From the IMG/VR virus record IMGVR_UViG_3300021226_000025, positions 1-56,046 of that record: 56,046 bases of DNA, one strand, 5' to 3'. The notes beneath the pieces were generated by a model. It was not told the DNA's origin. It ran no database searches and worked only from the letters and a program-made list of their open reading frames with translations. This document shows positions 1 to 56,046 of the stretch, piece by piece (positions within the stretch are counted from its first letter, which is position 1; each line of letters begins with the position of its first letter). Both the position numbers and the translations under genes were made by a program. Source of the DNA: a virus.

Positions 1-14
1 ATCGCATCGGCGCA

Positions 15-40
15 CCCCCCTACCCCCCCTCGCAAGCCCC
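15..40. other. C-rich tract (possible G-quadruplex on the complementary strand)
   Basis: Three runs of 4-7 C lie close together (cacccccctacccccc, then ccccc-type runs to position 40). The minus strand is therefore G-run rich and could fold into a G-quadruplex or stall a polymerase. The equivalent place in the right-hand copy (about 55784-55811) has expanded to one very long C run. That is what a homopolymer sequencing error would look like. Confidence 0.35.
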
Positions 41-54
41 GATTTTGCTGGTGT

Positions 55-79
55 TTGACAAATTTTACAGATATGTCAA
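55..79. promoter_or_regulatory. TTGACA/TGTCAA inverted repeat upstream of the first gene
   Basis: TTGACA at 55-60 and TGTCAA at 74-79 form a perfect 6-base inverted repeat with a 13-base spacer. The element is kept exactly in the otherwise degraded right-hand copy. The TTGACA could be a -35 box, but no convincing -10 lies 15-19 bases downstream. An operator, or a promoter for another factor, is as likely. A related string (ggtgtttgacaaatt) recurs at 1264-1278 upstream of the paralogous gene at 1491. Confidence 0.4.
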
Positions 80-167
80 TCTGAAGTTGTCGATGCAGAT
101 GCACCGACAGAACGGGTGAATAGGCTCGTTCACCCGCTCTTTAACAATGTAGCCGATGGAGTTCACT

Positions 168-434
168 ATGAGTGACTACACGCCGACCGAAAAGCGGTCG
201 ATTGCCCCTGTTACTGTGACAGTTGAAATCACAGCAACCCGTATCTCTGCAAAGGGTACGCTGTCAGGAATCACAGCGAAAGTTGTGAAAGCCCCAAAGG
301 GAATGGAGTTTAAAACCTCAGTCCCCCCAATGGCAGGCGGTGCAATCTACGTGCAGGCTCTGAGTGCAGACGGAATCGAGTTCATCGAAGCCGGAAGCGC
401 AAAGGCAAAGCCTGCTAAGGTCAAGTTGTTCTAA
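168..434 (+). CDS. Small conserved protein, paralog of the 1491-1754 product
   Basis: 88 residues of unknown function. I chose the ATG at 168 because GGAG (158-161) sits six bases upstream; an in-frame ATG at 156 would add four residues without a ribosome binding site. The protein looks beta-rich and ends in KVKLF. It aligns along its whole length with the product of 1491-1754: a KRSI/KKSI start, a GTLSG/GTFSG turn, PPxAGGAxY, DGxE and a K-x-KLF end. It has its own terminator directly downstream, which suggests an abundant monocistronic message. No enzyme motif is visible. A small nucleic-acid-binding or host-takeover protein is possible, but that is a guess. Confidence 0.75.
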   Translation: MSDYTPTEKRSIAPVTVTVEITATRISAKGTLSGITAKVVKAPKGMEFKTSVPPMAGGAIYVQALSADGIEFIEAGSAKAKPAKVKLF

Positions 435-446
435 GAGCAACCTGTG

Positions 447-479
447 GACTCCGACCAGAAATGGTCGGAGTCTTTTTTT
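447..479 (+). terminator. Intrinsic terminator after the first gene
   Basis: A perfect 10-base-pair stem (GACTCCGACC / GGTCGGAGTC) with a 6-base loop is followed by seven T. This is one of the strongest terminators in the window and isolates the first gene. Confidence 0.93.
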
Positions 480-500
480 ATCTGACTAGGAGCGAAAGCA

Positions 501-698
501 ATGAAAGTCAATCAAGTCCCGCCGAAAGGCAAGCGGAAAGCCCGCATCCAAGAGCGCAACCAGTACTGTGTAAAGTGGCAAGAGAATGATTCAATTTTCT
601 TCCGCTGGTTCAAGAGAGACCGCTATGCAGTCCAGTTCATGCAAGAACTGGTCTCTGACGGAATCCCCGAGAGCCAAATGCGACTGGTGATGAAGTAA
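501..698 (+). CDS. Small basic hypothetical protein
   Basis: 65 residues, rich in Lys/Arg and aromatics, starting at an ATG with AGGAG upstream. No known domain. The segment around YCVKWQEND resembles the 45-residue product of 1821-1958 (YIVKFTDDT). That gene occupies the same place behind the second copy of the paralog pair. The gene is bracketed by terminators on both sides. Confidence 0.65.
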   Translation: MKVNQVPPKGKRKARIQERNQYCVKWQENDSIFFRWFKRDRYAVQFMQELVSDGIPESQMRLVMK

Positions 699-701
699 AC
701 C

Positions 702-730
702 AGAGCGGAGCCGAAAGGCTCCGTCTCTTT
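702..730 (+). terminator. Intrinsic terminator
   Basis: Stem CGGAGCC / GGCTCCG closed by a GAAA tetraloop and extended by AGA/TCT pairs, followed by a short T-rich tail. It lies directly behind the 65-residue gene. Confidence 0.8.
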
Positions 731-740
731 AACCTTGGAA

Positions 741-842
741 ATGACTATGGAAAAGTTCTGTGAGAAGCACCCACTACTCGCCGCTGTGATTATCGCACCA
801 ATACTTTACGTATTGCTGTGGTTAGCGATGGCGATGTTCTAA
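741..842 (+). CDS. Tiny single-span membrane protein
   Basis: 33 residues (MTMEKFCEKHPLLAAVIIAP, then YVLLWLAMAMF). After a short charged N-terminus the rest is one hydrophobic helix of about 22 residues ending at the C-terminus. The ATG at 741 has TTGGAA upstream, a weak Shine-Dalgarno; the ATG at 747 is an alternative. It sits between two strong terminators like its neighbours, which supports it being a real transcription unit. Function unknown. Confidence 0.5.
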   Translation: MTMEKFCEKHPLLAAVIIAPILYVLLWLAMAMF

Positions 843-845
843 ACC

Positions 846-879
846 AGAGAGGAGATGTAAAGTCTCCTTCTCTTTTTTC
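846..879 (+). terminator. Intrinsic terminator
   Basis: AGAGAGGAGA pairs with TCTCCTTCTCT around a short A/T loop and is followed by a run of T. It closes the first block of small genes before the large non-coding region. Confidence 0.8.
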
Positions 880-946
880 TTTATGTATTGTATATAACCA
901 TACGCCGGGGGGTTGAGACATGCCGCATTAGACCATGTGGCGCAAT

Positions 947-1308
947 AATCTATGGGCAATCTAGGTTTTTGTATTTGTATTTGTAAAGTTTAGATTACCT
1001 TACACCACAACTTGACACGTGCAAACCATTGATTTCATTGGTAACTTTACCAAGTGATAGTGTAAACAATCTAAATAATCTAAATAATCTATAGAATATA
1101 TATAGGCCCTTTGTTCACAATGACTTTTAGCCTGTAAAGTAAAGGAAGGCGGGTTGCAATTGCACCACTCCCAATCGCTAACTTTACCAGATTATTTAGA
1201 TTATCTAGATTATTCCCCAGTAAGTTGTTGATTCATAAGGGAATTCCTAACAATCTAAACCTTGGTGTTTGACAAATTACAAAAACCTTGTTACTCGCGG
1301 TGTAGATT
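947..1308. repeat. AATCTA iteron cluster
   Basis: AATCTA occurs on the plus strand at 947, 958, 1068, 1077, 1086 and 1252. Its complement TAGATT occurs at 991, 1197, 1206 and 1303, with a one-mismatch copy at 1188. Two sub-arrays stand out. Three direct copies at exact 9-base spacing (1068-1091) face three copies at the same 9-base spacing in the opposite orientation (1188-1211). The ~97 bases between them contain the A/T-only stretch. Confidence 0.75.
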
Positions 1309-1320
1309 GTTGCCTATCTT

Positions 1321-1332
1321 TGTAAAATTACA
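1321..1332. promoter_or_regulatory. Short inverted repeat TGTAA-AA-TTACA
   Basis: A 12-base near-palindrome in the control region, upstream of the gene at 1491. It has the size of a small repressor operator. No function can be assigned. Confidence 0.3.
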
Positions 1333-1352
1333 CAACACCGCCGACCCCTCGA

Positions 1353-1366
1353 AGTGAGTGCTCACT
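1353..1366. promoter_or_regulatory. Inverted repeat AGTGAG-TG-CTCACT
   Basis: Six-base arms around a two-base centre, in the leader of the gene at 1491. It could be an operator half-site pair or a short RNA hairpin. Confidence 0.35.
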
Positions 1367-1370
1367 CTCC

Positions 1371-1404
1371 CGCAAACCCGCTCGGCGCAAGTGTTTGCGT
1401 TTTT
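1371..1404 (+). terminator. Terminator-like hairpin in the leader of the second paralog
   Basis: CGCAAAC (1371-1377) pairs with GTTTGCG (1393-1399) across a 15-base loop and is followed by five T. It lies about 90 bases upstream of the next start codon. It may end transcription coming through the iteron region or act as an attenuator. Confidence 0.45.
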
Positions 1405-1490
1405 CGCTGGGCGTGGCAATCTGAGGGTGTCCCTGCAAACAACGCAGTAAGACACAATGTAATGTAATCAATCAACTTTAGGAGTGAATC

Positions 1491-1754
1491 ATGTCAGTAA
1501 CTGCAACTGTGAAGAAGTCGATTAAGCCTGTTACCTTTACCATCAAGGTAACTGCTAAGAAGGTCAATGAGAACGGTACGTTCTCTGGTCTAGAGATACA
1601 AGGCATCAGTGGTAGCGTAAAGAACGGTACGTTCCGTGTTGTTGCACCTCCACAAGCAGGTGGTGCAATGTACATCAAGTGCGACACATTGGACGGATTG
1701 GAACTTGTGCTTGATGGTACAACGACTACTGCCGCCAAGACCAAGTTGTTCTAA
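1491..1754 (+). CDS. Small conserved protein, paralog of the 168-434 product
   Basis: 87 residues, with AGGAG seven bases before the ATG. It matches the first gene from KKSIKPVTF to the KTKLF end, including GTFSG and PPQAGGAMY. Like its paralog it follows a long leader containing a tttgacaaatt string and is followed at once by an intrinsic terminator. The pair looks like an old tandem duplication. Function unknown. Confidence 0.75.
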
Positions 1755-1759
1755 CCTTA

Positions 1760-1796
1760 CAGGGCAGACTAACCCTCTGCCCTGTTTCCCTTTTCC
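1760..1796 (+). terminator. Intrinsic terminator after the second paralog
   Basis: Eight-base-pair stem CAGGGCAG / CTGCCCTG with a 9-base loop, followed by a T/C-rich tail (tttcccttttcc). The interrupted T run may allow partial read-through into the long early operon that starts next. Confidence 0.75.
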
Positions 1797-1820
1797 TCAA
1801 CATGTTCATAGGAGATAATC

Positions 1821-1958
1821 ATGAAATGGACTATTCGCAAAACATCCAATGGCTACATCGTCAAGTTTACCGATGACACCGACAAGATGGTGTTCCCCAC
1901 AAGGGCTATGGCATTGGCTTACATCAACAACCGTGTACTGTCCTCGTTAGGGTTGTGA
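1821..1958 (+). CDS. Small hypothetical protein
   Basis: 45 residues, starting MKWTIRKTSNGYIVKF. GGAG lies six to nine bases upstream of the ATG, and the next gene starts two bases after the stop. It resembles the middle of the 65-residue product at 501-698 (aromatic-VK-F/W, acidic turn, then a basic aromatic helix). It may be a shortened homolog in the duplicated cassette. Function unknown. Confidence 0.6.
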   Translation: MKWTIRKTSNGYIVKFTDDTDKMVFPTRAMALAYINNRVLSSLGL

Positions 1959-1959
1959 C

Positions 1960-2172
1960 ATGGAAGATTACCACTTACCCATCTGTACCAACTGCTACGC
2001 CGTGAGGGTAGAACCTCAACGGCGGTATATGCCAAGACCCACATGCTTGCGATGTGGTGAGGCAATAGCCAAGCAACGTAAGTTTACCGTTGCATGTAAC
2101 AACAAGCAGGGGTATGAGTTAATCACCAACCCCGACCATCTCAAACAACTTAACCCTAAAAGGACAACTTGA
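1960..2172 (+). CDS. Small zinc-ribbon-like protein
   Basis: 70 residues with two CxxC pairs (CTNC near the N-terminus and CLRC about 20 residues later), the spacing of a small zinc ribbon. The middle is basic. A small DNA- or RNA-binding or protein-interaction role would fit, but nothing more specific can be supported. It is packed tightly between its neighbours in the early operon. Confidence 0.65.
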   Translation: MEDYHLPICTNCYAVRVEPQRRYMPRPTCLRCGEAIAKQRKFTVACNNKQGYELITNPDHLKQLNPKRTT

Positions 2173-2173
2173 C

Positions 2174-2278
2174 ATGTTCATCAAACCCATTAAACCGCTA
2201 CTGCTCAAGGGCAGACTGCTAATCTACATTGTCATCGGGGCACTATTGGGTGCTCTCGGTGGGTGGTTGTTCTCATGA
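2174..2278 (+). CDS. Tiny membrane protein
   Basis: 34 residues: a basic N-terminus (MFIKPIKPLLLKGR) and one glycine-rich hydrophobic helix (IYIVIGALLGALGGWLF). The start lies one base after the preceding stop, and its stop overlaps the next ATG as ATGA. That coupling supports translation. A small inner-membrane protein of unknown role. Confidence 0.55.
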   Translation: MFIKPIKPLLLKGRLLIYIVIGALLGALGGWLFS

Positions 2279-2451
2279 AACGACTACTGACCCGAATTGC
2301 AGAAGTCGTACTGACGATTCTGTTTGCCGTGTTCGTTGCCGTCCTGTTTGTCGAATGGCTTGCAGGATGTGGCGAAACGTATATTGATGCTAAAGGGGTG
2401 AGGCATCAATACGAATGTGTGTTCATCCATAACTTGACAACTAAGGAGTAA
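2275..2451 (+). CDS. Small membrane-anchored protein
   Basis: 58 residues. The ATG at 2275 overlaps the previous stop (ATGA) and is preferred over a GTG at 2263. A basic start (MKRLLTR) is followed by one hydrophobic segment ending near WLAGCGE. The remaining ~25 residues are polar and contain a second Cys. The helix could be an uncleaved anchor or a signal peptide. The Cys after LAG looks lipobox-like, so a lipoprotein is an alternative. Confidence 0.55.
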   Translation: MKRLLTRIAEVVLTILFAVFVAVLFVEWLAGCGETYIDAKGVRHQYECVFIHNLTTKE

Positions 2452-2454
2452 ACC

Positions 2455-2643
2455 ATGAAGCGACTGTTCGCCCTACGTGATAGCCGTGGACAACTTGTCC
2501 GCAATGAGGACAACAAACAACCGATGTACTTTGCTGACAAGGATTCTGCTCGCAGATACCGCAGTAAGTTGACACAAGAAATCAATGTGTACTTCGTAAC
2601 CTACGGCGTTGACCATAAACTTTACAAAGGAACCCACCAATGA
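2455..2643 (+). CDS. Small hypothetical protein
   Basis: 62 residues with an AAGGAG-type ribosome binding site. Highly charged and probably soluble. Its stop overlaps the start of the AAA+ ATPase gene (ATGA), suggesting coupling to the MoxR/VWA trio. No recognisable domain. Confidence 0.6.
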   Translation: MKRLFALRDSRGQLVRNEDNKQPMYFADKDSARRYRSKLTQEINVYFVTYGVDHKLYKGTHQ

Positions 2644-3626
2644 GAGCCACTCTACTGAAGGACACAATCAAGTCCCTGTTTCCCATTCAACGTACCATCT
2701 GTATCGAAGGTAGCCCCGGTGGTGGTAAGACAACCATCGTGCATCAAGTTGCTGAGGAACTCGGCGTACCCTGCATCGAGCGACACATGCCAACCATGCT
2801 TGTCGAGGACTTCGGTATCCTGTTCCCCAATGGCGATGACCAACTGCACTACAAGTTGCCTGATTGGTTTCCTGTCAAGGGCAAAGCACCTGAGAGCGGT
2901 ATCTTGCTGTTCGATGACCGCAACCAAGCCAATGGCGACTTGCAAAAAGTCCTAGCCAACATCTGCCAAGCACGAACCTTACACGGTGTGCCAATGCCTG
3001 ATGGGTGGCAGGTCATCTCCACAGGTAACCGCCAAGCAGACCGAGCAGGTGCTAACCGAGTGCTTGGTCACTTGCGCAATCGTGAGACTGTCTACGAACT
3101 TGACACTCACCTTGACGACTGGACTACATGGGCTATCGACAACAACGTAAAGCCCGAGTTGGTTTCGTTCATTCGCTTCCGCCCTGCTTTGCTTCACGAC
3201 TATGACCCACAACGTGACCAAAACGCAACCCCTCGTTCATGGGTTGAAGGTGTTAGCGATGTGCTCGGTACTGTCCCTGCTGATGCAGAGTTCGAGTCGT
3301 TCAAGGGTGCAGTTGGTGAAGGTGCGGCGGCAGAGTTCGTAGGGTTTCTACGCATCTTCCGCAAGTTGCCCAACCCTGATGCAGTACTGATGAACCCGAC
3401 AACTGCTGACGTACCGAGTGACCCTGCTACGTTGTATGCCCTGTCCGGTGCTATCGCTGAACGTGCAACTGAGAACAACTTTGAGCGTGTTTGTACCTAC
3501 GCTGAACGTATGCCCGCCGACTTCTCGGTGCTTACTGTGTCGTATGCCTCACGCAAGAAGCCTGAGTTAGCCAACACCCAAGCGTTCAACAAGTGGGTCA
3601 TCAACCACCAAGACGTATTGTTTTAA
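2640..3626 (+). CDS. MoxR-like AAA+ ATPase
   Basis: 328 residues. Walker A is GSPGGGKT (residues 24-31), Walker B is ILLFDD (88-93), and the sensor-1-like segment VISTGNR follows about 40 residues later. This matches the MoxR/CobS branch of AAA+ proteins, which usually work as chaperones for a VWA-domain partner. The partner is probably the DUF2201-VWA protein two genes downstream. ATP hydrolysis to remodel or load a metal-dependent partner is the family expectation; the target here is unknown. Confidence 0.85.
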   Translation: MRATLLKDTIKSLFPIQRTICIEGSPGGGKTTIVHQVAEELGVPCIERHMPTMLVEDFGILFPNGDDQLHYKLPDWFPVKGKAPESGILLFDDRNQANGDLQKVLANICQARTLHGVPMPDGWQVISTGNRQADRAGANRVLGHLRNRETVYELDTHLDDWTTWAIDNNVKPELVSFIRFRPALLHDYDPQRDQNATPRSWVEGVSDVLGTVPADAEFESFKGAVGEGAAAEFVGFLRIFRKLPNPDAVLMNPTTADVPSDPATLYALSGAIAERATENNFERVCTYAERMPADFSVLTVSYASRKKPELANTQAFNKWVINHQDVLF

Positions 3627-3634
3627 CCAACCAA

Positions 3635-3652
3635 GAGGGGCAACTGCCCCTC
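3635..3652 (+). terminator. Weak intergenic hairpin within the MoxR/VWA operon
   Basis: GAGGGGC / GCCCCTC with a four-base AACT loop, followed by only gctttta. It lies between the ATPase gene and the next ribosome binding site. It may attenuate transcription or set the ratio of the two proteins. Confidence 0.4.
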
Positions 3653-3674
3653 GCTTTTAGAAGGAGTGACTACT

Positions 3675-4523
3675 ATGAATCTATCTGACCGTGCCCTACT
3701 GGTGCAGTTATCCATTAGCCAATGGACTGCCCGCAAATTTGACAAGAAGGTAACGCAAGATGTTGCCAGTACACATGGGGTAAGTACCAATGCAGGGCGG
3801 TACAACAAAGCACTACTGCCCATGAATGACTTGCTTGACCGAGTGCACAAGAAGTCAACCCTCATCCGCACCAAGTTCTACGACAACACGTTGCCGTGGG
3901 GCATTGAAGGTACGATGATGCTACCCTCTGCCAACTACCTCAAGTTCGTGACTGACTTCCGCAAGGAAAAGGGCGAGTGGCAGTACCTTGTGGATGACTT
4001 TGTGCGTAACTATGGACAGTTGAAACTTGACGCACAGCGTTTGCTCAATGGTATGTACAACGATGCTGACTACCCATCTGACTACGAGATAGCCAACAAG
4101 TTCAAGATGGACATGGCAATCTTCCCTGTACCTGCTACTGACTTCCGTGTGCAAATCGCTTCAGACGAACTGACTCGTATCCAACAAGATGTTGAGGCTA
4201 GGGTGAAGGATGCACAACAACAGGCTATGCAGGAGGTATGGAATAGACTGTACGAACGTGTAAAGAACATGGCAGAGAAACTTGCTGACCCCAAGGCTAT
4301 CTTCCGTGACACATTGGTGGATAACCTGCGTGACCAATGCGACATGTTGACACGCTTGAACTTCACCGATGACCCCAACCTTGAAGCACTACGCTCTGAG
4401 GTTGAAAGCAATTTGCTGAAGCACCCCGATGCTTTGCGCAATGACCCTGACCTACGCCGTGACAAAGCGGCAGAGGCTAAGGCAATCATGGACAAGATGT
4501 CCGTATTCATGAACGCACAATAA
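3675..4523 (+). CDS. Coiled-coil protein of the MoxR/VWA trio (DUF3150-like)
   Basis: 282 residues. The ATG at 3675 is eight bases after AAGGAG; a GTG at 3666 overlaps that site and is rejected. The C-terminal half (about residues 150-270) is long, charged and helical. The position between a MoxR-type ATPase and a VWA protein matches the DUF3150 genes I know from mobile elements with CobS/CobT-like pairs. That family assignment rests on context and general appearance, not on a diagnostic motif. It is probably a scaffold or adaptor for the two partners. Confidence 0.6.
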   Translation: MNLSDRALLVQLSISQWTARKFDKKVTQDVASTHGVSTNAGRYNKALLPMNDLLDRVHKKSTLIRTKFYDNTLPWGIEGTMMLPSANYLKFVTDFRKEKGEWQYLVDDFVRNYGQLKLDAQRLLNGMYNDADYPSDYEIANKFKMDMAIFPVPATDFRVQIASDELTRIQQDVEARVKDAQQQAMQEVWNRLYERVKNMAEKLADPKAIFRDTLVDNLRDQCDMLTRLNFTDDPNLEALRSEVESNLLKHPDALRNDPDLRRDKAAEAKAIMDKMSVFMNAQ

Positions 4524-4533
4524 GGAGAACTAC

Positions 4534-5691
4534 ATGACAACTGTAATGATGCCCGAGGTAGTGGAACACCTACCACCCGCTGACGAAAAGCGTATCGAAC
4601 GACTGCTTGCCAAGGCTAGGACTGCCCTAGTCCTTGAGCATCCGTTCATTGGCAACGTGGCATTGAACCTGCCCTATGTGCCTGACTACACCATCAAGAC
4701 TGCCGCAACCAATGGCAAGAACATCCGATACAACCCCCACTTTATCGACAGTCTCAACGATGAGGAACGCAAGTTCTTGGTGGCACATGAGTGCTTACAC
4801 CCTATGCTTGAACACACATTCCGCCGTGGTGAACGCAACCACAGGGTGTGGAACCAAGCGGCAGATTACGTCATCAACAAGTTGTTGGATGATGAGAAGA
4901 TTGGCAAGATGCCACAAGGCGGACTGCTCGACAACAACATCCACAATGCAGGTGGCGGTACTACCGAGGGTATCTACAACATCCTGCCACAACCTGATGA
5001 CGATGGAAACAACGGACACGGCGACCCATTGGATGACTGCAATGACGGCGGTGACACACCTGCTGACAAGGCGCAACAGGAAGCAGAGTGGAAGGTGCGA
5101 GTAGCACAAGCGGCACAAGCCGCAAAGATGATGGGCAAGATGTCCGCAGGACTTGAACGCCTAGTGGGTGAGATACTCAAGCCCAAAGTTGACTGGCGTG
5201 ATGTGCTTCGTAAGTTCTTGGAGAAGTGCAAGAGTGACCAACGTACATGGTCTAAGTTCAACCGCAGGTTCTTGGCACAAGGTATCTACCTGCCAAGTGT
5301 GAGTGGTGAATCGCTCGGTGAGATAGCCTTTGCAGTTGACTGCTCAGGGTCAATCACACAGGAAGTTATTGACCAATTTGCCGCAGAGATTCGCTCTGCC
5401 AAAGAGGATGGTAACCCTACCAAAATCCATGTGGTGTACTTCGATAGTGAAGTGAGCCACTACGAATCGTATGGTAGAGATGATGACCTTGACATCAAGC
5501 CACACGGCGGTGGTGGTACTGCGTTTAGCCCTGTGTTTGCATACTTCGCAGAGCATGACATCAACCCAGTAGCCTGTGTGTTCTTGACTGACCTGTGTTG
5601 TAGTGACTTCGGTGACCAACCTGACTACCCAGTACTATGGGTATCTACCGATGAGGGTACTGCCCCATTCGGTGAAGTGGTGCTGATGTGA
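4534..5691 (+). CDS. DUF2201-like putative metallopeptidase with VWA domain
   Basis: 385 residues, with AAGGAG upstream. The N-terminal part has a zinc-binding HECLH motif (H85, E86, H89) and the WNQAADYVIN segment typical of DUF2201 proteins. A polar Asp/Gly/Asn-rich linker covers residues 150-180. The C-terminal part is a von Willebrand A-like domain with the MIDAS motif AVDCSGS (D269, S271, S273) and a later GGGGTAF. MoxR-type ATPases act on such VWA proteins, so the trio at 2640-5691 is likely one machine. Proteolysis is possible but unproven. Confidence 0.82.
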   Translation: MTTVMMPEVVEHLPPADEKRIERLLAKARTALVLEHPFIGNVALNLPYVPDYTIKTAATNGKNIRYNPHFIDSLNDEERKFLVAHECLHPMLEHTFRRGERNHRVWNQAADYVINKLLDDEKIGKMPQGGLLDNNIHNAGGGTTEGIYNILPQPDDDGNNGHGDPLDDCNDGGDTPADKAQQEAEWKVRVAQAAQAAKMMGKMSAGLERLVGEILKPKVDWRDVLRKFLEKCKSDQRTWSKFNRRFLAQGIYLPSVSGESLGEIAFAVDCSGSITQEVIDQFAAEIRSAKEDGNPTKIHVVYFDSEVSHYESYGRDDDLDIKPHGGGGTAFSPVFAYFAEHDINPVACVFLTDLCCSDFGDQPDYPVLWVSTDEGTAPFGEVVLM

Positions 5692-5954
5692 TAGCGTTAC
5701 CCGATGGCTATACATTGGGTACATCTAACCGCCAGTCTGTTACCAATGCAAGGCATATGCTCGGTGACAGTTGGCAGGTTACTGTGTATCACAAGGGCTT
5801 GCCTGCTTTTGATATGGCAAAAGAACTACGCATCGACCAATGGTCACCTGTCTACGCAGGGCGATTACATGGCGGTAAGTGGCAACAATACACAGACATT
5901 CACGAACTTGTGCGTGTGATGTGTAGCAAACACAGAATAGGAGTAGGTAAATGA
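5688..5954 (+). CDS. Small hypothetical protein
   Basis: 88 residues from a GTG start that overlaps the stop of the VWA gene (ATGTGA), indicating translational coupling. Soluble, with mixed alpha/beta composition and several Trp/Tyr. No recognised domain. It may be a fourth member of the MoxR/VWA operon. Confidence 0.6.
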   Translation: MIALPDGYTLGTSNRQSVTNARHMLGDSWQVTVYHKGLPAFDMAKELRIDQWSPVYAGRLHGGKWQQYTDIHELVRVMCSKHRIGVGK

Positions 5955-6178
5955 TTACATACGCAGAACTTATTGTGATGTTTGTGTTTGTAGGTATGGG
6001 TGTTTACATCTCATACCTACGGCATGAACTCAAGAAGTCTAATCGTGCAGGGGAAATGCTGACCATGATTCTGCACGATGTCGCAACAGGTCAGGTTGAA
6101 ATCGAAAGGACTGAGAATGGAATCAGTATCCGAAAGGACGATAGACAAGTATCGCCACATCAATGTGGAACACAATGA
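5951..6178 (+). CDS. Small membrane-anchored protein
   Basis: 75 residues, ATG after GGAGTAGGTAA and overlapping the previous stop. Residues 5-25 form one hydrophobic helix, followed by a basic RHELKK stretch and a polar tail. The 3' end overlaps the next gene by about 60 bases in another frame. That next gene has a good start, so the last third here is constrained by two reading frames. Confidence 0.55.
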   Translation: MITYAELIVMFVFVGMGVYISYLRHELKKSNRAGEMLTMILHDVATGQVEIERTENGISIRKDDRQVSPHQCGTQ

Positions 6179-6698
6179 TTGGTGGGACTGTACTTGCGAC
6201 ATGTTCAAAGAGGACATGAAGGAACAGGGTATCTACGTAAGCAACACGTACTTTAGTGGGTTCTGCTCACAGGGTGATGGTGCTTGCTTCGAGGGACACC
6301 TTGATGATGTGCCATTGTTTCTTGAGAAGAACTACAAGCCCGAGGACTATCCAATGATACGCAAGTTGTTGGATAGTGGTGGCACAGTTAAGTTCAGCGT
6401 ATCTCATAGTGGGCACTACTACCATGAGAACAGTACTCGGTATTACATCGAGGCGGATAGGCTTGTTGACGTATTAGATATGCCGACAGACTTTCACCTA
6501 CAAATTGTAGAGCAATGGGAAAACATTTTGGATAAAGAGATTGTAGATTTTGAGAAGCAAAGCGTGGAGATATTCAAGAACCACATGCGTACCTTGTACC
6601 GCAAGTTGGAGGAGGAGTATAACCACTTAACAGGTGATGAAGCGGTGAAGGAAACCATTCTCGCTAACGACTTACAGGAGGAAAGTGATGACGATTGA
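6117..6698 (+). CDS. Conserved phage protein with a GFCSQGDGACFEG motif
   Basis: 193 residues from the ATG at 6117, which has GAAAGGA upstream; an upstream ATG at 6078 lacks a ribosome binding site. The SGFCSQGDGACFEG segment is one I recognise from uncharacterised proteins in many unrelated phages. It is followed by a SHSGHYYHE segment (His-rich) and an acidic C-terminus. No biochemical role is established to my knowledge. The Cys/His/Asp set could bind metal. Confidence 0.65.
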   Translation: MESVSERTIDKYRHINVEHNDWWDCTCDMFKEDMKEQGIYVSNTYFSGFCSQGDGACFEGHLDDVPLFLEKNYKPEDYPMIRKLLDSGGTVKFSVSHSGHYYHENSTRYYIEADRLVDVLDMPTDFHLQIVEQWENILDKEIVDFEKQSVEIFKNHMRTLYRKLEEEYNHLTGDEAVKETILANDLQEESDDD

Positions 6699-6852
6699 CG
6701 AACAACAAAGGGTGACACTAGCAATCAACAACTTGTTGTACTTAGTCGAGGTGTTCTACCCCGACCCAGTATATGCAGAGCAGTATCACGTTGACGAGGT
6801 GATAGAGCAGGGGCGTAAAGCCATTGAGATTTTAACCAAAGAAGGAGAGTGA
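6688..6852 (+). CDS. Small acidic hypothetical protein
   Basis: 54 residues, starting MTIDEQQRVTLAINNLLYLV. GGAGGAAAGTG lies just upstream of the ATG at 6688, and the gene overlaps the previous gene by 11 bases. Helical and acidic. Function unknown. Confidence 0.55.
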   Translation: MTIDEQQRVTLAINNLLYLVEVFYPDPVYAEQYHVDEVIEQGRKAIEILTKEGE

Positions 6853-6853
6853 C

Positions 6854-7474
6854 ATGGCGACAGTAAGATTCAGCAAAGAGTTACAAGACGCAATCGTTAA
6901 GAACGCAGAGCGTATGTTTGACAAGCAGATGGATGCCGCAAAGGGCAACATCAATGCGACATGGGGTGACCGCATTTATGAAATCATCCATGCCAAGTAC
7001 ATCCCTGCGATGAACGCATTACCGATGCACTTTTTCTCTACCACATGGGAGATGAAGGTATCGAAAATCAACGGCAAAGATGTTGGTGGATTGACTTGCA
7101 AGTTAACCGCCGAGCGACCTGTACCCAATAGCCTACCCAAAGATGTACCTGCCAAGGGTAAAGACTACTATGGCTACGAGTTAGTAGGTCATGAATGGGA
7201 ACAGATAGAGCAAGAAATTGCAGACTACCGAGCAAGTATTGCCGCAGTAGCAGAGAAGAAGAAAGCCTTTGTCGAGTCAGTCAAGAAGGTAATCAACGCA
7301 CATGCAACCCTTGCCCCTGCCCTCAAGATGTGGCAACCCCTGTGGGATTTAATCCCCGAGGAGTACAAGGAACGCCACCGCCAAGTGGTAGAGCGTGAGA
7401 AGAAGGAAGTCAAGGTAGACGTAGACCTGACTGCCCTCACCGCACAAGTTGCTTTCCACAAAATGACACGATAA
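6854..7474 (+). CDS. Hypothetical protein, possibly Nmad5-like
   Basis: 206 residues with GGAGAGTGAC before the ATG. The long helical middle and the C-terminal pattern (a run leading to LAPALKMWQPLWDLIPEE) resemble phage proteins I associate with the putative nucleotide-modification-associated Nmad5 family. That resemblance is weak and no catalytic motif is obvious. DNA-base modification or its regulation is only a hypothesis. Confidence 0.45.
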   Translation: MATVRFSKELQDAIVKNAERMFDKQMDAAKGNINATWGDRIYEIIHAKYIPAMNALPMHFFSTTWEMKVSKINGKDVGGLTCKLTAERPVPNSLPKDVPAKGKDYYGYELVGHEWEQIEQEIADYRASIAAVAEKKKAFVESVKKVINAHATLAPALKMWQPLWDLIPEEYKERHRQVVEREKKEVKVDVDLTALTAQVAFHKMTR

Positions 7475-7483
7475 GGAATTGAT

Positions 7484-8395
7484 ATGCGCACAGATAAACT
7501 TTCATACAACGATGTTGCCGAGTGGTTTACTAAGGCACGTAACCCCGATTCAGGTAGACCAGTCATGTCATGGGCGAGGATGTTTAAGGTTGGTGATACA
7601 TACGAACTGCGACATGGCAGTACCAAGGTAGGTGTGTTCACACCTGACAACAAGTTTACCTTTACCTTGTCCACACAACAGGCAAGAAGTTCGAGTGTTA
7701 CCCTAAGCCAAGCACTACAAAGAACCATCCCCTTTGTGTGGTGCAGAGTTGGTATGGGTAAGTATCGGATTAAACCTACGCCAAAGTTGGAAGAATACAA
7801 AGCCAAGAACCCTGACGCATACGCATGGCATTACTTCTCAGAGCAAGAAGGTTATGAGTTGTTCGATGGTTTGTGTTTCGACTTGAATACTTACGAGCCA
7901 GTAAATGCACGACCAAAGATGAGCGATACCATTGACCCTGTAAAGCGTAAGGAATGGCTAGGTTCATTACGTAAATTCAAACGAGCGGTGAAGGTACGAG
8001 CACGACTAGGTGTACTTGATTCTCTGATACAAGAAGTTGCACAGGAACGTAGCAAACATCGTTCCCGATATGATTGGGAAATGCCCGACTGGAATACTGA
8101 CACATGGCAGGATATGCTATACACTTCAATAAAGAATTCAGAGTGTTCGACCGAGTTACTGAAGGGTATAGTCAAGTCAGTTTCCACAGGCTATTACAAG
8201 TCTAGTATCTCTGTCGATGATGTACTTAAAGAGTGCGACAAGATATGCACCAATTACAGCGTAGAGATACGCCGTAAGTTCGGTGTGTTTGACGGAGATA
8301 AAAGTGAAGTGCCCATCATGCAACATACGAATGAAATGCCTAGACACACGGTGGAACAAGACCGTGAATCAGACAAGGCGCAAATGGAAATGTAA
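7484..8395 (+). CDS. Hypothetical protein
   Basis: 303 residues with AAGGAATTGAT before the ATG. The N-terminal third looks beta-rich (VGDTYELRHGSTKVGVF). The middle is basic (LRKFKRAVKVRARLG) and the end is charged and Cys-containing. I do not recognise the family. It lies between the possible Nmad5-like gene and a zinc-ribbon gene. Its last 92 bases overlap the latter in another frame. Confidence 0.6.
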   Translation: MRTDKLSYNDVAEWFTKARNPDSGRPVMSWARMFKVGDTYELRHGSTKVGVFTPDNKFTFTLSTQQARSSSVTLSQALQRTIPFVWCRVGMGKYRIKPTPKLEEYKAKNPDAYAWHYFSEQEGYELFDGLCFDLNTYEPVNARPKMSDTIDPVKRKEWLGSLRKFKRAVKVRARLGVLDSLIQEVAQERSKHRSRYDWEMPDWNTDTWQDMLYTSIKNSECSTELLKGIVKSVSTGYYKSSISVDDVLKECDKICTNYSVEIRRKFGVFDGDKSEVPIMQHTNEMPRHTVEQDRESDKAQMEM

Positions 8396-8678
8396 CTGTG
8401 GGGCAAGGGGTACTACTATCGAATCATGGGAGAGTACCCCTACCCGAGTAACACATAAGCCAAAGCCCAAGCCTGACTACAAAAAGATAGACGTTGAGAA
8501 GTCTACGGATAAGTTGATGACTGCGTTCTACGGCAGACTTGAGAAGCCAAAGAAGCAGAAACAAGTTGAGGTAAAACATAAACCAACCAAGGCTATGTTT
8601 GAGGATGTCGAAGATAGTAGGAACTATGACGACTACTCTGACTTAGGTATTGACATTCCTAAAGGAGATGAATGGTGA
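8304..8678 (+). CDS. Zinc-ribbon protein
   Basis: 124 residues from a GTG at 8304 that has GGAG six bases upstream; a GTG at 8283 lacks one. The first 40 residues carry KCPSC and KCNCGA pairs flanking a basic DTRW segment, the layout of NrdR/Ogr-type zinc ribbons. The rest is Lys-rich and unstructured, ending acidic. A small DNA-binding or RNA-polymerase-binding regulator is plausible. The large overlap with the preceding gene is unusual but the Cys pattern makes the frame credible. Confidence 0.6.
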   Translation: MKCPSCNIRMKCLDTRWNKTVNQTRRKWKCNCGARGTTIESWESTPTRVTHKPKPKPDYKKIDVEKSTDKLMTAFYGRLEKPKKQKQVEVKHKPTKAMFEDVEDSRNYDDYSDLGIDIPKGDEW

Positions 8679-8839
8679 TTCTTTCGCAAGGCAAACTCGC
8701 TGATGGTTTAGTGGATGACCTACTGCAAACCATTCATAAGTATGACGAAACTCTTTACATGGCAACAGTCATTGGTGTACTGGAGTTAGTCAAGCAACAA
8801 CTGATAAACGAGAGCGTGGAGAATAGCGATGACGATTGA
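8672..8839 (+). CDS. Small hypothetical protein
   Basis: 55 residues, starting MVILSQGKLADGLVDDLLQT. AAAGGAG lies four bases before the ATG at 8672, and the gene overlaps its neighbours on both sides by 7-11 bases. Amphipathic helix content is high and the C-terminus is acidic (SDDD). Function unknown. Confidence 0.55.
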   Translation: MVILSQGKLADGLVDDLLQTIHKYDETLYMATVIGVLELVKQQLINESVENSDDD

Positions 8840-9032
8840 TACCAAGAAACGTGATGGTGCTTACTACGACTTCATTGGTAGGGTAGCCTACGAAGATGAT
8901 GGGGGATGGAGTAAGGATGTATGGGATGCGGCATGGGCAGAGCAACAGAAGGACATTGACCTTTTACATGCACGGGTCAAGTTGTTGGAAGAAGAATGTG
9001 CGTGGCTTAACTCAGTAGGAAAAGACAAATGA
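8829..9032 (+). CDS. Small hypothetical protein
   Basis: 67 residues, overlapping both neighbours. The C-terminal half (from DIDLLHARVK to LLEEECAWL) is a likely short coiled coil. Acidic overall. It directly precedes the DUF3310 gene. Confidence 0.55.
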   Translation: MTIDTKKRDGAYYDFIGRVAYEDDGGWSKDVWDAAWAEQQKDIDLLHARVKLLEEECAWLNSVGKDK

Positions 9033-9469
9033 AAAAATCTAAATCAATGAAGGTGGCAGAGTATTTCTTGAAGTACCCTAATGCAGTTCCCAAAGATGTT
9101 GGTGCGAAGTTCAAGATGCACATGCCACAGGTGTATGGAATACGCAAGCGGGTGCTTAGTGGTGCGCTAGATAGCGTACTACCTGATGTAGTTAATCCAC
9201 AGATTACTGATGCAGTAACCCAGTTCACACCAAGCAATAAAGCAGATGACTTGCAGATTGGTGGCGACCATTACAAGAACATGGGGATACAACCTTGGAA
9301 GGCTATGGAATCTTGGATGACACCCGAGGAATTCCGTGGATTCTTGAAGGGTAACTCAATCAAATATCTTGCACGTTGCAATGCCAAGGGTGGCGTTGAG
9401 GATGTGAAGAAGGCAAGGCATTACATCGACAAACTTGTTGAGGTGATGAATGATTATGACGCTGATTGA
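9029..9469 (+). CDS. DUF3310 protein (T7 gp1.7-like nucleotide kinase family)
   Basis: 146 residues. The C-terminal ~75 residues show the DUF3310 pattern: GGDHYKNMGIQPWKAMESW, then FLKGNSIKYLARCNAKGG, then EDVKKARHYIDKLVE. This family includes T7 gp1.7, a nucleotide kinase. The N-terminal ~60 residues (MPQVYGIRKRVLSG) look like a small helical DNA-binding segment and are extra to the core domain. A role in nucleotide supply is the family expectation. The gene starts four bases inside the previous one. Confidence 0.8.
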   Translation: MKKSKSMKVAEYFLKYPNAVPKDVGAKFKMHMPQVYGIRKRVLSGALDSVLPDVVNPQITDAVTQFTPSNKADDLQIGGDHYKNMGIQPWKAMESWMTPEEFRGFLKGNSIKYLARCNAKGGVEDVKKARHYIDKLVEVMNDYDAD

Positions 9470-9596
9470 TGCCTTATGGTACGGACTTAAATTCGCAATC
9501 TTCACAATAGGTTCGGTTGCCGTATTGGTAGCCGCCTTTGTCTTGATAGTTATATGGCTTGAGCGTAGAGAAAGGAACCGCCGTGGAGACAGATGA
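9450..9596 (+). CDS. Tiny membrane protein
   Basis: 48 residues, with one long hydrophobic helix (FAIFTIGSVAVLVAAFVLIV) followed by a strongly basic tail (WLERRERNRRGDR), so an N-out/C-in topology is expected. It starts inside the DUF3310 gene at ATG 9450 (9456 is the alternative) and ends inside the next one. Possible membrane-potential or superinfection protein; unknown. Confidence 0.5.
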   Translation: MIMTLIDALWYGLKFAIFTIGSVAVLVAAFVLIVIWLERRERNRRGDR

Positions 9597-10044
9597 ACTA
9601 CGTGAGCGGTGGCGTGAGACTGCCCAACATGGAGGGGGGTATTGCCCTGTCTGTGATAGGTGGGGTAGCGTATACCGCATCAACCTAAATGAAACAATGG
9701 CGAAGTCACTGATATGGCTGACGAGAACACCACATGCTGATGTGAATGGTTGGGTAGAAGTACCGACCAAAGCACCGACATTTGTTCTCAGGTCAAATCA
9801 GTTACCGACCCTTAAACATTGGGGACTTGTTGAGCGTATGCCTAACAACGACCCAAGCAAGAAATTCTCAGGTGTATGGAGAGCAACCGACAAGGGCAGA
9901 GCCTTTGCAAGCGGTGCGCTACGTGTGCCCAAGAAGGTCTACATCTACAACGATGTTGTGGAAGCGTGGTCTCCCGAAGATGTATCCATTAGCGAATGTT
10001 TCGGTGAGTACTTTGATTACCAAGATGCAATGAGGTCAACATGA
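9583..10044 (+). CDS. Zinc-binding, winged-helix-like protein
   Basis: 153 residues from the GTG at 9583, with AAAGGA seven bases upstream; a TTG further upstream is less likely. An N-terminal CPVC pair is followed by a segment resembling a winged helix (LPTLKHWGLVERM, then SGVWRATDKGRAFA). I recognise the overall pattern from uncharacterised phage proteins. Sequence-specific DNA binding is plausible. The stop overlaps the next start. Confidence 0.55.
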   Translation: METDELRERWRETAQHGGGYCPVCDRWGSVYRINLNETMAKSLIWLTRTPHADVNGWVEVPTKAPTFVLRSNQLPTLKHWGLVERMPNNDPSKKFSGVWRATDKGRAFASGALRVPKKVYIYNDVVEAWSPEDVSISECFGEYFDYQDAMRST

Positions 10045-10196
10045 CACATCGACCAAGTGGAACTATGTGTAGCCAATGCACCAACAAGAAGTTTGATTGC
10101 AGTCAACTACCTTTTCAGACTATGACCCCATTCAAACAAGATAAAGACGGAGTACTTGTAGTCCGATGCACTGCGTATAAGAAGGAGAATCAGTAA
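10041..10196 (+). CDS. Small Cys-containing protein
   Basis: 51 residues with four Cys (CSQC, then single Cys at about residues 20 and 43), consistent with one zinc site. It sits directly upstream of the DNA polymerase, and its stop overlaps the polymerase start (TAATG). It could be a polymerase accessory or a small regulator. It is too short for the usual 60-residue gene-calling cut-off. Confidence 0.5.
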   Translation: MTHRPSGTMCSQCTNKKFDCSQLPFQTMTPFKQDKDGVLVVRCTAYKKENQ

Positions 10197-12073
10197 TGGA
10201 CATAGTAACCATCGACTTTGAAACGTACTACGACCAACTGTTTTCGTTGTCCAAGATGACGACAGAAGCGTACATACGTAGCGATAAGTTTGAGGTCATA
10301 GGCGTGGGGGTTAAGGTCAACGATTACCCGACCGACTGGTATAGCGGTAATGATGTTGGCAAATTCCTCAAGTCTCTTGACTATAAAGACAAGGCAATCC
10401 TTTGTCACAACACCGCCTTTGATGGTGCGATATTGTCATGGCACTTTGGAATCAAGCCTAAGTTGTGGCTTGATACGATGAGCATGGCTAAACCTTTCCA
10501 CAACATCACGGTGGGGGGTTCACTCAAAGCACTTGCTACTTACTATAACTTGGGGGCTAAGGGCGAGGAAGTTATCCAAGCCATTGGCAAGCACCGCATG
10601 GACTTCACTGCTGAGGAACTTGCACGTTATGGTGAGTACTGTAAGAACGACGTAGAGTTGACGTACGCATTGTTCAACAAGTTGAAGCGTGGCTTTCCTG
10701 TCAGTGAACTGCTGGTGATTGACCAAACCCTGCGCATGTACACCGAACCAACCATCGAGTTGGATGTGGATGTGTTACAGAAACATCTTGAGGAAGTCAT
10801 TGAACGCAAGCGGTTGCTCATTGATGACCTTGGGTTGACTGGTATCAGCAAGGATTCAATCACAAAGACATTGATGAGTAATCAAATCTTTGCGAAGTAC
10901 CTTGAGAACTTGGGTGTTGAGCCGCCAACAAAGACGAGCGCAAGGACAGGCAAGGAAGCCTACGCTTTCTCAAAGACAGACAAGGCTTTCACAGACTTGT
11001 TGGAACATCCTGACCCACGAGTTCAGAACGCGGTCGCGGCTCGGCTCGGGGTGAAGTCCACTCTAGAGGAGACCCGAACCCAGTCTCTAATAGAGGTGGC
11101 GGGGCGGGGTCGGCTCCCAATCATGCTCAACTATTATGGTGCGCACACAGGCAGGTTCTCGGGCGGTGACAAGATGAACTTGCAAAACTTACCTGCACGT
11201 GGAAACAATAGCATCCGCCGTGCATTGAAAGCACCCAACGGACAAGTTCTTGTGGCGTGTGATTCGTCACAGATTGAGGCCCGCATGGTTGCGTGGTTGG
11301 CAGAGCAACATGATTTAGTCGGTGCGTTTGCCGAAGGTCGTGATGTCTATTCCGAGTTTGCCAGTGAGGTATACGGACGCACCATAACAAAGTCTGACAA
11401 GGTTGAACGGTTCGTTGGCAAGACCTGTATCTTGGGGCTAGGCTACGGCATGGGTGCTGAGAAGTTTAGGCGCACACTAGAGATAGGACAGGGTGGTATC
11501 TCTGTCAAGATTGAACTGCATGAGGCTGACCGCATTGTGCGTTTGTATCGGCAGAAGAACCACAAGATTGTTTCTCTGTGGAACAAGTGTGGCAACTCGT
11601 TGGGTGGCATCCTTGCAAGACAGAGCGGTGTCATTGGCAAGATGGTGACCTACGATGAGCAAGGCATACGCTTACCCAATGGGTTCTATATCAGATACCC
11701 TGCGCTACGTGCAACGGCAAACGGCTATGAATATATTTCAGATGCCCGAGCCTATCGCAAAGCCGTCAAAGACCGTGTGTTGTCAGGCGAGATGAGCGAA
11801 GTTGATTGGACAAAGATTTACGGTGGCAAGGTCACAGAGAATCTTGTGCAAGCCCTCGCTCGTATAGTTGTTGCAGAACAAATGGCGAAGATTGGGCAGC
11901 ACTACCATGTGGTGTTTCAAGTCCACGATGAAATCATCATCGTTGCCCCGGCAGCCGAAGCGTCAGACGCAGAGAAACTTATTGTCGAAACAATGTCAAC
12001 CCCTCCCGTGTGGGCACAGGACTTACCAGTCTCATGTGAATCGGGTATGGCAGAGAACTATGGAGATACATAA
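10196..12073 (+). CDS. Family A DNA polymerase with 3'-5' exonuclease
   Basis: 625 residues. The N-terminal proofreading domain has Exo I IDFETYYD (about 5-12), Exo II CHNTAFDG (about 69-76) and Exo III YCKNDVELTY (about 147-156). The polymerase domain has motif A CDSSQIEAR (from about 354), motif B K-x6-GYGMG (about 409-421) and motif C QVHDE (about 574). It is the replicative polymerase. The length fits phage Pol A enzymes without a 5'-nuclease domain. Ribosome binding site AAGGAG; the start overlaps the previous stop. Confidence 0.97.
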   Translation: MDIVTIDFETYYDQLFSLSKMTTEAYIRSDKFEVIGVGVKVNDYPTDWYSGNDVGKFLKSLDYKDKAILCHNTAFDGAILSWHFGIKPKLWLDTMSMAKPFHNITVGGSLKALATYYNLGAKGEEVIQAIGKHRMDFTAEELARYGEYCKNDVELTYALFNKLKRGFPVSELLVIDQTLRMYTEPTIELDVDVLQKHLEEVIERKRLLIDDLGLTGISKDSITKTLMSNQIFAKYLENLGVEPPTKTSARTGKEAYAFSKTDKAFTDLLEHPDPRVQNAVAARLGVKSTLEETRTQSLIEVAGRGRLPIMLNYYGAHTGRFSGGDKMNLQNLPARGNNSIRRALKAPNGQVLVACDSSQIEARMVAWLAEQHDLVGAFAEGRDVYSEFASEVYGRTITKSDKVERFVGKTCILGLGYGMGAEKFRRTLEIGQGGISVKIELHEADRIVRLYRQKNHKIVSLWNKCGNSLGGILARQSGVIGKMVTYDEQGIRLPNGFYIRYPALRATANGYEYISDARAYRKAVKDRVLSGEMSEVDWTKIYGGKVTENLVQALARIVVAEQMAKIGQHYHVVFQVHDEIIIVAPAAEASDAEKLIVETMSTPPVWAQDLPVSCESGMAENYGDT

Positions 12074-12309
12074 TGAATCAGGTGACAAACTTAACCAAGG
12101 TGGTAGAGGACAAACGCAAAGCGGAGGTTCTCGAAATCATGCGCAACGCAAACGACAAGGTTGAAGCAGAGGGTGCGAGCAACGTGCTCATCCTGCTCAA
12201 GACCGATGGTGTCTACACAAGATTCTCCACAAGCATTGACGATGTGATGGAGGTGGTAGCCCAGTTGGAACTGTTGAAGTACGACATATTGCGCCGTATG
12301 CACGACTGA
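12073..12309 (+). CDS. Small hypothetical protein downstream of the polymerase
   Basis: 78 residues, coupled to the polymerase stop (TAATG). The fold looks alpha-beta-alpha: an N-terminal basic helix, a SNVLILLKTDGVYT strand pair and a C-terminal helix. Similar small proteins often follow phage polymerases, but I recognise no named family. Confidence 0.6.
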   Translation: MNQVTNLTKVVEDKRKAEVLEIMRNANDKVEAEGASNVLILLKTDGVYTRFSTSIDDVMEVVAQLELLKYDILRRMHD

Positions 12310-12370
12310 TGTATACTGGATTTTCCAATTAAACAGAGAACCCCAAGGACACCCCGAGGGGCTACAACCT

Positions 12371-13030
12371 ATGCGCCTGTCCCATTCATACTCGTCAATT
12401 AAGTTGTACGAGAACTGTCCGTTGCGGTACTACCGACAACGAGTTCTGAAAGATGTTGTGGATGAAGGCGGTGAAGCAAGTAAGTATGGTGAAAGAATCC
12501 ATGCCTTCTTGGAGACCCGCCTGAAAGAGAACTCCCTGCTACCACAGGAGGTCGCCCATTACGAACCATTGTGCGCATCGGTGGAGCGCATCTCTCAGGG
12601 CGGTGAGTTACACATCGAGAAAGAACTTGTGCTGAGTGATAACCTTACACCTACTGGGTGGTGGGACGCAGACGCATGGATTAGAAGTAAACTTGACATC
12701 CTTGTAATAAACGGTAACATGGCAAACGTCATGGACTGGAAAACAGGGAAGCGAAAGGCTGACCAGTTTCAGATGCAACTGTTTGCCGCCCAAGTGTTCA
12801 AACACTTCCCCGAGGTGGATGTGGTCAAGACCAGTTTGGTATGGCTCAAGACGTTTGAGATTGACACAGAGACGTATCAGAGGTCGGAGGTCAACCCGAT
12901 ATGGGCTGACATTATGAAGCGAATCCAACGCATCCACAGTTCGTTAGAGCATGACAACTGGCCTGCCAAACCAAGTGGCTTGTGCAGGTACTGCCCCGCT
13001 CGACACGACTGTGACTACGCTAGGGTTTAA
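12371..13030 (+). CDS. PD-(D/E)XK nuclease, Cas4/RecB-like
   Basis: 219 residues. It starts with the LSHSYSSIKLYENCPLRYY motif typical of the RecB/Cas4 nuclease superfamily. It continues with a KLDILVI strand (D about residue 110), a MDWKTGKR core (D-x-K, about 120-127) and QMQLFAA, and ends with a Cys cluster (C-x2-C-x5-C) that, with the early Cys, could hold an iron-sulfur cluster. Likely an exonuclease for DNA-end processing in recombination-dependent replication or packaging. A 61-base gap precedes it. Confidence 0.85.
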   Translation: MRLSHSYSSIKLYENCPLRYYRQRVLKDVVDEGGEASKYGERIHAFLETRLKENSLLPQEVAHYEPLCASVERISQGGELHIEKELVLSDNLTPTGWWDADAWIRSKLDILVINGNMANVMDWKTGKRKADQFQMQLFAAQVFKHFPEVDVVKTSLVWLKTFEIDTETYQRSEVNPIWADIMKRIQRIHSSLEHDNWPAKPSGLCRYCPARHDCDYARV

Positions 13031-13036
13031 CCTTAC

Positions 13037-13064
13037 TTGACATTCATGTAAAGGGATATATAAT
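13037..13064 (+). promoter_or_regulatory. Perfect-consensus sigma70-type promoter overlapping a start codon
   Basis: TTGACA (13037-13042) and TATAAT (13059-13064) are separated by 16 bases, a 12/12 match to consensus. The -10 box overlaps the ATG of the VRR-NUC gene at 13063. A transcript from here would start near 13071 and could not express that gene from its own start. It could serve the SNF2 helicase and the genes behind it. Confidence 0.6.
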
Positions 13065-13371
13065 GAGTGCAACAACACCCGAAGGCAAGGTAAAACGTAA
13101 GGTTGTTGAGGTCTTGAAGCGACATGGTGTATGGTACTTCTTCCCTGCCAACAATGGGTTTGGGAAGGCAGGTATCCCCGACATCATTGCGATTGTCAAG
13201 GGTCAGTTTGTTGGTGTGGAAGTGAAAGCCGATAGGACGAAGAAGCCTACGGCATTACAGGTGAAGTGCGGTGAGGAAATCCAACGTGCCCAAGGATGGT
13301 GGTTCGTTGTTTGCGATGTTGAATCACTGTACTCGTTGGAACAAGCGATAGAAGAAAAACTTTACAGGTGA
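13063..13371 (+). CDS. VRR-NUC domain nuclease
   Basis: 102 residues, the usual length for stand-alone phage VRR-NUC proteins. It starts with the TPEGKVKRKV helix. The core is G-K-A-G-I-P-D-I-I-A (catalytic Asp) followed by GVEVKAD (E-x-K) and QVKCGEEIQRAQGWWFVV. These phage proteins are Holliday-junction or structure-specific endonucleases. It belongs with the Cas4-like nuclease and helicase on either side as a recombination/repair module. Confidence 0.88.
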   Translation: MSATTPEGKVKRKVVEVLKRHGVWYFFPANNGFGKAGIPDIIAIVKGQFVGVEVKADRTKKPTALQVKCGEEIQRAQGWWFVVCDVESLYSLEQAIEEKLYR

Positions 13372-13375
13372 CGAC

Positions 13376-14929
13376 ATGTTGGTAGTGGAAAAGGCAAGGA
13401 CACTTGCCCTTAAATTGAACAACCCCAATCGGGTACTCGACAGTATCCCGACTGCTAAGACTGTGGAAGTGCGTGGCATACCGCTCGTGCTGACCCCGCA
13501 CAGTCTTGACGAAGTGCGTGTGTTAAGAAACCTTGGCATCAATGCACCCTCCCCCATCTTGCACTACTACGACTGGTGCGGACAGTACACACCGTATGAG
13601 CATCAGAAACAAACTGCGGCGTTCTTGACGCTACACCCAAAGGGACTTGTGCTCAACGAGATTGGCACAGGTAAAACACAATCATCTTTGTGGGCGGCTG
13701 ACTACCTCATCAAGACCAAGCAGGTGAAGAAGGTTTTGATTCTGTCTCCACTGTCCACGTTGGAACGTGTGTGGGGTGACGCTATCTTTACAGGCTTTCC
13801 CCATCGTAGGTTTGTGGTTCTGCATGGCACTGCTGAACGTAGAAAGAAACTGCTCAAGACTGAGGCTGACTTCTACATCATTAACCATGACGGATTCCCC
13901 ATCATCTCTGAACTTGCACATGGAATGTTTGACCTTGTGATTGTTGACGAGGCGGCAGTGCTACGCAACCCATCGACACAACGCTTCAAGGTATTCCGGA
14001 AGTGGATGGACAACAATACGTCAACACGTTTGTGGTTGATGACTGGAACCCCGACTCCTAACGACCCGACAGACGCATGGGCATTGGCTAAGTTAGTCAA
14101 TAGTCCGTTCTGCACCAAGACGTTTACGGCTTTCCGTGAACAGGTCATGATGAAAATTGCGCAGTGGAAGTTCGTGCCTAGACCCGAGGCAGTTGATGTT
14201 GTTAAACATATCCTCCAACCTGCGGTGCGCTACACACGTGACGAGTGTTTCGACTTGCCTGACACAGTGATTCAAACTCGACAGGTCGAACTCACCCCCG
14301 AGCAGAAGAAGCATTACACACAGATGCTGAGACATTTTGTAACTGAGATGTCAACGGAGGGCACAATCACTGCGGTCAATGAAGCAGTGAAGATTCAGAA
14401 GTTGGTTCAGATTGCGTGTGGCGTAGCCTATGGCGACGATGGACGCAACATTGAACTCGACTGTACACCACGTATCAACTTAGTGAAGGAGGTGATTGAA
14501 GAAGCAGGAGAAAAAGTAATTGTATTTGTACCACTGACCGGAACTCTGCACATGTTGGAGAAAGAGTTGTCGAAGCACTGGACTGTTGGAGTTGTGAACG
14601 GTGAGGTTTCCTCAACTAAGCGCAATCAGATTTTCCAAGATTTCCAAGAAGCCAAAGACCCACATGTGTTGATTGCTCACCCCGCAACGATGGCGCACGG
14701 ACTTACATTGACTGTCGCGTCAACGATTATCTGGTATGGGCCAGTGACAAGCAACGAACAATATGTTCAGGCGAACGGTCGCATTGAGCGTATCGGCAAG
14801 AAGCACACATCGAACGTCATCCACATCGAGGCGACAGACCTTGAGTACAAGATGTATGAACGATTGAAGAACAAGCAGAAACTGCAAGGCTTGCTTCTTG
14901 ATTTGATTCAACAACAAACAAATAGGTGA
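13376..14929 (+). CDS. SNF2-family DNA helicase/translocase
   Basis: 517 residues. Motif I is GTGKTQ (about 96-101), motif II is VDEAA (about 188-192), motif III is MTGTPTPND, and motif VI is QANGRIERIGK (about 462-472). This is a compact phage SF2/SNF2-like ATPase with both RecA lobes and no extra domain. Expected to translocate on double-stranded DNA in replication, recombination or fork remodelling, with the two neighbouring nucleases. It starts four bases after the VRR-NUC stop. Confidence 0.92.
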   Translation: MLVVEKARTLALKLNNPNRVLDSIPTAKTVEVRGIPLVLTPHSLDEVRVLRNLGINAPSPILHYYDWCGQYTPYEHQKQTAAFLTLHPKGLVLNEIGTGKTQSSLWAADYLIKTKQVKKVLILSPLSTLERVWGDAIFTGFPHRRFVVLHGTAERRKKLLKTEADFYIINHDGFPIISELAHGMFDLVIVDEAAVLRNPSTQRFKVFRKWMDNNTSTRLWLMTGTPTPNDPTDAWALAKLVNSPFCTKTFTAFREQVMMKIAQWKFVPRPEAVDVVKHILQPAVRYTRDECFDLPDTVIQTRQVELTPEQKKHYTQMLRHFVTEMSTEGTITAVNEAVKIQKLVQIACGVAYGDDGRNIELDCTPRINLVKEVIEEAGEKVIVFVPLTGTLHMLEKELSKHWTVGVVNGEVSSTKRNQIFQDFQEAKDPHVLIAHPATMAHGLTLTVASTIIWYGPVTSNEQYVQANGRIERIGKKHTSNVIHIEATDLEYKMYERLKNKQKLQGLLLDLIQQQTNR

Positions 14930-14933
14930 CACT

Positions 14934-15338
14934 ATGACTGTAAACGTAGACGATGTGGTCGCAACATACATGAAGTTGCGCTCACAAAAAGAATCCATTG
15001 AGGCAGAGGTGAAAGACCGTGTGTCCGTAATCAAAGCCAAGATGGAGAAGTTAGAAGCATGGATTAAGGAACAGGCTGATGCTCAAGGCGTTACCAGTTT
15101 CAAGACCAAGCATGGCACTGCCTTTCTCACAACAACTGACTACGCCAATGTAGCGGACTGGGATGCCGTACTGGATTTCATTCGCACACAAGAAGCGTTT
15201 GACATGTTGGAGAAACGCATTAGCAAGATTGCCGTACGTGGATATATTGAGGCGAACAAAGCAGTCCCGCCCGGGGTCAACTACGGCACGAAACTGGAAG
15301 TAAATATCCGTAAGCCTGTCGCTAAAGTGGAGGACTGA
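14934..15338 (+). CDS. Conserved phage protein with N-terminal coiled coil
   Basis: 134 residues. Residues 1-50 form a charged helix (KESIEAEVKDRVSVIKAKME). The rest holds a compact domain with KHGTAFLTTTDYANVADWD and PPGVNYGT segments. I recognise this pattern from hypothetical proteins in replication modules of other phages, but no function is known to me. The position just behind the helicase suggests a DNA-metabolism role. Confidence 0.6.
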   Translation: MTVNVDDVVATYMKLRSQKESIEAEVKDRVSVIKAKMEKLEAWIKEQADAQGVTSFKTKHGTAFLTTTDYANVADWDAVLDFIRTQEAFDMLEKRISKIAVRGYIEANKAVPPGVNYGTKLEVNIRKPVAKVED

Positions 15339-15341
15339 GCC

Positions 15342-15758
15342 ATGAGTATCAAAGGATTTTTTGGTAAGGGGTTGGTGTCGCTGATTAAGTCACACCAAGA
15401 CGAGGCTAACAGACTGGGGGCAGAGATGTCACCACGAGTTGCCACAGATATGGAACGCATGTTCGGTAACTGTGCACCCGCAGTAGTTGCGTTCAGAATT
15501 GAAAATGGTTTTGTTGTTCGGACAGTAAGCCACGAAGAAGCGTACGAAGGTAGACGACAAGGTGGATTCACTTACTGTAAAGACCATCAAGAGATTGCTG
15601 AACACATCGTAGCCACCGAAGCCAAGCGTGTATTGGGTATTGGTGACGAGTATCAAAGAGAAATGTTTGCCGCTGAGAAAGCACGAGCAGTGGCGGCACA
15701 AGGTTTAGTTGGTGGAGGCGGATTCGCTCAAGCCAAACGTGCAACTAATCGTATTTAA
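15342..15758 (+). CDS. Hypothetical protein
   Basis: 138 residues, starting three bases after the previous stop. The first ~20 residues are basic and hydrophobic (MSIKGFFGKGLVSLIKSH). The middle may be beta-rich, and the C-terminus is Ala/Gly-rich and basic. No domain recognised. It lies within the replication operon. Confidence 0.6.
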   Translation: MSIKGFFGKGLVSLIKSHQDEANRLGAEMSPRVATDMERMFGNCAPAVVAFRIENGFVVRTVSHEEAYEGRRQGGFTYCKDHQEIAEHIVATEAKRVLGIGDEYQREMFAAEKARAVAAQGLVGGGGFAQAKRATNRI

Positions 15759-15782
15759 CCCGCTCAACAAAGGAGAATTTCT

Positions 15783-16769
15783 ATGAGCAATATCGTATCC
15801 CTTGCCAACGTGCAAGTCCCCGCCCACCTCGCTCAACGTGTTGGTGTTCCATCTGCCCTGTCTCAATCACTATCCGGTGGTATCGGTGGTGGTGAAGCGT
15901 TCCCACGTATCAGCATCAAAGGCAGTCGCTTCCGTATTGTCGAAGGCGGTACAGAGACCGTACTCGATACAACTTCTTTGGACGTTGTTGTCGTAGGTGC
16001 GAACCCCCGTCTGTCGAAAACTTGGTATGCAAAAGCATGGACACCTGAGAGTGAGCCTTCTTCACCTGACTGCTTCTCTTTGGACGGCGTGTCGCCTGAC
16101 ACTGCAAGCACTGACCCACAGAACGACCTGTGCGCATCTTGCCCACAGAACGCATGGGGTAGCAAAGTGACTCCGCAGGGTAAACAAATCAAAGCATGTT
16201 CTGACCAAAAGCGTTTGGCAGTCGTGTCTGCTGACGACCCAACAGGGCCTGTATATTTGTTGCAGGTTACTCCTGCCGCATTGCAAGGCTTGGGTCAGTA
16301 TCAGAAAGAGTTGTCACACCGTGGCATCCCTGCTGAGATTGTCCGCACTCGTATTGGTTTTGATACCGATGCGTCATTCCCCAAACTGAAGTTCTCGTTC
16401 GGTGGCTTCCTTGACGAAGCAACACAGGGCGATGTTGACAAACTGTTTGGCTCGGATGAAGTCCGTCAAATTACTGGTGAATTGCATGTCGCGGCCCAGC
16501 CTGTGCCGAAGATTAGCGCACCACAACAAGTTGCACCGAAACCCGCACCAGTTGCGGCGGCTCCTCAACCCGCTCCTACCCCCGTGGCGGAACCCCAACC
16601 CGAAGCACCCAAGCGTGGTTTCGGTGCACCTAAAAAGGCGGCGGCATCCCCTGCCCCTGCTCCTCAGGCTAAGGCTCAGCCTGCCCCTGCCGCAACTGCC
16701 CCATCTGCCGCATCGTTGGCTGATGAGATTGCCGCACTTGTCGGTGAGGTGAACGCAGATGACGCCTAA
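15783..16769 (+). CDS. Putative ssDNA-binding-type protein (zinc knuckle, PA-rich linker, acidic tail)
   Basis: 328 residues. A folded N-terminal ~235 residues contains a four-Cys set (C around 99, CASC about 119-122, then KACSDQKR), a likely zinc knuckle. It is followed by ~70 residues of Pro/Ala/Gln linker and a short C-terminal segment ending in NADDA. A core plus disordered linker plus acidic tip is the layout of single-stranded-DNA-binding proteins that recruit partners. Placement next to the primase-helicase agrees. There is no direct homology evidence; a structural or recombination mediator is the alternative. Confidence 0.5.
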   Translation: MSNIVSLANVQVPAHLAQRVGVPSALSQSLSGGIGGGEAFPRISIKGSRFRIVEGGTETVLDTTSLDVVVVGANPRLSKTWYAKAWTPESEPSSPDCFSLDGVSPDTASTDPQNDLCASCPQNAWGSKVTPQGKQIKACSDQKRLAVVSADDPTGPVYLLQVTPAALQGLGQYQKELSHRGIPAEIVRTRIGFDTDASFPKLKFSFGGFLDEATQGDVDKLFGSDEVRQITGELHVAAQPVPKISAPQQVAPKPAPVAAAPQPAPTPVAEPQPEAPKRGFGAPKKAAASPAPAPQAKAQPAPAATAPSAASLADEIAALVGEVNADDA

Positions 16770-17049
16770 CCAAACGCCTATTGACTTCACAAAAGTCGAG
16801 GCGTTGCGGAAGCACATGTTGTTGACGACCAATGACATGGCTTCTGCGTTCGGTGTTTCCCGCATGACGTACTATGGATGGGTTCGGGGTAAGCCCCTAC
16901 GCAAGTCGAGTGACGAAGCCGTGAGGACTGTGCTAAAAAGGTTACTTTCGGTGATGGTTGACGACAAGTGGCCTACTCCTGACGTTATTGCGATGGAGCA
17001 GAAACAACGAAAAGAACGCCTTGACGAATTGATGAAGCGTTTTGATTGA
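16759..17049 (+). CDS. Small helix-turn-helix DNA-binding protein
   Basis: 96 residues. The segment LTTNDMASAFGVSRMTYYGW is a clear helix-turn-helix of the XRE/Cro or MerR-like kind, followed by a basic hinge and a long C-terminal helix. It overlaps the end of the preceding gene by 11 bases. It could be the phage's early regulator or an origin-binding protein for the iterons at 947-1308. That link is inference. Confidence 0.7.
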   Translation: MTPNQTPIDFTKVEALRKHMLLTTNDMASAFGVSRMTYYGWVRGKPLRKSSDEAVRTVLKRLLSVMVDDKWPTPDVIAMEQKQRKERLDELMKRFD

Positions 17050-17054
17050 GGAAA

Positions 17055-17075
17055 TGGGGGGCTAACCACCCCCCA
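17055..17075 (+). promoter_or_regulatory. G/C hairpin just upstream of the primase-helicase ribosome binding site
   Basis: GGGGGG (17056-17061) pairs with CCCCCC (17069-17074), closed by a T-A pair, with a 7-base loop. The C run could instead pair with the CGGGGA ribosome binding site at 17081-17086. There is no T run, so a translational control element fits better than a terminator. Confidence 0.35.
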
Positions 17076-17090
17076 ACAAACGGGGATAAC

Positions 17091-19961
17091 ATGGACACGC
17101 TGAGTTTTTTGCAGCGAGTACTACCAAGTGAAGGACTGTATTGCATTGCTAGTTTTGAGGACGGAAATCCAAAACCACGGCACGGTTACTTTGACTCAGT
17201 AGAGAAACTCGCAAAGGTTTCACTAGCCTTAAATAGTAGGGGGCAGAACACATACTACGCAATCTCCACCTTCTTGACGAAGGAAGGTAGACGCAAGCAG
17301 GACAACGTGCAACTGACCAAGGTGTTGGCGATTGATGTTGACTGTGGCATTGGGAAGAACGGAAAGCCCAAACCTTTTGCCGATGCAAGCGAAGGTGCTC
17401 GGGCACTGGTTAAGTTTGTGCAAGCAGTTGGACTTCCGATGCCGATGATTGTTTCGTCAGGCAATGGTCTGCATACATATTGGGTGATGACTGATGCCGT
17501 GACTCCGGCCCAGTGGAAGCCACTGGCGAACGCACTTAAAGCGGCGTGTATCCAACATGGGTTCACACCGGACATTGGCGTAACAGGTGACAACGCACGA
17601 ATACTGCGACCCATTGGATGCACCAACCCAAAGGGCGGCAAGATAGCCACCTTGTTGCGGGATGCTCCTGATGTGGAGTACGACACACTTTGGCAAGTCC
17701 TGTCACCGTTTGCCTCAGGCTCATCCTATGAGCCACCCGAACAACAGACACGTACCAGTACGTTGTTGGATGCTATGGCGGTTAAGCACGAGTACGCACC
17801 TGCTAATGCGGACAAGATTGCGGAGAAGTGCCAGCAGATTAAATGGGGGACTGAGAACCAAGAAGATGTTTCAGAACCCTTTTGGTGGAAGTTGATGGGC
17901 GTAGCCGCCTACTGCAAAGACCCGATTGAAACGGCTATCAAGTGGAGTGAGAAGTACAGTAAGTTCAACCAACAGGAAGTTGTTAGCAAGGTTGAGAACT
18001 GGAAGGACGGCGCTACTGGCGCAACATGGTGCGAGAAGTTTTCGCTTGAGCGGCCTGACGGCTGTAAGGGTTGTAAGTTTAAGGACAAGATTAAAAGCCC
18101 GATTGCTTTGGGCACACAGTTTGCCGAGGTCAAATCAATGGCGGCATTGGCTGACCCGATTGCGGCACAAGTTCCATTGCCACGTGGGTTCAAGAGAACC
18201 ACGGATGGTATGAAGTATGTGATTGACGACACAGATGTTGATGTGTGTAAGTTCGACCTGTACCCGGTGGGCTATGGAAAAGATGAAGGACTTGGCTACG
18301 AGGTTGTTCGCTACATGTGGAATAGACCGCACGTTGGGTGGACAGAACTTGTACTGCGTCAAGCCTACCTGACTGATGGAAGTCGGGAGTTTTCCACTGC
18401 GATTGCTGACCAAGGCATCGTGCTTTTTAACAAGAACCAAACGAACTTTTTCCAAATGCTACTACGCTCATACATGGAGGAATTGAAGCAGAAACGAGGA
18501 TTGACTAATCTGTATTCGTCGATGGGTTGGAAGGACGACTACACACAATTTGTTCTTGGTAACACCCTGCTTCGCCGTGACTCCAACGGCTCTGTCACAG
18601 AAGAATCTGTGAACCTTGCATCATCCATCAACAAGGTGGGTGAGGATATGTACGCCTGTAAAGGCAACCTGCAAGAGTGGGTGAACTTCACCAGTATCTT
18701 GCAGAAGGGTGACCTCAAACTGCACAAGTTCCTGATTGGGTTTGCCTTTGCTACCCCACTACTCAAGGTCAGTGGACTCAAAGGGTTAACCCTATCTTTG
18801 TATGGCAAGACAGGCGGCGGGAAAACCCTAGGTCAGTTGATGATGCAGTCAGTGTGGGGCAACCCTGACTTACTCCACTTCGGTGGCAAGTTCACACAGA
18901 ACGGATTGTTCAGCCGCTTGGCAATGCACGGCAATCTGCCCATGACGGTAGACGAAATCACCATGCTCGACAAAGAGGAAGCGGGTGACATGCTCTACTG
19001 GATTTCACAGGGCAAGGACAAGGCTCGTTTGAACCGCAACGCCGAGGAGAAAGCAGTCAAGGAGTGGCAGACCACGATGACTGTATCGACCAACGAATCG
19101 TTCAGCAGTATGTTGTACGCAGGTGGTCACGCTACGGACGCGCAGTTGGCACGACTGATTGAATTCAACGTGCAACCTAACCCACTGTTCAATGACACCA
19201 GTAATGTGGGGCGCAAGATTCATGCGTTCCTCATGAACAACTACGGTGTGGCAGGGCGTGAGTTCATGAAACATGTCATGGGCTTGGGCGTAGATGTCAT
19301 ACGCAATATGTTGGAGCACAGTATCAGTGAGTTCCCCAAGAAGTACGGTGTTCAGTTCACAGGTGACGAACGCTTTTGGGAACTGGGAGTTATCCTGTCA
19401 GACCTCGGCAACCAACTTGCTACCGAATACGGACTCATCAAGTACGAGTACCGTGACGCAACTGTTTGGGCACTGCAAGAACTGGGCGCAATGAAAACCA
19501 CAGTGGCGGCAAACAAGGCTACATCATTCATGATACTGGGCGAGTTCGTCAAAGCACACATGGATTCCACTGTGACTGTCATGCACACCCCCGGACAGAA
19601 GCCTATGCGGGATAACAACCGACCATATGTTAATGATGTGATTGTCCGTTACGACCTGCATCGCAAGACGTATGACGGCATCTTTGAAAGCGGCTCTGTT
19701 CTGATTGAGCGAACCAAGTTGCGCCGTTGGCTATCCCAACGAGGTCATGACTACAAAGCGTTCTTGCGTGAGTTCGAGCAGGAAGGAATCATCGTGACGC
19801 CCAAGTCTGAGAAGGCGTACTTGGGTAAAGATATTGGCTTGAAGATTCCGCAGTGCTACGTTGTCGGCATCAACCTCAACCACCCTGAACTACAAGGGGT
19901 CTTGGATGATGCACAACAACCTATCGCTAACCTGATGGTTGGTCAGTTGCAAGCCGTTTAG
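17091..19961 (+). CDS. Primase-helicase (AEP-like primase plus P-loop helicase)
   Basis: 956 residues from the ATG at 17091, with CGGGGA upstream. The N-terminal archaeo-eukaryotic-type primase signatures are AIDVDCG (about 80-86), SSGNGLHTYW (about 122-131) and RILRPIGCTN (about 171-180). A Cys cluster near 320-340 (WCEKF to CKGCKFK) may bind zinc. The C-terminal DUF927-like helicase has Walker A GKTGGGKT (about 572-579) and Walker B-like TVDEIT (about 620). One polypeptide would prime and unwind for the family A polymerase. It is the last gene of the early arm, and its stop overlaps that of the convergent late arm. Confidence 0.9.
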   Translation: MDTLSFLQRVLPSEGLYCIASFEDGNPKPRHGYFDSVEKLAKVSLALNSRGQNTYYAISTFLTKEGRRKQDNVQLTKVLAIDVDCGIGKNGKPKPFADASEGARALVKFVQAVGLPMPMIVSSGNGLHTYWVMTDAVTPAQWKPLANALKAACIQHGFTPDIGVTGDNARILRPIGCTNPKGGKIATLLRDAPDVEYDTLWQVLSPFASGSSYEPPEQQTRTSTLLDAMAVKHEYAPANADKIAEKCQQIKWGTENQEDVSEPFWWKLMGVAAYCKDPIETAIKWSEKYSKFNQQEVVSKVENWKDGATGATWCEKFSLERPDGCKGCKFKDKIKSPIALGTQFAEVKSMAALADPIAAQVPLPRGFKRTTDGMKYVIDDTDVDVCKFDLYPVGYGKDEGLGYEVVRYMWNRPHVGWTELVLRQAYLTDGSREFSTAIADQGIVLFNKNQTNFFQMLLRSYMEELKQKRGLTNLYSSMGWKDDYTQFVLGNTLLRRDSNGSVTEESVNLASSINKVGEDMYACKGNLQEWVNFTSILQKGDLKLHKFLIGFAFATPLLKVSGLKGLTLSLYGKTGGGKTLGQLMMQSVWGNPDLLHFGGKFTQNGLFSRLAMHGNLPMTVDEITMLDKEEAGDMLYWISQGKDKARLNRNAEEKAVKEWQTTMTVSTNESFSSMLYAGGHATDAQLARLIEFNVQPNPLFNDTSNVGRKIHAFLMNNYGVAGREFMKHVMGLGVDVIRNMLEHSISEFPKKYGVQFTGDERFWELGVILSDLGNQLATEYGLIKYEYRDATVWALQELGAMKTTVAANKATSFMILGEFVKAHMDSTVTVMHTPGQKPMRDNNRPYVNDVIVRYDLHRKTYDGIFESGSVLIERTKLRRWLSQRGHDYKAFLREFEQEGIIVTPKSEKAYLGKDIGLKIPQCYVVGINLNHPELQGVLDDAQQPIANLMVGQLQAV

Positions 19962-22900
19962 TCGGGGATGCCCGCAAGGGTTTCCTCGTCTACACCATAG
20001 AGGCGAAGCATGTCTTTCGCTTCCATGCGACCGCTCTTAGCCGAGGACTTGAGTGCACGGATAGCCAATGGTTTGCTTGCTTCTCGGTAGGCTTGTGACA
20101 AGCCACGGTCAAAGTTGCGCATCTCAAGGCGAGTGCCTTTGGTGTCCTCGTTCCAGTCAGACACAAACTTCTTAACCTGAGCCAAGCGTTCAGTGTCGTT
20201 CTCCAGTCTTGCCGCCACACCTTCACGGGTGAGTTCGGTTTTAATCATGGACATGTAGGCTTGTTCCTGTCTGTCTGCTGACATCCAGTCCATCTGCATT
20301 TGCGCACGACTTGGGTAGAAGCCCATTGCCTTACCAAGCAACTCCCATGTGGAAACATTCTTGGCGACCACATAGCCTTTGTTGTCTAGGATTGCGCCAG
20401 TGTCTGCGTACTTCCACGCATCACCCACGTTCTTAATGGCTCGGATAGGGCTATCTCTCAACAACTCTATGGGTGACTGACGACCAGTCGCCACAGCAGG
20501 CAGCGTACTTGCACCCCAGTTGAGCGCACCCACGATGAATGAGGTAGGTGCACCTGCTAAGTTCTCAACTTCACGCAGGATTTCATCCTTAGTCGCTGAG
20601 GGTTTGAGGATGCCAGTTCCGGGGATGATGTCGCCAAGACCCAAGCGGTTAGAGAACGACCAACCAGTTACATGGTCAAGCAAACCACGCATCATGATTG
20701 GGTTAATTTCAGCGGCAAGTTCCGCACCAAATACATCGGCAGTCAAACGAGCAAACTCTTTCTCGACTGAACCAATCTTTAAGCCAAGGCGCTGGCAGAG
20801 TGCGTCAAGAATGTCCAACAAGTCGTCAGCACCCGGTAGTCCACGTACCCCAGACAGGAGTAGCAACGAACCTATCATGATGATTCTGCCTTCGTAGTTC
20901 ATATTTTTGAGCAGTTGAATCATCATGATTGGGTACTGCTTGTACATGTAGATGAAGGCTTGCACACCACCACGGAAGAACGCAGGGCGGTTGTACTGAG
21001 CGTAGTCACCTTGCGTAGCGTCCAGTGCTTTGGTGGACATCTCACGTGCTTTTACGTCCGCAATGGATGGGTCACCATGCGTCGCCATCTGCCGCTCATA
21101 CTCACCACGATATGCTGCTAGGAGTGTGACACGGCGGTTGACCTGCTCGGAGTACGAGAAGGGAAACATCCACGTTTGAATAAATTTTTGGACAGTTGGG
21201 TTGCCAGTAATCTTGCGACCCTTACTGGTTCCGGTCATAGCGTTAAACGATGCGGCATCCAAGCGTTGCTGTTCGGTCATGTCACGTAGGAAACGCAACT
21301 CACTACCAGTCAGTCCATCCTTGGTGTACTTCGCACCATTCTTTTCCTCTACCTCAAACTCTTTCAGACGAGCATCAAGCCATGCTAAGTCAGCATACTT
21401 GGGGTTTGCCGTGTTCATCAAGAACTGGGTCAGCAACTTACCTGCCTTACCTGCGCCCAAGCCAACACCGAAGCCAGTCTTAGGGTTGAACGAGGAGAGG
21501 TACGCCCATGAGTTTGTCGGCAGTGAAAGCACTTGCGTGATGCCAGTTGCAATCGAGCCACCTAGTTGGAATATAGCCGCCCATGTACGAGTAGCCACAC
21601 TCCACTGATTGTTAGACCAAATGTCATCAGCGTGAATAATGTCTCCAGTTGAGTCCATCCATGCAAGCATGGACTTGGCACGCTCGTTGTAGTACTGACC
21701 ACGTTCGATACGGCGACCGTCTTTGGTGTACTCAACTACGTTGTCTTGGAAGAACTTCTCTTGGAAGTATTCACGAGCCGCAACTTCTTTGGCCTCCCCC
21801 GTGGCAGATTCCCACTTGGCTTTCAATGTTGCAAGACGTTCAGGGTTGTCACTCCAGTTGTCAGTATCGTCAAGCACTTCGTCAAAGCGGTGACGGTATT
21901 CTTTGTTGGCTGCAACATAGGCTTGCTGCTCCAAGAACGCAGACGAACTACGGACAATATCTTTATCCCAGCCGGGTACACCTGCACGCTGCAAGTTGGA
22001 GCGAGCACGGGAGTTCTGACCTGAGACTTTCTGCACAAGAACTTGGCGCACCTCAGGCGACAACTGGATACCCAAGCGACTGAGCGAGTACATGACCTCA
22101 TCGTAGTGGAGTACGTCCACCAAGTCAGGAGTCTGACGGGTAACTGATGCAACGGCTTCGAGGCGAACCTTTTGCAGATTGCCTTTCTCGTCACGCATGT
22201 CGTACTCACCATTGAGCATGGCGTTCAGTTCTTCTTGGTACTGCTCAGCATCTTTCTGTGTGCCTGTCTTGTAGAAAGCCAGTGAGTCTTGTTGACCATC
22301 AGCCAACTTAACTGGGTATCTAGTGCCGTCCTTATCGGTTGTGTATGCCTGCACACGGACTTGCCACTCGCCTTCACGAGTAAGCGGTACGTAAGCACCT
22401 GCGATTGAACGCTTGGCGTACAACTGGTCGTCATTGATAGAAGCCGCAAACATTGAGCGTTCTTCGATGCGATGCTCCAGTGCCCAGATAGAACTGTTTT
22501 TGATTGGGTCTACCTCAGGGTCAATCTGCGTCTGCAACTTAGACCGCATACTCTTAACAAGCGTCTCTACCTGCGTGGGGGTATACCCCGGCATCATACC
22601 TTTGAGGTCGTTCAATGCTAGGTCGGAGTAAAACGCACGGGCGAACTTCATACGCAACCACTCAAGGGCATCCTTATTGGAAGTATCCAACAACTTGAGG
22701 CGGTTGCCTTGGAACTCTGCACCTTTCATGCGCATCTCATCAAACATGCCAGTGGCATCCTCAATAAATCTACGCTCAACATCCGTAAGTGGTGTAGACT
22801 TCTTAAATGCACCCCGCACCCCTGCGGAGATGGCCCTCTTTTGCTCGTAGACTGCGCCAATGTACTTGCTTCGCAGAACGTCAATATGGCTCATTGCCAT

Positions 22901-25900
22901 AGTTTCTACGAACTCGTTATACATCTTCCACTCAACGCTATCTTCCGTGAGGTCTTTGAACCACTCGGGGGTAGGAGCCATGTTGGGCACTTCATACATT
23001 GGCTCTTTCATACGCTTGGTGTACAAGCGTTTGGTCTGCTCAATGTCTTGACTGAATTTCTTCTCGTCTCGCTTACGCTCAAGCGCATATTCAGCCTTCG
23101 TATCCTCATCAGTTTCAGCGGCAATCTTTTTATCGACACGAGCAAAGGCTGCGTCACGATATTTTTCAATCTTGGCAATGACTGCATCTCGCTCGGTCGC
23201 AAGTTCTTGACGGTATTCATCAGTCATCGGTACTTCTTTTGTACCCTGTTGAACTTGGAAGCCTTTCTTAAAATCCTCCACAGACAAACGGCCTGCATCG
23301 ACCAGTGCTCGGAACGCATCAGGGTTTACATCCAAGATACCGGAGTCTGGGTCAAAAAACACAGGGTTGTCCATCTTGTCCAACTGTGAGTCGGAGATGG
23401 AGTTCATCTTAAAGAGCGAACCGTACGCAAGTAACTCACCCGCACGAACTTGTTTCTCCATGTCTGCGCCTTCACCTAGGCCCAGAAACTTGGCTTTGTG
23501 AGCAGTCGCCGTACCATCCGCATACTTCTGCTTGTACTGGTTCTGCTTTGCACCTTTGAGTTGGAGCAGTTCAAAAATCTTGGAGAAACCTTTGCTCTTG
23601 CGGGCTAGGTTATCCATCGTCTGAATACCATCAAGGACAGACTGCGCTACGTTTGTCACGTTAGACATTACGCCTTTGCCTTGCTTAACGGCTTCGGCTG
23701 CACGATTCTTAGCGTCAATGATGTCGCTTACAGCACGAGACAGACCACCATGAATAGCAGCATTACGGTTGAGGTTACCCATTGCGTAAGTCAGCGCACC
23801 CTGTGGAGCCATTGCAGCAAAGCGCAACACTTCCACATTGGACTGGTCGTTCAACAACGACTGGTCAATTTCTTTGAACAAGCCTGACAGGTTGACTTCG
23901 CTGCGGCCTGTGCCTTGACGCACGTACTTGCGTGATAGTCCAATGAGATAGCGAGCCGCATCGTCGTTGAACTTCAAGCCTATCTTGTTGAGTTGGTCTT
24001 TGACCCAGTTCCAAAAACGCAAGATGGTGTTGGTATCCACGGCAGCGGCACGGTCAGCCAGTACTTCTTCAACCGCCTCAAGGAACGGGATACCCCGCCC
24101 TGCTGCGTACACCTCTGCTGCCTGCGTCAGTTGTGCATCTGAATCAGCAACAAGTTTGAGGATGGCGTTCAGTGCACGGTCGTTGAATAGACCACGAAAG
24201 CCAACGTGACCAAGGGTCTCGTGAGCAATAATGAAGCGGGCTTGTTGTTCTGACTCGATGAAGTCTGCAAACAGAACTACGTTGTTACCCCATGCCATAC
24301 CTGCGGCATTTACGTGCTCGATGTCACCAGCCTTGCGTGCCTTGGCAGCAGCGGCAAACAACGAGGGGTTAGCCTTTTGCATGTCAGCCAGATTGGAGAA
24401 CACGTGGACAGTAGGCTTACGGGCAAACTTAGACACCACACGTGCAGCAAACAGACGCAGTGGGCCAGCCTTCATAGGTTCAGTTGGGCGACCGTCTACA
24501 CGGTAGAACTCTAGGTCACCACGGTCACTACGTGCATTGTCGTACAGTGGGTCATACTGGAGGTCATCCAGTGTGGTCTGTGTTTCTTCATCCTCAAGGT
24601 CACGCAATGCCTGTCTAGCATCCTTGTGCTTCTTGACAAATTCTTCTTTAGACATCTTGCCTTCTTCTTTGGTTGCCAACACAAAGTTACTTGTACCGGG
24701 AACTTGCACGATGATAGGTTCACCGTCGGAAGTAAAGAAGTCTTTAATGCGTCCACGACCGCTGACTTCAAAGTTGTCGTTGTCTACATCCACGTAGCGG
24801 ATAAGCGCAGCACGGCGTAACTGGGCTTTGTCCAGATAGCCATTGCGGTTGTTGATGAGGTCAGCCATGCGAATCTCACCAAGGTTCTCCGTAGGAGTGT
24901 TGACTGGCTTATTGACCACGGCTTCTTGTTTAGTCTTGGCTCCGGGCTGACGAACCAACGCTTGAACATTGGCATCATTCAACAACCCGTGGTCAGCCAA
25001 CAAGGAGTACAAGCGAGACTTAGGCCCGATGCTCTCCTCGTTGAGTGCCACTTCCCTTAGTGCGGCTATGAAGTCCCGCTGGGGAATACCTCCGTCTGCC
25101 AAGAACCTTTCGGATGCAGTACGGAGATATGCTTTGACGTTTGAAGTCAATGCGTAGGCACTGACGATTTCAAACAGAGCCTCTGCGTAAGCAGCAGGAC
25201 TCTTTGTAGTTTCGATGGTCTCGATAGCCATATCGAGTTCTTGGTTGGCAAACTTAGTTTCTTCGCTTGCCTCTTGCACGCCTTTCTTTGTGGTGCTCTC
25301 CACCACAGCAGGCTGCTGAGTTGTACCAAGAAGTTGTCCGACCATTGCCGCCAGACCACTTGGGCCTTTCTGCAACTTAGCGGCTTTGGCAGGAGTAGCC
25401 TTAGCCTTTGCCTCGGACTTTTTTTCTGCACCCTTGGCAAGTTTCTTTTTGCCACCCTTCGGAGGAGTCGGTTCAGTCGGCTTAACTGGAGCCGCAGCCG
25501 TGGTGACTGGTGCGTTAGTTACGGCTTCTTGGGTTTGCTTCTTCCCGCGCTGGAGAGACTTGCCGCCACCGCCTGTTTGAGTGCCGCCGCCTTTGACTTG
25601 GGTCGTGGGCTGGTTCCCAGTTTGCCCCCCGCCTTGTACTCGTCCATTATCTTCTTGACGTTGGCTGACACTACCTTGTTGCTGCTTCCCTTTTTGAGTG
25701 GCATTTGCTTTTCCTTTCTTGAGCACTGCGGCTTTCGCCTTAGTTGCGGTTACTGCCGTAACAGGCGCACCTGTCGGCGGAATCTGTACAGCACCCTGCT
25801 GCACAGTCGGAGTAGGCACGGCTTGGCGTGTACCCGCACTCTTGAGTGCTGCCACGGTAGGCTGACCTTGTTGCGTGAACAATGACAACTGACCTGCACG

Positions 25901-28093
25901 TTGGAACTGTCCGGGGGTAGGAGTACCTTGCACAACTGGAGCGGGTGCAGGCAGTTGCGTGCCGACACCACGGCGCAAACCTTCAGCACGTGAAGGCACT
26001 GGCGCTTGTCTGCGGTTGAACAAGGGCATCTGCTGCGGCTGCCGTACAGGCAACGGACGCATAGGAAGTTGTTGCTGTGTGACTGGCTGTTGCTGCTGGG
26101 CCGCAAAGTCCAACTGTCGTTGATTCTGAGCCTGCACCGCCAGACGTTGCATGTCGGCTTCACGCTGTGCTTGTTCCTGAGCCTGACGCTGTGCGTAGGC
26201 TTCTTGGATTTGGCGTTGCTGAATAGCCGCCTGCAACTGGTCAGCCATTGCAGGATTGAACGCAGGTTGCTGGTTCGTAAACCCAACACCACTTGGAGCA
26301 GGAGGTGCGAACTGCAATGCCATTTGCCGTGGGTCAACAGGGACTTGAGGCGAAGGCAATGCCAAGCGGTCAGACGGAGGAGCAGTTACGGCTTGTTGTT
26401 CGTACTGCTGGGTCTGAGGATTCCATACCATGCGGGGAGCAAGTTCGCCCGTTTGCTGGCTACGTTGCTGTAACTCACCAATGGTTGCACCGCCAAGGTC
26501 AAGCACACCTTGTGCACCACCGAACTGACCGGGGGCTACCTGCCCTGTAAAGATACGGTCAGTAGGTACGGAAGGACGGACTGCGCCATCAGCGCCAGCC
26601 ACAAAATCAGGGCGTGCACCCATACCACCGACTTGGGTTGGGCCACCTACGGGAGTACCCGGTGGAGGTGGAATGATTGTCAACGCAGTGGATGGAGCAG
26701 GAGGCTCAGCAGTCTGGCTTGGATTCAGCAGGTTGGTAGGCTCTTTGGTAATCGGGCCACGGCGTAAGTTAGCCGCTGCACCAAGCACACCGCCAGTACC
26801 AAAACCTGCTGCAAATGATTCGTAAAGACGTTTCTGTATTTCAGGCGCAGAAAAGTCCTGCCCTGTGTTGGCAATCAGCAAAGCCTCTTGCCCAAGTTCA
26901 GTCGTACCTTCAGCAGTACCACCAGCAACAAAGCCTTTACCTGCACGCTTGAGTAGTTCTGCACCACGCAGACCTTGTGTGCCTAGGAAGGTTTCGCCTT
27001 GAATATCACGGAGGGCTTTGCCGCCCTGACGAGCCAGACCGCCTGTGCCAAACAAGCGAGAGGCAAGCAGGAACTCAGGCAAAGATTCAAGTGCTGCATA
27101 CGGAACAGCGGAAGCCAATGCGGAAAGACGATTGTCTTGCCCTTGGTCACGTTGCTCACCATAGATGTCAGCCACACCCGTGGCGTAGTTCTGCGCCGTA
27201 GTGAAGATGGTTGCACCAGCAATACCAGCAGCCTCACGCAGTATCTTGGTTTCAGCAGCGTTAAGTACTTCACCTGCGGCTTTCTTTTTGATAGCCGCAA
27301 GAACAGATTGTTTGAAGGTTTCTTTACCAGCCAGACCAGCGAGGGCTGCACCACCACCTGCAAGTGGGCCACCAGCGGCTGTACCTGCAAAGAAGCCTGC
27401 GGCGGCAGTAGCAACAGACTCCAGAATATTTGGGCCTTGTTGGGCTACGGTTGCGACCAGCCAGTCAATAGCAGTGTTAGCGTCCTTGACATCGGAGAAC
27501 TCACGAATGTAAGGCGAGGACTTCTGTAAATCACCACGAATGGTGTCAGTGCCTACCTGAGCATCGACGATGCGCTGACCAGTTTCTTCTGCACCTAAGA
27601 ACTGCAAGCCTCGACCCGCAAGCATTTGCATATTGTCCAGACCAATGCCAAAGTTCTTCTTGGCAAGTTTGCCTAGGCCGGGGTTCTTGATAGTGCTGAG
27701 GTATTGTCCGTAGGAGTTAGGGTCAAGTTGAATCCAGTCGCCGCCCTGTGGCATACCGACACCGGGCATACTCAAGCGGGCTTCGCTTTGCAACGCCAGT
27801 GCATCATCATCAGCAGCAAATTGTGCGCCGTTTACAAACAGAGACTTGGTAGACGGGCTGTATGCCACAACCGGAGGACGTTTAATCTCCGGCATGGTGA
27901 ACTGGCTCTGCTTGACCAACTCCTGCCCAAGAACTGCCGTGTCCACTTGGGAAGGCATCATGTTCTCTGTTCCGCTACGTGGCATCTGCGAGAAACCAGC
28001 ATAGGGATTGAGCACAGTGTTTAAGTCTGCGCCCATGCTACCTAGGTTGACATCTGCAAATGACAGTCCAGCGGGAGTTGCAGGATTCGCCAT
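19958..28093 (-). CDS. Giant polyvalent internal virion protein
   Basis: 2711 residues, the largest protein of the window and last in the late operon, where T7-like phages encode gp16-type ejected proteins. The N-terminal ~230 residues are globular, with a Gly/Ala-rich membrane-active segment near 224-255. Residues ~490-930 are Gln/Pro/Lys-rich and low in complexity. A metalloprotease-like HETLGH motif sits at 1291-1296. Long helical regions cover roughly 1400-2200. The C-terminal ~330 residues (from YKQYP at 2384) resemble the large-polyvalent-protein-associated domain LPD38. Likely packaged in the capsid and injected with DNA. Confidence 0.8.
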   Translation of the reverse strand: MANPATPAGLSFADVNLGSMGADLNTVLNPYAGFSQMPRSGTENMMPSQVDTAVLGQELVKQSQFTMPEIKRPPVVAYSPSTKSLFVNGAQFAADDDALALQSEARLSMPGVGMPQGGDWIQLDPNSYGQYLSTIKNPGLGKLAKKNFGIGLDNMQMLAGRGLQFLGAEETGQRIVDAQVGTDTIRGDLQKSSPYIREFSDVKDANTAIDWLVATVAQQGPNILESVATAAAGFFAGTAAGGPLAGGGAALAGLAGKETFKQSVLAAIKKKAAGEVLNAAETKILREAAGIAGATIFTTAQNYATGVADIYGEQRDQGQDNRLSALASAVPYAALESLPEFLLASRLFGTGGLARQGGKALRDIQGETFLGTQGLRGAELLKRAGKGFVAGGTAEGTTELGQEALLIANTGQDFSAPEIQKRLYESFAAGFGTGGVLGAAANLRRGPITKEPTNLLNPSQTAEPPAPSTALTIIPPPPGTPVGGPTQVGGMGARPDFVAGADGAVRPSVPTDRIFTGQVAPGQFGGAQGVLDLGGATIGELQQRSQQTGELAPRMVWNPQTQQYEQQAVTAPPSDRLALPSPQVPVDPRQMALQFAPPAPSGVGFTNQQPAFNPAMADQLQAAIQQRQIQEAYAQRQAQEQAQREADMQRLAVQAQNQRQLDFAAQQQQPVTQQQLPMRPLPVRQPQQMPLFNRRQAPVPSRAEGLRRGVGTQLPAPAPVVQGTPTPGQFQRAGQLSLFTQQGQPTVAALKSAGTRQAVPTPTVQQGAVQIPPTGAPVTAVTATKAKAAVLKKGKANATQKGKQQQGSVSQRQEDNGRVQGGGQTGNQPTTQVKGGGTQTGGGGKSLQRGKKQTQEAVTNAPVTTAAAPVKPTEPTPPKGGKKKLAKGAEKKSEAKAKATPAKAAKLQKGPSGLAAMVGQLLGTTQQPAVVESTTKKGVQEASEETKFANQELDMAIETIETTKSPAAYAEALFEIVSAYALTSNVKAYLRTASERFLADGGIPQRDFIAALREVALNEESIGPKSRLYSLLADHGLLNDANVQALVRQPGAKTKQEAVVNKPVNTPTENLGEIRMADLINNRNGYLDKAQLRRAALIRYVDVDNDNFEVSGRGRIKDFFTSDGEPIIVQVPGTSNFVLATKEEGKMSKEEFVKKHKDARQALRDLEDEETQTTLDDLQYDPLYDNARSDRGDLEFYRVDGRPTEPMKAGPLRLFAARVVSKFARKPTVHVFSNLADMQKANPSLFAAAAKARKAGDIEHVNAAGMAWGNNVVLFADFIESEQQARFIIAHETLGHVGFRGLFNDRALNAILKLVADSDAQLTQAAEVYAAGRGIPFLEAVEEVLADRAAAVDTNTILRFWNWVKDQLNKIGLKFNDDAARYLIGLSRKYVRQGTGRSEVNLSGLFKEIDQSLLNDQSNVEVLRFAAMAPQGALTYAMGNLNRNAAIHGGLSRAVSDIIDAKNRAAEAVKQGKGVMSNVTNVAQSVLDGIQTMDNLARKSKGFSKIFELLQLKGAKQNQYKQKYADGTATAHKAKFLGLGEGADMEKQVRAGELLAYGSLFKMNSISDSQLDKMDNPVFFDPDSGILDVNPDAFRALVDAGRLSVEDFKKGFQVQQGTKEVPMTDEYRQELATERDAVIAKIEKYRDAAFARVDKKIAAETDEDTKAEYALERKRDEKKFSQDIEQTKRLYTKRMKEPMYEVPNMAPTPEWFKDLTEDSVEWKMYNEFVETMAMSHIDVLRSKYIGAVYEQKRAISAGVRGAFKKSTPLTDVERRFIEDATGMFDEMRMKGAEFQGNRLKLLDTSNKDALEWLRMKFARAFYSDLALNDLKGMMPGYTPTQVETLVKSMRSKLQTQIDPEVDPIKNSSIWALEHRIEERSMFAASINDDQLYAKRSIAGAYVPLTREGEWQVRVQAYTTDKDGTRYPVKLADGQQDSLAFYKTGTQKDAEQYQEELNAMLNGEYDMRDEKGNLQKVRLEAVASVTRQTPDLVDVLHYDEVMYSLSRLGIQLSPEVRQVLVQKVSGQNSRARSNLQRAGVPGWDKDIVRSSSAFLEQQAYVAANKEYRHRFDEVLDDTDNWSDNPERLATLKAKWESATGEAKEVAAREYFQEKFFQDNVVEYTKDGRRIERGQYYNERAKSMLAWMDSTGDIIHADDIWSNNQWSVATRTWAAIFQLGGSIATGITQVLSLPTNSWAYLSSFNPKTGFGVGLGAGKAGKLLTQFLMNTANPKYADLAWLDARLKEFEVEEKNGAKYTKDGLTGSELRFLRDMTEQQRLDAASFNAMTGTSKGRKITGNPTVQKFIQTWMFPFSYSEQVNRRVTLLAAYRGEYERQMATHGDPSIADVKAREMSTKALDATQGDYAQYNRPAFFRGGVQAFIYMYKQYPIMMIQLLKNMNYEGRIIMIGSLLLLSGVRGLPGADDLLDILDALCQRLGLKIGSVEKEFARLTADVFGAELAAEINPIMMRGLLDHVTGWSFSNRLGLGDIIPGTGILKPSATKDEILREVENLAGAPTSFIVGALNWGASTLPAVATGRQSPIELLRDSPIRAIKNVGDAWKYADTGAILDNKGYVVAKNVSTWELLGKAMGFYPSRAQMQMDWMSADRQEQAYMSMIKTELTREGVAARLENDTERLAQVKKFVSDWNEDTKGTRLEMRNFDRGLSQAYREASKPLAIRALKSSAKSGRMEAKDMLRLYGVDEETLAGIPD

Positions 28094-28103
28094 AGTTACC
28101 TCA

Positions 28104-31100
28104 TTACGGATTTACTAGAAGCCCAGCGACAGGTGGTCTAACCCCTGCCTTCTCTGCTGCGGGGCCGAAGATTGGCATACCAGCAGTAGGCATACCACTT
28201 CCGAGCACAAACAGACTTCCGGGCGCTTTGTTGATTGTTTCACCATTCAGGGTAATAGTACCAGCAGACATATCGACAACGCCAATTCGTGTGCCGTCGT
28301 TGGAGACTATCAGAGCCTTACCGCTACCATCAGGCGACATTGTGACTTTGACACCAGTGGCGTTCTCAAATGCTGTCTGAGCCATCTTAATGTTGCCAGC
28401 GTTAATGTCTTTGGAAATATCAGCAATAAGTTGACGGTTGATTTTGTTGGTGTCGATATAGATTTGTCCGAGAGTTTTTGCACGCTCACCAGTAACGGTC
28501 TCCTCAATCTTGAGGCCGGACTCAAACGATTTCTTGAACATGTACTCTTTGAGCGCAGTCTTGCTTGCCAGATACTTGGCGTCCATATCTTCTTTGGCAT
28601 AACCAATAAGGTCGGAACCAGACACGCCTTGTGCCAAGACTTTGCCGTTCGAGAACAAATCCCACTTACCGTCGCTACGTGGTTGCAGTTGGAGTTTCTG
28701 TCCGGTGAACTGACTCCACACACCAACCATACGAGTTGGGTCACCAAAGCGAGTGAACTCAGCCACACCACGGTCGCCCATCATGCGGTACAGGTCAAGG
28801 TCGGTGGAGTAAATCTTGCCGATGTATTCCAAAGCCTTGGCAGGGTTACCACTGTTAGCAGCGTTCAGTGCCAGTTGACGGGTGTAGTCCCGCATCTGCA
28901 ATGCTTGCGTTGTGAACTGGTCGTATACCCTAGGGTCAATCGTGCCAGCCTCAGGCATTTTGATTTGCTTCTTCTCAACGTCCGCAACAGCAGGTGCGCT
29001 TACAACAGGCGCAGCGGCGGCAGCAGGAGGGGCAGCAACGGCAGGAGGGGCAGCGGCAGCAGGTGCATTTAGAACCGGAGCAGCAGCAACTTGCTGTGTG
29101 CGTGCAGTACGACGACTGTACAAGTCCTGATAGTTCTTAGGCTGTAAATGCAGACCCATTGGGTCTTTTGCAACCGATGGATACAAGTCCATCAAGCGAC
29201 CAGTGAACTCAACACCAGCAGAAGTGGTTGCTTGCTGTAAGAACTCATTCTGTCCAGTGGTCGGATTCTTCTGCGTACCGGGGCCAGTGCCAAAGACAAC
29301 GGGATTACCACCCTGCGATTTGACAAACTCAATTTGCTGGGTAACAAAACTTTGCTCGGCTGGGTTGTTTGGTAGACCCGTACCAAGATACACAGTCACA
29401 CCTTGCAGACTATTCTTGGATGCGTAGTCTTGCAACATAGACAGCACAGCCTTAGGACTTGCACCAGTCTTGTAAGAACCTTCAAGTTTGTTGGCTTTAG
29501 CAAAACCTTCAGCCAAACTATCGCCAATGGCAATAGTCTTGGCAGGTGCAGCAGGAACAGCGGCAGCAGGAGCAGCGGCAGCAGGAACAGCCGCTTGTTG
29601 AGTACCAGACAACGCGGTTAGTGCGGCGTTGTACAGTGCCACGTAACCACGGTTGTAGTCTGCGTTCATGACTGTACCGTCATGCGCATTGAGTGGGCGA
29701 CCAAACTGTTTCACTTGGTCAGCATTACCTTGGTATCCAGCACCCCACAAGTTCTTCGGGTTGCCAATGTACTCGTTGTACTTAAGCACCAACAGACCAG
29801 CATCAATCTTCCCAGCAGTGTTGAACTGCATATTGCGGGCAGCCTCAACCTGCGCAGGAGGAATCTTGTACTTCTGAATGTTTCCTGCGTTGGTGTACCA
29901 GTTCTTCATCAACTGGAATGTGTCAGGCATAACTTGAAGCGGGCCACTTGCACCAGCACCGCTATCTGATTTTGCCGCACCAAAGTTAGACTCAAGACCA
30001 TACACAGCCAGAGCCGCAGCAGGGTCTACTTGGAGTGCATCCGCACGAGAAAGAATCTGTTTAGTTTCTGCTTTCTCCAGAATCTTAGGCAGCATCGGAG
30101 CCAACTGCTCGACACGCTTATCAGTAACCTTAGCCGAGTTGGTGACAAACTTCTCATCAAACTTCTTGGGCGCAAGTTTTCCGCCAACAGCCTCAGGTGC
30201 TGCGGGCAGTTGTTCTGTGCGTGTCTCGGCTTGGCGACGGGCGTCACGTATAGGAGCCTCTGACATAAAGGCAGCGTAGAAACCCATTGGGTCAAGTTTG
30301 GCTTGCGCCAAAGCCTGAGGGTTCTGCATAAAGTATGCAAGCGACTCGTCGCTACGGAACCAGTTCATTGCCGCAGTAGCGATGTCTCGTTTCTCAGCCG
30401 TAGTCTTGTCGTCAAAGAAGTATCCATACAGTTGCCCAGACGGAGCACCTGCCACACCATACTTACCAATGGCAAGACCAGTGGCAATCTGTTCACGTTG
30501 CTGAATAATTGCGCTACGTGCTGCACCTTCTTGGCGAGACCGTTGGAAACCAGCGGAGTTCGGGTCAATCTTAGGAATACCTTCAGCATCAACCAAACCT
30601 GCACGACTAGGAAGATTGGGGTTGAAGTCAGGCACAGTCAAATGTGCTGCCTGACCTTGCCCGTATTTACGTACGGCATCAGGAAGTTGCAACCCAGTGC
30701 GTTTCTGCCAGTCTGCAATGTTTTGGTCGGGGATAGGTGAACGCAACGGAATGTTTGTACCCGGAACAGTGGGGACATCTGTCCGTGCTTCAGGCAATGC
30801 AACTCCAGCAGAGGAACTAGGCGCAGGTGCAGGTGCAGGTGCAGGTGCAGGTGCAGGTGCAGGTGCAGGTGCAGGAGCAGGTGCAGGTGCAAGAGCCGCA
30901 GGAGCCGGAGCCTCTACTGGAACTTGGCGAACATCCGTGCTGTAAAACGGGTTGTAGTTCTGCGCAGGATTAAAGTTAAGCCCAGCAAGCATTTGCTGGG
31001 TTGTCTGGGTATCTTGCTGGCGGTTCAACTCCTCACGGTTAATCGCCTGCATCCGCATTTCTTCAATGCGTGATTGCCATTCAGCACGTTCTGCATCTCT

Positions 31101-31157
31101 CTGGCGACCAGAGATAATGCCCATGCTGCTGGCGGTTTGACTTAGATTGAGCGCCAT
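28104..31157 (-). CDS. Internal virion protein: lytic transglycosylase fused to SGNH hydrolase
   Basis: 1017 residues. An N-terminal helix is followed by a (PA)n linker near residues 90-115. A lytic transglycosylase (SLT) domain has catalytic Glu389 in LESNFG and SGPLQVMP after it. An SGNH-hydrolase-like domain follows (GDSL with Ser547, GTGLPNNP, and a D665-x4-H670 pair). The rest is helical and Gly-rich. The first enzyme would cut the glycan backbone during DNA ejection. The second may deacylate peptidoglycan or surface glycans. It corresponds in place to T7 gp15/gp16 functions. Confidence 0.85.
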   Translation of the reverse strand: MALNLSQTASSMGIISGRQRDAERAEWQSRIEEMRMQAINREELNRQQDTQTTQQMLAGLNFNPAQNYNPFYSTDVRQVPVEAPAPAALAPAPAPAPAPAPAPAPAPAPAPAPSSSAGVALPEARTDVPTVPGTNIPLRSPIPDQNIADWQKRTGLQLPDAVRKYGQGQAAHLTVPDFNPNLPSRAGLVDAEGIPKIDPNSAGFQRSRQEGAARSAIIQQREQIATGLAIGKYGVAGAPSGQLYGYFFDDKTTAEKRDIATAAMNWFRSDESLAYFMQNPQALAQAKLDPMGFYAAFMSEAPIRDARRQAETRTEQLPAAPEAVGGKLAPKKFDEKFVTNSAKVTDKRVEQLAPMLPKILEKAETKQILSRADALQVDPAAALAVYGLESNFGAAKSDSGAGASGPLQVMPDTFQLMKNWYTNAGNIQKYKIPPAQVEAARNMQFNTAGKIDAGLLVLKYNEYIGNPKNLWGAGYQGNADQVKQFGRPLNAHDGTVMNADYNRGYVALYNAALTALSGTQQAAVPAAAAPAAAVPAAPAKTIAIGDSLAEGFAKANKLEGSYKTGASPKAVLSMLQDYASKNSLQGVTVYLGTGLPNNPAEQSFVTQQIEFVKSQGGNPVVFGTGPGTQKNPTTGQNEFLQQATTSAGVEFTGRLMDLYPSVAKDPMGLHLQPKNYQDLYSRRTARTQQVAAAPVLNAPAAAAPPAVAAPPAAAAAPVVSAPAVADVEKKQIKMPEAGTIDPRVYDQFTTQALQMRDYTRQLALNAANSGNPAKALEYIGKIYSTDLDLYRMMGDRGVAEFTRFGDPTRMVGVWSQFTGQKLQLQPRSDGKWDLFSNGKVLAQGVSGSDLIGYAKEDMDAKYLASKTALKEYMFKKSFESGLKIEETVTGERAKTLGQIYIDTNKINRQLIADISKDINAGNIKMAQTAFENATGVKVTMSPDGSGKALIVSNDGTRIGVVDMSAGTITLNGETINKAPGSLFVLGSGMPTAGMPIFGPAAEKAGVRPPVAGLLVNP
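30823..30891 (-). repeat. GGTGCA hexanucleotide tandem repeat coding for Pro-Ala
   Basis: About eleven almost perfect 6-base units (gcaggt on the plus strand) encode an alternating Ala-Pro linker in the transglycosylase protein. One unit is changed to GGAGCA near 30873. Such arrays slip during replication, so length variation between isolates is expected while the frame is kept. Confidence 0.9.
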
Positions 31158-31169
31158 GTTTGTGCCCCC

Positions 31170-32861
31170 TTAACCAATCTTGATGGTCGTGCCGGATGCT
31201 TTTGCTCCACCAGTAAAGCCACCAAACAAGTCCCCAATGTCTCCAGCAGCAGCACGACGGCGGCGGTCAGCAGCGTCATACATGTTGCCAAGGTAAGAGG
31301 CATACTGCATGTTAGAAGCCTCTGGCCCGACGTTGGGTAGATTCGATAGACCTGCTTGCTTAAGCCTAATTCTGTTTTGCTCCGCAGTATCCATACCTTG
31401 CAGATACGCAGTCTGAGCACCAGTATCAATGCCTAAGTTGAAGCGACGTTCTTCAGCGCGGCGTAGACCAGCACGACGAGAGTCGATACCACGCAAGGCT
31501 TCAGCCTTAGCGCGAGCACCTGCGTTCTGAACTTGCCGAGAAGCACGTAGACCAAATGTCTCAGGGTCAAAGTAGCGAGACTCACCAGCCAACTCCAACG
31601 CTTGAGAAAGTTTTTGGTCAAACAGTGCTTTGTTGGTAGTACGCAGATTTTCAAGTTCAGTTTTTTGCTGCGCAACCAAGGCTTTTTCTTCTTCGCTCAA
31701 GCCATCACCAGCAATCTGGGAACCAACCAGTTGCCCAGCCGCACGGAGAAGGAGGTCAGCCTGACTTGATGGGTTAGTAAGTTTCTGCTTAAGTGCTTCA
31801 GACAATGTAGCAGGAGCCGCTGCTTGCGCAGGGCCACCAGACGTACCAGCAGTACCACTTGTGCCACTTGTACTTGCACTTGCGGGCGCAGCAGTTACGT
31901 TAGAAGCGTAGGCCGGACTGAACGCTGCACGAGCAGCAGCCGCATTTTCTGCAACAGCCGACACTGCCTGCCCAGATTGCGCATACGCAGGAGAGGTCTG
32001 AGTAGCAAAGTCAACACCAGTAGTGCCCGCATTAACAACAGGTACATTCAGTCCAGCGTTGTAGTAACTGGATGTGCCAAGGTTGGCAGCATTACCACCC
32101 AATGCAGTAGGTGTGTTAACAGACAGTGTCCCAGACGCTTGGATAGCGTTGGCTGCGTTTTGTACGTTTCCTGCACTACTTAGTTGCGCAGCCAACTCAC
32201 TGTTAACCTGACCACCGTAAGCAATAGCAGATGGGTCAACAGCCGTTCCATTAGCCAGCAAGTAACCTTTGGTAACTGGGTCGTAAGTAGCAATAGCAGA
32301 AGTACCATCACCCAAGTTTGCAATACCAAGGGTAGTAGTTGGTGTACCTTGTACTGGGCCAACGTAACCGGGTGAACCGGGAGTAGTCGCAACAGGTGTA
32401 CCACCCGCACTACCTGCAAGTTGGGGTGCGCTAAAGTATCCAGAGATACCTGAACCCAAACCGCCCATCAATGCGCCACGGCCTACATCACCACCAGTCG
32501 CCGCAGCAGCAACCGCGCCAAGACCAGCACCAACAATCGCAGAGCCAACCACAGAGCCAACAGTAGCCGCAGTAGCAGCAGTAAGACCAGCACTTGCCGC
32601 AGCACCAGCAATCGCACCGGATACACCGATGGACGCAGCAATCGCAGGAGCGACGAACGGAACAGCAACCGCAGCAACAACTGCGACTACTGCTTTAAGT
32701 CCACCGCCACCACCTTGCGGGCGAATACCCATTGCTTTAACCAAAGCCTTGCGCTGCATAGGCGGGATGTCCCCACCAAATGCAGCCTCAGGTAAATCAG
32801 GAATACCCATCATTGCCATCTGTTTGGCACTGGGCATACGAACAAAAGTTGTTGCGCTCAT
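31170..32861 (-). CDS. Internal virion protein with membrane-active Gly/Ala-rich segment
   Basis: 563 residues. Residues ~55-125 are strongly hydrophobic and Gly/Ala-rich (VVAVVAAVAVPFVAPAIAAS and glycine-zipper-like repeats), the kind of segment that inserts in membranes. The middle is Ala/Ser/Thr-rich. The C-terminal ~180 residues are helical and Arg-rich (RASRQVQNAGARAKAEALRG). Order and composition match T7 gp14-type ejection proteins that form the outer-membrane part of the conduit. The stop is 12 bases before the transglycosylase gene. Confidence 0.7.
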   Translation of the reverse strand: MSATTFVRMPSAKQMAMMGIPDLPEAAFGGDIPPMQRKALVKAMGIRPQGGGGGLKAVVAVVAAVAVPFVAPAIAASIGVSGAIAGAAASAGLTAATAATVGSVVGSAIVGAGLGAVAAAATGGDVGRGALMGGLGSGISGYFSAPQLAGSAGGTPVATTPGSPGYVGPVQGTPTTTLGIANLGDGTSAIATYDPVTKGYLLANGTAVDPSAIAYGGQVNSELAAQLSSAGNVQNAANAIQASGTLSVNTPTALGGNAANLGTSSYYNAGLNVPVVNAGTTGVDFATQTSPAYAQSGQAVSAVAENAAAARAAFSPAYASNVTAAPASASTSGTSGTAGTSGGPAQAAAPATLSEALKQKLTNPSSQADLLLRAAGQLVGSQIAGDGLSEEEKALVAQQKTELENLRTTNKALFDQKLSQALELAGESRYFDPETFGLRASRQVQNAGARAKAEALRGIDSRRAGLRRAEERRFNLGIDTGAQTAYLQGMDTAEQNRIRLKQAGLSNLPNVGPEASNMQYASYLGNMYDAADRRRRAAAGDIGDLFGGFTGGAKASGTTIKIG

Positions 32862-33346
32862 TTCATAGCCTCCGTTAATTCAAGTCGCATGTGTGTATAC
32901 ACAGGCTTAAAACCGTATTGAGAAATAACCCGCTCCATTGCTGGGGACACCCATCCCTCAATGACTCGGACACTATTCATATACGCCCAACCACAAAGCA
33001 TCTTCCAATACTTTGCATGTAGAGCGTCTAAATCACTACCACCAAGCGCAACGATGTTCATTGCAGGCAGTTTGGGGTAGTGAATAATTTCTAACACCAG
33101 TGCTAACTTCACACTCTTAGTGATTGTTTTATCACATTTGACAACAAATATATACATCTTTCCTTGTAGGGCAGCGTTGTATATATCGTCAATCGTCATC
33201 TCACCGTGCATCGCACGTTTTACACATCGCTCTAACAGAGGTTTTGTAGCAGGCCAATACGTGTCGAAATGCTCCTTCGTAGAAAGAAGAAGTGGTTCAA
33301 ACTCATCGAGAGGTATCGGGTCAAACCCTGCTGGTAGAGTACTCAT
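32858..33346 (-). CDS. GNAT-like virion-associated protein (T7 gp13-like position)
   Basis: 162 residues. The C-terminal half (MNIVALGGSDLDALHAKYWK, then MNSVRVIEGWVSPAMERVIS, then YGFKPVYTHMRLEL) reads like a GNAT acetyltransferase fold, as found in small phage proteins encoded just before the internal virion proteins. No clear acetyl-CoA P-loop is visible, so it may be structural only. Overlaps both neighbours by four bases. Confidence 0.6.
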   Translation of the reverse strand: MSTLPAGFDPIPLDEFEPLLLSTKEHFDTYWPATKPLLERCVKRAMHGEMTIDDIYNAALQGKMYIFVVKCDKTITKSVKLALVLEIIHYPKLPAMNIVALGGSDLDALHAKYWKMLCGWAYMNSVRVIEGWVSPAMERVISQYGFKPVYTHMRLELTEAMK

Positions 33347-34317
33347 GCGTCTTGGTATTTCTTGAGAAGTGCGTCGAAGAAGTCTTTACCTTTAGCCTGT
33401 ACCACTTTGGCAGGGATTACATACTCACCTGCGGATACACGAATAGGAATACTATCGCTAGTACCAGTGCCGGGGCCACTAACTTTACCGCCCTTTGCAG
33501 CATGGTCACCCATGTGTACGTAACCACCAGAAGCCATGCTCATCATAGGCTGGTCGCCCATCGGAGCACCACCCATCGGAGCACCACCTGCACCTTGTTG
33601 AGTGCTACCTTGCACCGCACGAATAGCAAGCAGCAGCACAAAGATTAGACCTTGGTCGTATTCAGGGGACAAATCTTCTTCAGTCGCCATACCTTGTTGA
33701 ATAGCAAACTGGCGAATGTAGGTATACATCTCAGGGTTTTGAAGTGCAGTCATAGCAAGTTGACCTGCCATGTTGAGTTCCTCAGGGGTAATCTCTCCGG
33801 CTTGGAAGCCAGCCATGATGGCTTGTTGAATACGTGCGACTTCTTGGGGTTGCTTGCGCATGAACTCTTGGAGTTGCATCTCGATTGCTTGAGGGCTTAG
33901 ACGCTCTTGAGGTTTACCAACACCAGAAGGGCGCATAGGCATACCACCAGCACCGACCATACCGCCTTCGGCGTAAGTAGGTTGGAGACGGAAGTCAAGA
34001 ACAGGTGCACTAGGGTTTGAAGCCACTGTGCCAGTTTGAATTGGAGCCGCAATGTTTTGCTCGTTGACAGTGACGTTAGGTGTACCTGAACCCAATAGAC
34101 CTTGCAACGATGCAGGAAGGTCAAGCGACGTAGTAGGTGCGGGAAGTTCCGCACCCATACCCGGCGCAGTCGGGGTAGGTGTCATTTGCGGCGCAGGAAC
34201 ACCAGTTAAGTTGGTAGCCAAAGCGCCTTGCACCGTAGGCTGTCCGGCCTGTGGGACGGACGACGGAGCCTTGGGAGCCATATTTAGAATCTGAAGAACT
34301 GGGTTATTGCCTGCCAT
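33343..34317 (-). CDS. Virion structural protein with C-terminal GYV/SAGEYVIP domain
   Basis: 324 residues. The first ~110 are Pro/Ala/Thr-rich and disordered. A helical middle (about 130-230) follows. The C-terminus carries the ASGGYVHMGDHAAKGGKVSG and PIRVSAGEYVIPAKVV elements I know from tail-associated proteins of many phages, ending in a helix that often mediates assembly. Encoded between tail and internal virion genes, so a tail or head-tail conduit component is likely. Confidence 0.6.
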   Translation of the reverse strand: MAGNNPVLQILNMAPKAPSSVPQAGQPTVQGALATNLTGVPAPQMTPTPTAPGMGAELPAPTTSLDLPASLQGLLGSGTPNVTVNEQNIAAPIQTGTVASNPSAPVLDFRLQPTYAEGGMVGAGGMPMRPSGVGKPQERLSPQAIEMQLQEFMRKQPQEVARIQQAIMAGFQAGEITPEELNMAGQLAMTALQNPEMYTYIRQFAIQQGMATEEDLSPEYDQGLIFVLLLAIRAVQGSTQQGAGGAPMGGAPMGDQPMMSMASGGYVHMGDHAAKGGKVSGPGTGTSDSIPIRVSAGEYVIPAKVVQAKGKDFFDALLKKYQDA

Positions 34318-34320
34318 GAT

Positions 34321-34668
34321 TTATCCTTTCAATTGGGAAATGAGCGTGTTAACGGTCGCCCGCAAATTCGCAACGTCATTGGCAAGCAACTGAACATCAC
34401 TGATTAACTTGCCGTAATCGTCTAAATCTGGTACTCGTTGCCCGCTAATAGTATACCCGTTACCTGTTGCAGATACACGAGTAAATGTTGCTGTTGGTGC
34501 GGATTTGACACCAATGTTTCCTTTGGTGACCGCTGCGCTTTGTAGGTCTGCTTCGCCACGGATACCGCAAAGCAACTCGACATCTTCTTTCAGTGCATTG
34601 AGCAGTTGGGACTGCCAGTCTGTAACTGTACCTGAAGGTATAGAAGGGATTGCTGTGAACCGTGCCAT
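34321..34668 (-). CDS. Small virion-associated protein
   Basis: 115 residues. A middle segment looks beta-rich, and the C-terminal ~30 residues are a heptad-like helix (LLANDVANLRATVNTLISQL), suggesting oligomerisation. Its stop is three bases before the next start, and its own start overlaps the nozzle gene stop (TAATG). Possibly a tail accessory protein. Confidence 0.5.
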   Translation of the reverse strand: MARFTAIPSIPSGTVTDWQSQLLNALKEDVELLCGIRGEADLQSAAVTKGNIGVKSAPTATFTRVSATGNGYTISGQRVPDLDDYGKLISDVQLLANDVANLRATVNTLISQLKG

Positions 34669-37289
34669 TATGCAGCCCTCAATCCAAATGGGGTTTCCCC
34701 TATGTGCACCGCACGAACTCGTGCAGAACCAGATACCGCTACCTCAAACGTGTCAGAGCGGTAACCTGTGGGAAGCCTAAAGATGTCGTCTGAAGATACT
34801 GTACCTTGGAATATCAGTGTCTTATCTGCCCAGATGCGGAATGTGACTGGTAATACCCCTGCCACAGTTTTAAATGAGCGAGTAATATTGTCACCGTTGA
34901 TAACAGTGGAATTCAGTGTGCCTGAGTTCTCAATACGCACGCCCAAACTTGTTACTCGGTCATATGGGCCGTTCATGTCGCCAAGACCCTTGAAGCACAA
35001 AACTGTACCGGATGTATCAGCAGTTGTACCAGTTGCTGTACCAACACTAGGGTATGTAAACGTCGTGGAATTTACAACTGTGATGACTGCATCTGCGGCG
35101 TTGAACGTAGACGACAGACCACCAGTAAATCCAGAAATAGTAATCTTGCTGCCAGTAATGAACCCATGTGCGCTGGCGGTCACAATCGTAGCGACGTTGG
35201 CTGCACGAGCATACGACGCTGTTTGAATCGGCGTAGCGTAGTCATTCCACACTTGAAGGTTGTACGCGGGTACTCCAGCGTTGTACGCTGCAATAGCCTC
35301 GGCTTCGGCGTCAGGTGTAGCGTAGTCTGCAATCACACGGGCTGCACCAATGTTGAGGTAGTCCTTGGTCACAATGACCTTAGACTTCCACTCCATTGCT
35401 GCAAGAGGTTGCGTATTTTTATCCCACTGATAGAGATTACCTAGATTATCCCCAATATAGTAGAAATTGTTTGTTTTTGGGTCGTACCATGCGGCAGACC
35501 AAATATAGTTGACCGATACAAAGTACCCACCAATACGTTCATCACGCTCAAACGTAAATGAGTTGGTGGAGTGTGAGGCGAAGTATTTACCGTTGTAGAA
35601 CTTAGCCACCAATGTGTTAGGGGACAAGGTTGCATCCCATGTATCCCAGTCGTGCACATACTTAGTAATCAAGTCCATACCGAGCGACGGGTTGTACACA
35701 GCCAAACCACCATAGGTAGCGTACACAACACCATAACCCATGTTCACAATCGAACGCTTTGAGACACAGGGGTAGAGCGTATCAATACGAGCAAACGCCA
35801 TTGTGGCAGGGTTGTTACCTGACACTTGGTATGGATACTTCTCTGTAAGTACAAGCACATATCCGCCAACAGACGCAATCCCCACAATAGGTGATTCAAA
35901 CGTCAGCGCATACTTGTTCGGAAATGCGTGGAATACATTCGGCTCAGAGAAGTAAAGTTGGTTGCCCTCAAACCCAGCAAGAATGTTGTTCTGTACCGCA
36001 GTCAAACCTTTAAGGTTTGCAGGTGGCGGGTCATAATCATCTGTACTGAGAATGTCGGTCAGTAATGTTGAGTCGAAGTCATCTGTAAACGAATACACAC
36101 CACCGTCGCCCCAGTAACGTGCAGTGCTGGTAGGTAGTTCAGAAACGTCGTGGTACAACGTGCCAGCAATCTCCACTTTATTGGTTACATCAGATGCAGT
36201 CTGTGCGTACTCAAACGTATAGTCGTCAATGACATCAGTAACAATACCACCAGTAATATTGAACGATGAGTCTAAGCACCCACTGATTTTAAAACGGTCG
36301 TCAATAGCAAGATTGTGATGGTTAGACAGTGTTACCCGTGACACGTTGGACGTACGTTGCACACGAGCAAGTGAAGTTGGAAACCACAAGGTGCGCAGCA
36401 AGTAATACGTTGTGCCAGACGTAGACGACAGCGTACGGTAGAGACGCACACCACGTACAAAGTTATCTCCAGTTGGTTTAGAGGTTGGAATATTGGTGAC
36501 TGTAACCGTCTGGCCTTCTTTGATATACAAGTTGTCAGATGGGTCAGAAGCAATAGATTCCTCAAGCCACGGTGTGTACCATGTGTACACATACGAGCGA
36601 GGGAATGTCGTACCTGCCAGTGCAACAGTACCAGAGGTATCTGCCGTAGTGCTTACCGTTTCGCCGGGACAGAAGTACGAAAACGAAGTCGAGTTAATAA
36701 CCGTGACTTCAGCGTTGGTCGCATTAAACGTAGCCACTGTGGATGTACCAGCAGGCATACCACTGATAGTCACCTTGTTACCAGTACGTAAACCGTGCGC
36801 CGCACTGGTTACGATGGTTGCGGTATTACCCGCATCACGCGCTTTAGACGCCGTAGTTTTGTTTGAGAACGACGCTGCGGACGTTGTGACCTTTGTCTCA
36901 GGTAGTGGTAATCCAAGTTCGTAGAAGTTATTTGGATACGGCTCACCAGTCGCAGTAGCCAACTGGTAGTTTGACACCTTAGGTACACCGTCGCCAGTGT
37001 AGTAAAAGCGTTGCTCCATATCCGTGGAGTCAGACGCAGTAACAATGTCAACGTCAGTAGTCCATGTCAGGAACTTGAGTTCATCTGTGTCAGGGTCGCG
37101 CAATCCGTACAGAGTCTTGATGTCACCCACACGTCCTACGTTGTCTACAAGGTAGGGTAAACGATAGGGAATCAAATCACCGGAGTACAACTTGACGTTG
37201 TACGCCAACTGCCCCGCAGAATCTGGGAGCAGTTCAGGTGAAATCTTGGGGGCTTCACCTAGGAATTTGACAAGTTTAACGGCAGCCAT
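34668..37289 (-). CDS. Tail tube B-like (nozzle) protein
   Basis: 873 residues. The N-terminal EAPKISPELLPDSAGQLAYN with NVKLYSGDLIPYR is the hallmark start of podovirus tail-tube B/nozzle proteins. The body shows WD/propeller-like beta repeats. Two copies of a ~70-residue beta domain (near residues 151-226 and 695-763), with matching TIVT-x-AHG, TISG, NSTxF and TTADTSGTV elements, are inserted, plus a degenerate copy near 312-365. It forms the distal tail tube. These inserted domains are probably surface decorations. Confidence 0.82.
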   Translation of the reverse strand: MAAVKLVKFLGEAPKISPELLPDSAGQLAYNVKLYSGDLIPYRLPYLVDNVGRVGDIKTLYGLRDPDTDELKFLTWTTDVDIVTASDSTDMEQRFYYTGDGVPKVSNYQLATATGEPYPNNFYELGLPLPETKVTTSAASFSNKTTASKARDAGNTATIVTSAAHGLRTGNKVTISGMPAGTSTVATFNATNAEVTVINSTSFSYFCPGETVSTTADTSGTVALAGTTFPRSYVYTWYTPWLEESIASDPSDNLYIKEGQTVTVTNIPTSKPTGDNFVRGVRLYRTLSSTSGTTYYLLRTLWFPTSLARVQRTSNVSRVTLSNHHNLAIDDRFKISGCLDSSFNITGGIVTDVIDDYTFEYAQTASDVTNKVEIAGTLYHDVSELPTSTARYWGDGGVYSFTDDFDSTLLTDILSTDDYDPPPANLKGLTAVQNNILAGFEGNQLYFSEPNVFHAFPNKYALTFESPIVGIASVGGYVLVLTEKYPYQVSGNNPATMAFARIDTLYPCVSKRSIVNMGYGVVYATYGGLAVYNPSLGMDLITKYVHDWDTWDATLSPNTLVAKFYNGKYFASHSTNSFTFERDERIGGYFVSVNYIWSAAWYDPKTNNFYYIGDNLGNLYQWDKNTQPLAAMEWKSKVIVTKDYLNIGAARVIADYATPDAEAEAIAAYNAGVPAYNLQVWNDYATPIQTASYARAANVATIVTASAHGFITGSKITISGFTGGLSSTFNAADAVITVVNSTTFTYPSVGTATGTTADTSGTVLCFKGLGDMNGPYDRVTSLGVRIENSGTLNSTVINGDNITRSFKTVAGVLPVTFRIWADKTLIFQGTVSSDDIFRLPTGYRSDTFEVAVSGSARVRAVHIGETPFGLRAA

Positions 37290-37291
37290 AG

Positions 37292-37630
37292 TTAGATGTT
37301 TCGCTCAAAGTGCGGACAGTCCACAAGAGATTTGAAATTCCCACCCCAACGGTTTTTCGGATTCAGACTCTCCCAGTACGCACCAATAGGTGCAAGGATA
37401 CTCTTATCCCAGATGATTTGTCCATCCTTGAAGAAGTTCAAATCAATCGCACAACGCTTGAGGTGGATTGAATTCATAGTCTTGCTACGACCAGTTTTGA
37501 AGTAGATAGCCTGCTGTTCAGGAGTGCGTGCGAGTTCTCCGCCCGTCACCATGAACCCTTGCTCAGTGGCGTGTTGAATCAGTTTGCAAGCGTCCAGTAA
37601 GAACGCGGCCTGCTCTTGGCTGAGACTCAT
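37292..37630 (-). CDS. Endolysin: M15-family peptidase (VanY/L-Ala-D-Glu type)
   Basis: 112 residues, compact. Motifs are GGELARTPEQQ, then S-x-HLKRCAIDLNFF (zinc ligands His56 and Asp63), RWGGNF and DCPHFE (His107). These are the zinc-peptidase signatures of phage L-alanyl-D-glutamate endopeptidases. There is no signal peptide or cell-wall-binding domain, as expected for a Gram-negative host with a holin. It overlaps the holin gene by four bases. Confidence 0.88.
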   Translation of the reverse strand: MSLSQEQAAFLLDACKLIQHATEQGFMVTGGELARTPEQQAIYFKTGRSKTMNSIHLKRCAIDLNFFKDGQIIWDKSILAPIGAYWESLNPKNRWGGNFKSLVDCPHFERNI

Positions 37631-38148
37631 TTGTCGCCTCCCTTATTCCGCAACTCCATGACCTTCTCAACTGTACGTCCGCCAAAGTACGCTGTCATCA
37701 CAAGCATACCCCACTGCCCAAGCAGACTCACATAAGATTCTTGTACGTTGATACCTGCTGCACTCAATCCTGCAAACAGAAGGTACGCACTCAGGATATA
37801 GATGAGGGTCATAGGGCGGATGTTCTTTGACATCCATGAGTCAGAAGCCATGTCCGCTTTCCAGCGGTCAGAGACGTTGTTCTCTTGGTTGGCTTGCGCC
37901 GCCAGCAAGGCTTCGAGTTCTTGCTGCTCAAGTTTGGCTTTCTCAATACCTAACTCAAGCAACCGCTCCTCGTGGTCATATTGGAGTTGACGCAGTTTCT
38001 CTACGTCAGCAGGAGTAGGATTGTCAGGAATCTTTACACCAAGAGTTTTTTCTACAACGTCTTTACCCTTGGCTTGGATGGCACTGGACAATAACCCCAG
38101 TCCACTTTCTGCGAGTGTGCCTAGTAGTGCGCCTACTATTGGAATCAT
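37627..38148 (-). CDS. Putative holin (membrane and coiled-coil protein)
   Basis: 173 residues from the ATG at 38148, which has AAGGAG just upstream; an upstream in-frame start would add 13 basic residues without a site. An N-terminal amphipathic/hydrophobic stretch (IPIVGALLGTLAESGLGLLS) is followed by a long coiled coil (about 55-95) and two C-terminal hydrophobic helices (LIYILSAYLLFAGLSAAGI and MLVMTAYFGGRTVEKVM). The architecture and place beside the endolysin match 3TM-type phage holins. Confidence 0.75.
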   Translation of the reverse strand: MIPIVGALLGTLAESGLGLLSSAIQAKGKDVVEKTLGVKIPDNPTPADVEKLRQLQYDHEERLLELGIEKAKLEQQELEALLAAQANQENNVSDRWKADMASDSWMSKNIRPMTLIYILSAYLLFAGLSAAGINVQESYVSLLGQWGMLVMTAYFGGRTVEKVMELRNKGGDK

Positions 38149-38149
38149 G

Positions 38150-38362
38150 TCAGTTCTCCTTTTCCTTTTGCTCTCTATCTTTTTCAAACTGCTTTTGCAT
38201 CCGCTCCAACTTTTTGATGGACGCCTCTACCATGTTGCGCTGTTCAATTGTTTCCATATATACCCATGCACAAAACGGTAGCCCCAACAAAATAACCAAT
38301 GCAAAAATTACCAGTACGACAAGGAACGTCGTGTCATCGCTATTGTGATTAGAAGTCCCCAT
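38150..38362 (-). CDS. Small membrane/coiled-coil lysis protein (possible inner-membrane spanin)
   Basis: 70 residues. A short polar N-terminus, one transmembrane helix (TFLVVLVIFALVILLGLPFC) and a C-terminal charged coiled coil (KKLERMQKQFEKDREQKEKE). This is the layout of an i-spanin with its coil in the periplasm. No lipoprotein o-spanin partner is obvious nearby, so a holin modulator is an alternative. It ends one base before the holin start and begins inside the next upstream gene. Confidence 0.55.
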   Translation of the reverse strand: MGTSNHNSDDTTFLVVLVIFALVILLGLPFCAWVYMETIEQRNMVEASIKKLERMQKQFEKDREQKEKEN

Positions 38363-38985
38363 ATCTCAAGCACCACTATTAAAACTGCTGCGATATACAA
38401 AGCCCTGCTCTGCCACTTAGCGATTACCAAGTCCTTTTTGTATCTTGCAATCGTTGCCCGTTTTTCCTCCTCTTTCCGTGCGGCTGCCTGCTCTGCCCTA
38501 ATTTTGTCACGCATTTTTTCAAAGCGTGTCCACAAATCTCCAAGTTCAGCAGGGGTTTGATAGACCATTGTTTCGCGTAACTCTGTGTGTAGCGCATCCA
38601 GTCTGGACTGAATCAATACACGCTGTAACGCACGACGACTTTCTGACTCGTTGCCCCTATAAACCTCTTTTGCTTTGCGTTCTTCCTCGTAGAACAACTG
38701 CTCTACTTGGTCAACCACATCGAAAAACTTACCAAGGTGGTCTGCAAGTTGCCCCAGCACATCATTAGGGTCTGTCCTGCCAATCTCCTTGACTCGTTTC
38801 TTTTCCTCCTCATATTGAACAGCCTGTTCTTTAGTTAATTTCTTACCAGCAAACTGGCTGTGCAAATCATCAAGTATCCCCTTAACATCTCCTGCGACAC
38901 TCTTAACATCTTTGTAGAGTTGACATCCCTTCTTGACTGCTGCAACAGCAGTGTTTGCCAGTGCAAGAAGGGTAAGGGGGTCAAT
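38308..38985 (-). CDS. Lysis-region coiled-coil protein with C-terminal membrane helix (probable ATT start)
   Basis: 225 residues if it starts at ATT 38985; the shortest alternative is a TTG at 38865 (185 residues). Translating upstream of that TTG gives an uninterrupted, sensible start, (M)DPLTLLALANTAVAAVKKG followed by CQLYKDVKSVAGDVK, which resembles the MDPI/L start I recall from related phage proteins. A GGAG lies six bases before the ATT. No ATG, GTG or TTG occurs between the in-frame stop and the TTG at 38865. The protein is a long charged coiled coil ending in one membrane helix (LYIAAVLIVVLEIWGLLITI). Confidence 0.65.
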   Translation of the reverse strand: MDPLTLLALANTAVAAVKKGCQLYKDVKSVAGDVKGILDDLHSQFAGKKLTKEQAVQYEEEKKRVKEIGRTDPNDVLGQLADHLGKFFDVVDQVEQLFYEEERKAKEVYRGNESESRRALQRVLIQSRLDALHTELRETMVYQTPAELGDLWTRFEKMRDKIRAEQAAARKEEEKRATIARYKKDLVIAKWQSRALYIAAVLIVVLEIWGLLITIAMTRRSLSYW

Positions 38986-38996
38986 ACCTTACTCCA

Positions 38997-39176
38997 TCAG
39001 CAAGCCTTGGGCATTTTATGCACCATGCCGCCTTTAGCGTAGCCCTTCATCGGCATAGAAGTTTTGGTCGGCTTTTTCACCATGCCGCCCTTCTTGTAGC
39101 CGCGCTCAGCGACGCTATTTGAGATAGCGTCCTTCTTCATTTCATCCAAAGTTTTTTCTTTTAGTTTGAGTGGCAT
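38997..39176 (-). CDS. Small basic protein with GYxKGGMV repeats
   Basis: 59 residues. Two copies of a GYxKGGMVxK segment (about residues 26-34 and 46-54) in a Lys/Met/Gly-rich chain. Similar KGGMV-type small proteins occur among structural genes of aquatic phages. It has GGAGTATGAC before the ATG. Its stop overlaps an ATG that opens a two-codon ORF, directly followed by the ATT start of the next gene. Confidence 0.55.
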   Translation of the reverse strand: MPLKLKEKTLDEMKKDAISNSVAERGYKKGGMVKKPTKTSMPMKGYAKGGMVHKMPKAC

Positions 39177-39177
39177 G

Positions 39178-39357
39178 TCATACTCCTTTGATTAAGATGG
39201 TCACAATGATTCCAGCCATACCTACAATCAAAGCACCAGTTGCTTTGAGTAGTAGTCCTTCCAGTCGGTCAACCCTCTGTATAAAGGTCGTGTAACGCTC
39301 TGCGCACACGGCCTCATGCGAGGTAAGTTGAACTTCTAATTCATGCGTTGTTGCCAT
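39178..39357 (-). CDS. XhlA-like membrane-associated protein
   Basis: 59 residues from the ATG at 39357, with a strong AAGGAGG; a longer version adds 11 residues without a site. An N-terminal amphipathic helix (ERYTTFIQRVDRLEGLLLKA) leads into a C-terminal transmembrane helix (LIVGMAGIIVTILIKGV). This is the layout of haemolysin XhlA-type phage proteins that work with holins. It stands at the head of the lysis cassette. Confidence 0.6.
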   Translation of the reverse strand: MATTHELEVQLTSHEAVCAERYTTFIQRVDRLEGLLLKATGALIVGMAGIIVTILIKGV

Positions 39358-39520
39358 TCTCGGCCTCCTTAACCGCCTCAGTTTGGTCAATGATTGATGG
39401 GAATTCTTGTTCTTCAGGCAAAGGCTCGATGACTAAAACGCAGTCCTCAGGCACGACTTCACAACGGGCAAGTGCACCGTTGGGGAACATTACGAGAGGG
39501 GAGCGTTTGGTATCCATCAT
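39341..39520 (-). CDS. Small acidic protein
   Basis: 59 residues (58 if the second ATG is used), starting at the ATGATG that overlaps the stop of the Gly-rich fibre gene. The N-terminal half has a small beta pattern (RSPLVMFPNGALARCEVVPE) and the C-terminal half is acidic. It overlaps the XhlA-like gene by 17 bases. Function unknown. Too short for usual ORF cut-offs but well coupled. Confidence 0.5.
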   Translation of the reverse strand: MMDTKRSPLVMFPNGALARCEVVPEDCVLVIEPLPEEQEFPSIIDQTEAVKEAENGNNA

Positions 39521-40401
39521 GCTGTGAATGTCCCAGATGAAGTAAAGGTGTGAATGGTGTAGCCACCCGATGAAGTAACTGTACCTCCAGTGCCTTTTTG
39601 CGCTCCAAGGTAGCGGATAACAACAAGCCCAGAACCACCACTTCCGCTAGTAGATGTGCTGCCGTGAGCACCTCCTCCACCGCTACCAGTATTTGCAGTT
39701 CCATTACCTGCGTTACCCCCACTACCAGCACCACCGCCGCCACTTCCACCGCCGCCACTAGCGGCAGTCTGTGAACTTCCGCCACCGCCACCCGCACGAG
39801 TTACCGCAGTACCTGTAATAGAAGAAGTTAATCCTGCACCACCTGCACCACCGTTACTACCTGAACCATCAGAGCCAGCGACACCTGCACCACCGCCACC
39901 ACCATCACCCCAGTTGTTGACGCTCATCCCACCATTAGTTCCTTGTCCACCAGTGCCAGAACCACCTGCGGCAGTACCTGTTGAGTTTGCACCACCGGAA
40001 CCTGAACCACCGCTAAACCCAGTACCACCAGTAGCATTACCTCTACCGCCAGCACCACCCACGGTACTGATTGAAAGCGCACCCCCACTAATGGACGACG
40101 CCGAACCACTAGGGCCGTGAGCGTTGACAACCGCTGCACCACCAGCACCAACAGTAATTGTGTACACAACACTTGGTTGCACCCCTACTGCTGGTTCAGC
40201 GGACGAACTACCACCAGATAGTTCACCTGCTACATTGGTGCGATACCCACCAGCGCCAGCGCCGGAACCTGCGTGCGCACCACCAGCACCACCACCAGCA
40301 ATTACTAGATACTCAATCGGGTACACACGAGGGTAATCAGCATCACCCTTACCGTCACGTATCTGTCGTGCTGTCCAAACACCGCTTTGAGAAAGTCCCA
40401 T
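39517..40401 (-). CDS. Glycine-rich tail protein (putative receptor-binding/adhesin type)
   Basis: 294 residues. After a ~30-residue head (YPRVYPIEYLVIAGGGAGG) the chain is extremely rich in Gly, Ala and Ser. A short C-terminal beta segment (YTIHTFTSSGTFTA) ends it. The EYLVIAGGG start and SGTFTA end are typical of phage Gly-rich tail-tip domains, in which polyglycine-II sandwiches carry variable receptor-binding loops. The region around 39600-40150 is probably hypervariable between relatives. Confidence 0.7.
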   Translation of the reverse strand: MGLSQSGVWTARQIRDGKGDADYPRVYPIEYLVIAGGGAGGAHAGSGAGAGGYRTNVAGELSGGSSSAEPAVGVQPSVVYTITVGAGGAAVVNAHGPSGSASSISGGALSISTVGGAGGRGNATGGTGFSGGSGSGGANSTGTAAGGSGTGGQGTNGGMSVNNWGDGGGGGAGVAGSDGSGSNGGAGGAGLTSSITGTAVTRAGGGGGSSQTAASGGGGSGGGGAGSGGNAGNGTANTGSGGGGAHGSTSTSGSGGSGLVVIRYLGAQKGTGGTVTSSGGYTIHTFTSSGTFTA

Positions 40402-40754
40402 TACGAAATCTCCTCATATGAACATACTGCTGTGAGGTCACCAACAGCACTGGCTAGACATCGAAGCGAGTCGCCTTCTTCAAGGTATATAGCCTTGGAC
40501 ATCAAATCAAGAACGGCATCCGCAGGAACCTGAACAGTGTACGCAATAGGATACGAAGTGGTCGAACGATATAAATCCACTGTAATGTCAGCCGAAACTG
40601 CGCCATCCACGTTGGCAACATAAAGGGCATTGACCTTAAAAACTTTACCACTGCCTGCTGAGTTAGTAACAATCGCAGTTGCAGAAGTACCGACAGCCTG
40701 TACCGCCGTTTTTCCTGTGATGGTTGCTACGTTGACGATATTTGGGGCTGCCAT
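40401..40754 (-). CDS. Small virion/tail protein
   Basis: 117 residues, all beta in appearance (strand-like TAVQAVGTSATAIVTNSAG, then KVFKVNALYVANVDG and ITVDLYRST). I know similar short proteins from tail-fibre loci of aquatic phages, with no defined role. The stop is coupled to the next start (TAATG). Likely a surface-exposed structural protein. Confidence 0.55.
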   Translation of the reverse strand: MAAPNIVNVATITGKTAVQAVGTSATAIVTNSAGSGKVFKVNALYVANVDGAVSADITVDLYRSTTSYPIAYTVQVPADAVLDLMSKAIYLEEGDSLRCLASAVGDLTAVCSYEEIS

Positions 40755-40757
40755 GAT

Positions 40758-41111
40758 TTATCCTCCGAAAACGATTGCCATAGCGATGGCTTTACCAGTC
40801 GTCGCTCTGTCGGCAAATTCTGTGAAAAGAGCCGCCGTTGGGCGGAGTTCAAAACGGTCGCTTGCAGCATAGGCTCTGGCAGATGTGCCGTCCTGCCCAC
40901 GTACAACCGTCATTGTGTCTGTGCTACGTGCTGTGACCTTGACAATCTCAAGATTGTTTGATGTATCAATCAGCGTAGCGTAGAAATAGTCACCAGTGCT
41001 GAGCGTAGGAAACCTAGACCCCTCACCGGAGTTCAACACAATCGTTGTCGATGAACTGGTGATACTGGCGTTCAGTACGCCATACGCATTGTTGGTGACT
41101 TTAATTCCCAT
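40758..41111 (-). CDS. Tail protein sharing the N-terminal module of the collar fibre
   Basis: 117 residues. Residues 1-95 match the N-terminus of the 262-residue collar-type fibre at 42590-43378 nearly residue for residue in places (FPTLS-x-GDYFYATLIDT, SNNLEIVK, DRFELRPTA/DRIEIRLTA). That shared module is probably the part that docks to the tail. This gene would be a docking module with only a short C-terminal extension. Confidence 0.65.
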   Translation of the reverse strand: MGIKVTNNAYGVLNASITSSSTTIVLNSGEGSRFPTLSTGDYFYATLIDTSNNLEIVKVTARSTDTMTVVRGQDGTSARAYAASDRFELRPTAALFTEFADRATTGKAIAMAIVFGG

Positions 41112-41113
41112 GA

Positions 41114-41476
41114 TTACTGTCCTTGAATATCAGGTACTTCTACCCAATTACCTGCGTCGTCATCCCAACGATAGTATTTACCGTCGTTCGGATGTTGTGT
41201 TGGTGCTTCCCACAAGCAAGATTGCTCGTTCAAAACCCACTTGCTGTAAGGCTTGGGTGGGATAAACGCATCACGCACCTTGTCATAAGTGAACCCAATC
41301 CCAGCGTAGTTTTTACGCAGAGGTGTGCCGCCATTTGCATGAACACCACCGTGAGTGTTGTAACTGGTCTGAATCCACTCACCGGGAGATGAGTCCACAA
41401 ACGTATCAAAAAACTCAGGCTCAGCCACAATCACTTGTGTCACGATGCTATCAACAACTTTTGCAAAATGTGCCAT
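41114..41476 (-). CDS. Conserved virion-associated protein
   Basis: 120 residues. The start MAHFAKVVDSIVTQVIVAE and the middle NGGTPLRKNYAGIGFTYDKV, followed by a Trp-rich acidic end, match a small family I know from cyanophages and other aquatic phages, found among structural genes. Exact role unknown. It lies in the fibre locus. Confidence 0.65.
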   Translation of the reverse strand: MAHFAKVVDSIVTQVIVAEPEFFDTFVDSSPGEWIQTSYNTHGGVHANGGTPLRKNYAGIGFTYDKVRDAFIPPKPYSKWVLNEQSCLWEAPTQHPNDGKYYRWDDDAGNWVEVPDIQGQ

Positions 41477-41478
41477 AG

Positions 41479-41757
41479 TTATCCTTTACTTGCGATATAA
41501 GCAGCGCGTTTAGCCGCTTGGTCTGCTTCATAGGCCGCAACCGCCGTGTCGTAGTTATTAGACGTGGTTACCGCCCAGTCTGGCAGTTCAGTGATTTCTT
41601 GATTTGGTGCATCTTTGAATTCAATGTGGCCTGTGTTAGTCGCATCATCAAATTGCAAAGCATGGACGTCAGAGGGCACAGCAGAAACATCTACCGGAGT
41701 AAAAGATACCTTGTCTTTATACACGGCTGCGTCGTCCACAATAATAGTTAACTTCAT
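41479..41757 (-). CDS. Small fibre-locus protein
   Basis: 92 residues. An N-terminal beta part (MKLTIIVDDAAVYKD to GHIEFKDAPN) and a C-terminal Ala-rich helix. Its composition resembles chaperone-like or assembly proteins next to phage fibres. No named family recognised. Confidence 0.55.
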   Translation of the reverse strand: MKLTIIVDDAAVYKDKVSFTPVDVSAVPSDVHALQFDDATNTGHIEFKDAPNQEITELPDWAVTTSNNYDTAVAAYEADQAAKRAAYIASKG

Positions 41758-42029
41758 TTTATTAACCTCGTATTTGCAGTTTCGAGTAGCATAGAGTTTG
41801 CTCTGACCATTTCATTCCTAAATGATTCAACCGCTGCTCCAGTGCTTCTTTGTTGTTGACTATTTTCAATCATTAAAATTGGTAGCCAAGATATAGCACA
41901 CCCCCATTCATCTACATCTGCACCTGTATTTGGATTATGCCCCCGTATTTGGGTAAACCATGCGCACTCCAACTCTTTGCATGGTTCAAAGTTATTTAGC
42001 GGGCAATTTGTTTTAGGTGCTATTTTCAT
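41754..42029 (-). CDS. Conserved Cys-containing protein of the fibre locus
   Basis: 91 residues from the ATG at 42029, coupled to the previous stop (TGATG); a TTG four codons upstream is rejected. Sequence MKIAPKTNCPLNNFEPCKEL with CAWFTQ and DEWGCAISWLP forms a four-Cys pattern suggestive of a metal or iron-sulfur site. The C-terminus is an amphipathic helix. I have seen close relatives in uncultured aquatic phages, often beside oxygenases, as here. Confidence 0.6.
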   Translation of the reverse strand: MKIAPKTNCPLNNFEPCKELECAWFTQIRGHNPNTGADVDEWGCAISWLPILMIENSQQQRSTGAAVESFRNEMVRANSMLLETANTRLIK

Positions 42030-42589
42030 CAGTGCATCCAAGTTACAACAGAATACCGTGTTCCAGAAGTCACCGGGAGAATCTGGTGCGGAAAAACAAA
42101 ACTAGACGGGAAAATTATGCACGAACCTTTTGGTACGCGATACGGCTCACTGTACCCAAAGAACTGAAACTCTCCGCCTTCGTAGTCATCGTTCAAAGCA
42201 AAACTAAAAGAGAGTTGTCTTTGGTTTGTTGTTGGGCTGTAGTCCACATGTTCTTTAAAAAACCCGCCTTCTTTATAACGAAGCAATTCATATCCCGTGT
42301 CTTGGTTGCAAGCGGCACGTGGAAACTTCCAAAAATAACTTTTAGCCGCCCAAGACAAAGCCTTTAATATTGTATTGTCCAGTTCTACACGTTTGTCTTG
42401 GTTAATAGAAAGCGACTCAGCCATAGACATTTTTATGGTGTCACAGTTGCGAGTTTGCAAATCTACCCCAGAAAGAGTTTTTGCTGGCACCCATTCTTGG
42501 GAGTTTGCATATTCGGCAAGCAGGGCATCGCATACACCTGCTGGCAAGATGTTTGGCTCTATCTGAATATAATGTTCAAGTTTTATCAT
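42029..42589 (-). CDS. 2OG-Fe(II) oxygenase (prolyl 4-hydroxylase-like)
   Basis: 186 residues, a complete small oxygenase. Iron ligands are His114 and Asp116 (KEHVDYSP) and His168 (FPHQILPV). Arg178 (GTRYSVVTW) would bind 2-oxoglutarate. The fold length fits the P4H-like family. Located between fibre genes, it may hydroxylate Pro/Lys/Asn of a virion protein or modify a host surface or nucleic acid target. The substrate cannot be read from sequence. Overlaps the next gene by one base. Confidence 0.88.
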   Translation of the reverse strand: MIKLEHYIQIEPNILPAGVCDALLAEYANSQEWVPAKTLSGVDLQTRNCDTIKMSMAESLSINQDKRVELDNTILKALSWAAKSYFWKFPRAACNQDTGYELLRYKEGGFFKEHVDYSPTTNQRQLSFSFALNDDYEGGEFQFFGYSEPYRVPKGSCIIFPSSFVFPHQILPVTSGTRYSVVTWMH

Positions 42590-43378
42590 TTAGTCTTTTG
42601 TCGCAATGATTACGTCAACATACTGAACGGCTAAGTTAATAGCCGTACCAGTGAAAGAACCGCCTGAGTGGGTGTGAGAGCCACCGCCCCCGTTATCGTT
42701 ATTAGCAAATGTGGATGAACCGGAACCCGCTGGCGTACTGTAATGATTGGCACCTTCTGGTGCGTCAGCAAAGCCATACCAACTACTATCCCCCCCGCCA
42801 GCGGCTGCCAATCCTAATGTCCCGGCAAAAGAAGTTACAAGTACTTGGTGGTAGTGGTTTGGAATCTGCCCAGTAGATAAAGTGGTTGCTCCAGACGTTC
42901 CAACAGTTCCACTGACCGCTTGTGACGTAAACGCTGAAGTAAATGCTACCGAACCACCGGAAGATGCAGCACCGCTAACAACCCTCAATGCCTTGTCATT
43001 ATGAGTTGTACTTTTTGTCCAGCCCGTTGGGGCAGATGTTTGTTGGAATAGTAGTGCTGTTCCAGAGGCAAACGCACCAGCGGCATCCACAAATGTTTGC
43101 GCAGTCAAACGAATCTCAATACGGTCACCAGTGCTATACGCACGAGCGGTCGTTGATTCTTGTGCACGAACAACTGTCAGCACGTCAGTACTACGAGCCG
43201 TACACTTAACAATCTCCAAGTTGTTGGAAGTGTCAATCAGTGTGGCGTAAAAGTAGTCGCCCGCACTTAGAGTTGGGAACCGAGCACCCTGCCCCGATGT
43301 CACCGTAATGCTAGTCGAACTGCTAGTAATACTAGCAGCCAGCGTAGCATTGGCGTTATTTGAGAGTTTGATACCCAT
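42590..43378 (-). CDS. Tail fibre with collar domain
   Basis: 262 residues. Residues 1-95 are the docking module shared with 40758-41111. Then comes a phage-tail-collar-like segment (LLFQQTSAPTGWTKSTTHND, KALRVVSG), followed by a Gly/Ser/His-rich tip (HYHQVLVTSF, GGGGSHTHSG). The last segment is the conserved end AINLAVQYVDVIIATKD. His-rich loops in such tips can coordinate iron. Host-recognition fibre is the likely role. Confidence 0.8.
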   Translation of the reverse strand: MGIKLSNNANATLAASITSSSTSITVTSGQGARFPTLSAGDYFYATLIDTSNNLEIVKCTARSTDVLTVVRAQESTTARAYSTGDRIEIRLTAQTFVDAAGAFASGTALLFQQTSAPTGWTKSTTHNDKALRVVSGAASSGGSVAFTSAFTSQAVSGTVGTSGATTLSTGQIPNHYHQVLVTSFAGTLGLAAAGGGDSSWYGFADAPEGANHYSTPAGSGSSTFANNDNGGGGSHTHSGGSFTGTAINLAVQYVDVIIATKD

Positions 43379-43389
43379 TCCCAGACTCC

Positions 43390-43836
43390 TTAGTTAACAG
43401 TCACAGTCCAAGTAATACCGAGCGTATCTGCTGCGCCCTTGTTGATGACTGAGAACACAGTACGGCAAAGCAAAGTGCCAGAAGATGCTGCGTTGAAAAT
43501 ACCTGCTTCGGTCAGCGCACCAGTACCAGTACCCGCTGGGAACGTAGCAACATACGCCACAGAGTTAGTGGTTACAGTTGTAGAAGTCAGAGCAACACGC
43601 GACGAAGCAACTGGAGTTTGCAGTGCAGTATCACCTACCGCAGCAGCAGTTGTACCAGTACCAACTTCCATATGACTCATGGCGGTCGCTGTGGCATCCT
43701 TCATACGAGAAGCAATGAAGTTTTTGCCTACCGTTACCACTAGGTTTTTTACTTCTTCTTCCTGCTTGATATTACCGTTTTCATCAGTGAGGACGAGTTT
43801 CAGAGTACCCGTCATCTTGATTGCGTCATTAAACAT
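43390..43836 (-). CDS. Tail/fibre-associated protein
   Basis: 148 residues. It begins MFNDAIKMTGTLKLVLTDEN and continues with a beta-rich body (VKNLVVTVGKNFIASRM, MSHMEVGTGTTAAAVGDTAL, TEAGIFNA). This is a recognisable phage tail-protein pattern found in fibre or baseplate-hub connecting proteins. Preceded by AAGGAG-like sequence and followed closely by the collar fibre. Confidence 0.65.
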   Translation of the reverse strand: MFNDAIKMTGTLKLVLTDENGNIKQEEEVKNLVVTVGKNFIASRMKDATATAMSHMEVGTGTTAAAVGDTALQTPVASSRVALTSTTVTTNSVAYVATFPAGTGTGALTEAGIFNAASSGTLLCRTVFSVINKGAADTLGITWTVTVN

Positions 43837-43846
43837 TTCTCACTCC

Positions 43847-45121
43847 TTAGTTGAGTTGGTTTTCGTTAAGTCCGTAACCGTTGTACGTGTACTCAACCGA
43901 CTCCGTGCGTATCGTATATACGATACCAGCATTGGGGTTAGTTGTCAGTACAAATTCACCGTTTACAAGGGGTTGGTGTACCAAGTGAGAGTTAATTGTA
44001 CCGAGTGTCCACTGGTACGTAAACTTCTCATCAGAGGCAAAAGCAATGTCATACAACGGCGTTGTTACGCCCGGTATGAGTAGTATCGAAACCGAGTCCA
44101 CCGCAGTAGCGGAATCAGTCAATACTTGTGCGTAATTAACTACAACAGAATCAGATGCTGTAACTGTATCTGTCGTTGTTTTGTTCTGCGCAAAGACAGA
44201 TGTATCCGCAACAGTAACTGGGTCTGGGTCAGCATCCGCATCGTTGCGGTCATAGTCCACCATCTCGCTGAAGTCTTTGTAGACCACATCGGTCATGGTG
44301 ACTGAATCAGTCAGTACCTGTGCAATATTGAGCGCAGTTGCATCGCTTGCAGTAACTGTGTCACTAGGGTTTACACCTATATCAAATGAGTTCAGCGCGT
44401 CCGTTGCAGTAACTGTCTCTGTCTTAGCAAGGTCAGCCTGCACTGCAACAGAATCAGAAGCCGTGACGGTTTCGGCAATGTTGCCTTTATTTACGTTAAT
44501 GGCTGCTGCTTCTACCATTGACACACTATCAGCAACAACTTTAGACGCGTCAAACACAGGGGACGCGTCGGACGCCGTAGCCGTGTCAGTCAGGGCTTTA
44601 CCAACATCTTTGGTGTTGACTGTATCTGCCGCAGTAACGGTATCAGTAGTTGTCTTATTCTGTGCAAACACAGGCGCAGAATCAGATGCCGTAGCAGAAT
44701 CAGTTAGGGTTTTCCCTATACTACGGGTAGATGTGTCGGACGCAGTAACTGGGTCTGGGTCAACGTCAGCATCATTGCGGTCATAGTCAACAACCTCAGT
44801 GACATCTTTGTAGACCACATCATAAATCGTGACCGAATCGGACAGCACAAGTCCGGGTTCAAGTGCAATCTGCTCTGTTGACTCAACTGAGTCGGTAGGG
44901 TCAGTAACTGCTTTATCGAGCGTAAGAGTGCGGAAGTCAGACATCAAAACTGTCTGTTCTTCCAAGTACTCCATCGGTACAACAAACGCACTGATTTGGA
45001 TGTTCTGCTGCGGACGAGCCGTAACAGTCGCGCCGCCAGCAGCCGACACACCGATAGCCACGGTCGAAACCGCAGCCACCAATGAGGTAGTCAGTGCATA
45101 GGAGACACGAATATTAGCCAT
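43847..45121 (-). CDS. Repeat-rich tail fibre protein
   Basis: 424 residues. Residues ~100-345 are built from ~18-20-residue units of the form (L/T)TD(S/T)(V/A)TASD(S/A), interspersed with xNKT/xGK linkers. A longer block (VVYKD, then VDYDRNDAD-x-DPDPVT) occurs twice, near residues 103-128 and 285-310. The N-terminal ~50 residues are hydrophobic and probably the particle-binding part. The C-terminal ~75 form a compact tip (YDIAFASDEKFTYQW to the end). Length variation by repeat recombination is likely. Confidence 0.7.
   Translation of the reverse strand: MANIRVSYALTTSLVAAVSTVAIGVSAAGGATVTARPQQNIQISAFVVPMEYLEEQTVLMSDFRTLTLDKAVTDPTDSVESTEQIALEPGLVLSDSVTIYDVVYKDVTEVVDYDRNDADVDPDPVTASDTSTRSIGKTLTDSATASDSAPVFAQNKTTTDTVTAADTVNTKDVGKALTDTATASDASPVFDASKVVADSVSMVEAAAINVNKGNIAETVTASDSVAVQADLAKTETVTATDALNSFDIGVNPSDTVTASDATALNIAQVLTDSVTMTDVVYKDFSEMVDYDRNDADADPDPVTVADTSVFAQNKTTTDTVTASDSVVVNYAQVLTDSATAVDSVSILLIPGVTTPLYDIAFASDEKFTYQWTLGTINSHLVHQPLVNGEFVLTTNPNAGIVYTIRTESVEYTYNGYGLNENQLN
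44090..44830 (-). repeat. Tandem coding repeats in the tail fibre gene
   Basis: The fibre's 18-20-residue TDSVTASD-type units are also visible as recurring DNA strings (gcagtaactgt, tcatagtc, tctgtcg variants). Two long near-copies occur around 44215-44285 and 44745-44825, both reading through the DYDRNDAD block. Confidence 0.7.
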
Positions 45122-45456
45122 TAGAAGTTGTCCCTCACTGTAAAGCGCAAGGTCTCAAACACAGTTTGAATATCCCCGTTAAAACTAATTGCGACTTCGC
45201 CTTCATACATGCCGGGGTCTACGTCAAGTACACCACCAGAAAAACCAAACTGTACCTGTCCAGTTGTGCCGCCACTCAACTTGGTGCAAGTTATTGTGGA
45301 TAGAAGTGTAGTTGTACCAGCCTTGCGGAATTTAACCGTAACCACAGTCGTAGAGAGTGACAAGTCAATGGGCGTACCAGTGATGTCGTCCGTCAGCGTA
45401 AGGACAATAAGCGGCTTTTCGTCGCCTGCTACTAATCGGATGACATCTGCTGCCAT
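45121..45456 (-). CDS. BppU-N-like fibre/baseplate protein
   Basis: 111 residues, an immunoglobulin-like beta domain. The order VIRLVAGDEKPLIVLTLTDD, TVKFRKAGTTT and YEGEVAISFNG with ETLRFTVRD is the pattern of the BppU N-terminal domain that anchors receptor-binding proteins in other phages. It directly precedes the repeat fibre gene with coupled stop and start, suggesting it connects that fibre to the tail. Confidence 0.7.
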   Translation of the reverse strand: MAADVIRLVAGDEKPLIVLTLTDDITGTPIDLSLSTTVVTVKFRKAGTTTLLSTITCTKLSGGTTGQVQFGFSGGVLDVDPGMYEGEVAISFNGDIQTVFETLRFTVRDNF

Positions 45457-45463
45457 ATGAACC

Positions 45464-46117
45464 TCATGCGAATGGGCGCATCTGCACTGACATCGAGGCT
45501 CGACCTGCGCCTAGATTCGCCCGTGCTCTACGCTCTACGGTTTTAGATAAGTACTGCTTGGAATGATACGCCGCCAACTCGCGGTCTGACCAATTCTTGT
45601 TTGGCAGTACAAGTAAATGTTGCAGTGCACCGTGCATGATGACGTTTTCTAAATCATCAAAGACAGTCTTATCCATACCTGTGGCAGAACGGATGGGCTT
45701 CAGAGCCACAATCATGGCAAGGTCATAACTGACTGAGGCGTCAGGAATGGGGGCCAACGCAAAGTTGTCTGCGTCCAACTGGAATACATATCGTGGGTCG
45801 GACTGCTTGGCAGGGTCAGTGCTAGGCCAATCAGGGTACTGCCTATGGACATCCTCAAGCGTTGCAGGTTCAATTCTTTCTCCGTTGACGGAGACAGTCA
45901 GGAACGCATGAACCTCAGCCTGTGAGGGATTGGTGTAAGGATATTCATAGACACCCGGAGTCAACCGGATGGTGGGTTGCTGATACCGCCATGCCAGCGT
46001 GCGTTCGCACACCTCGATGGCTGCATCACGAACATATTGCTCTATGACAGGCTGCGGGCATCCGGGCACACTCGGTGTCAATCGTTGAGCGAGAGAAAGG
46101 AATGTGCGGGTAGCCAT
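45464..46117 (-). CDS. Tail tube A-like (adaptor/gatekeeper) protein
   Basis: 217 residues. The start FLSLAQRLTPSVPGCPQPVI with VRDAAIEVCERTLAWRYQQP and the end HSKQYLSKTVERRARANLG are characteristic of podovirus head-tail adaptor/tail-tube A proteins. Encoded with the DUF6682-like adaptor, from which it is separated by a coupled stop/start. It forms part of the portal-tail connection. Confidence 0.72.
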   Translation of the reverse strand: MATRTFLSLAQRLTPSVPGCPQPVIEQYVRDAAIEVCERTLAWRYQQPTIRLTPGVYEYPYTNPSQAEVHAFLTVSVNGERIEPATLEDVHRQYPDWPSTDPAKQSDPRYVFQLDADNFALAPIPDASVSYDLAMIVALKPIRSATGMDKTVFDDLENVIMHGALQHLLVLPNKNWSDRELAAYHSKQYLSKTVERRARANLGAGRASMSVQMRPFA

Positions 46118-46761
46118 TAAATCACCTGTTTAGGGTCAAGTCCGGCTTCCTCAGTATCGGTCAATGTCCGAGACTGAGCATTTACGCCGAGAGCCTGAGT
46201 AAAGGTTTGTTGGAACAACTGAGCACGGTTCGAGTTGACATGCTCGTTGTCTACGGATTCTGCCAAGAAGATAGTACCGTCAACAACGACGGGGAAGTAC
46301 GCATCAGGCAGCAAAGCCACATCTGCATCAGCGGCATAGTCAGGTGGGGTCTGAGCGTACTCAACGACCAGTACTTGACCAGTGGGGGCTTTAGGGTAGA
46401 TAAAGAAGCGATTGGGGTTGCGGACATGCCGCATCCAGTTAACACAGGCTCCAGCCGCATCATTCATCCAACCGGGGTAGGTCTCATCCAATGAATCGCG
46501 GCTTACCTCAGTCACACCTGCACCATCCTGAACTTGAAAAATTTCCATGATTCGGATGGAGTCGGCAGGTGCAGACTGAATCACCGCGCCCGCTGTACAG
46601 GTCACTGTGCCGATATACGCAAAGAGGTCAGGACGTAACACTGCCATGCGCTTCAACGCCTGATTGGCGAAGCCGAGCAAGTACGTATCGCTGTAACGAT
46701 ACGGAGCAGTATTGTCCTGAAGGACTCTGCGAACCTCAGTGATGACAGCGGACAGTTTCAT
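46117..46761 (-). CDS. Head-tail adaptor (DUF6682-like)
   Basis: 214 residues. Begins with an adaptor-type helix (ITEVRRVLQDNTAPYRYSDT, LLGFANQALKRMA), then a beta domain ending QVLVVEYAQTPPDY, and a C-terminal helical part (FLAESVDNEHVNSNRAQLFQ). This layout is that of DUF6682 phage adaptor proteins that sit on the portal. Start and stop are coupled to its neighbours. Confidence 0.75.
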   Translation of the reverse strand: MKLSAVITEVRRVLQDNTAPYRYSDTYLLGFANQALKRMAVLRPDLFAYIGTVTCTAGAVIQSAPADSIRIMEIFQVQDGAGVTEVSRDSLDETYPGWMNDAAGACVNWMRHVRNPNRFFIYPKAPTGQVLVVEYAQTPPDYAADADVALLPDAYFPVVVDGTIFLAESVDNEHVNSNRAQLFQQTFTQALGVNAQSRTLTDTEEAGLDPKQVI

Positions 46762-46997
46762 TAGGGTAAATCCTTAGATGCGTCAGCGTTAATATCTTCG
46801 TTCACGTAGGCTGGCTCCTCGGGGATTTCTTCGGTTTCCAGTACCAAGCCAGTCTTGCGGCCTTTCTGTTTCTTAGGAACAAACTTCTCAGGGAAGGCTT
46901 CCTCCTCAGTCACTTCCTCGCACAGCGGATTCTCTGCAAGGATAGGGTTCCAGTCGTAGATGAATCCGTCTTTTTTGTTTCGTAGGTAACGTGCCAT
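46761..46997 (-). CDS. Small acidic protein of the head-tail region
   Basis: 78 residues from the ATG at 46997, preceded by AGGAG; an adjacent TTG would add one residue. An N-terminal KKDGFIYDWNPILAENP segment is followed by a mixed acidic/basic disordered tail. Comparable short proteins occur between decoration and adaptor genes in other phages. Function unknown. Confidence 0.6.
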   Translation of the reverse strand: MARYLRNKKDGFIYDWNPILAENPLCEEVTEEEAFPEKFVPKKQKGRKTGLVLETEEIPEEPAYVNEDINADASKDLP

Positions 46998-47158
46998 CAA
47001 ACTCTCCTTTTTGCTACGTTCATATTATCGACCAAGTTGGGGTACTTACGCCCTGCTTTCTTAGCCGCCGCTTTAGCCTTTGCTTTCTGCTCAGGCGTCA
47101 AAGGCTTAGGCTTGCCTAACCCCTTTGGTCTTGGTTTATCCCAAACTTGCTGCGCCAT
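46997..47158 (-). CDS. Small basic virion-region protein
   Basis: 53 residues, missed by a 60-residue cut-off. Composition is Lys/Ala/Pro-rich with PKPLTPEQKAKAKAAAKKAG followed by RKYPNLVDN. This kind of sequence recurs in small proteins of aquatic phage structural operons. Starts with TAATG coupling to the upstream gene and ends with TGATG coupling to the next. Confidence 0.6.
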   Translation of the reverse strand: MAQQVWDKPRPKGLGKPKPLTPEQKAKAKAAAKKAGRKYPNLVDNMNVAKRRV

Positions 47159-47517
47159 TAGTCGGCTCCTTCCTCACTAACCATATCGTAAGGTTTGGGT
47201 TCCCATGCTTGACACACGCGCAAGTTATGACAAATAAAATCAAACTTGTGACACCAACCTCGCCCGCCACCATCTTTATCCAACTCATTGATGGGGATAG
47301 ATTCCATCTCTTTGAGTTTCTCAACTGTATTGTCAAAGTACTCGCAGTTGGCACAAAACCTACGGCGTGCTTCTTCCTCTGGGATGTTCCAAATCTTAGC
47401 AATCTTAGACCAGAACGCTTTGTTTGCATACTTGTCTACGGATGTCCGTGTTGGCCCAAGACACCAGTCGCGGACTAGACGGTGGACAACCTGCATATTT
47501 TCTTGTGCGCTTATCAT
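47158..47517 (-). CDS. Cys-rich hypothetical protein
   Basis: 119 residues from the ATG at 47517 (TAATG coupling). It has five Cys in its C-terminal two thirds (CANC, WCHKFDFIC, VCQAW), suggesting zinc or iron-sulfur binding. A basic helix (EEEARRRF) precedes them. Conserved in structural regions of related phages as far as I recall, with no known role. Confidence 0.6.
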   Translation of the reverse strand: MISAQENMQVVHRLVRDWCLGPTRTSVDKYANKAFWSKIAKIWNIPEEEARRRFCANCEYFDNTVEKLKEMESIPINELDKDGGGRGWCHKFDFICHNLRVCQAWEPKPYDMVSEEGAD

Positions 47518-47798
47518 TACCACTTCACCTTATCTGCCCAGTAAGCCGCAGACATTTTGCCCTTGGCGATATTCTTTGCGTGTCGTGCTTCAAAACTTCT
47601 TTTACGGGCTTTCTCTTTCTCCGTAGTTGGATGAGCACCAGCACCTTGTACACCTTGCTGCCCAAAGCGAATGGTCTTTACCTCAGTGCCAGACTTTGCC
47701 ACAACAACGTGGCTTTTTGTAGGGTGGTTAGGAGTGCGCTTGGGCTGGTTGTAGCCTGACACACCTGCTCGCTCTAGTCGTGGGTCTTTGGTAGCCAT
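47517..47798 (-). CDS. DUF6321-like small basic protein
   Basis: 93 residues. The sequence DPRLERAGVSGYNQPKRTPN, HVVVAKSGTEVKTIRFGQQG and KSFEARHAKNIA-type end (RSFEARHAKNIAKGKMSAAY, W) is a pattern I associate with DUF6321 phage proteins. Very basic; it may bind DNA or a head protein. Encoded in the head/decoration block. Confidence 0.72.
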   Translation of the reverse strand: MATKDPRLERAGVSGYNQPKRTPNHPTKSHVVVAKSGTEVKTIRFGQQGVQGAGAHPTTEKEKARKRSFEARHAKNIAKGKMSAAYWADKVKW

Positions 47799-47800
47799 GA

Positions 47801-48085
47801 TTATTGGACAATGATTGCAGTGACTGACGTTGCGCCGCCAATGTCACAATAAATCCCGTTGGTAAAAATGATTCCACCCTCAGGAAGATTCCAAGTAACA
47901 ATACCTTGTTTACTGGTATCGAGTTCGAGTCTCACAGTACCAGAGTTCGTCGTATTGTCATAAAAATTGATATGACTCAACGCACCTCCAGAAGTGGTAT
48001 ACATAACGCCGATGAGCCGCGCAGGCCCAGTATTCATCAATACATTAGCGTTTGTGTGTATTGCTTGTGGTTCACGTTTTGCCAT
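47801..48085 (-). CDS. Small virion decoration-like protein
   Basis: 94 residues, predicted all beta (ARLIGVMYTTSGGALSHINF, GIIFTNGIYCDIGGATS). Similar domains decorate phage heads or tails. It is the first gene after the hairpin terminator at 48095-48121 and starts with AGGAG seven bases upstream. Confidence 0.6.
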   Translation of the reverse strand: MAKREPQAIHTNANVLMNTGPARLIGVMYTTSGGALSHINFYDNTTNSGTVRLELDTSKQGIVTWNLPEGGIIFTNGIYCDIGGATSVTAIIVQ

Positions 48086-48094
48086 ATTGTTCTC

Positions 48095-48121
48095 CTAGAG
48101 AAAGGGGGGCCTAAGCCCCCC
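48095..48121 (-). terminator. Minus-strand terminator between decoration genes
   Basis: GGGGGGC / GCCCCCC stem (48104-48110 with 48115-48121) and a four-base loop. On the minus strand it is followed by CCCTTTCTCT-type sequence, a short imperfect T tail. It probably reduces rather than stops transcription, giving higher expression of capsid and decoration proteins than of tail proteins. Confidence 0.65.
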
Positions 48122-48126
48122 GTTTC

Positions 48127-48600
48127 TTAGTTGATGTCTGTCAACACTGCAAAAACACGTACAACAGCAGCGGCTGGCACAGCAGTGCCAATCGTGATGT
48201 CGATAGTGTCAGCCGCAGCGTACACCTTGCCACCACTCAAGGTAGGAGCAAATGCACCAGCAGACAGGACAGGAACACCACCGGAAATACCAGTTGCGTT
48301 TGCTGAAGTTGCAGCCAAGTAACCAGTAGCGGCAGTGCCGTCACCGATTGCAATGGTACTGGTAACACCAGCGGCGGTAGTGACCTGCATACCTACGTTA
48401 GACACAATAGTGCCAGCAGGTACAGGAATCACTTCCAACACATCACTAGCAGCCAGTGCAGTAGCACCAGCAGCAGCGCGTGCCGCAATGATTTTCGGGA
48501 AGTCAAGAGTAATCTCCACACGATGACACTTGTTCAAAGCATCAGATGGGAGGGCGGCTGAGCCTTTGTTAAAGCCCAGAGAGTCGGTATATGTAGCCAT
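48127..48600 (-). CDS. Head decoration/fibre-like protein
   Basis: 157 residues. The start MATYTDSLGFNKGSAALP and an Ala/Thr/Gly-rich beta body (AIGDGTAATGYLAATSANAT) are typical of decoration proteins encoded right after the capsid gene in many podoviruses. Strong AGGAG upstream. It is followed by the terminator, consistent with high-level expression together with the capsid. Confidence 0.65.
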   Translation of the reverse strand: MATYTDSLGFNKGSAALPSDALNKCHRVEITLDFPKIIAARAAAGATALAASDVLEVIPVPAGTIVSNVGMQVTTAAGVTSTIAIGDGTAATGYLAATSANATGISGGVPVLSAGAFAPTLSGGKVYAAADTIDITIGTAVPAAAVVRVFAVLTDIN

Positions 48601-48626
48601 GTTACAAATCTCCTAGTTAATGTTGA

Positions 48627-49535
48627 TTAAGCCAAAGTAACGACGCCTTGGGCAAGTGCCTCAGGCTTCACAACTTTGTAACCGTACACTTGGAGACCAC
48701 GAACGATGTTACCGAAGGTAGACTCAGAGCGGATGGTTTCCATTTCAGTCATTTGAGAGGCAAAAGTGAAGCCCATCTTGTGACCAGCAATGAGACTGAA
48801 CTTACCGCTAGACACGGACAAGTTGTGGCTCATGTAGATGGTGAAACGGTCAATCATGCCCAAACGACCATTACGGATAACAGACATGCTGTCACCAGTA
48901 ATAGAAGCATCCTTCAGGTCAGATTTCTTAATCATACCTGCCATCTTTGCAGGGACAACCAAGAAGCGACCAGCCTCAGGTGCATTGGCTTCGTCCAACA
49001 CAGTACCCATGTCAACGATGTAATCCAACACGTTGGACTTAGTAATCGCCACAGGAGTACCAGTAGAGCCGAGGTCAATGTTGCCAGTGATACGACCAGC
49101 AGTGTTACCTTTGTTCAAAGAAGAAATATCAGGCAACAGGTCGGTCAACACACGTTGGTCAATCTTAATCTTCATACGCTCAGAAGCGTCTTTAGACCAA
49201 GTGTCCATTAAGTTGATGTCAGCCTGAACTTTGTCCACATCATCTTCGATACAAGAGAAGTACTCGCCCTTGTCGATGAGCAGTTGCAGTTTAGGTTTGT
49301 CAGGGTTCTCTACTTGTAGAGTTTGACCCTTGGTGTACGTACGGATGGTAATTTCAGGGGTAGTACGGATATTGACCGTATCACCGTACTGACGAATCTC
49401 ACCTTCGTAGTCAGTGTTAGAGATTGCTGCGAGCACGGTGGCGTCGTAGAAATTCTCAATCAGTTTGCCCGACCAAATCTCGGGGATGAAATTGCCCGAA
49501 TACTGTGGGCGACCAGCGGCGTTAGGAAATGCCAT
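48627..49535 (-). CDS. Major capsid protein
   Basis: 302 residues. Sequence features (PQYSGNFIPEIWSGKLIENF, YDATVLAAI, TKGQTLQVENPDKPKLQLLI, DKGEYF) match capsid proteins of P22-like/HK97-fold phages. The start has AGGAG. Located exactly where the capsid gene is expected, between scaffold and decoration genes, without an obvious N-terminal delta domain since scaffold is separate. Confidence 0.88.
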   Translation of the reverse strand: MAFPNAAGRPQYSGNFIPEIWSGKLIENFYDATVLAAISNTDYEGEIRQYGDTVNIRTTPEITIRTYTKGQTLQVENPDKPKLQLLIDKGEYFSCIEDDVDKVQADINLMDTWSKDASERMKIKIDQRVLTDLLPDISSLNKGNTAGRITGNIDLGSTGTPVAITKSNVLDYIVDMGTVLDEANAPEAGRFLVVPAKMAGMIKKSDLKDASITGDSMSVIRNGRLGMIDRFTIYMSHNLSVSSGKFSLIAGHKMGFTFASQMTEMETIRSESTFGNIVRGLQVYGYKVVKPEALAQGVVTLA

Positions 49536-49551
49536 GATGAAACTCCTCTAA

Positions 49552-50589
49552 TCAAGCGTTAACAAGTATGCGACCTTCTCGCTGTGCAGCGAAAATGTCA
49601 CGTTCGATTCGGTCACGCTCTGCCTCACGCCCTTTGTATTTGCCAGACCGGACATCGTTGAAAAAGGTTTTGATGTCATCTGACGAATAGTTCTTGGCGC
49701 TTGTTCCTGTGGGAGTACCAGTATTGCGGGAACGACCCGGCGCTACTTGTTTCTCCAACTCGGAAGCAGTCGCTTGCCGACGGTTTGTTTGAGCAACATT
49801 GGCTTGTCCAGTCAACTCAAGCCAAGATTTGAAGAAGTTACCAACACGGAATACATCAAGACTCTTTTGCGCATCTTCTAGGATGGTTTGACGAGTCACA
49901 CCAGTCAGCGGGTCTACTTGCAATAACCAAGACTGGAAGTCAGGGTTGTCGTTGATTCCACGCCAATCAGGTACGAAGTCCGTCAACTGCGCCCAGAATT
50001 GCTGCTCTGAAGATACGGCTTGGCGATGAGCCAAGTTTTGCACCTGCGGAACAACATTCGCTTGTAGTTGTTGGATAAACTTCTCCAGTTGAACAATCTT
50101 CTGCGCGACTGGGATGAGTTCTTCACGAGTCACACGACGCATAACGTCAAGCGATTCGCCGTACTCCTCTTGGTCGCGGTCGGTAATCAAAGGCGCATCA
50201 GCGACTTGATTGGCCCGATTAGACTGTTGGGCTGACATCGTTGCCAACAACTGCTCCATGCTCTGTAAACGTGTCTGGAGTTCTTTGTTCTGGCTATGCA
50301 GACGCGGAACTTCAGCGTTGTACATCCCTTGGAGGGTCTTGTATTTCTGTGTGAGGGTATTGTCCTCAGAACCTTTGTCATCACCTGCTGTTTGCTCATT
50401 GACAGATGACTGAGTAGCATCGTTCGGTGCAGAGTTCTCGTCGGCGGTCTGGTGTTGTTCGGTAGACGACGCATTGCCATCGGCGGGAGGAGTAGTGCCC
50501 TCTGCGCCCTTGTTGTCATCACCGTTGATTTGCTTGTACAACTCCTGTACTGCCTCGGTCTGTTTGCGAATTTGCTCTGGAAGTGCCAT
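49552..50589 (-). CDS. Scaffolding protein
   Basis: 345 residues. Acidic disordered N-terminal third (DDNKGAEGTTPPADG), central coiled coil (LHSQNKELQTRLQSMEQLLA), and a basic C-terminal third that would bind the capsid protein (KTFFNDVRS-type end, KYKGREAERDRIERDI). Size, composition and place between portal and capsid genes are those of a phage scaffold. Confidence 0.82.
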   Translation of the reverse strand: MALPEQIRKQTEAVQELYKQINGDDNKGAEGTTPPADGNASSTEQHQTADENSAPNDATQSSVNEQTAGDDKGSEDNTLTQKYKTLQGMYNAEVPRLHSQNKELQTRLQSMEQLLATMSAQQSNRANQVADAPLITDRDQEEYGESLDVMRRVTREELIPVAQKIVQLEKFIQQLQANVVPQVQNLAHRQAVSSEQQFWAQLTDFVPDWRGINDNPDFQSWLLQVDPLTGVTRQTILEDAQKSLDVFRVGNFFKSWLELTGQANVAQTNRRQATASELEKQVAPGRSRNTGTPTGTSAKNYSSDDIKTFFNDVRSGKYKGREAERDRIERDIFAAQREGRILVNA

Positions 50590-50629
50590 GATTAAACGCT
50601 CCTATCGGTATGCGTGATTAGACGGCGAG

Positions 50630-50848
50630 TCATTTGGACTTTGCCGCTAGTTCAGGGGACTCTTTGGCGAACTTATACAGTTCACCCAACACTTGACACC
50701 GCCCCTGCGAAAGTGCCATGTTGTTTATCGCGTGAGGTAGTTGCTCTAACTCATGTGTCCGCCATGTCTGTATCCAGTCCAAAAGTTCTGGATACTGGCG
50801 AATACATGCGCCAAGAGCGTGAACTACTTTGAGGTCGGGCTTTATCAT
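50630..50848 (-). CDS. Small protein between portal and scaffold
   Basis: 72 residues, helical and Cys-containing (HALGACIRQYPELLDWIQTW, NNMALSQGRCQVLGELYKFA). The start overlaps the portal stop as ATGA. Small proteins at this place occur in related phages, without a known function. It might assist portal or procapsid assembly. Confidence 0.6.
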   Translation of the reverse strand: MIKPDLKVVHALGACIRQYPELLDWIQTWRTHELEQLPHAINNMALSQGRCQVLGELYKFAKESPELAAKSK

Positions 50849-52905
50849 GCCGCTCTCCCGCTCACACGATTACTGACTGTGTTGCCCTCCATCCCACCTT
50901 TGGGCGAGCCATCTGGGAGTTGCGGTGCGCCACCTTGAGGGGGTTGCTGTTGTGCAGCAACGGCCTCTGCTTGAGACCTAAGACGCGCCACATACCCGGC
51001 TTTTTCCCGAGATGGGATGATGTCATCCACAGGCATTTGCAACCCTTTAGCGATTTCACGAAGAATCGCTGCCCTACCATCCTTGCCGACAATTTCCATA
51101 TCGACCTGATTGGCGGTTGCGTTGAGGAACTCGATACGGCGCACGTTGACAGTTTCTTTGACTGCCAAGTTAATTGCACCTTTGGCTTGCACTTGTGCAT
51201 CGCCTTTGATTGTTTCGTCCTCGTCATAGCGCATGTTGTACACGAACTGACGTTGGACAATAGGTTTGATTACATCGGCGTCGATGTGACCAACAACCTG
51301 ACGGATACCTTTACCTGCTGCGCCCATCAGCATGGACAAGCCAGATGATGTGCGACCAGCACCTTGTACGTTCAAGTCGCCGTACAGATACGCAGGGATA
51401 CCAGAGTGGTCATCAGCCATGCGTGAGAACTTGTCGTACACCGCCATCAGCGTCTGAGCATTGTCCTCAGGCTGAGTAAAGCGTACAGCAGGAGAACTCG
51501 AACCCATCGGGTCATTCGTAACCTGCCATATCTTCCAAGGGTGCATCTGTGTGATGTCCTCATTGGGGGGTATACGCTCAAGGTTTACTTCGACCTGCGG
51601 GCCAGACGAGATGCCCATGTTGTTAACGAGCGCACGTGCGGCTGCGTTACAAACATTCTGGATGTCCTCGATAATCTCTGGAATACCTTTACCCCAGAAC
51701 GCACCGGGGCACTTGATGAACGAAGTTTTTGCGTAAGGCTTCTCACCTAGAGGGTCATAGTTCAGAACTGCCTTGATGACATAGTTCCCAACCATCCAGA
51801 CGTTTGCATCGTACTCACGAGCATCGTCAGGAACTTCCTCCTCGCTCATGCCCCACTCAAGGAGCATCTTGCCAGATACCTTACCCCAAAACTCTAGTGC
51901 ATCAAACACTTCTGTGGGGCGCATGTAGGAGTAGAACTTGCGCTCTTGCTCCTCTTTGAGCAATTCAACGTCCTCACTAATCCATGAGGAGCCGTTACCT
52001 TCCGCAAGCACCTTGCGGATGGCATCTTCGTCGTATCCGGGCACACCAATCAGGTCTGCCAACTCCATACGAGTCAGAGGGTGGTGTTCAAACAGGTAGC
52101 CATCCTCAATCCGAGTGATACCCGGCTCAGGGTAGATACGATAAGGGTCTACGCGCTCGTATTCGGGGGCCAAAACCTCAGTTGGCTCTACCGTAGTACG
52201 CCCAGTAGCGTCCAATTTCCACCCCAACCTGCGTTGGCGGCGTACAACTGGGCCTTTTACGAAGGCACAAGGATAAGTTACGAGGTCAGTGATGAAATCG
52301 TTGAAGGAATCAGCCCATCCGCCCTGTGCGAACTGGTCTTGAATCTTCAATTTCATCTTATCCGCACGAGTTTGTGCGTCTTGCAGGATTCTGAAGCGGT
52401 AATCTTGGCTTACCATCTCCTTGACCTGCGACATTTCGTCTTGAGAGGGTGCTTGAGCGTTCTCTTGCACCATTTTCAACACCAAATTGGCGAAAATATC
52501 CTGAATTTCCTTGCGTTGGATGGGCGAAAGGTCAGGAATTGGGGTCGGAATGATGTCCCAAGGGGGTGTTCCGGTGTCCAAAAGGATGTCACGGAGCCAA
52601 GATTCCGCTGCGCGGCACTTGACTTCGGTAATCATCATGTAAATGTCAGAGCCGCCCTGACTTCTAATCTGCTTTAACTTGTCGGCTTCGTACTCTCCGT
52701 TGCGTTGGCGCAGCGCCATGAGCATTTTCTGCTCGATTGGCTTCTTTGCCTGCTGTGCAACGTCCCAACATCCACGCAAATAGGCAGCAAGACCGAGAAT
52801 CATCGGCTGATTTTGACGTTCAGCCAATGCTTTATCCGCAGCCTCTTGCTCTTGCCGAGCAATATCTGTGTTGCTTACTACGCGTAGGAAGTTAAGTCCA
52901 GCCAT
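50845..52905 (-). CDS. Portal protein
   Basis: 686 residues, P22-type portal length. N-terminal helical part, central wing/stem region (WISEDVELLKEEQERKFYSY, IKCPGAFWGKGIPEIIEDIQ, GRTSSGLSMLMGAAGKGIRQ) and a Pro/Gln/Gly-rich C-terminal tail. Order terminase-portal-scaffold-capsid supports it. It forms the dodecameric DNA channel that the terminase docks on. First large gene of the main late operon. Confidence 0.9.
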   Translation of the reverse strand: MAGLNFLRVVSNTDIARQEQEAADKALAERQNQPMILGLAAYLRGCWDVAQQAKKPIEQKMLMALRQRNGEYEADKLKQIRSQGGSDIYMMITEVKCRAAESWLRDILLDTGTPPWDIIPTPIPDLSPIQRKEIQDIFANLVLKMVQENAQAPSQDEMSQVKEMVSQDYRFRILQDAQTRADKMKLKIQDQFAQGGWADSFNDFITDLVTYPCAFVKGPVVRRQRRLGWKLDATGRTTVEPTEVLAPEYERVDPYRIYPEPGITRIEDGYLFEHHPLTRMELADLIGVPGYDEDAIRKVLAEGNGSSWISEDVELLKEEQERKFYSYMRPTEVFDALEFWGKVSGKMLLEWGMSEEEVPDDAREYDANVWMVGNYVIKAVLNYDPLGEKPYAKTSFIKCPGAFWGKGIPEIIEDIQNVCNAAARALVNNMGISSGPQVEVNLERIPPNEDITQMHPWKIWQVTNDPMGSSSPAVRFTQPEDNAQTLMAVYDKFSRMADDHSGIPAYLYGDLNVQGAGRTSSGLSMLMGAAGKGIRQVVGHIDADVIKPIVQRQFVYNMRYDEDETIKGDAQVQAKGAINLAVKETVNVRRIEFLNATANQVDMEIVGKDGRAAILREIAKGLQMPVDDIIPSREKAGYVARLRSQAEAVAAQQQPPQGGAPQLPDGSPKGGMEGNTVSNRVSGRAA

Positions 52906-52907
52906 TG

Positions 52908-53096
52908 TCAGTCATCCATCTCTGGTTTCTTACTGGTTTTCTTCTCGTGTTCTTCCATGATGTCGTCAATCGTCATCACGGGGGGTTTCCACTCGATAGG
53001 CTCGTATGTCTTAGGCTTGCCAGCCATACCACTGGTGTCCATCTTCGGGTTATCCGACAGGACTGTAAATGGTTTCGCCTTCTGATTTACCTTCAT
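52908..53096 (-). CDS. Small leader protein of the structural operon
   Basis: 62 residues from the ATG at 53096, preceded by a very strong GGAGGAGGGG. Polar and charged (from MKVNQKAKPFTVLSDNPK to KKTSKKPEMDD), probably unstructured. It is the first gene behind the promoter at 53130-53158, so it should be made in large amounts. Possibly a portal or packaging co-factor; unknown. Confidence 0.65.
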   Translation of the reverse strand: MKVNQKAKPFTVLSDNPKMDTSGMAGKPKTYEPIEWKPPVMTIDDIMEEHEKKTSKKPEMDD

Positions 53097-53108
53097 GTTA
53101 CCCCTCCT

Positions 53109-53126
53109 CCTACTATATATTGTAGG
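53109..53126 (-). promoter_or_regulatory. Inverted repeat at the 5' end of the structural-operon transcript
   Basis: CCTAC (53109-53113) and GTAGG (53122-53126) flank an 8-base A/T centre. The predicted start of transcription lies at about 53123. The mRNA would therefore begin with this hairpin directly before the strong ribosome binding site. It could stabilise the mRNA or be an operator. Confidence 0.45.
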
Positions 53127-53129
53127 TTG

Positions 53130-53158
53130 GTTATAGCAACAAGTATACAGGCAGTCAA
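53130..53158 (-). promoter_or_regulatory. Sigma70-type promoter for the structural operon
   Basis: On the minus strand, TTGACT (53158-53153) and TATAAC (53135-53130) are 17 bases apart, 10/12 matches to consensus. It sits between the terminase terminator and the first structural gene, exactly where a late promoter would be needed. Start of transcription expected near 53123. Confidence 0.72.
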
Positions 53159-53159
53159 G

Positions 53160-53191
53160 GAAAAAAAGAACCCCGTGGTTTGCCCACGGGG
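53160..53191 (-). terminator. Intrinsic terminator behind the terminase genes
   Basis: A perfect stem CCCCGTGG / CCACGGGG with a five-base loop (53171-53191) is followed on the minus strand by a seven-T run. It separates the terS-terL unit from the structural operon. Confidence 0.9.
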
Positions 53192-53253
53192 TAGAACGGC
53201 GTGAAGGAGATTCAGCCGAGGTGACAACTGCATGTAGCAGTACGGCAAGTATA

Positions 53254-54642
53254 TCATGTCCACCCCACGGCAGAAACTGGTTTAATCTCCCGGCGCTGGG
53301 GCAAGTGTGACCCTTCCCCAACACTGGTAATGTGCAGCATCAGATACTGCAACGCCTCGGCTACGTGGGAATGTTTGTTCTTCTCGATGTCAGCATCACC
53401 TTTCGGTTTGTAGCGATACCCGCCCATCATCGCTGCCTTGAGTTGTGTGCACTCAGGGGTAACGACGAACGCTGGGTCACCGTCTACTTGACGCATGAGG
53501 AAGTCGTCCACTGCGTTGATACGTGCCGAGATGTTGTTGGTCTTGGCAGGGAAAACCCTTAGACCTTCGGCCTTGATGATGTCCACTGCCGAGCGTTCAT
53601 CGGTCTGCGCCCGCTGTACACCCGCAGGGTCGGTGACGACTATGACTGGTGCACCGGGAAATTTTTCGTACAGCATGGGTTTGAGCATGGTGCGGATGAA
53701 CCGCTGGATACCCATGTCAAACGATACACACTCGCCAAGTATCAGTGCCCGACCACGTGGGTCTTGTTGACCGAGCACAGCCGCCGGGGTGAGGCCCAAG
53801 TCCATCCCAATGACAATGGGTCGAACCCCATTGTTGATATAGCGAAGTCTCTGCTTAGCCATATGATAGTCCGGCCTGAAATACTTGTAGACAGGCATAC
53901 CAGCCGAGGAGAGTCCATACTCGCCGTCGATGTAAACCCGCACGTATTCTTCTGAGCGACCTTGCGTGTCGTAGTATCCGTCTGGCAGGTTCTCGATGTT
54001 TTCTGCAAAAGCCGAGCGACCTGACGGCTGTTTGAACACATCCCACCCGTTGTCGTTTGGAGATACGCCATCTTTGGGGTCTAAGCCTTCCATCTGGTAA
54101 TACCACCAAGTGTCCATCGTCGGAGGGTTGGTGTCGCCCCACATCCCGTGCCACGTTGGGCCGCCGTCTTTGGCAGAGGGAAAACGCCCAATACGTTTAG
54201 ACATCGCGTCAACAATGTCGGGGTGGATGTCTCTACACTCGTTGAACCATGCGAAGGACAACTCCAAGGAGTTCAAGTTGGCAACGTCGTCAGCGTCGTC
54301 CAGTGCACGGAACATAATCTCGCACTCTACGTCGCCCACCTTGAAGAAGTAAGTCTTGGTGGTGCGCATGTAGTCCCCGCACTGTCCGGGCGGGAACCAA
54401 TCGAGAAACGTCTTGATGGTTGTATCTTGCAACTGCCGCGCCGTTTCACGGACGATGGCAGCGCGGGTCTTGCGTATCCCTTGCTGGTTGGGCTTCTGGA
54501 GACTCGCCCGTCTGATTACCTCAAACGAACAAGTCACCGATTTGCCCGAGCCGACTGGCCCCATCAGTACGCGCATCTTCGCGTCTGACTCCATAAACCG
54601 CTCGCCAGTTGGCGGCGGTGTATAGTTAATATCCAGTGCCAT
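53254..54642 (-). CDS. terL: Terminase large subunit
   Basis: 462 residues. ATPase Walker A GPVGSGKS (28-35) and Walker B-like SFAWFNE (Glu135 catalytic) are followed by an RNase-H-like nuclease beginning at VIGMDLGLTPAAV (Asp281), with VTDPAG later. It drives DNA into the procapsid through the portal and cuts it. The start is coupled to the upstream gene (TAATG). A terminator follows about 60 bases after the stop. Confidence 0.93.
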   Translation of the reverse strand: MALDINYTPPPTGERFMESDAKMRVLMGPVGSGKSVTCSFEVIRRASLQKPNQQGIRKTRAAIVRETARQLQDTTIKTFLDWFPPGQCGDYMRTTKTYFFKVGDVECEIMFRALDDADDVANLNSLELSFAWFNECRDIHPDIVDAMSKRIGRFPSAKDGGPTWHGMWGDTNPPTMDTWWYYQMEGLDPKDGVSPNDNGWDVFKQPSGRSAFAENIENLPDGYYDTQGRSEEYVRVYIDGEYGLSSAGMPVYKYFRPDYHMAKQRLRYINNGVRPIVIGMDLGLTPAAVLGQQDPRGRALILGECVSFDMGIQRFIRTMLKPMLYEKFPGAPVIVVTDPAGVQRAQTDERSAVDIIKAEGLRVFPAKTNNISARINAVDDFLMRQVDGDPAFVVTPECTQLKAAMMGGYRYKPKGDADIEKNKHSHVAEALQYLMLHITSVGEGSHLPQRREIKPVSAVGWT

Positions 54643-54911
54643 TACGAACGGTCAGGGAAGATACCGTCGATGCAGATGATTTTGCTGGGCTTGCCAATCT
54701 CCCAGCCGTGGCGCTTGACACCGTGGTCATCTGTCGGGCGCAGGTCAGGCAACGCAAAATTGTTCACCCCGTCGCCGCCATAAATCGTGCCGAGGATGGC
54801 AAACAGTGCGTTGTACGTGCCAACCTTGATGAGTTGCCCGTCACACGACGCCCAATTTCTCGGTGCAAAACTGCCGCCAAACTCACGTATCTCTCCAATG
54901 TATCCGTCCAT
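54642..54911 (-). CDS. Tail-collar domain protein
   Basis: 89 residues: GEIREFGGSFAPRNWASCDG, then QLIKVGTYNALFAILGTIYG and FALPDLR. This is a clear stand-alone phage tail collar domain of the microcystin-dependent-protein kind. It is oddly placed between terS and terL, far from the fibre genes. The C-terminal ~25 residues are variable. Confidence 0.85.
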   Translation of the reverse strand: MDGYIGEIREFGGSFAPRNWASCDGQLIKVGTYNALFAILGTIYGGDGVNNFALPDLRPTDDHGVKRHGWEIGKPSKIICIDGIFPDRS

Positions 54912-54913
54912 GA

Positions 54914-55123
54914 CTACTCTCCTTGTGTAAATGGTTCAACAATCATAACGAGGAACTCTCGCCCCCGCCTCTTGTGTTTGACAATCTTCGTCTTGTAAGA
55001 CTTGTTCAACCACTTGAGGTTGGTCTCCATATTATGTGCTTCGCTGGCGCTGGTAAACCGCGCCATCTTCAACCCTTCGTACTCCTCGTCAAACCTACTC
55101 AGTATGCTCGATGGCAGCGACAT
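54914..55123 (-). CDS. Small basic protein of the terminase unit
   Basis: 69 residues from the ATG at 55123 (GAGGTG upstream, 29-base overlap with terS), or 50 residues from an ATG at 55066. The core (FTSASEAHNMETNLKWLNKS, KIVKHKRRGREFLVMIVEP) is basic with a short beta hairpin. Could bind DNA near the packaging site. Unknown family. Confidence 0.5.
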   Translation of the reverse strand: MSLPSSILSRFDEEYEGLKMARFTSASEAHNMETNLKWLNKSYKTKIVKHKRRGREFLVMIVEPFTQGE

Positions 55124-55571
55124 CGGTCACCTCGTTTTCAATCACTTGCGTTTCGTGGCGCTGCCCACCCAGATTGATGGTGATGCGCACGCCGCCAGTG
55201 CCGCCTTCGGCAACAGCGTCGTTCTTGGGTTCGAGTCCTCCCCACTTGACAGTGGACTTGATGAGGTCGGCTTTAACTGCGGGGGATACGGCGGGGTCGT
55301 GAATCAACATCCAAGAAGTTGTCAGGAGTTCTTCGGCTTGGGCGCGGGCCTTGAGTTTGAACGTCAGCCCTTTGTCTTGGATTTCGCCACGGTAGTGGTC
55401 TACCTTCTTCAGAAACACCGGGTCGGCGTTGAAGGTAAGAATGTCGTTGCCAGATATTTTGTGTCGGGTGATGACCTCTTGCAAGGTTTCCCCGCTGCCC
55501 TCCAGCATGAGGGCTACATCAAACGCCAACCTATCTGACCACTTAACGTGGTGTAGTGGAAGTGTGTCCAT
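55095..55571 (-). CDS. Terminase small subunit (putative)
   Basis: 158 residues from the ATG at 55571. A longer reading to TTG 55607 would run through the promoter. N-terminal helical DNA-binding-like part (DRLAFDVALMLEGSGETLQE, VITRHKISGNDIL), central coiled coil (YRGEIQDKGLTFKLKARAQA) and a C-terminal beta tail (GVRITINLGG) that could contact TerL. There is no Shine-Dalgarno; the promoter at 55578-55607 predicts that the mRNA begins at the A of this ATG. Position ahead of terL supports the call. Confidence 0.7.
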   Translation of the reverse strand: MDTLPLHHVKWSDRLAFDVALMLEGSGETLQEVITRHKISGNDILTFNADPVFLKKVDHYRGEIQDKGLTFKLKARAQAEELLTTSWMLIHDPAVSPAVKADLIKSTVKWGGLEPKNDAVAEGGTGGVRITINLGGQRHETQVIENEVTDVAAIEHTE

Positions 55572-55577
55572 GATTCG

Positions 55578-55607
55578 ACTATATGTTGTGGGATACGTGG
55601 TTGTCAA
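55578..55607 (-). promoter_or_regulatory. Sigma70-type promoter giving a leaderless terS message
   Basis: On the minus strand, TTGACA (55607-55602, perfect) and TATAGT (55583-55578) are 18 bases apart. Six bases follow the -10 box before the ATG at 55571, so transcription should start at or within a base of the start codon. Confidence 0.65.
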
Positions 55608-55609
55608 GC

Positions 55610-55625
55610 GGTTTCACGTGGAACA
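55610..55625. promoter_or_regulatory. parS-like centromere site
   Basis: GGTTTCACGTGGAACA; its complement TGTTCCACGTGAAACC matches the bacterial chromosomal parS sequence TGTTCCACGTGAAACA at 15 of 16 positions. The inner 14 bases fit GTTYCACGTGRAAC fully. It lies two bases upstream of the terS -35 box. No ParA or ParB gene is recognisable in the window, so host ParB would be the reader. Confidence 0.75.
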
Positions 55626-55634
55626 GTTTATATC

Positions 55635-55670
55635 AAAGTTACTGCGGTTTATCCTGTTCGAGATAACTTT
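55635..55670. repeat. AAAGTTA/TAACTTT inverted repeat
   Basis: Seven-base perfect arms at 55635-55641 and 55664-55670, 22 bases apart. The right arm runs into AACTTTAC, which also occurs in the iteron region. Could be paired binding sites. Confidence 0.4.
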
Positions 55671-55769
55671 ACACGTTCCTTTTTTTGGGTCTTGCTTTAA
55701 GGGGTTTACTATCATGGGGCGGGGTGTCGCAACGGCAGTCCATGTGCCCCCCCTCCTGCCAGCCAGCGC

Positions 55770-56046
55770 ATCGCATCGGCGCACCCCCCACCCCCCCCCC
55801 CCCCCCCCCCATTTTCCTGGTGTTTGACAAATTTTACAGATATGTCAATCTAAAAGTTTTGATATAGAAGGACCGACACACCGCGTGAAAAGGGGCGCGC
55901 ACGCTCGCTCGTTAACAGGCGCACATGGCGTGTGCGAACATGGGGTCAAAGCGGATCTACAACAGAGGGACAGCCCCCCGTCTTCTACGCTGCGAGACAT
56001 CACGACACCTAACACCTCTACAACGGCGGCGTGCCGGCGGAGACAA
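55770..56046. repeat. Degraded right copy of the contig start
   Basis: Starts with the same 14 bases as the window and keeps the tttgacaaattttacagata-type stretch exactly, then decays with many substitutions and small shifts. It still aligns weakly near its end (atcac, ctct landmarks of the first gene). The C run is greatly expanded. Genes should not be called here. Confidence 0.8.

Follow-up and report, generated by a model that had tools for sequence, protein, structure and literature searches.

A MoxR/midasin-type AAA+ ATPase, a DUF3150-like helical protein and a zincin-VWA protein encoded together in the replication arm of a phage genome

We analysed a stretch of 56,046 nucleotides from the viral record IMGVR_UViG_3300021226_000025 (hereafter the window), and all coordinates refer to positions within it. 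Three co-directional open reading frames occupy positions 2640–5691, as the preliminary description of this DNA had set out, and the same trio recurs in hundreds of contigs. That description was also right about the kinds of protein encoded, about the HECLH motif and the MIDAS site, and about the phage setting of the trio. The features of the locus are the following.

2640–3626, + strand: gene 1, AAA+ ATPase of the MoxR/midasin (AAA_5) clade, 328 residues, homologue of N4 gp24
3635–3652, + strand: RNA hairpin GAGGGGC-AACT-GCCCCTC in the spacer between genes 1 and 2, recognised by folding energy and stem conservation
3675–4523, + strand: gene 2, helical third component, probably a divergent DUF3150-type protein, of 282 residues (the open reading frame opens with GTG at 3666)
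4534–5691, + strand: gene 3, zincin domain (PF13203) fused to a VWA/MIDAS domain (PF09967), 385 residues, homologue of N4 gp25

The dN/dS values of the trio genes relative to close relatives range from 0.04 to 0.18, so these genes are under purifying selection; the low values and the recurrence in hundreds of contigs identify them as real genes. Gene 2 most likely starts at the ATG at 3675 rather than at the GTG at 3666, because an AAGGAG motif closely precedes this ATG and the corresponding methionine (Met4 in the long form) hardly varies. The proposal that the trio constitutes one coupled operon fits genes 2 and 3, which are 10 nt apart, and gene 3 also overlaps the following open reading frame (gene 4); genes 1 and 2 are less tightly coupled, being separated by 48 nt containing the stable hairpin. 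This spacer folds at −16.5 kcal/mol (z = −2.2 versus dinucleotide shuffles), and the stem is kept in relatives with different stem sequences (e.g., L040 and L258). We rejected an ordinary terminator at this position, since the conserved hairpin mostly lacks a T-run. In some relatives the spacer between genes 1 and 2 extends to 124–250 nt and is strongly structured.

The gene 1 product scored above the cut-off for the generic AAA family PF00004 (23.3 bits versus 21.2) and below it for AAA_5 (19.7 versus 22) and PF07726 (AAA_3; 14.4 versus 27). Over its full length it is homologous to phrog_1297 (E = 3.6e-68). The best single-domain PDB matches include midasin AAA5 (35.7 bits) and MoxR 2r44 (34.6 bits), and p97/Rix7-type domains score similarly. 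Because these matches score alike, the accurate name for this protein is “AAA+ of the MoxR/midasin type”. The earlier designation as a MoxR-like ATPase is apt for the Walker A motif (GSPGGGKT), sensor 1 (N130), arginine finger (R148) and sensor 2 (R199), all of which are canonical, but not for the sub-threshold PF07726 score or for the Walker B motif (LLFDD), which ends in Asp-Asp rather than Asp-Glu. Residues G27, G29 and K30 of Walker A, N130, R148 and R199 are invariant among the homologues. The Asp-Asp form of Walker B, present in 92 distinct homologues, is fixed in the window lineage and occurs in the ATPases of L157, L221, L262 and L263, whereas the canonical Asp-Glu form occurs in Synechococcus phage MinM2, in Schitoviridae, jumbo and Thermus phages, and in L226 and L233. 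An aspartate in this position, known also from DnaA, is associated with slow hydrolysis, and by analogy the gene 1 ATPase may turn over ATP slowly or not at all.

The gene 3 product was matched with high scores by the putative metallopeptidase family PF13203 (164.4 bits versus a cut-off of 23.2) and the VWA-like family PF09967 (83.7 versus 26.4), and shows full-length homology to phrog_1314 (E = 8e-106). Its zincin residues are H85, E86, H89 and H94, and its MIDAS residues are D269, S271, S273, T329 and D353. The four zincin residues, D111, N115 and all five MIDAS residues are identical in every phage homologue compared at this step, 82 of them close and 8 remote; across a wider set of 28 homologues the histidine ligands and the MIDAS are invariant and the glutamate nearly so. 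With the HExxHxxxxH motif complete in the aligned phage homologues, we consider the gene 3 product a putative peptidase. In the predicted model of this protein (pLDDT 79), the zincin part matches the selecase zincin, and the VWA part matches VWA domains such as those of NorD and MDN1-MIDAS. Within the window lineage the C-terminus hardly varies through to its final residue, as would be the case for a docking tail. Two aligned actinobacterial chromosomal DUF2201 homologues (L290 and L291), each encoded beside a similar ATPase, carry HHxxH in place of HExxH; this substitution suggests that peptidase chemistry was lost and the metal site kept, and hence that the zincin fold can persist without such chemistry. 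The label “HNH endonuclease”, attached to phrog_1314 and to many phage records of the zincin-VWA protein (e.g., NC_023581.1, NC_031063.1 and NC_041917.1), was rejected on the basis of the domain matches and the model, and looks like a propagated misannotation.

The middle protein of the trio, encoded by gene 2, has no significant match in Pfam, PF11348 (DUF3150) included. Its homologue in L157, 34% identical, passes the PF11348 threshold (35.4 versus 24.9), and its predicted fold matches a phage “DUF3150” protein (E = 4e-15). Through these two transitive links the gene 2 product can be placed tentatively as a divergent DUF3150 relative. The model consists mostly of long helices with few strands and is of moderate confidence (pLDDT 74, pTM 0.46); structure and PDB searches returned no PDB match, and we found no paper on DUF3150 in the open-access literature searched. 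Among approximately 50,000 annotated phage records, we identified gene 2 relatives of the same length only in three cyanobacterial phage records, in one of which the protein is annotated as DUF3150. A relative is, in addition, encoded in at least 369 IMG/VR stretches.

To describe the arrangement of the trio we ran profiles for each of its proteins over 280 loci, many of which come from the same contig and overlap. In 244 of these the order was gene 1–gene 2–gene 3. Another 23 contained genes 2 and 3 with gene 2 at the left edge of the available DNA, and L280 contained genes 1 and 2 at the right edge. Two loci, one in a Tannerella MAG (L157) and the other in a 165-kb virus contig (L221), have the order gene 1–gene 3–gene 2, which indicates that the trio was co-retained through rearrangement. 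Gene 2 thus occurs in two gene orders, and it does so in several unrelated mobile elements; in no sufficiently long locus of the 280 was it found without genes 1 and 3. The pair of genes 1 and 3 without gene 2 is, on the other hand, common in Schitoviridae, jumbo, Thermus and Rhizobium phages. Since gene 2 is never alone while the pair often lacks it, gene 2 depends on the pair and the pair does not depend on gene 2. We rejected a hidden middle protein in Schitoviridae or Rhizobium phages, as profile comparison with the neighbouring genes in LIT1 and TM27B found none.

We also considered a widespread bacterial trio and rejected it, as only two contigs emerged when bacterial and archaeal genomes were scanned once with the alignment of the middle protein: an actinobacterial MAG contig with a phage-like gene order and the Tannerella MAG contig, where the trio is an apparent insert. 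In the latter (L157, 2220–8861) the trio and a phage-like helicase gene lie beside apparently chromosomal genes (e.g., a sugar kinase), and the region looks like an integrated element. A DUF3150 search of 198 genomes from the phylum of the Tannerella contig matched this contig only. On bacterial chromosomes the pair is sporadic: PF13203 matches were present in 7 of 100 genomes of one phylum, one of them (G001) through the phage-like contig; a gene 1-like ATPase adjoins every PF13203 locus in these seven genomes, and gene 2 is found only in the G001 locus.

The pair itself is not new. It is homologous both to gp24/gp25 of N4 and to the “MoxR + metallopeptidase-vWA” pair that was reported in 2021 from jumbo phages of group 2.2 (PMC7824862), and by tblastn we found the zincin-VWA protein in 537 phage records and the ATPase in 667. 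Both gp24 and gp25 are core genes of N4-like phages (Schitoviridae) and are listed without function (PMC4193335, PMC7650795). The pair is not named in the CRISPRi-ART main text. It is also present in Thermus phage phiFa, Bacillus phage AR9 and Rhizobium phage TM27B. The suggestion that the trio represents an undescribed system therefore fails for the pair, already reported in these three publications, and stands for the middle protein, which, as far as the open-access literature searched goes, appears undescribed. What appears new here is the obligate third subunit and the fixed Asp-Asp Walker B.

In the window, the genes between 156 and 19961 are on the + strand and include those for DNA polymerase, exonuclease, helicase and primase, with the trio among them. 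The terminase, portal, major head protein (capsid), internal virion protein and tail fibre are encoded on the − strand. The trio therefore belongs to the replication arm, and the recognised structural genes are on the other strand. Two small proteins encoded at 156–434 and 1491–1754 are apparent paralogues of each other based on cross-matches, and a protein of 2711 residues (19961–28093, − strand) matches phrog_11358 only over residues 2013–2660. The pair is likewise near replication genes in N4, LIT1, Vibrio D520, Rhizobium TM27B and Thermus phiFa; the counter-example is Serratia jumbo phage BF, in which it is beside virion genes. The two genes directly behind the trio (5688–6178), encoding an 88-residue and a membrane-anchored protein, had been put forward as possible parts of the system, a role that we discount given that, of 60 trio loci, only 11 and 18, respectively, retain them. 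Two further genes (6854–7474, 206 residues; 7484–8395, 303 residues) are retained by 55 of these 60 loci, all from the window lineage. Because they are absent from remote trio loci, they were rejected as system parts and represent lineage synteny.

Based on the domains present, the intact catalytic residues, the constant company of gene 2 with the pair and the replication-arm position, we propose, with a probability of about one half, that the trio is an ATP-driven remodelling, and probably processing, machine with its own adaptor, directed at a non-virion target in genome replication or takeover. The AAA+ protein would form a ring, on which the VWA domain of the gene 3 product would dock in the manner of NorD on NorQ and of the MIDAS domain in midasin. 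The metal of the MIDAS would bind an acidic residue on the client, and force would pass through the VWA domain to the client held at this site, on the model of NorQD (PMC13036017) and midasin. The fused zincin domain would either cut the client or bind it through zinc, and the DUF3150-like helical protein would serve as an obligate adaptor or scaffold coupling ring and client. All three proteins would be made together with the replication genes. Four observations count against this proposal: the Asp-Asp Walker B, with which ATP turnover may be slow or absent, the HHxxH motif of the chromosomal homologues, the position of the BF pair beside virion genes, and the moderate-confidence gene 2 model with its lack of a PDB match.

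The alternative that survives best is a virion-assembly chaperone with peptidase, in which the AAA+/VWA pair folds or processes head or tail proteins. This role has already been proposed in print for the jumbo-phage pair, with the MoxR-vWA that serves tail assembly in Acidianus two-tailed virus as the analogue (PMC7824862), and it agrees with the virion neighbours of the pair in phage BF and with the mapping of RPP1 virion proteins near the gp24/gp25 homologues of that phage (PMC4193335). However, those homologues are absent among the RPP1 virion proteins in the rows listed, and gp24/gp25 are middle rather than late genes in N4 (PMC4193335). Moreover, an early promoter is annotated directly upstream of the pair in the AR9 record, whereas 41 of 43 AR9 virion proteins are products of late genes (PMC5312081). 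Together with the placement of the window trio in the replication arm, opposite in strand to all recognised structural genes, these points leave virion assembly unlikely in our estimation.

We assign a slightly lower likelihood to the idea of the preliminary description, a machine for host takeover, anti-defence or superinfection exclusion, whose complex would remove or inactivate a host protein. The early location of the trio is compatible with such a role, as is the proximity to rII genes: in L221 (888–11273) an rIIA-like and an rIIB-like gene flank the trio, and the N4 pair lies about 3 kb upstream of rIIA/rIIB. The complete peptidase motif and strong selection also suggest a cleaved target. 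On the other hand, the only matches of the trio to defence-related families in a PADLOC search were to generic P-loops, and conservation across unrelated phages and hosts at dN/dS 0.04–0.18 fits a conserved client better than a fast arms race.

We hold equally tentatively a more specific form of the remodelling machine, namely a new AAA+ protease that would take its client through the MIDAS and the helical adaptor, act on it through an AAA+ ring with slow, switch-like ATPase activity, and cut it with the MIDAS-fused zincin, the client being either a protein of the phage replication complex or a host protein targeted in the same phase. Least probable by far is a chaperone for metal-cofactor insertion (like NorQD, CbbQO or CobST) maturing a phage or host metalloenzyme, as characterised MoxR-VWA pairs often do (PMC13036017) and as the metal site of the zincin domain might suggest, since the trio loci examined show no evident gene for a metalloenzyme client and the trio neighbours differ between lineages.

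These results bear on gp24 and gp25, which come from the small core-gene set of N4-like phages and have no function listed to date. Phages with the pair include those of Proteobacteria, Bacillus and Thermus, those with the trio include cyanobacterial ones, and in some phages the pair appears to belong to a larger machine with an obligate third component. This component and the completely preserved residues of the peptidase and MIDAS sites offer concrete mutants and a concrete complex for testing. If true, a MIDAS-guided AAA+ protease would be a new type of protein-processing machine.

Among known systems, the trio most directly recalls gp24/gp25 of N4 and other Schitoviridae (phrog_1297/phrog_1314), with which it shares homologous proteins, their order, the early/middle region and the catalytic residues. 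As is typical of that pair, the ATPase gene is closely followed by the zincin-VWA gene outside the late structural block, here with one gene between them. N4 and the Schitoviridae checked differ in having no middle helical protein, and the Schitoviridae ATPases checked have an Asp-Glu Walker B. The group 2.2 jumbo-phage pair has the same two domain architectures, but no third component was described for it, and virion assembly is the role put forward (Iyer et al, 2021; PMC7824862). All three homologues are present in Synechococcus phage MinM2 and Planktothrix phages Pag-Yong1 and Pra-JY27, where the middle protein of MinM2, annotated as DUF3150, is 28% identical to the gene 2 product. In contrast to the window, these phages have small genes inserted between the three and an Asp-Glu Walker B; their trio is annotated gene by gene, and we found no description of it as a system. 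The MoxR-vWA ternary conflict systems (VMAP, iSTAND, FtsH, beta-propeller; Kaur et al, 2020; PMC7159879) similarly combine a ring ATPase, a vWA protein and a third protein, although this third component is different and the systems belong to multicellular bacteria rather than phages. No effector domain of these systems was found in the trio, and the gene 2 product had no significant Pfam match and none in the defence library. NorQ-NorD and midasin (Mdn1/Rea1) lack a zincin domain and have defined clients (cNOR and pre-60S factors, respectively), but in both, as would be the case here, an AAA+ protein of the same clade works with a VWA/MIDAS domain.
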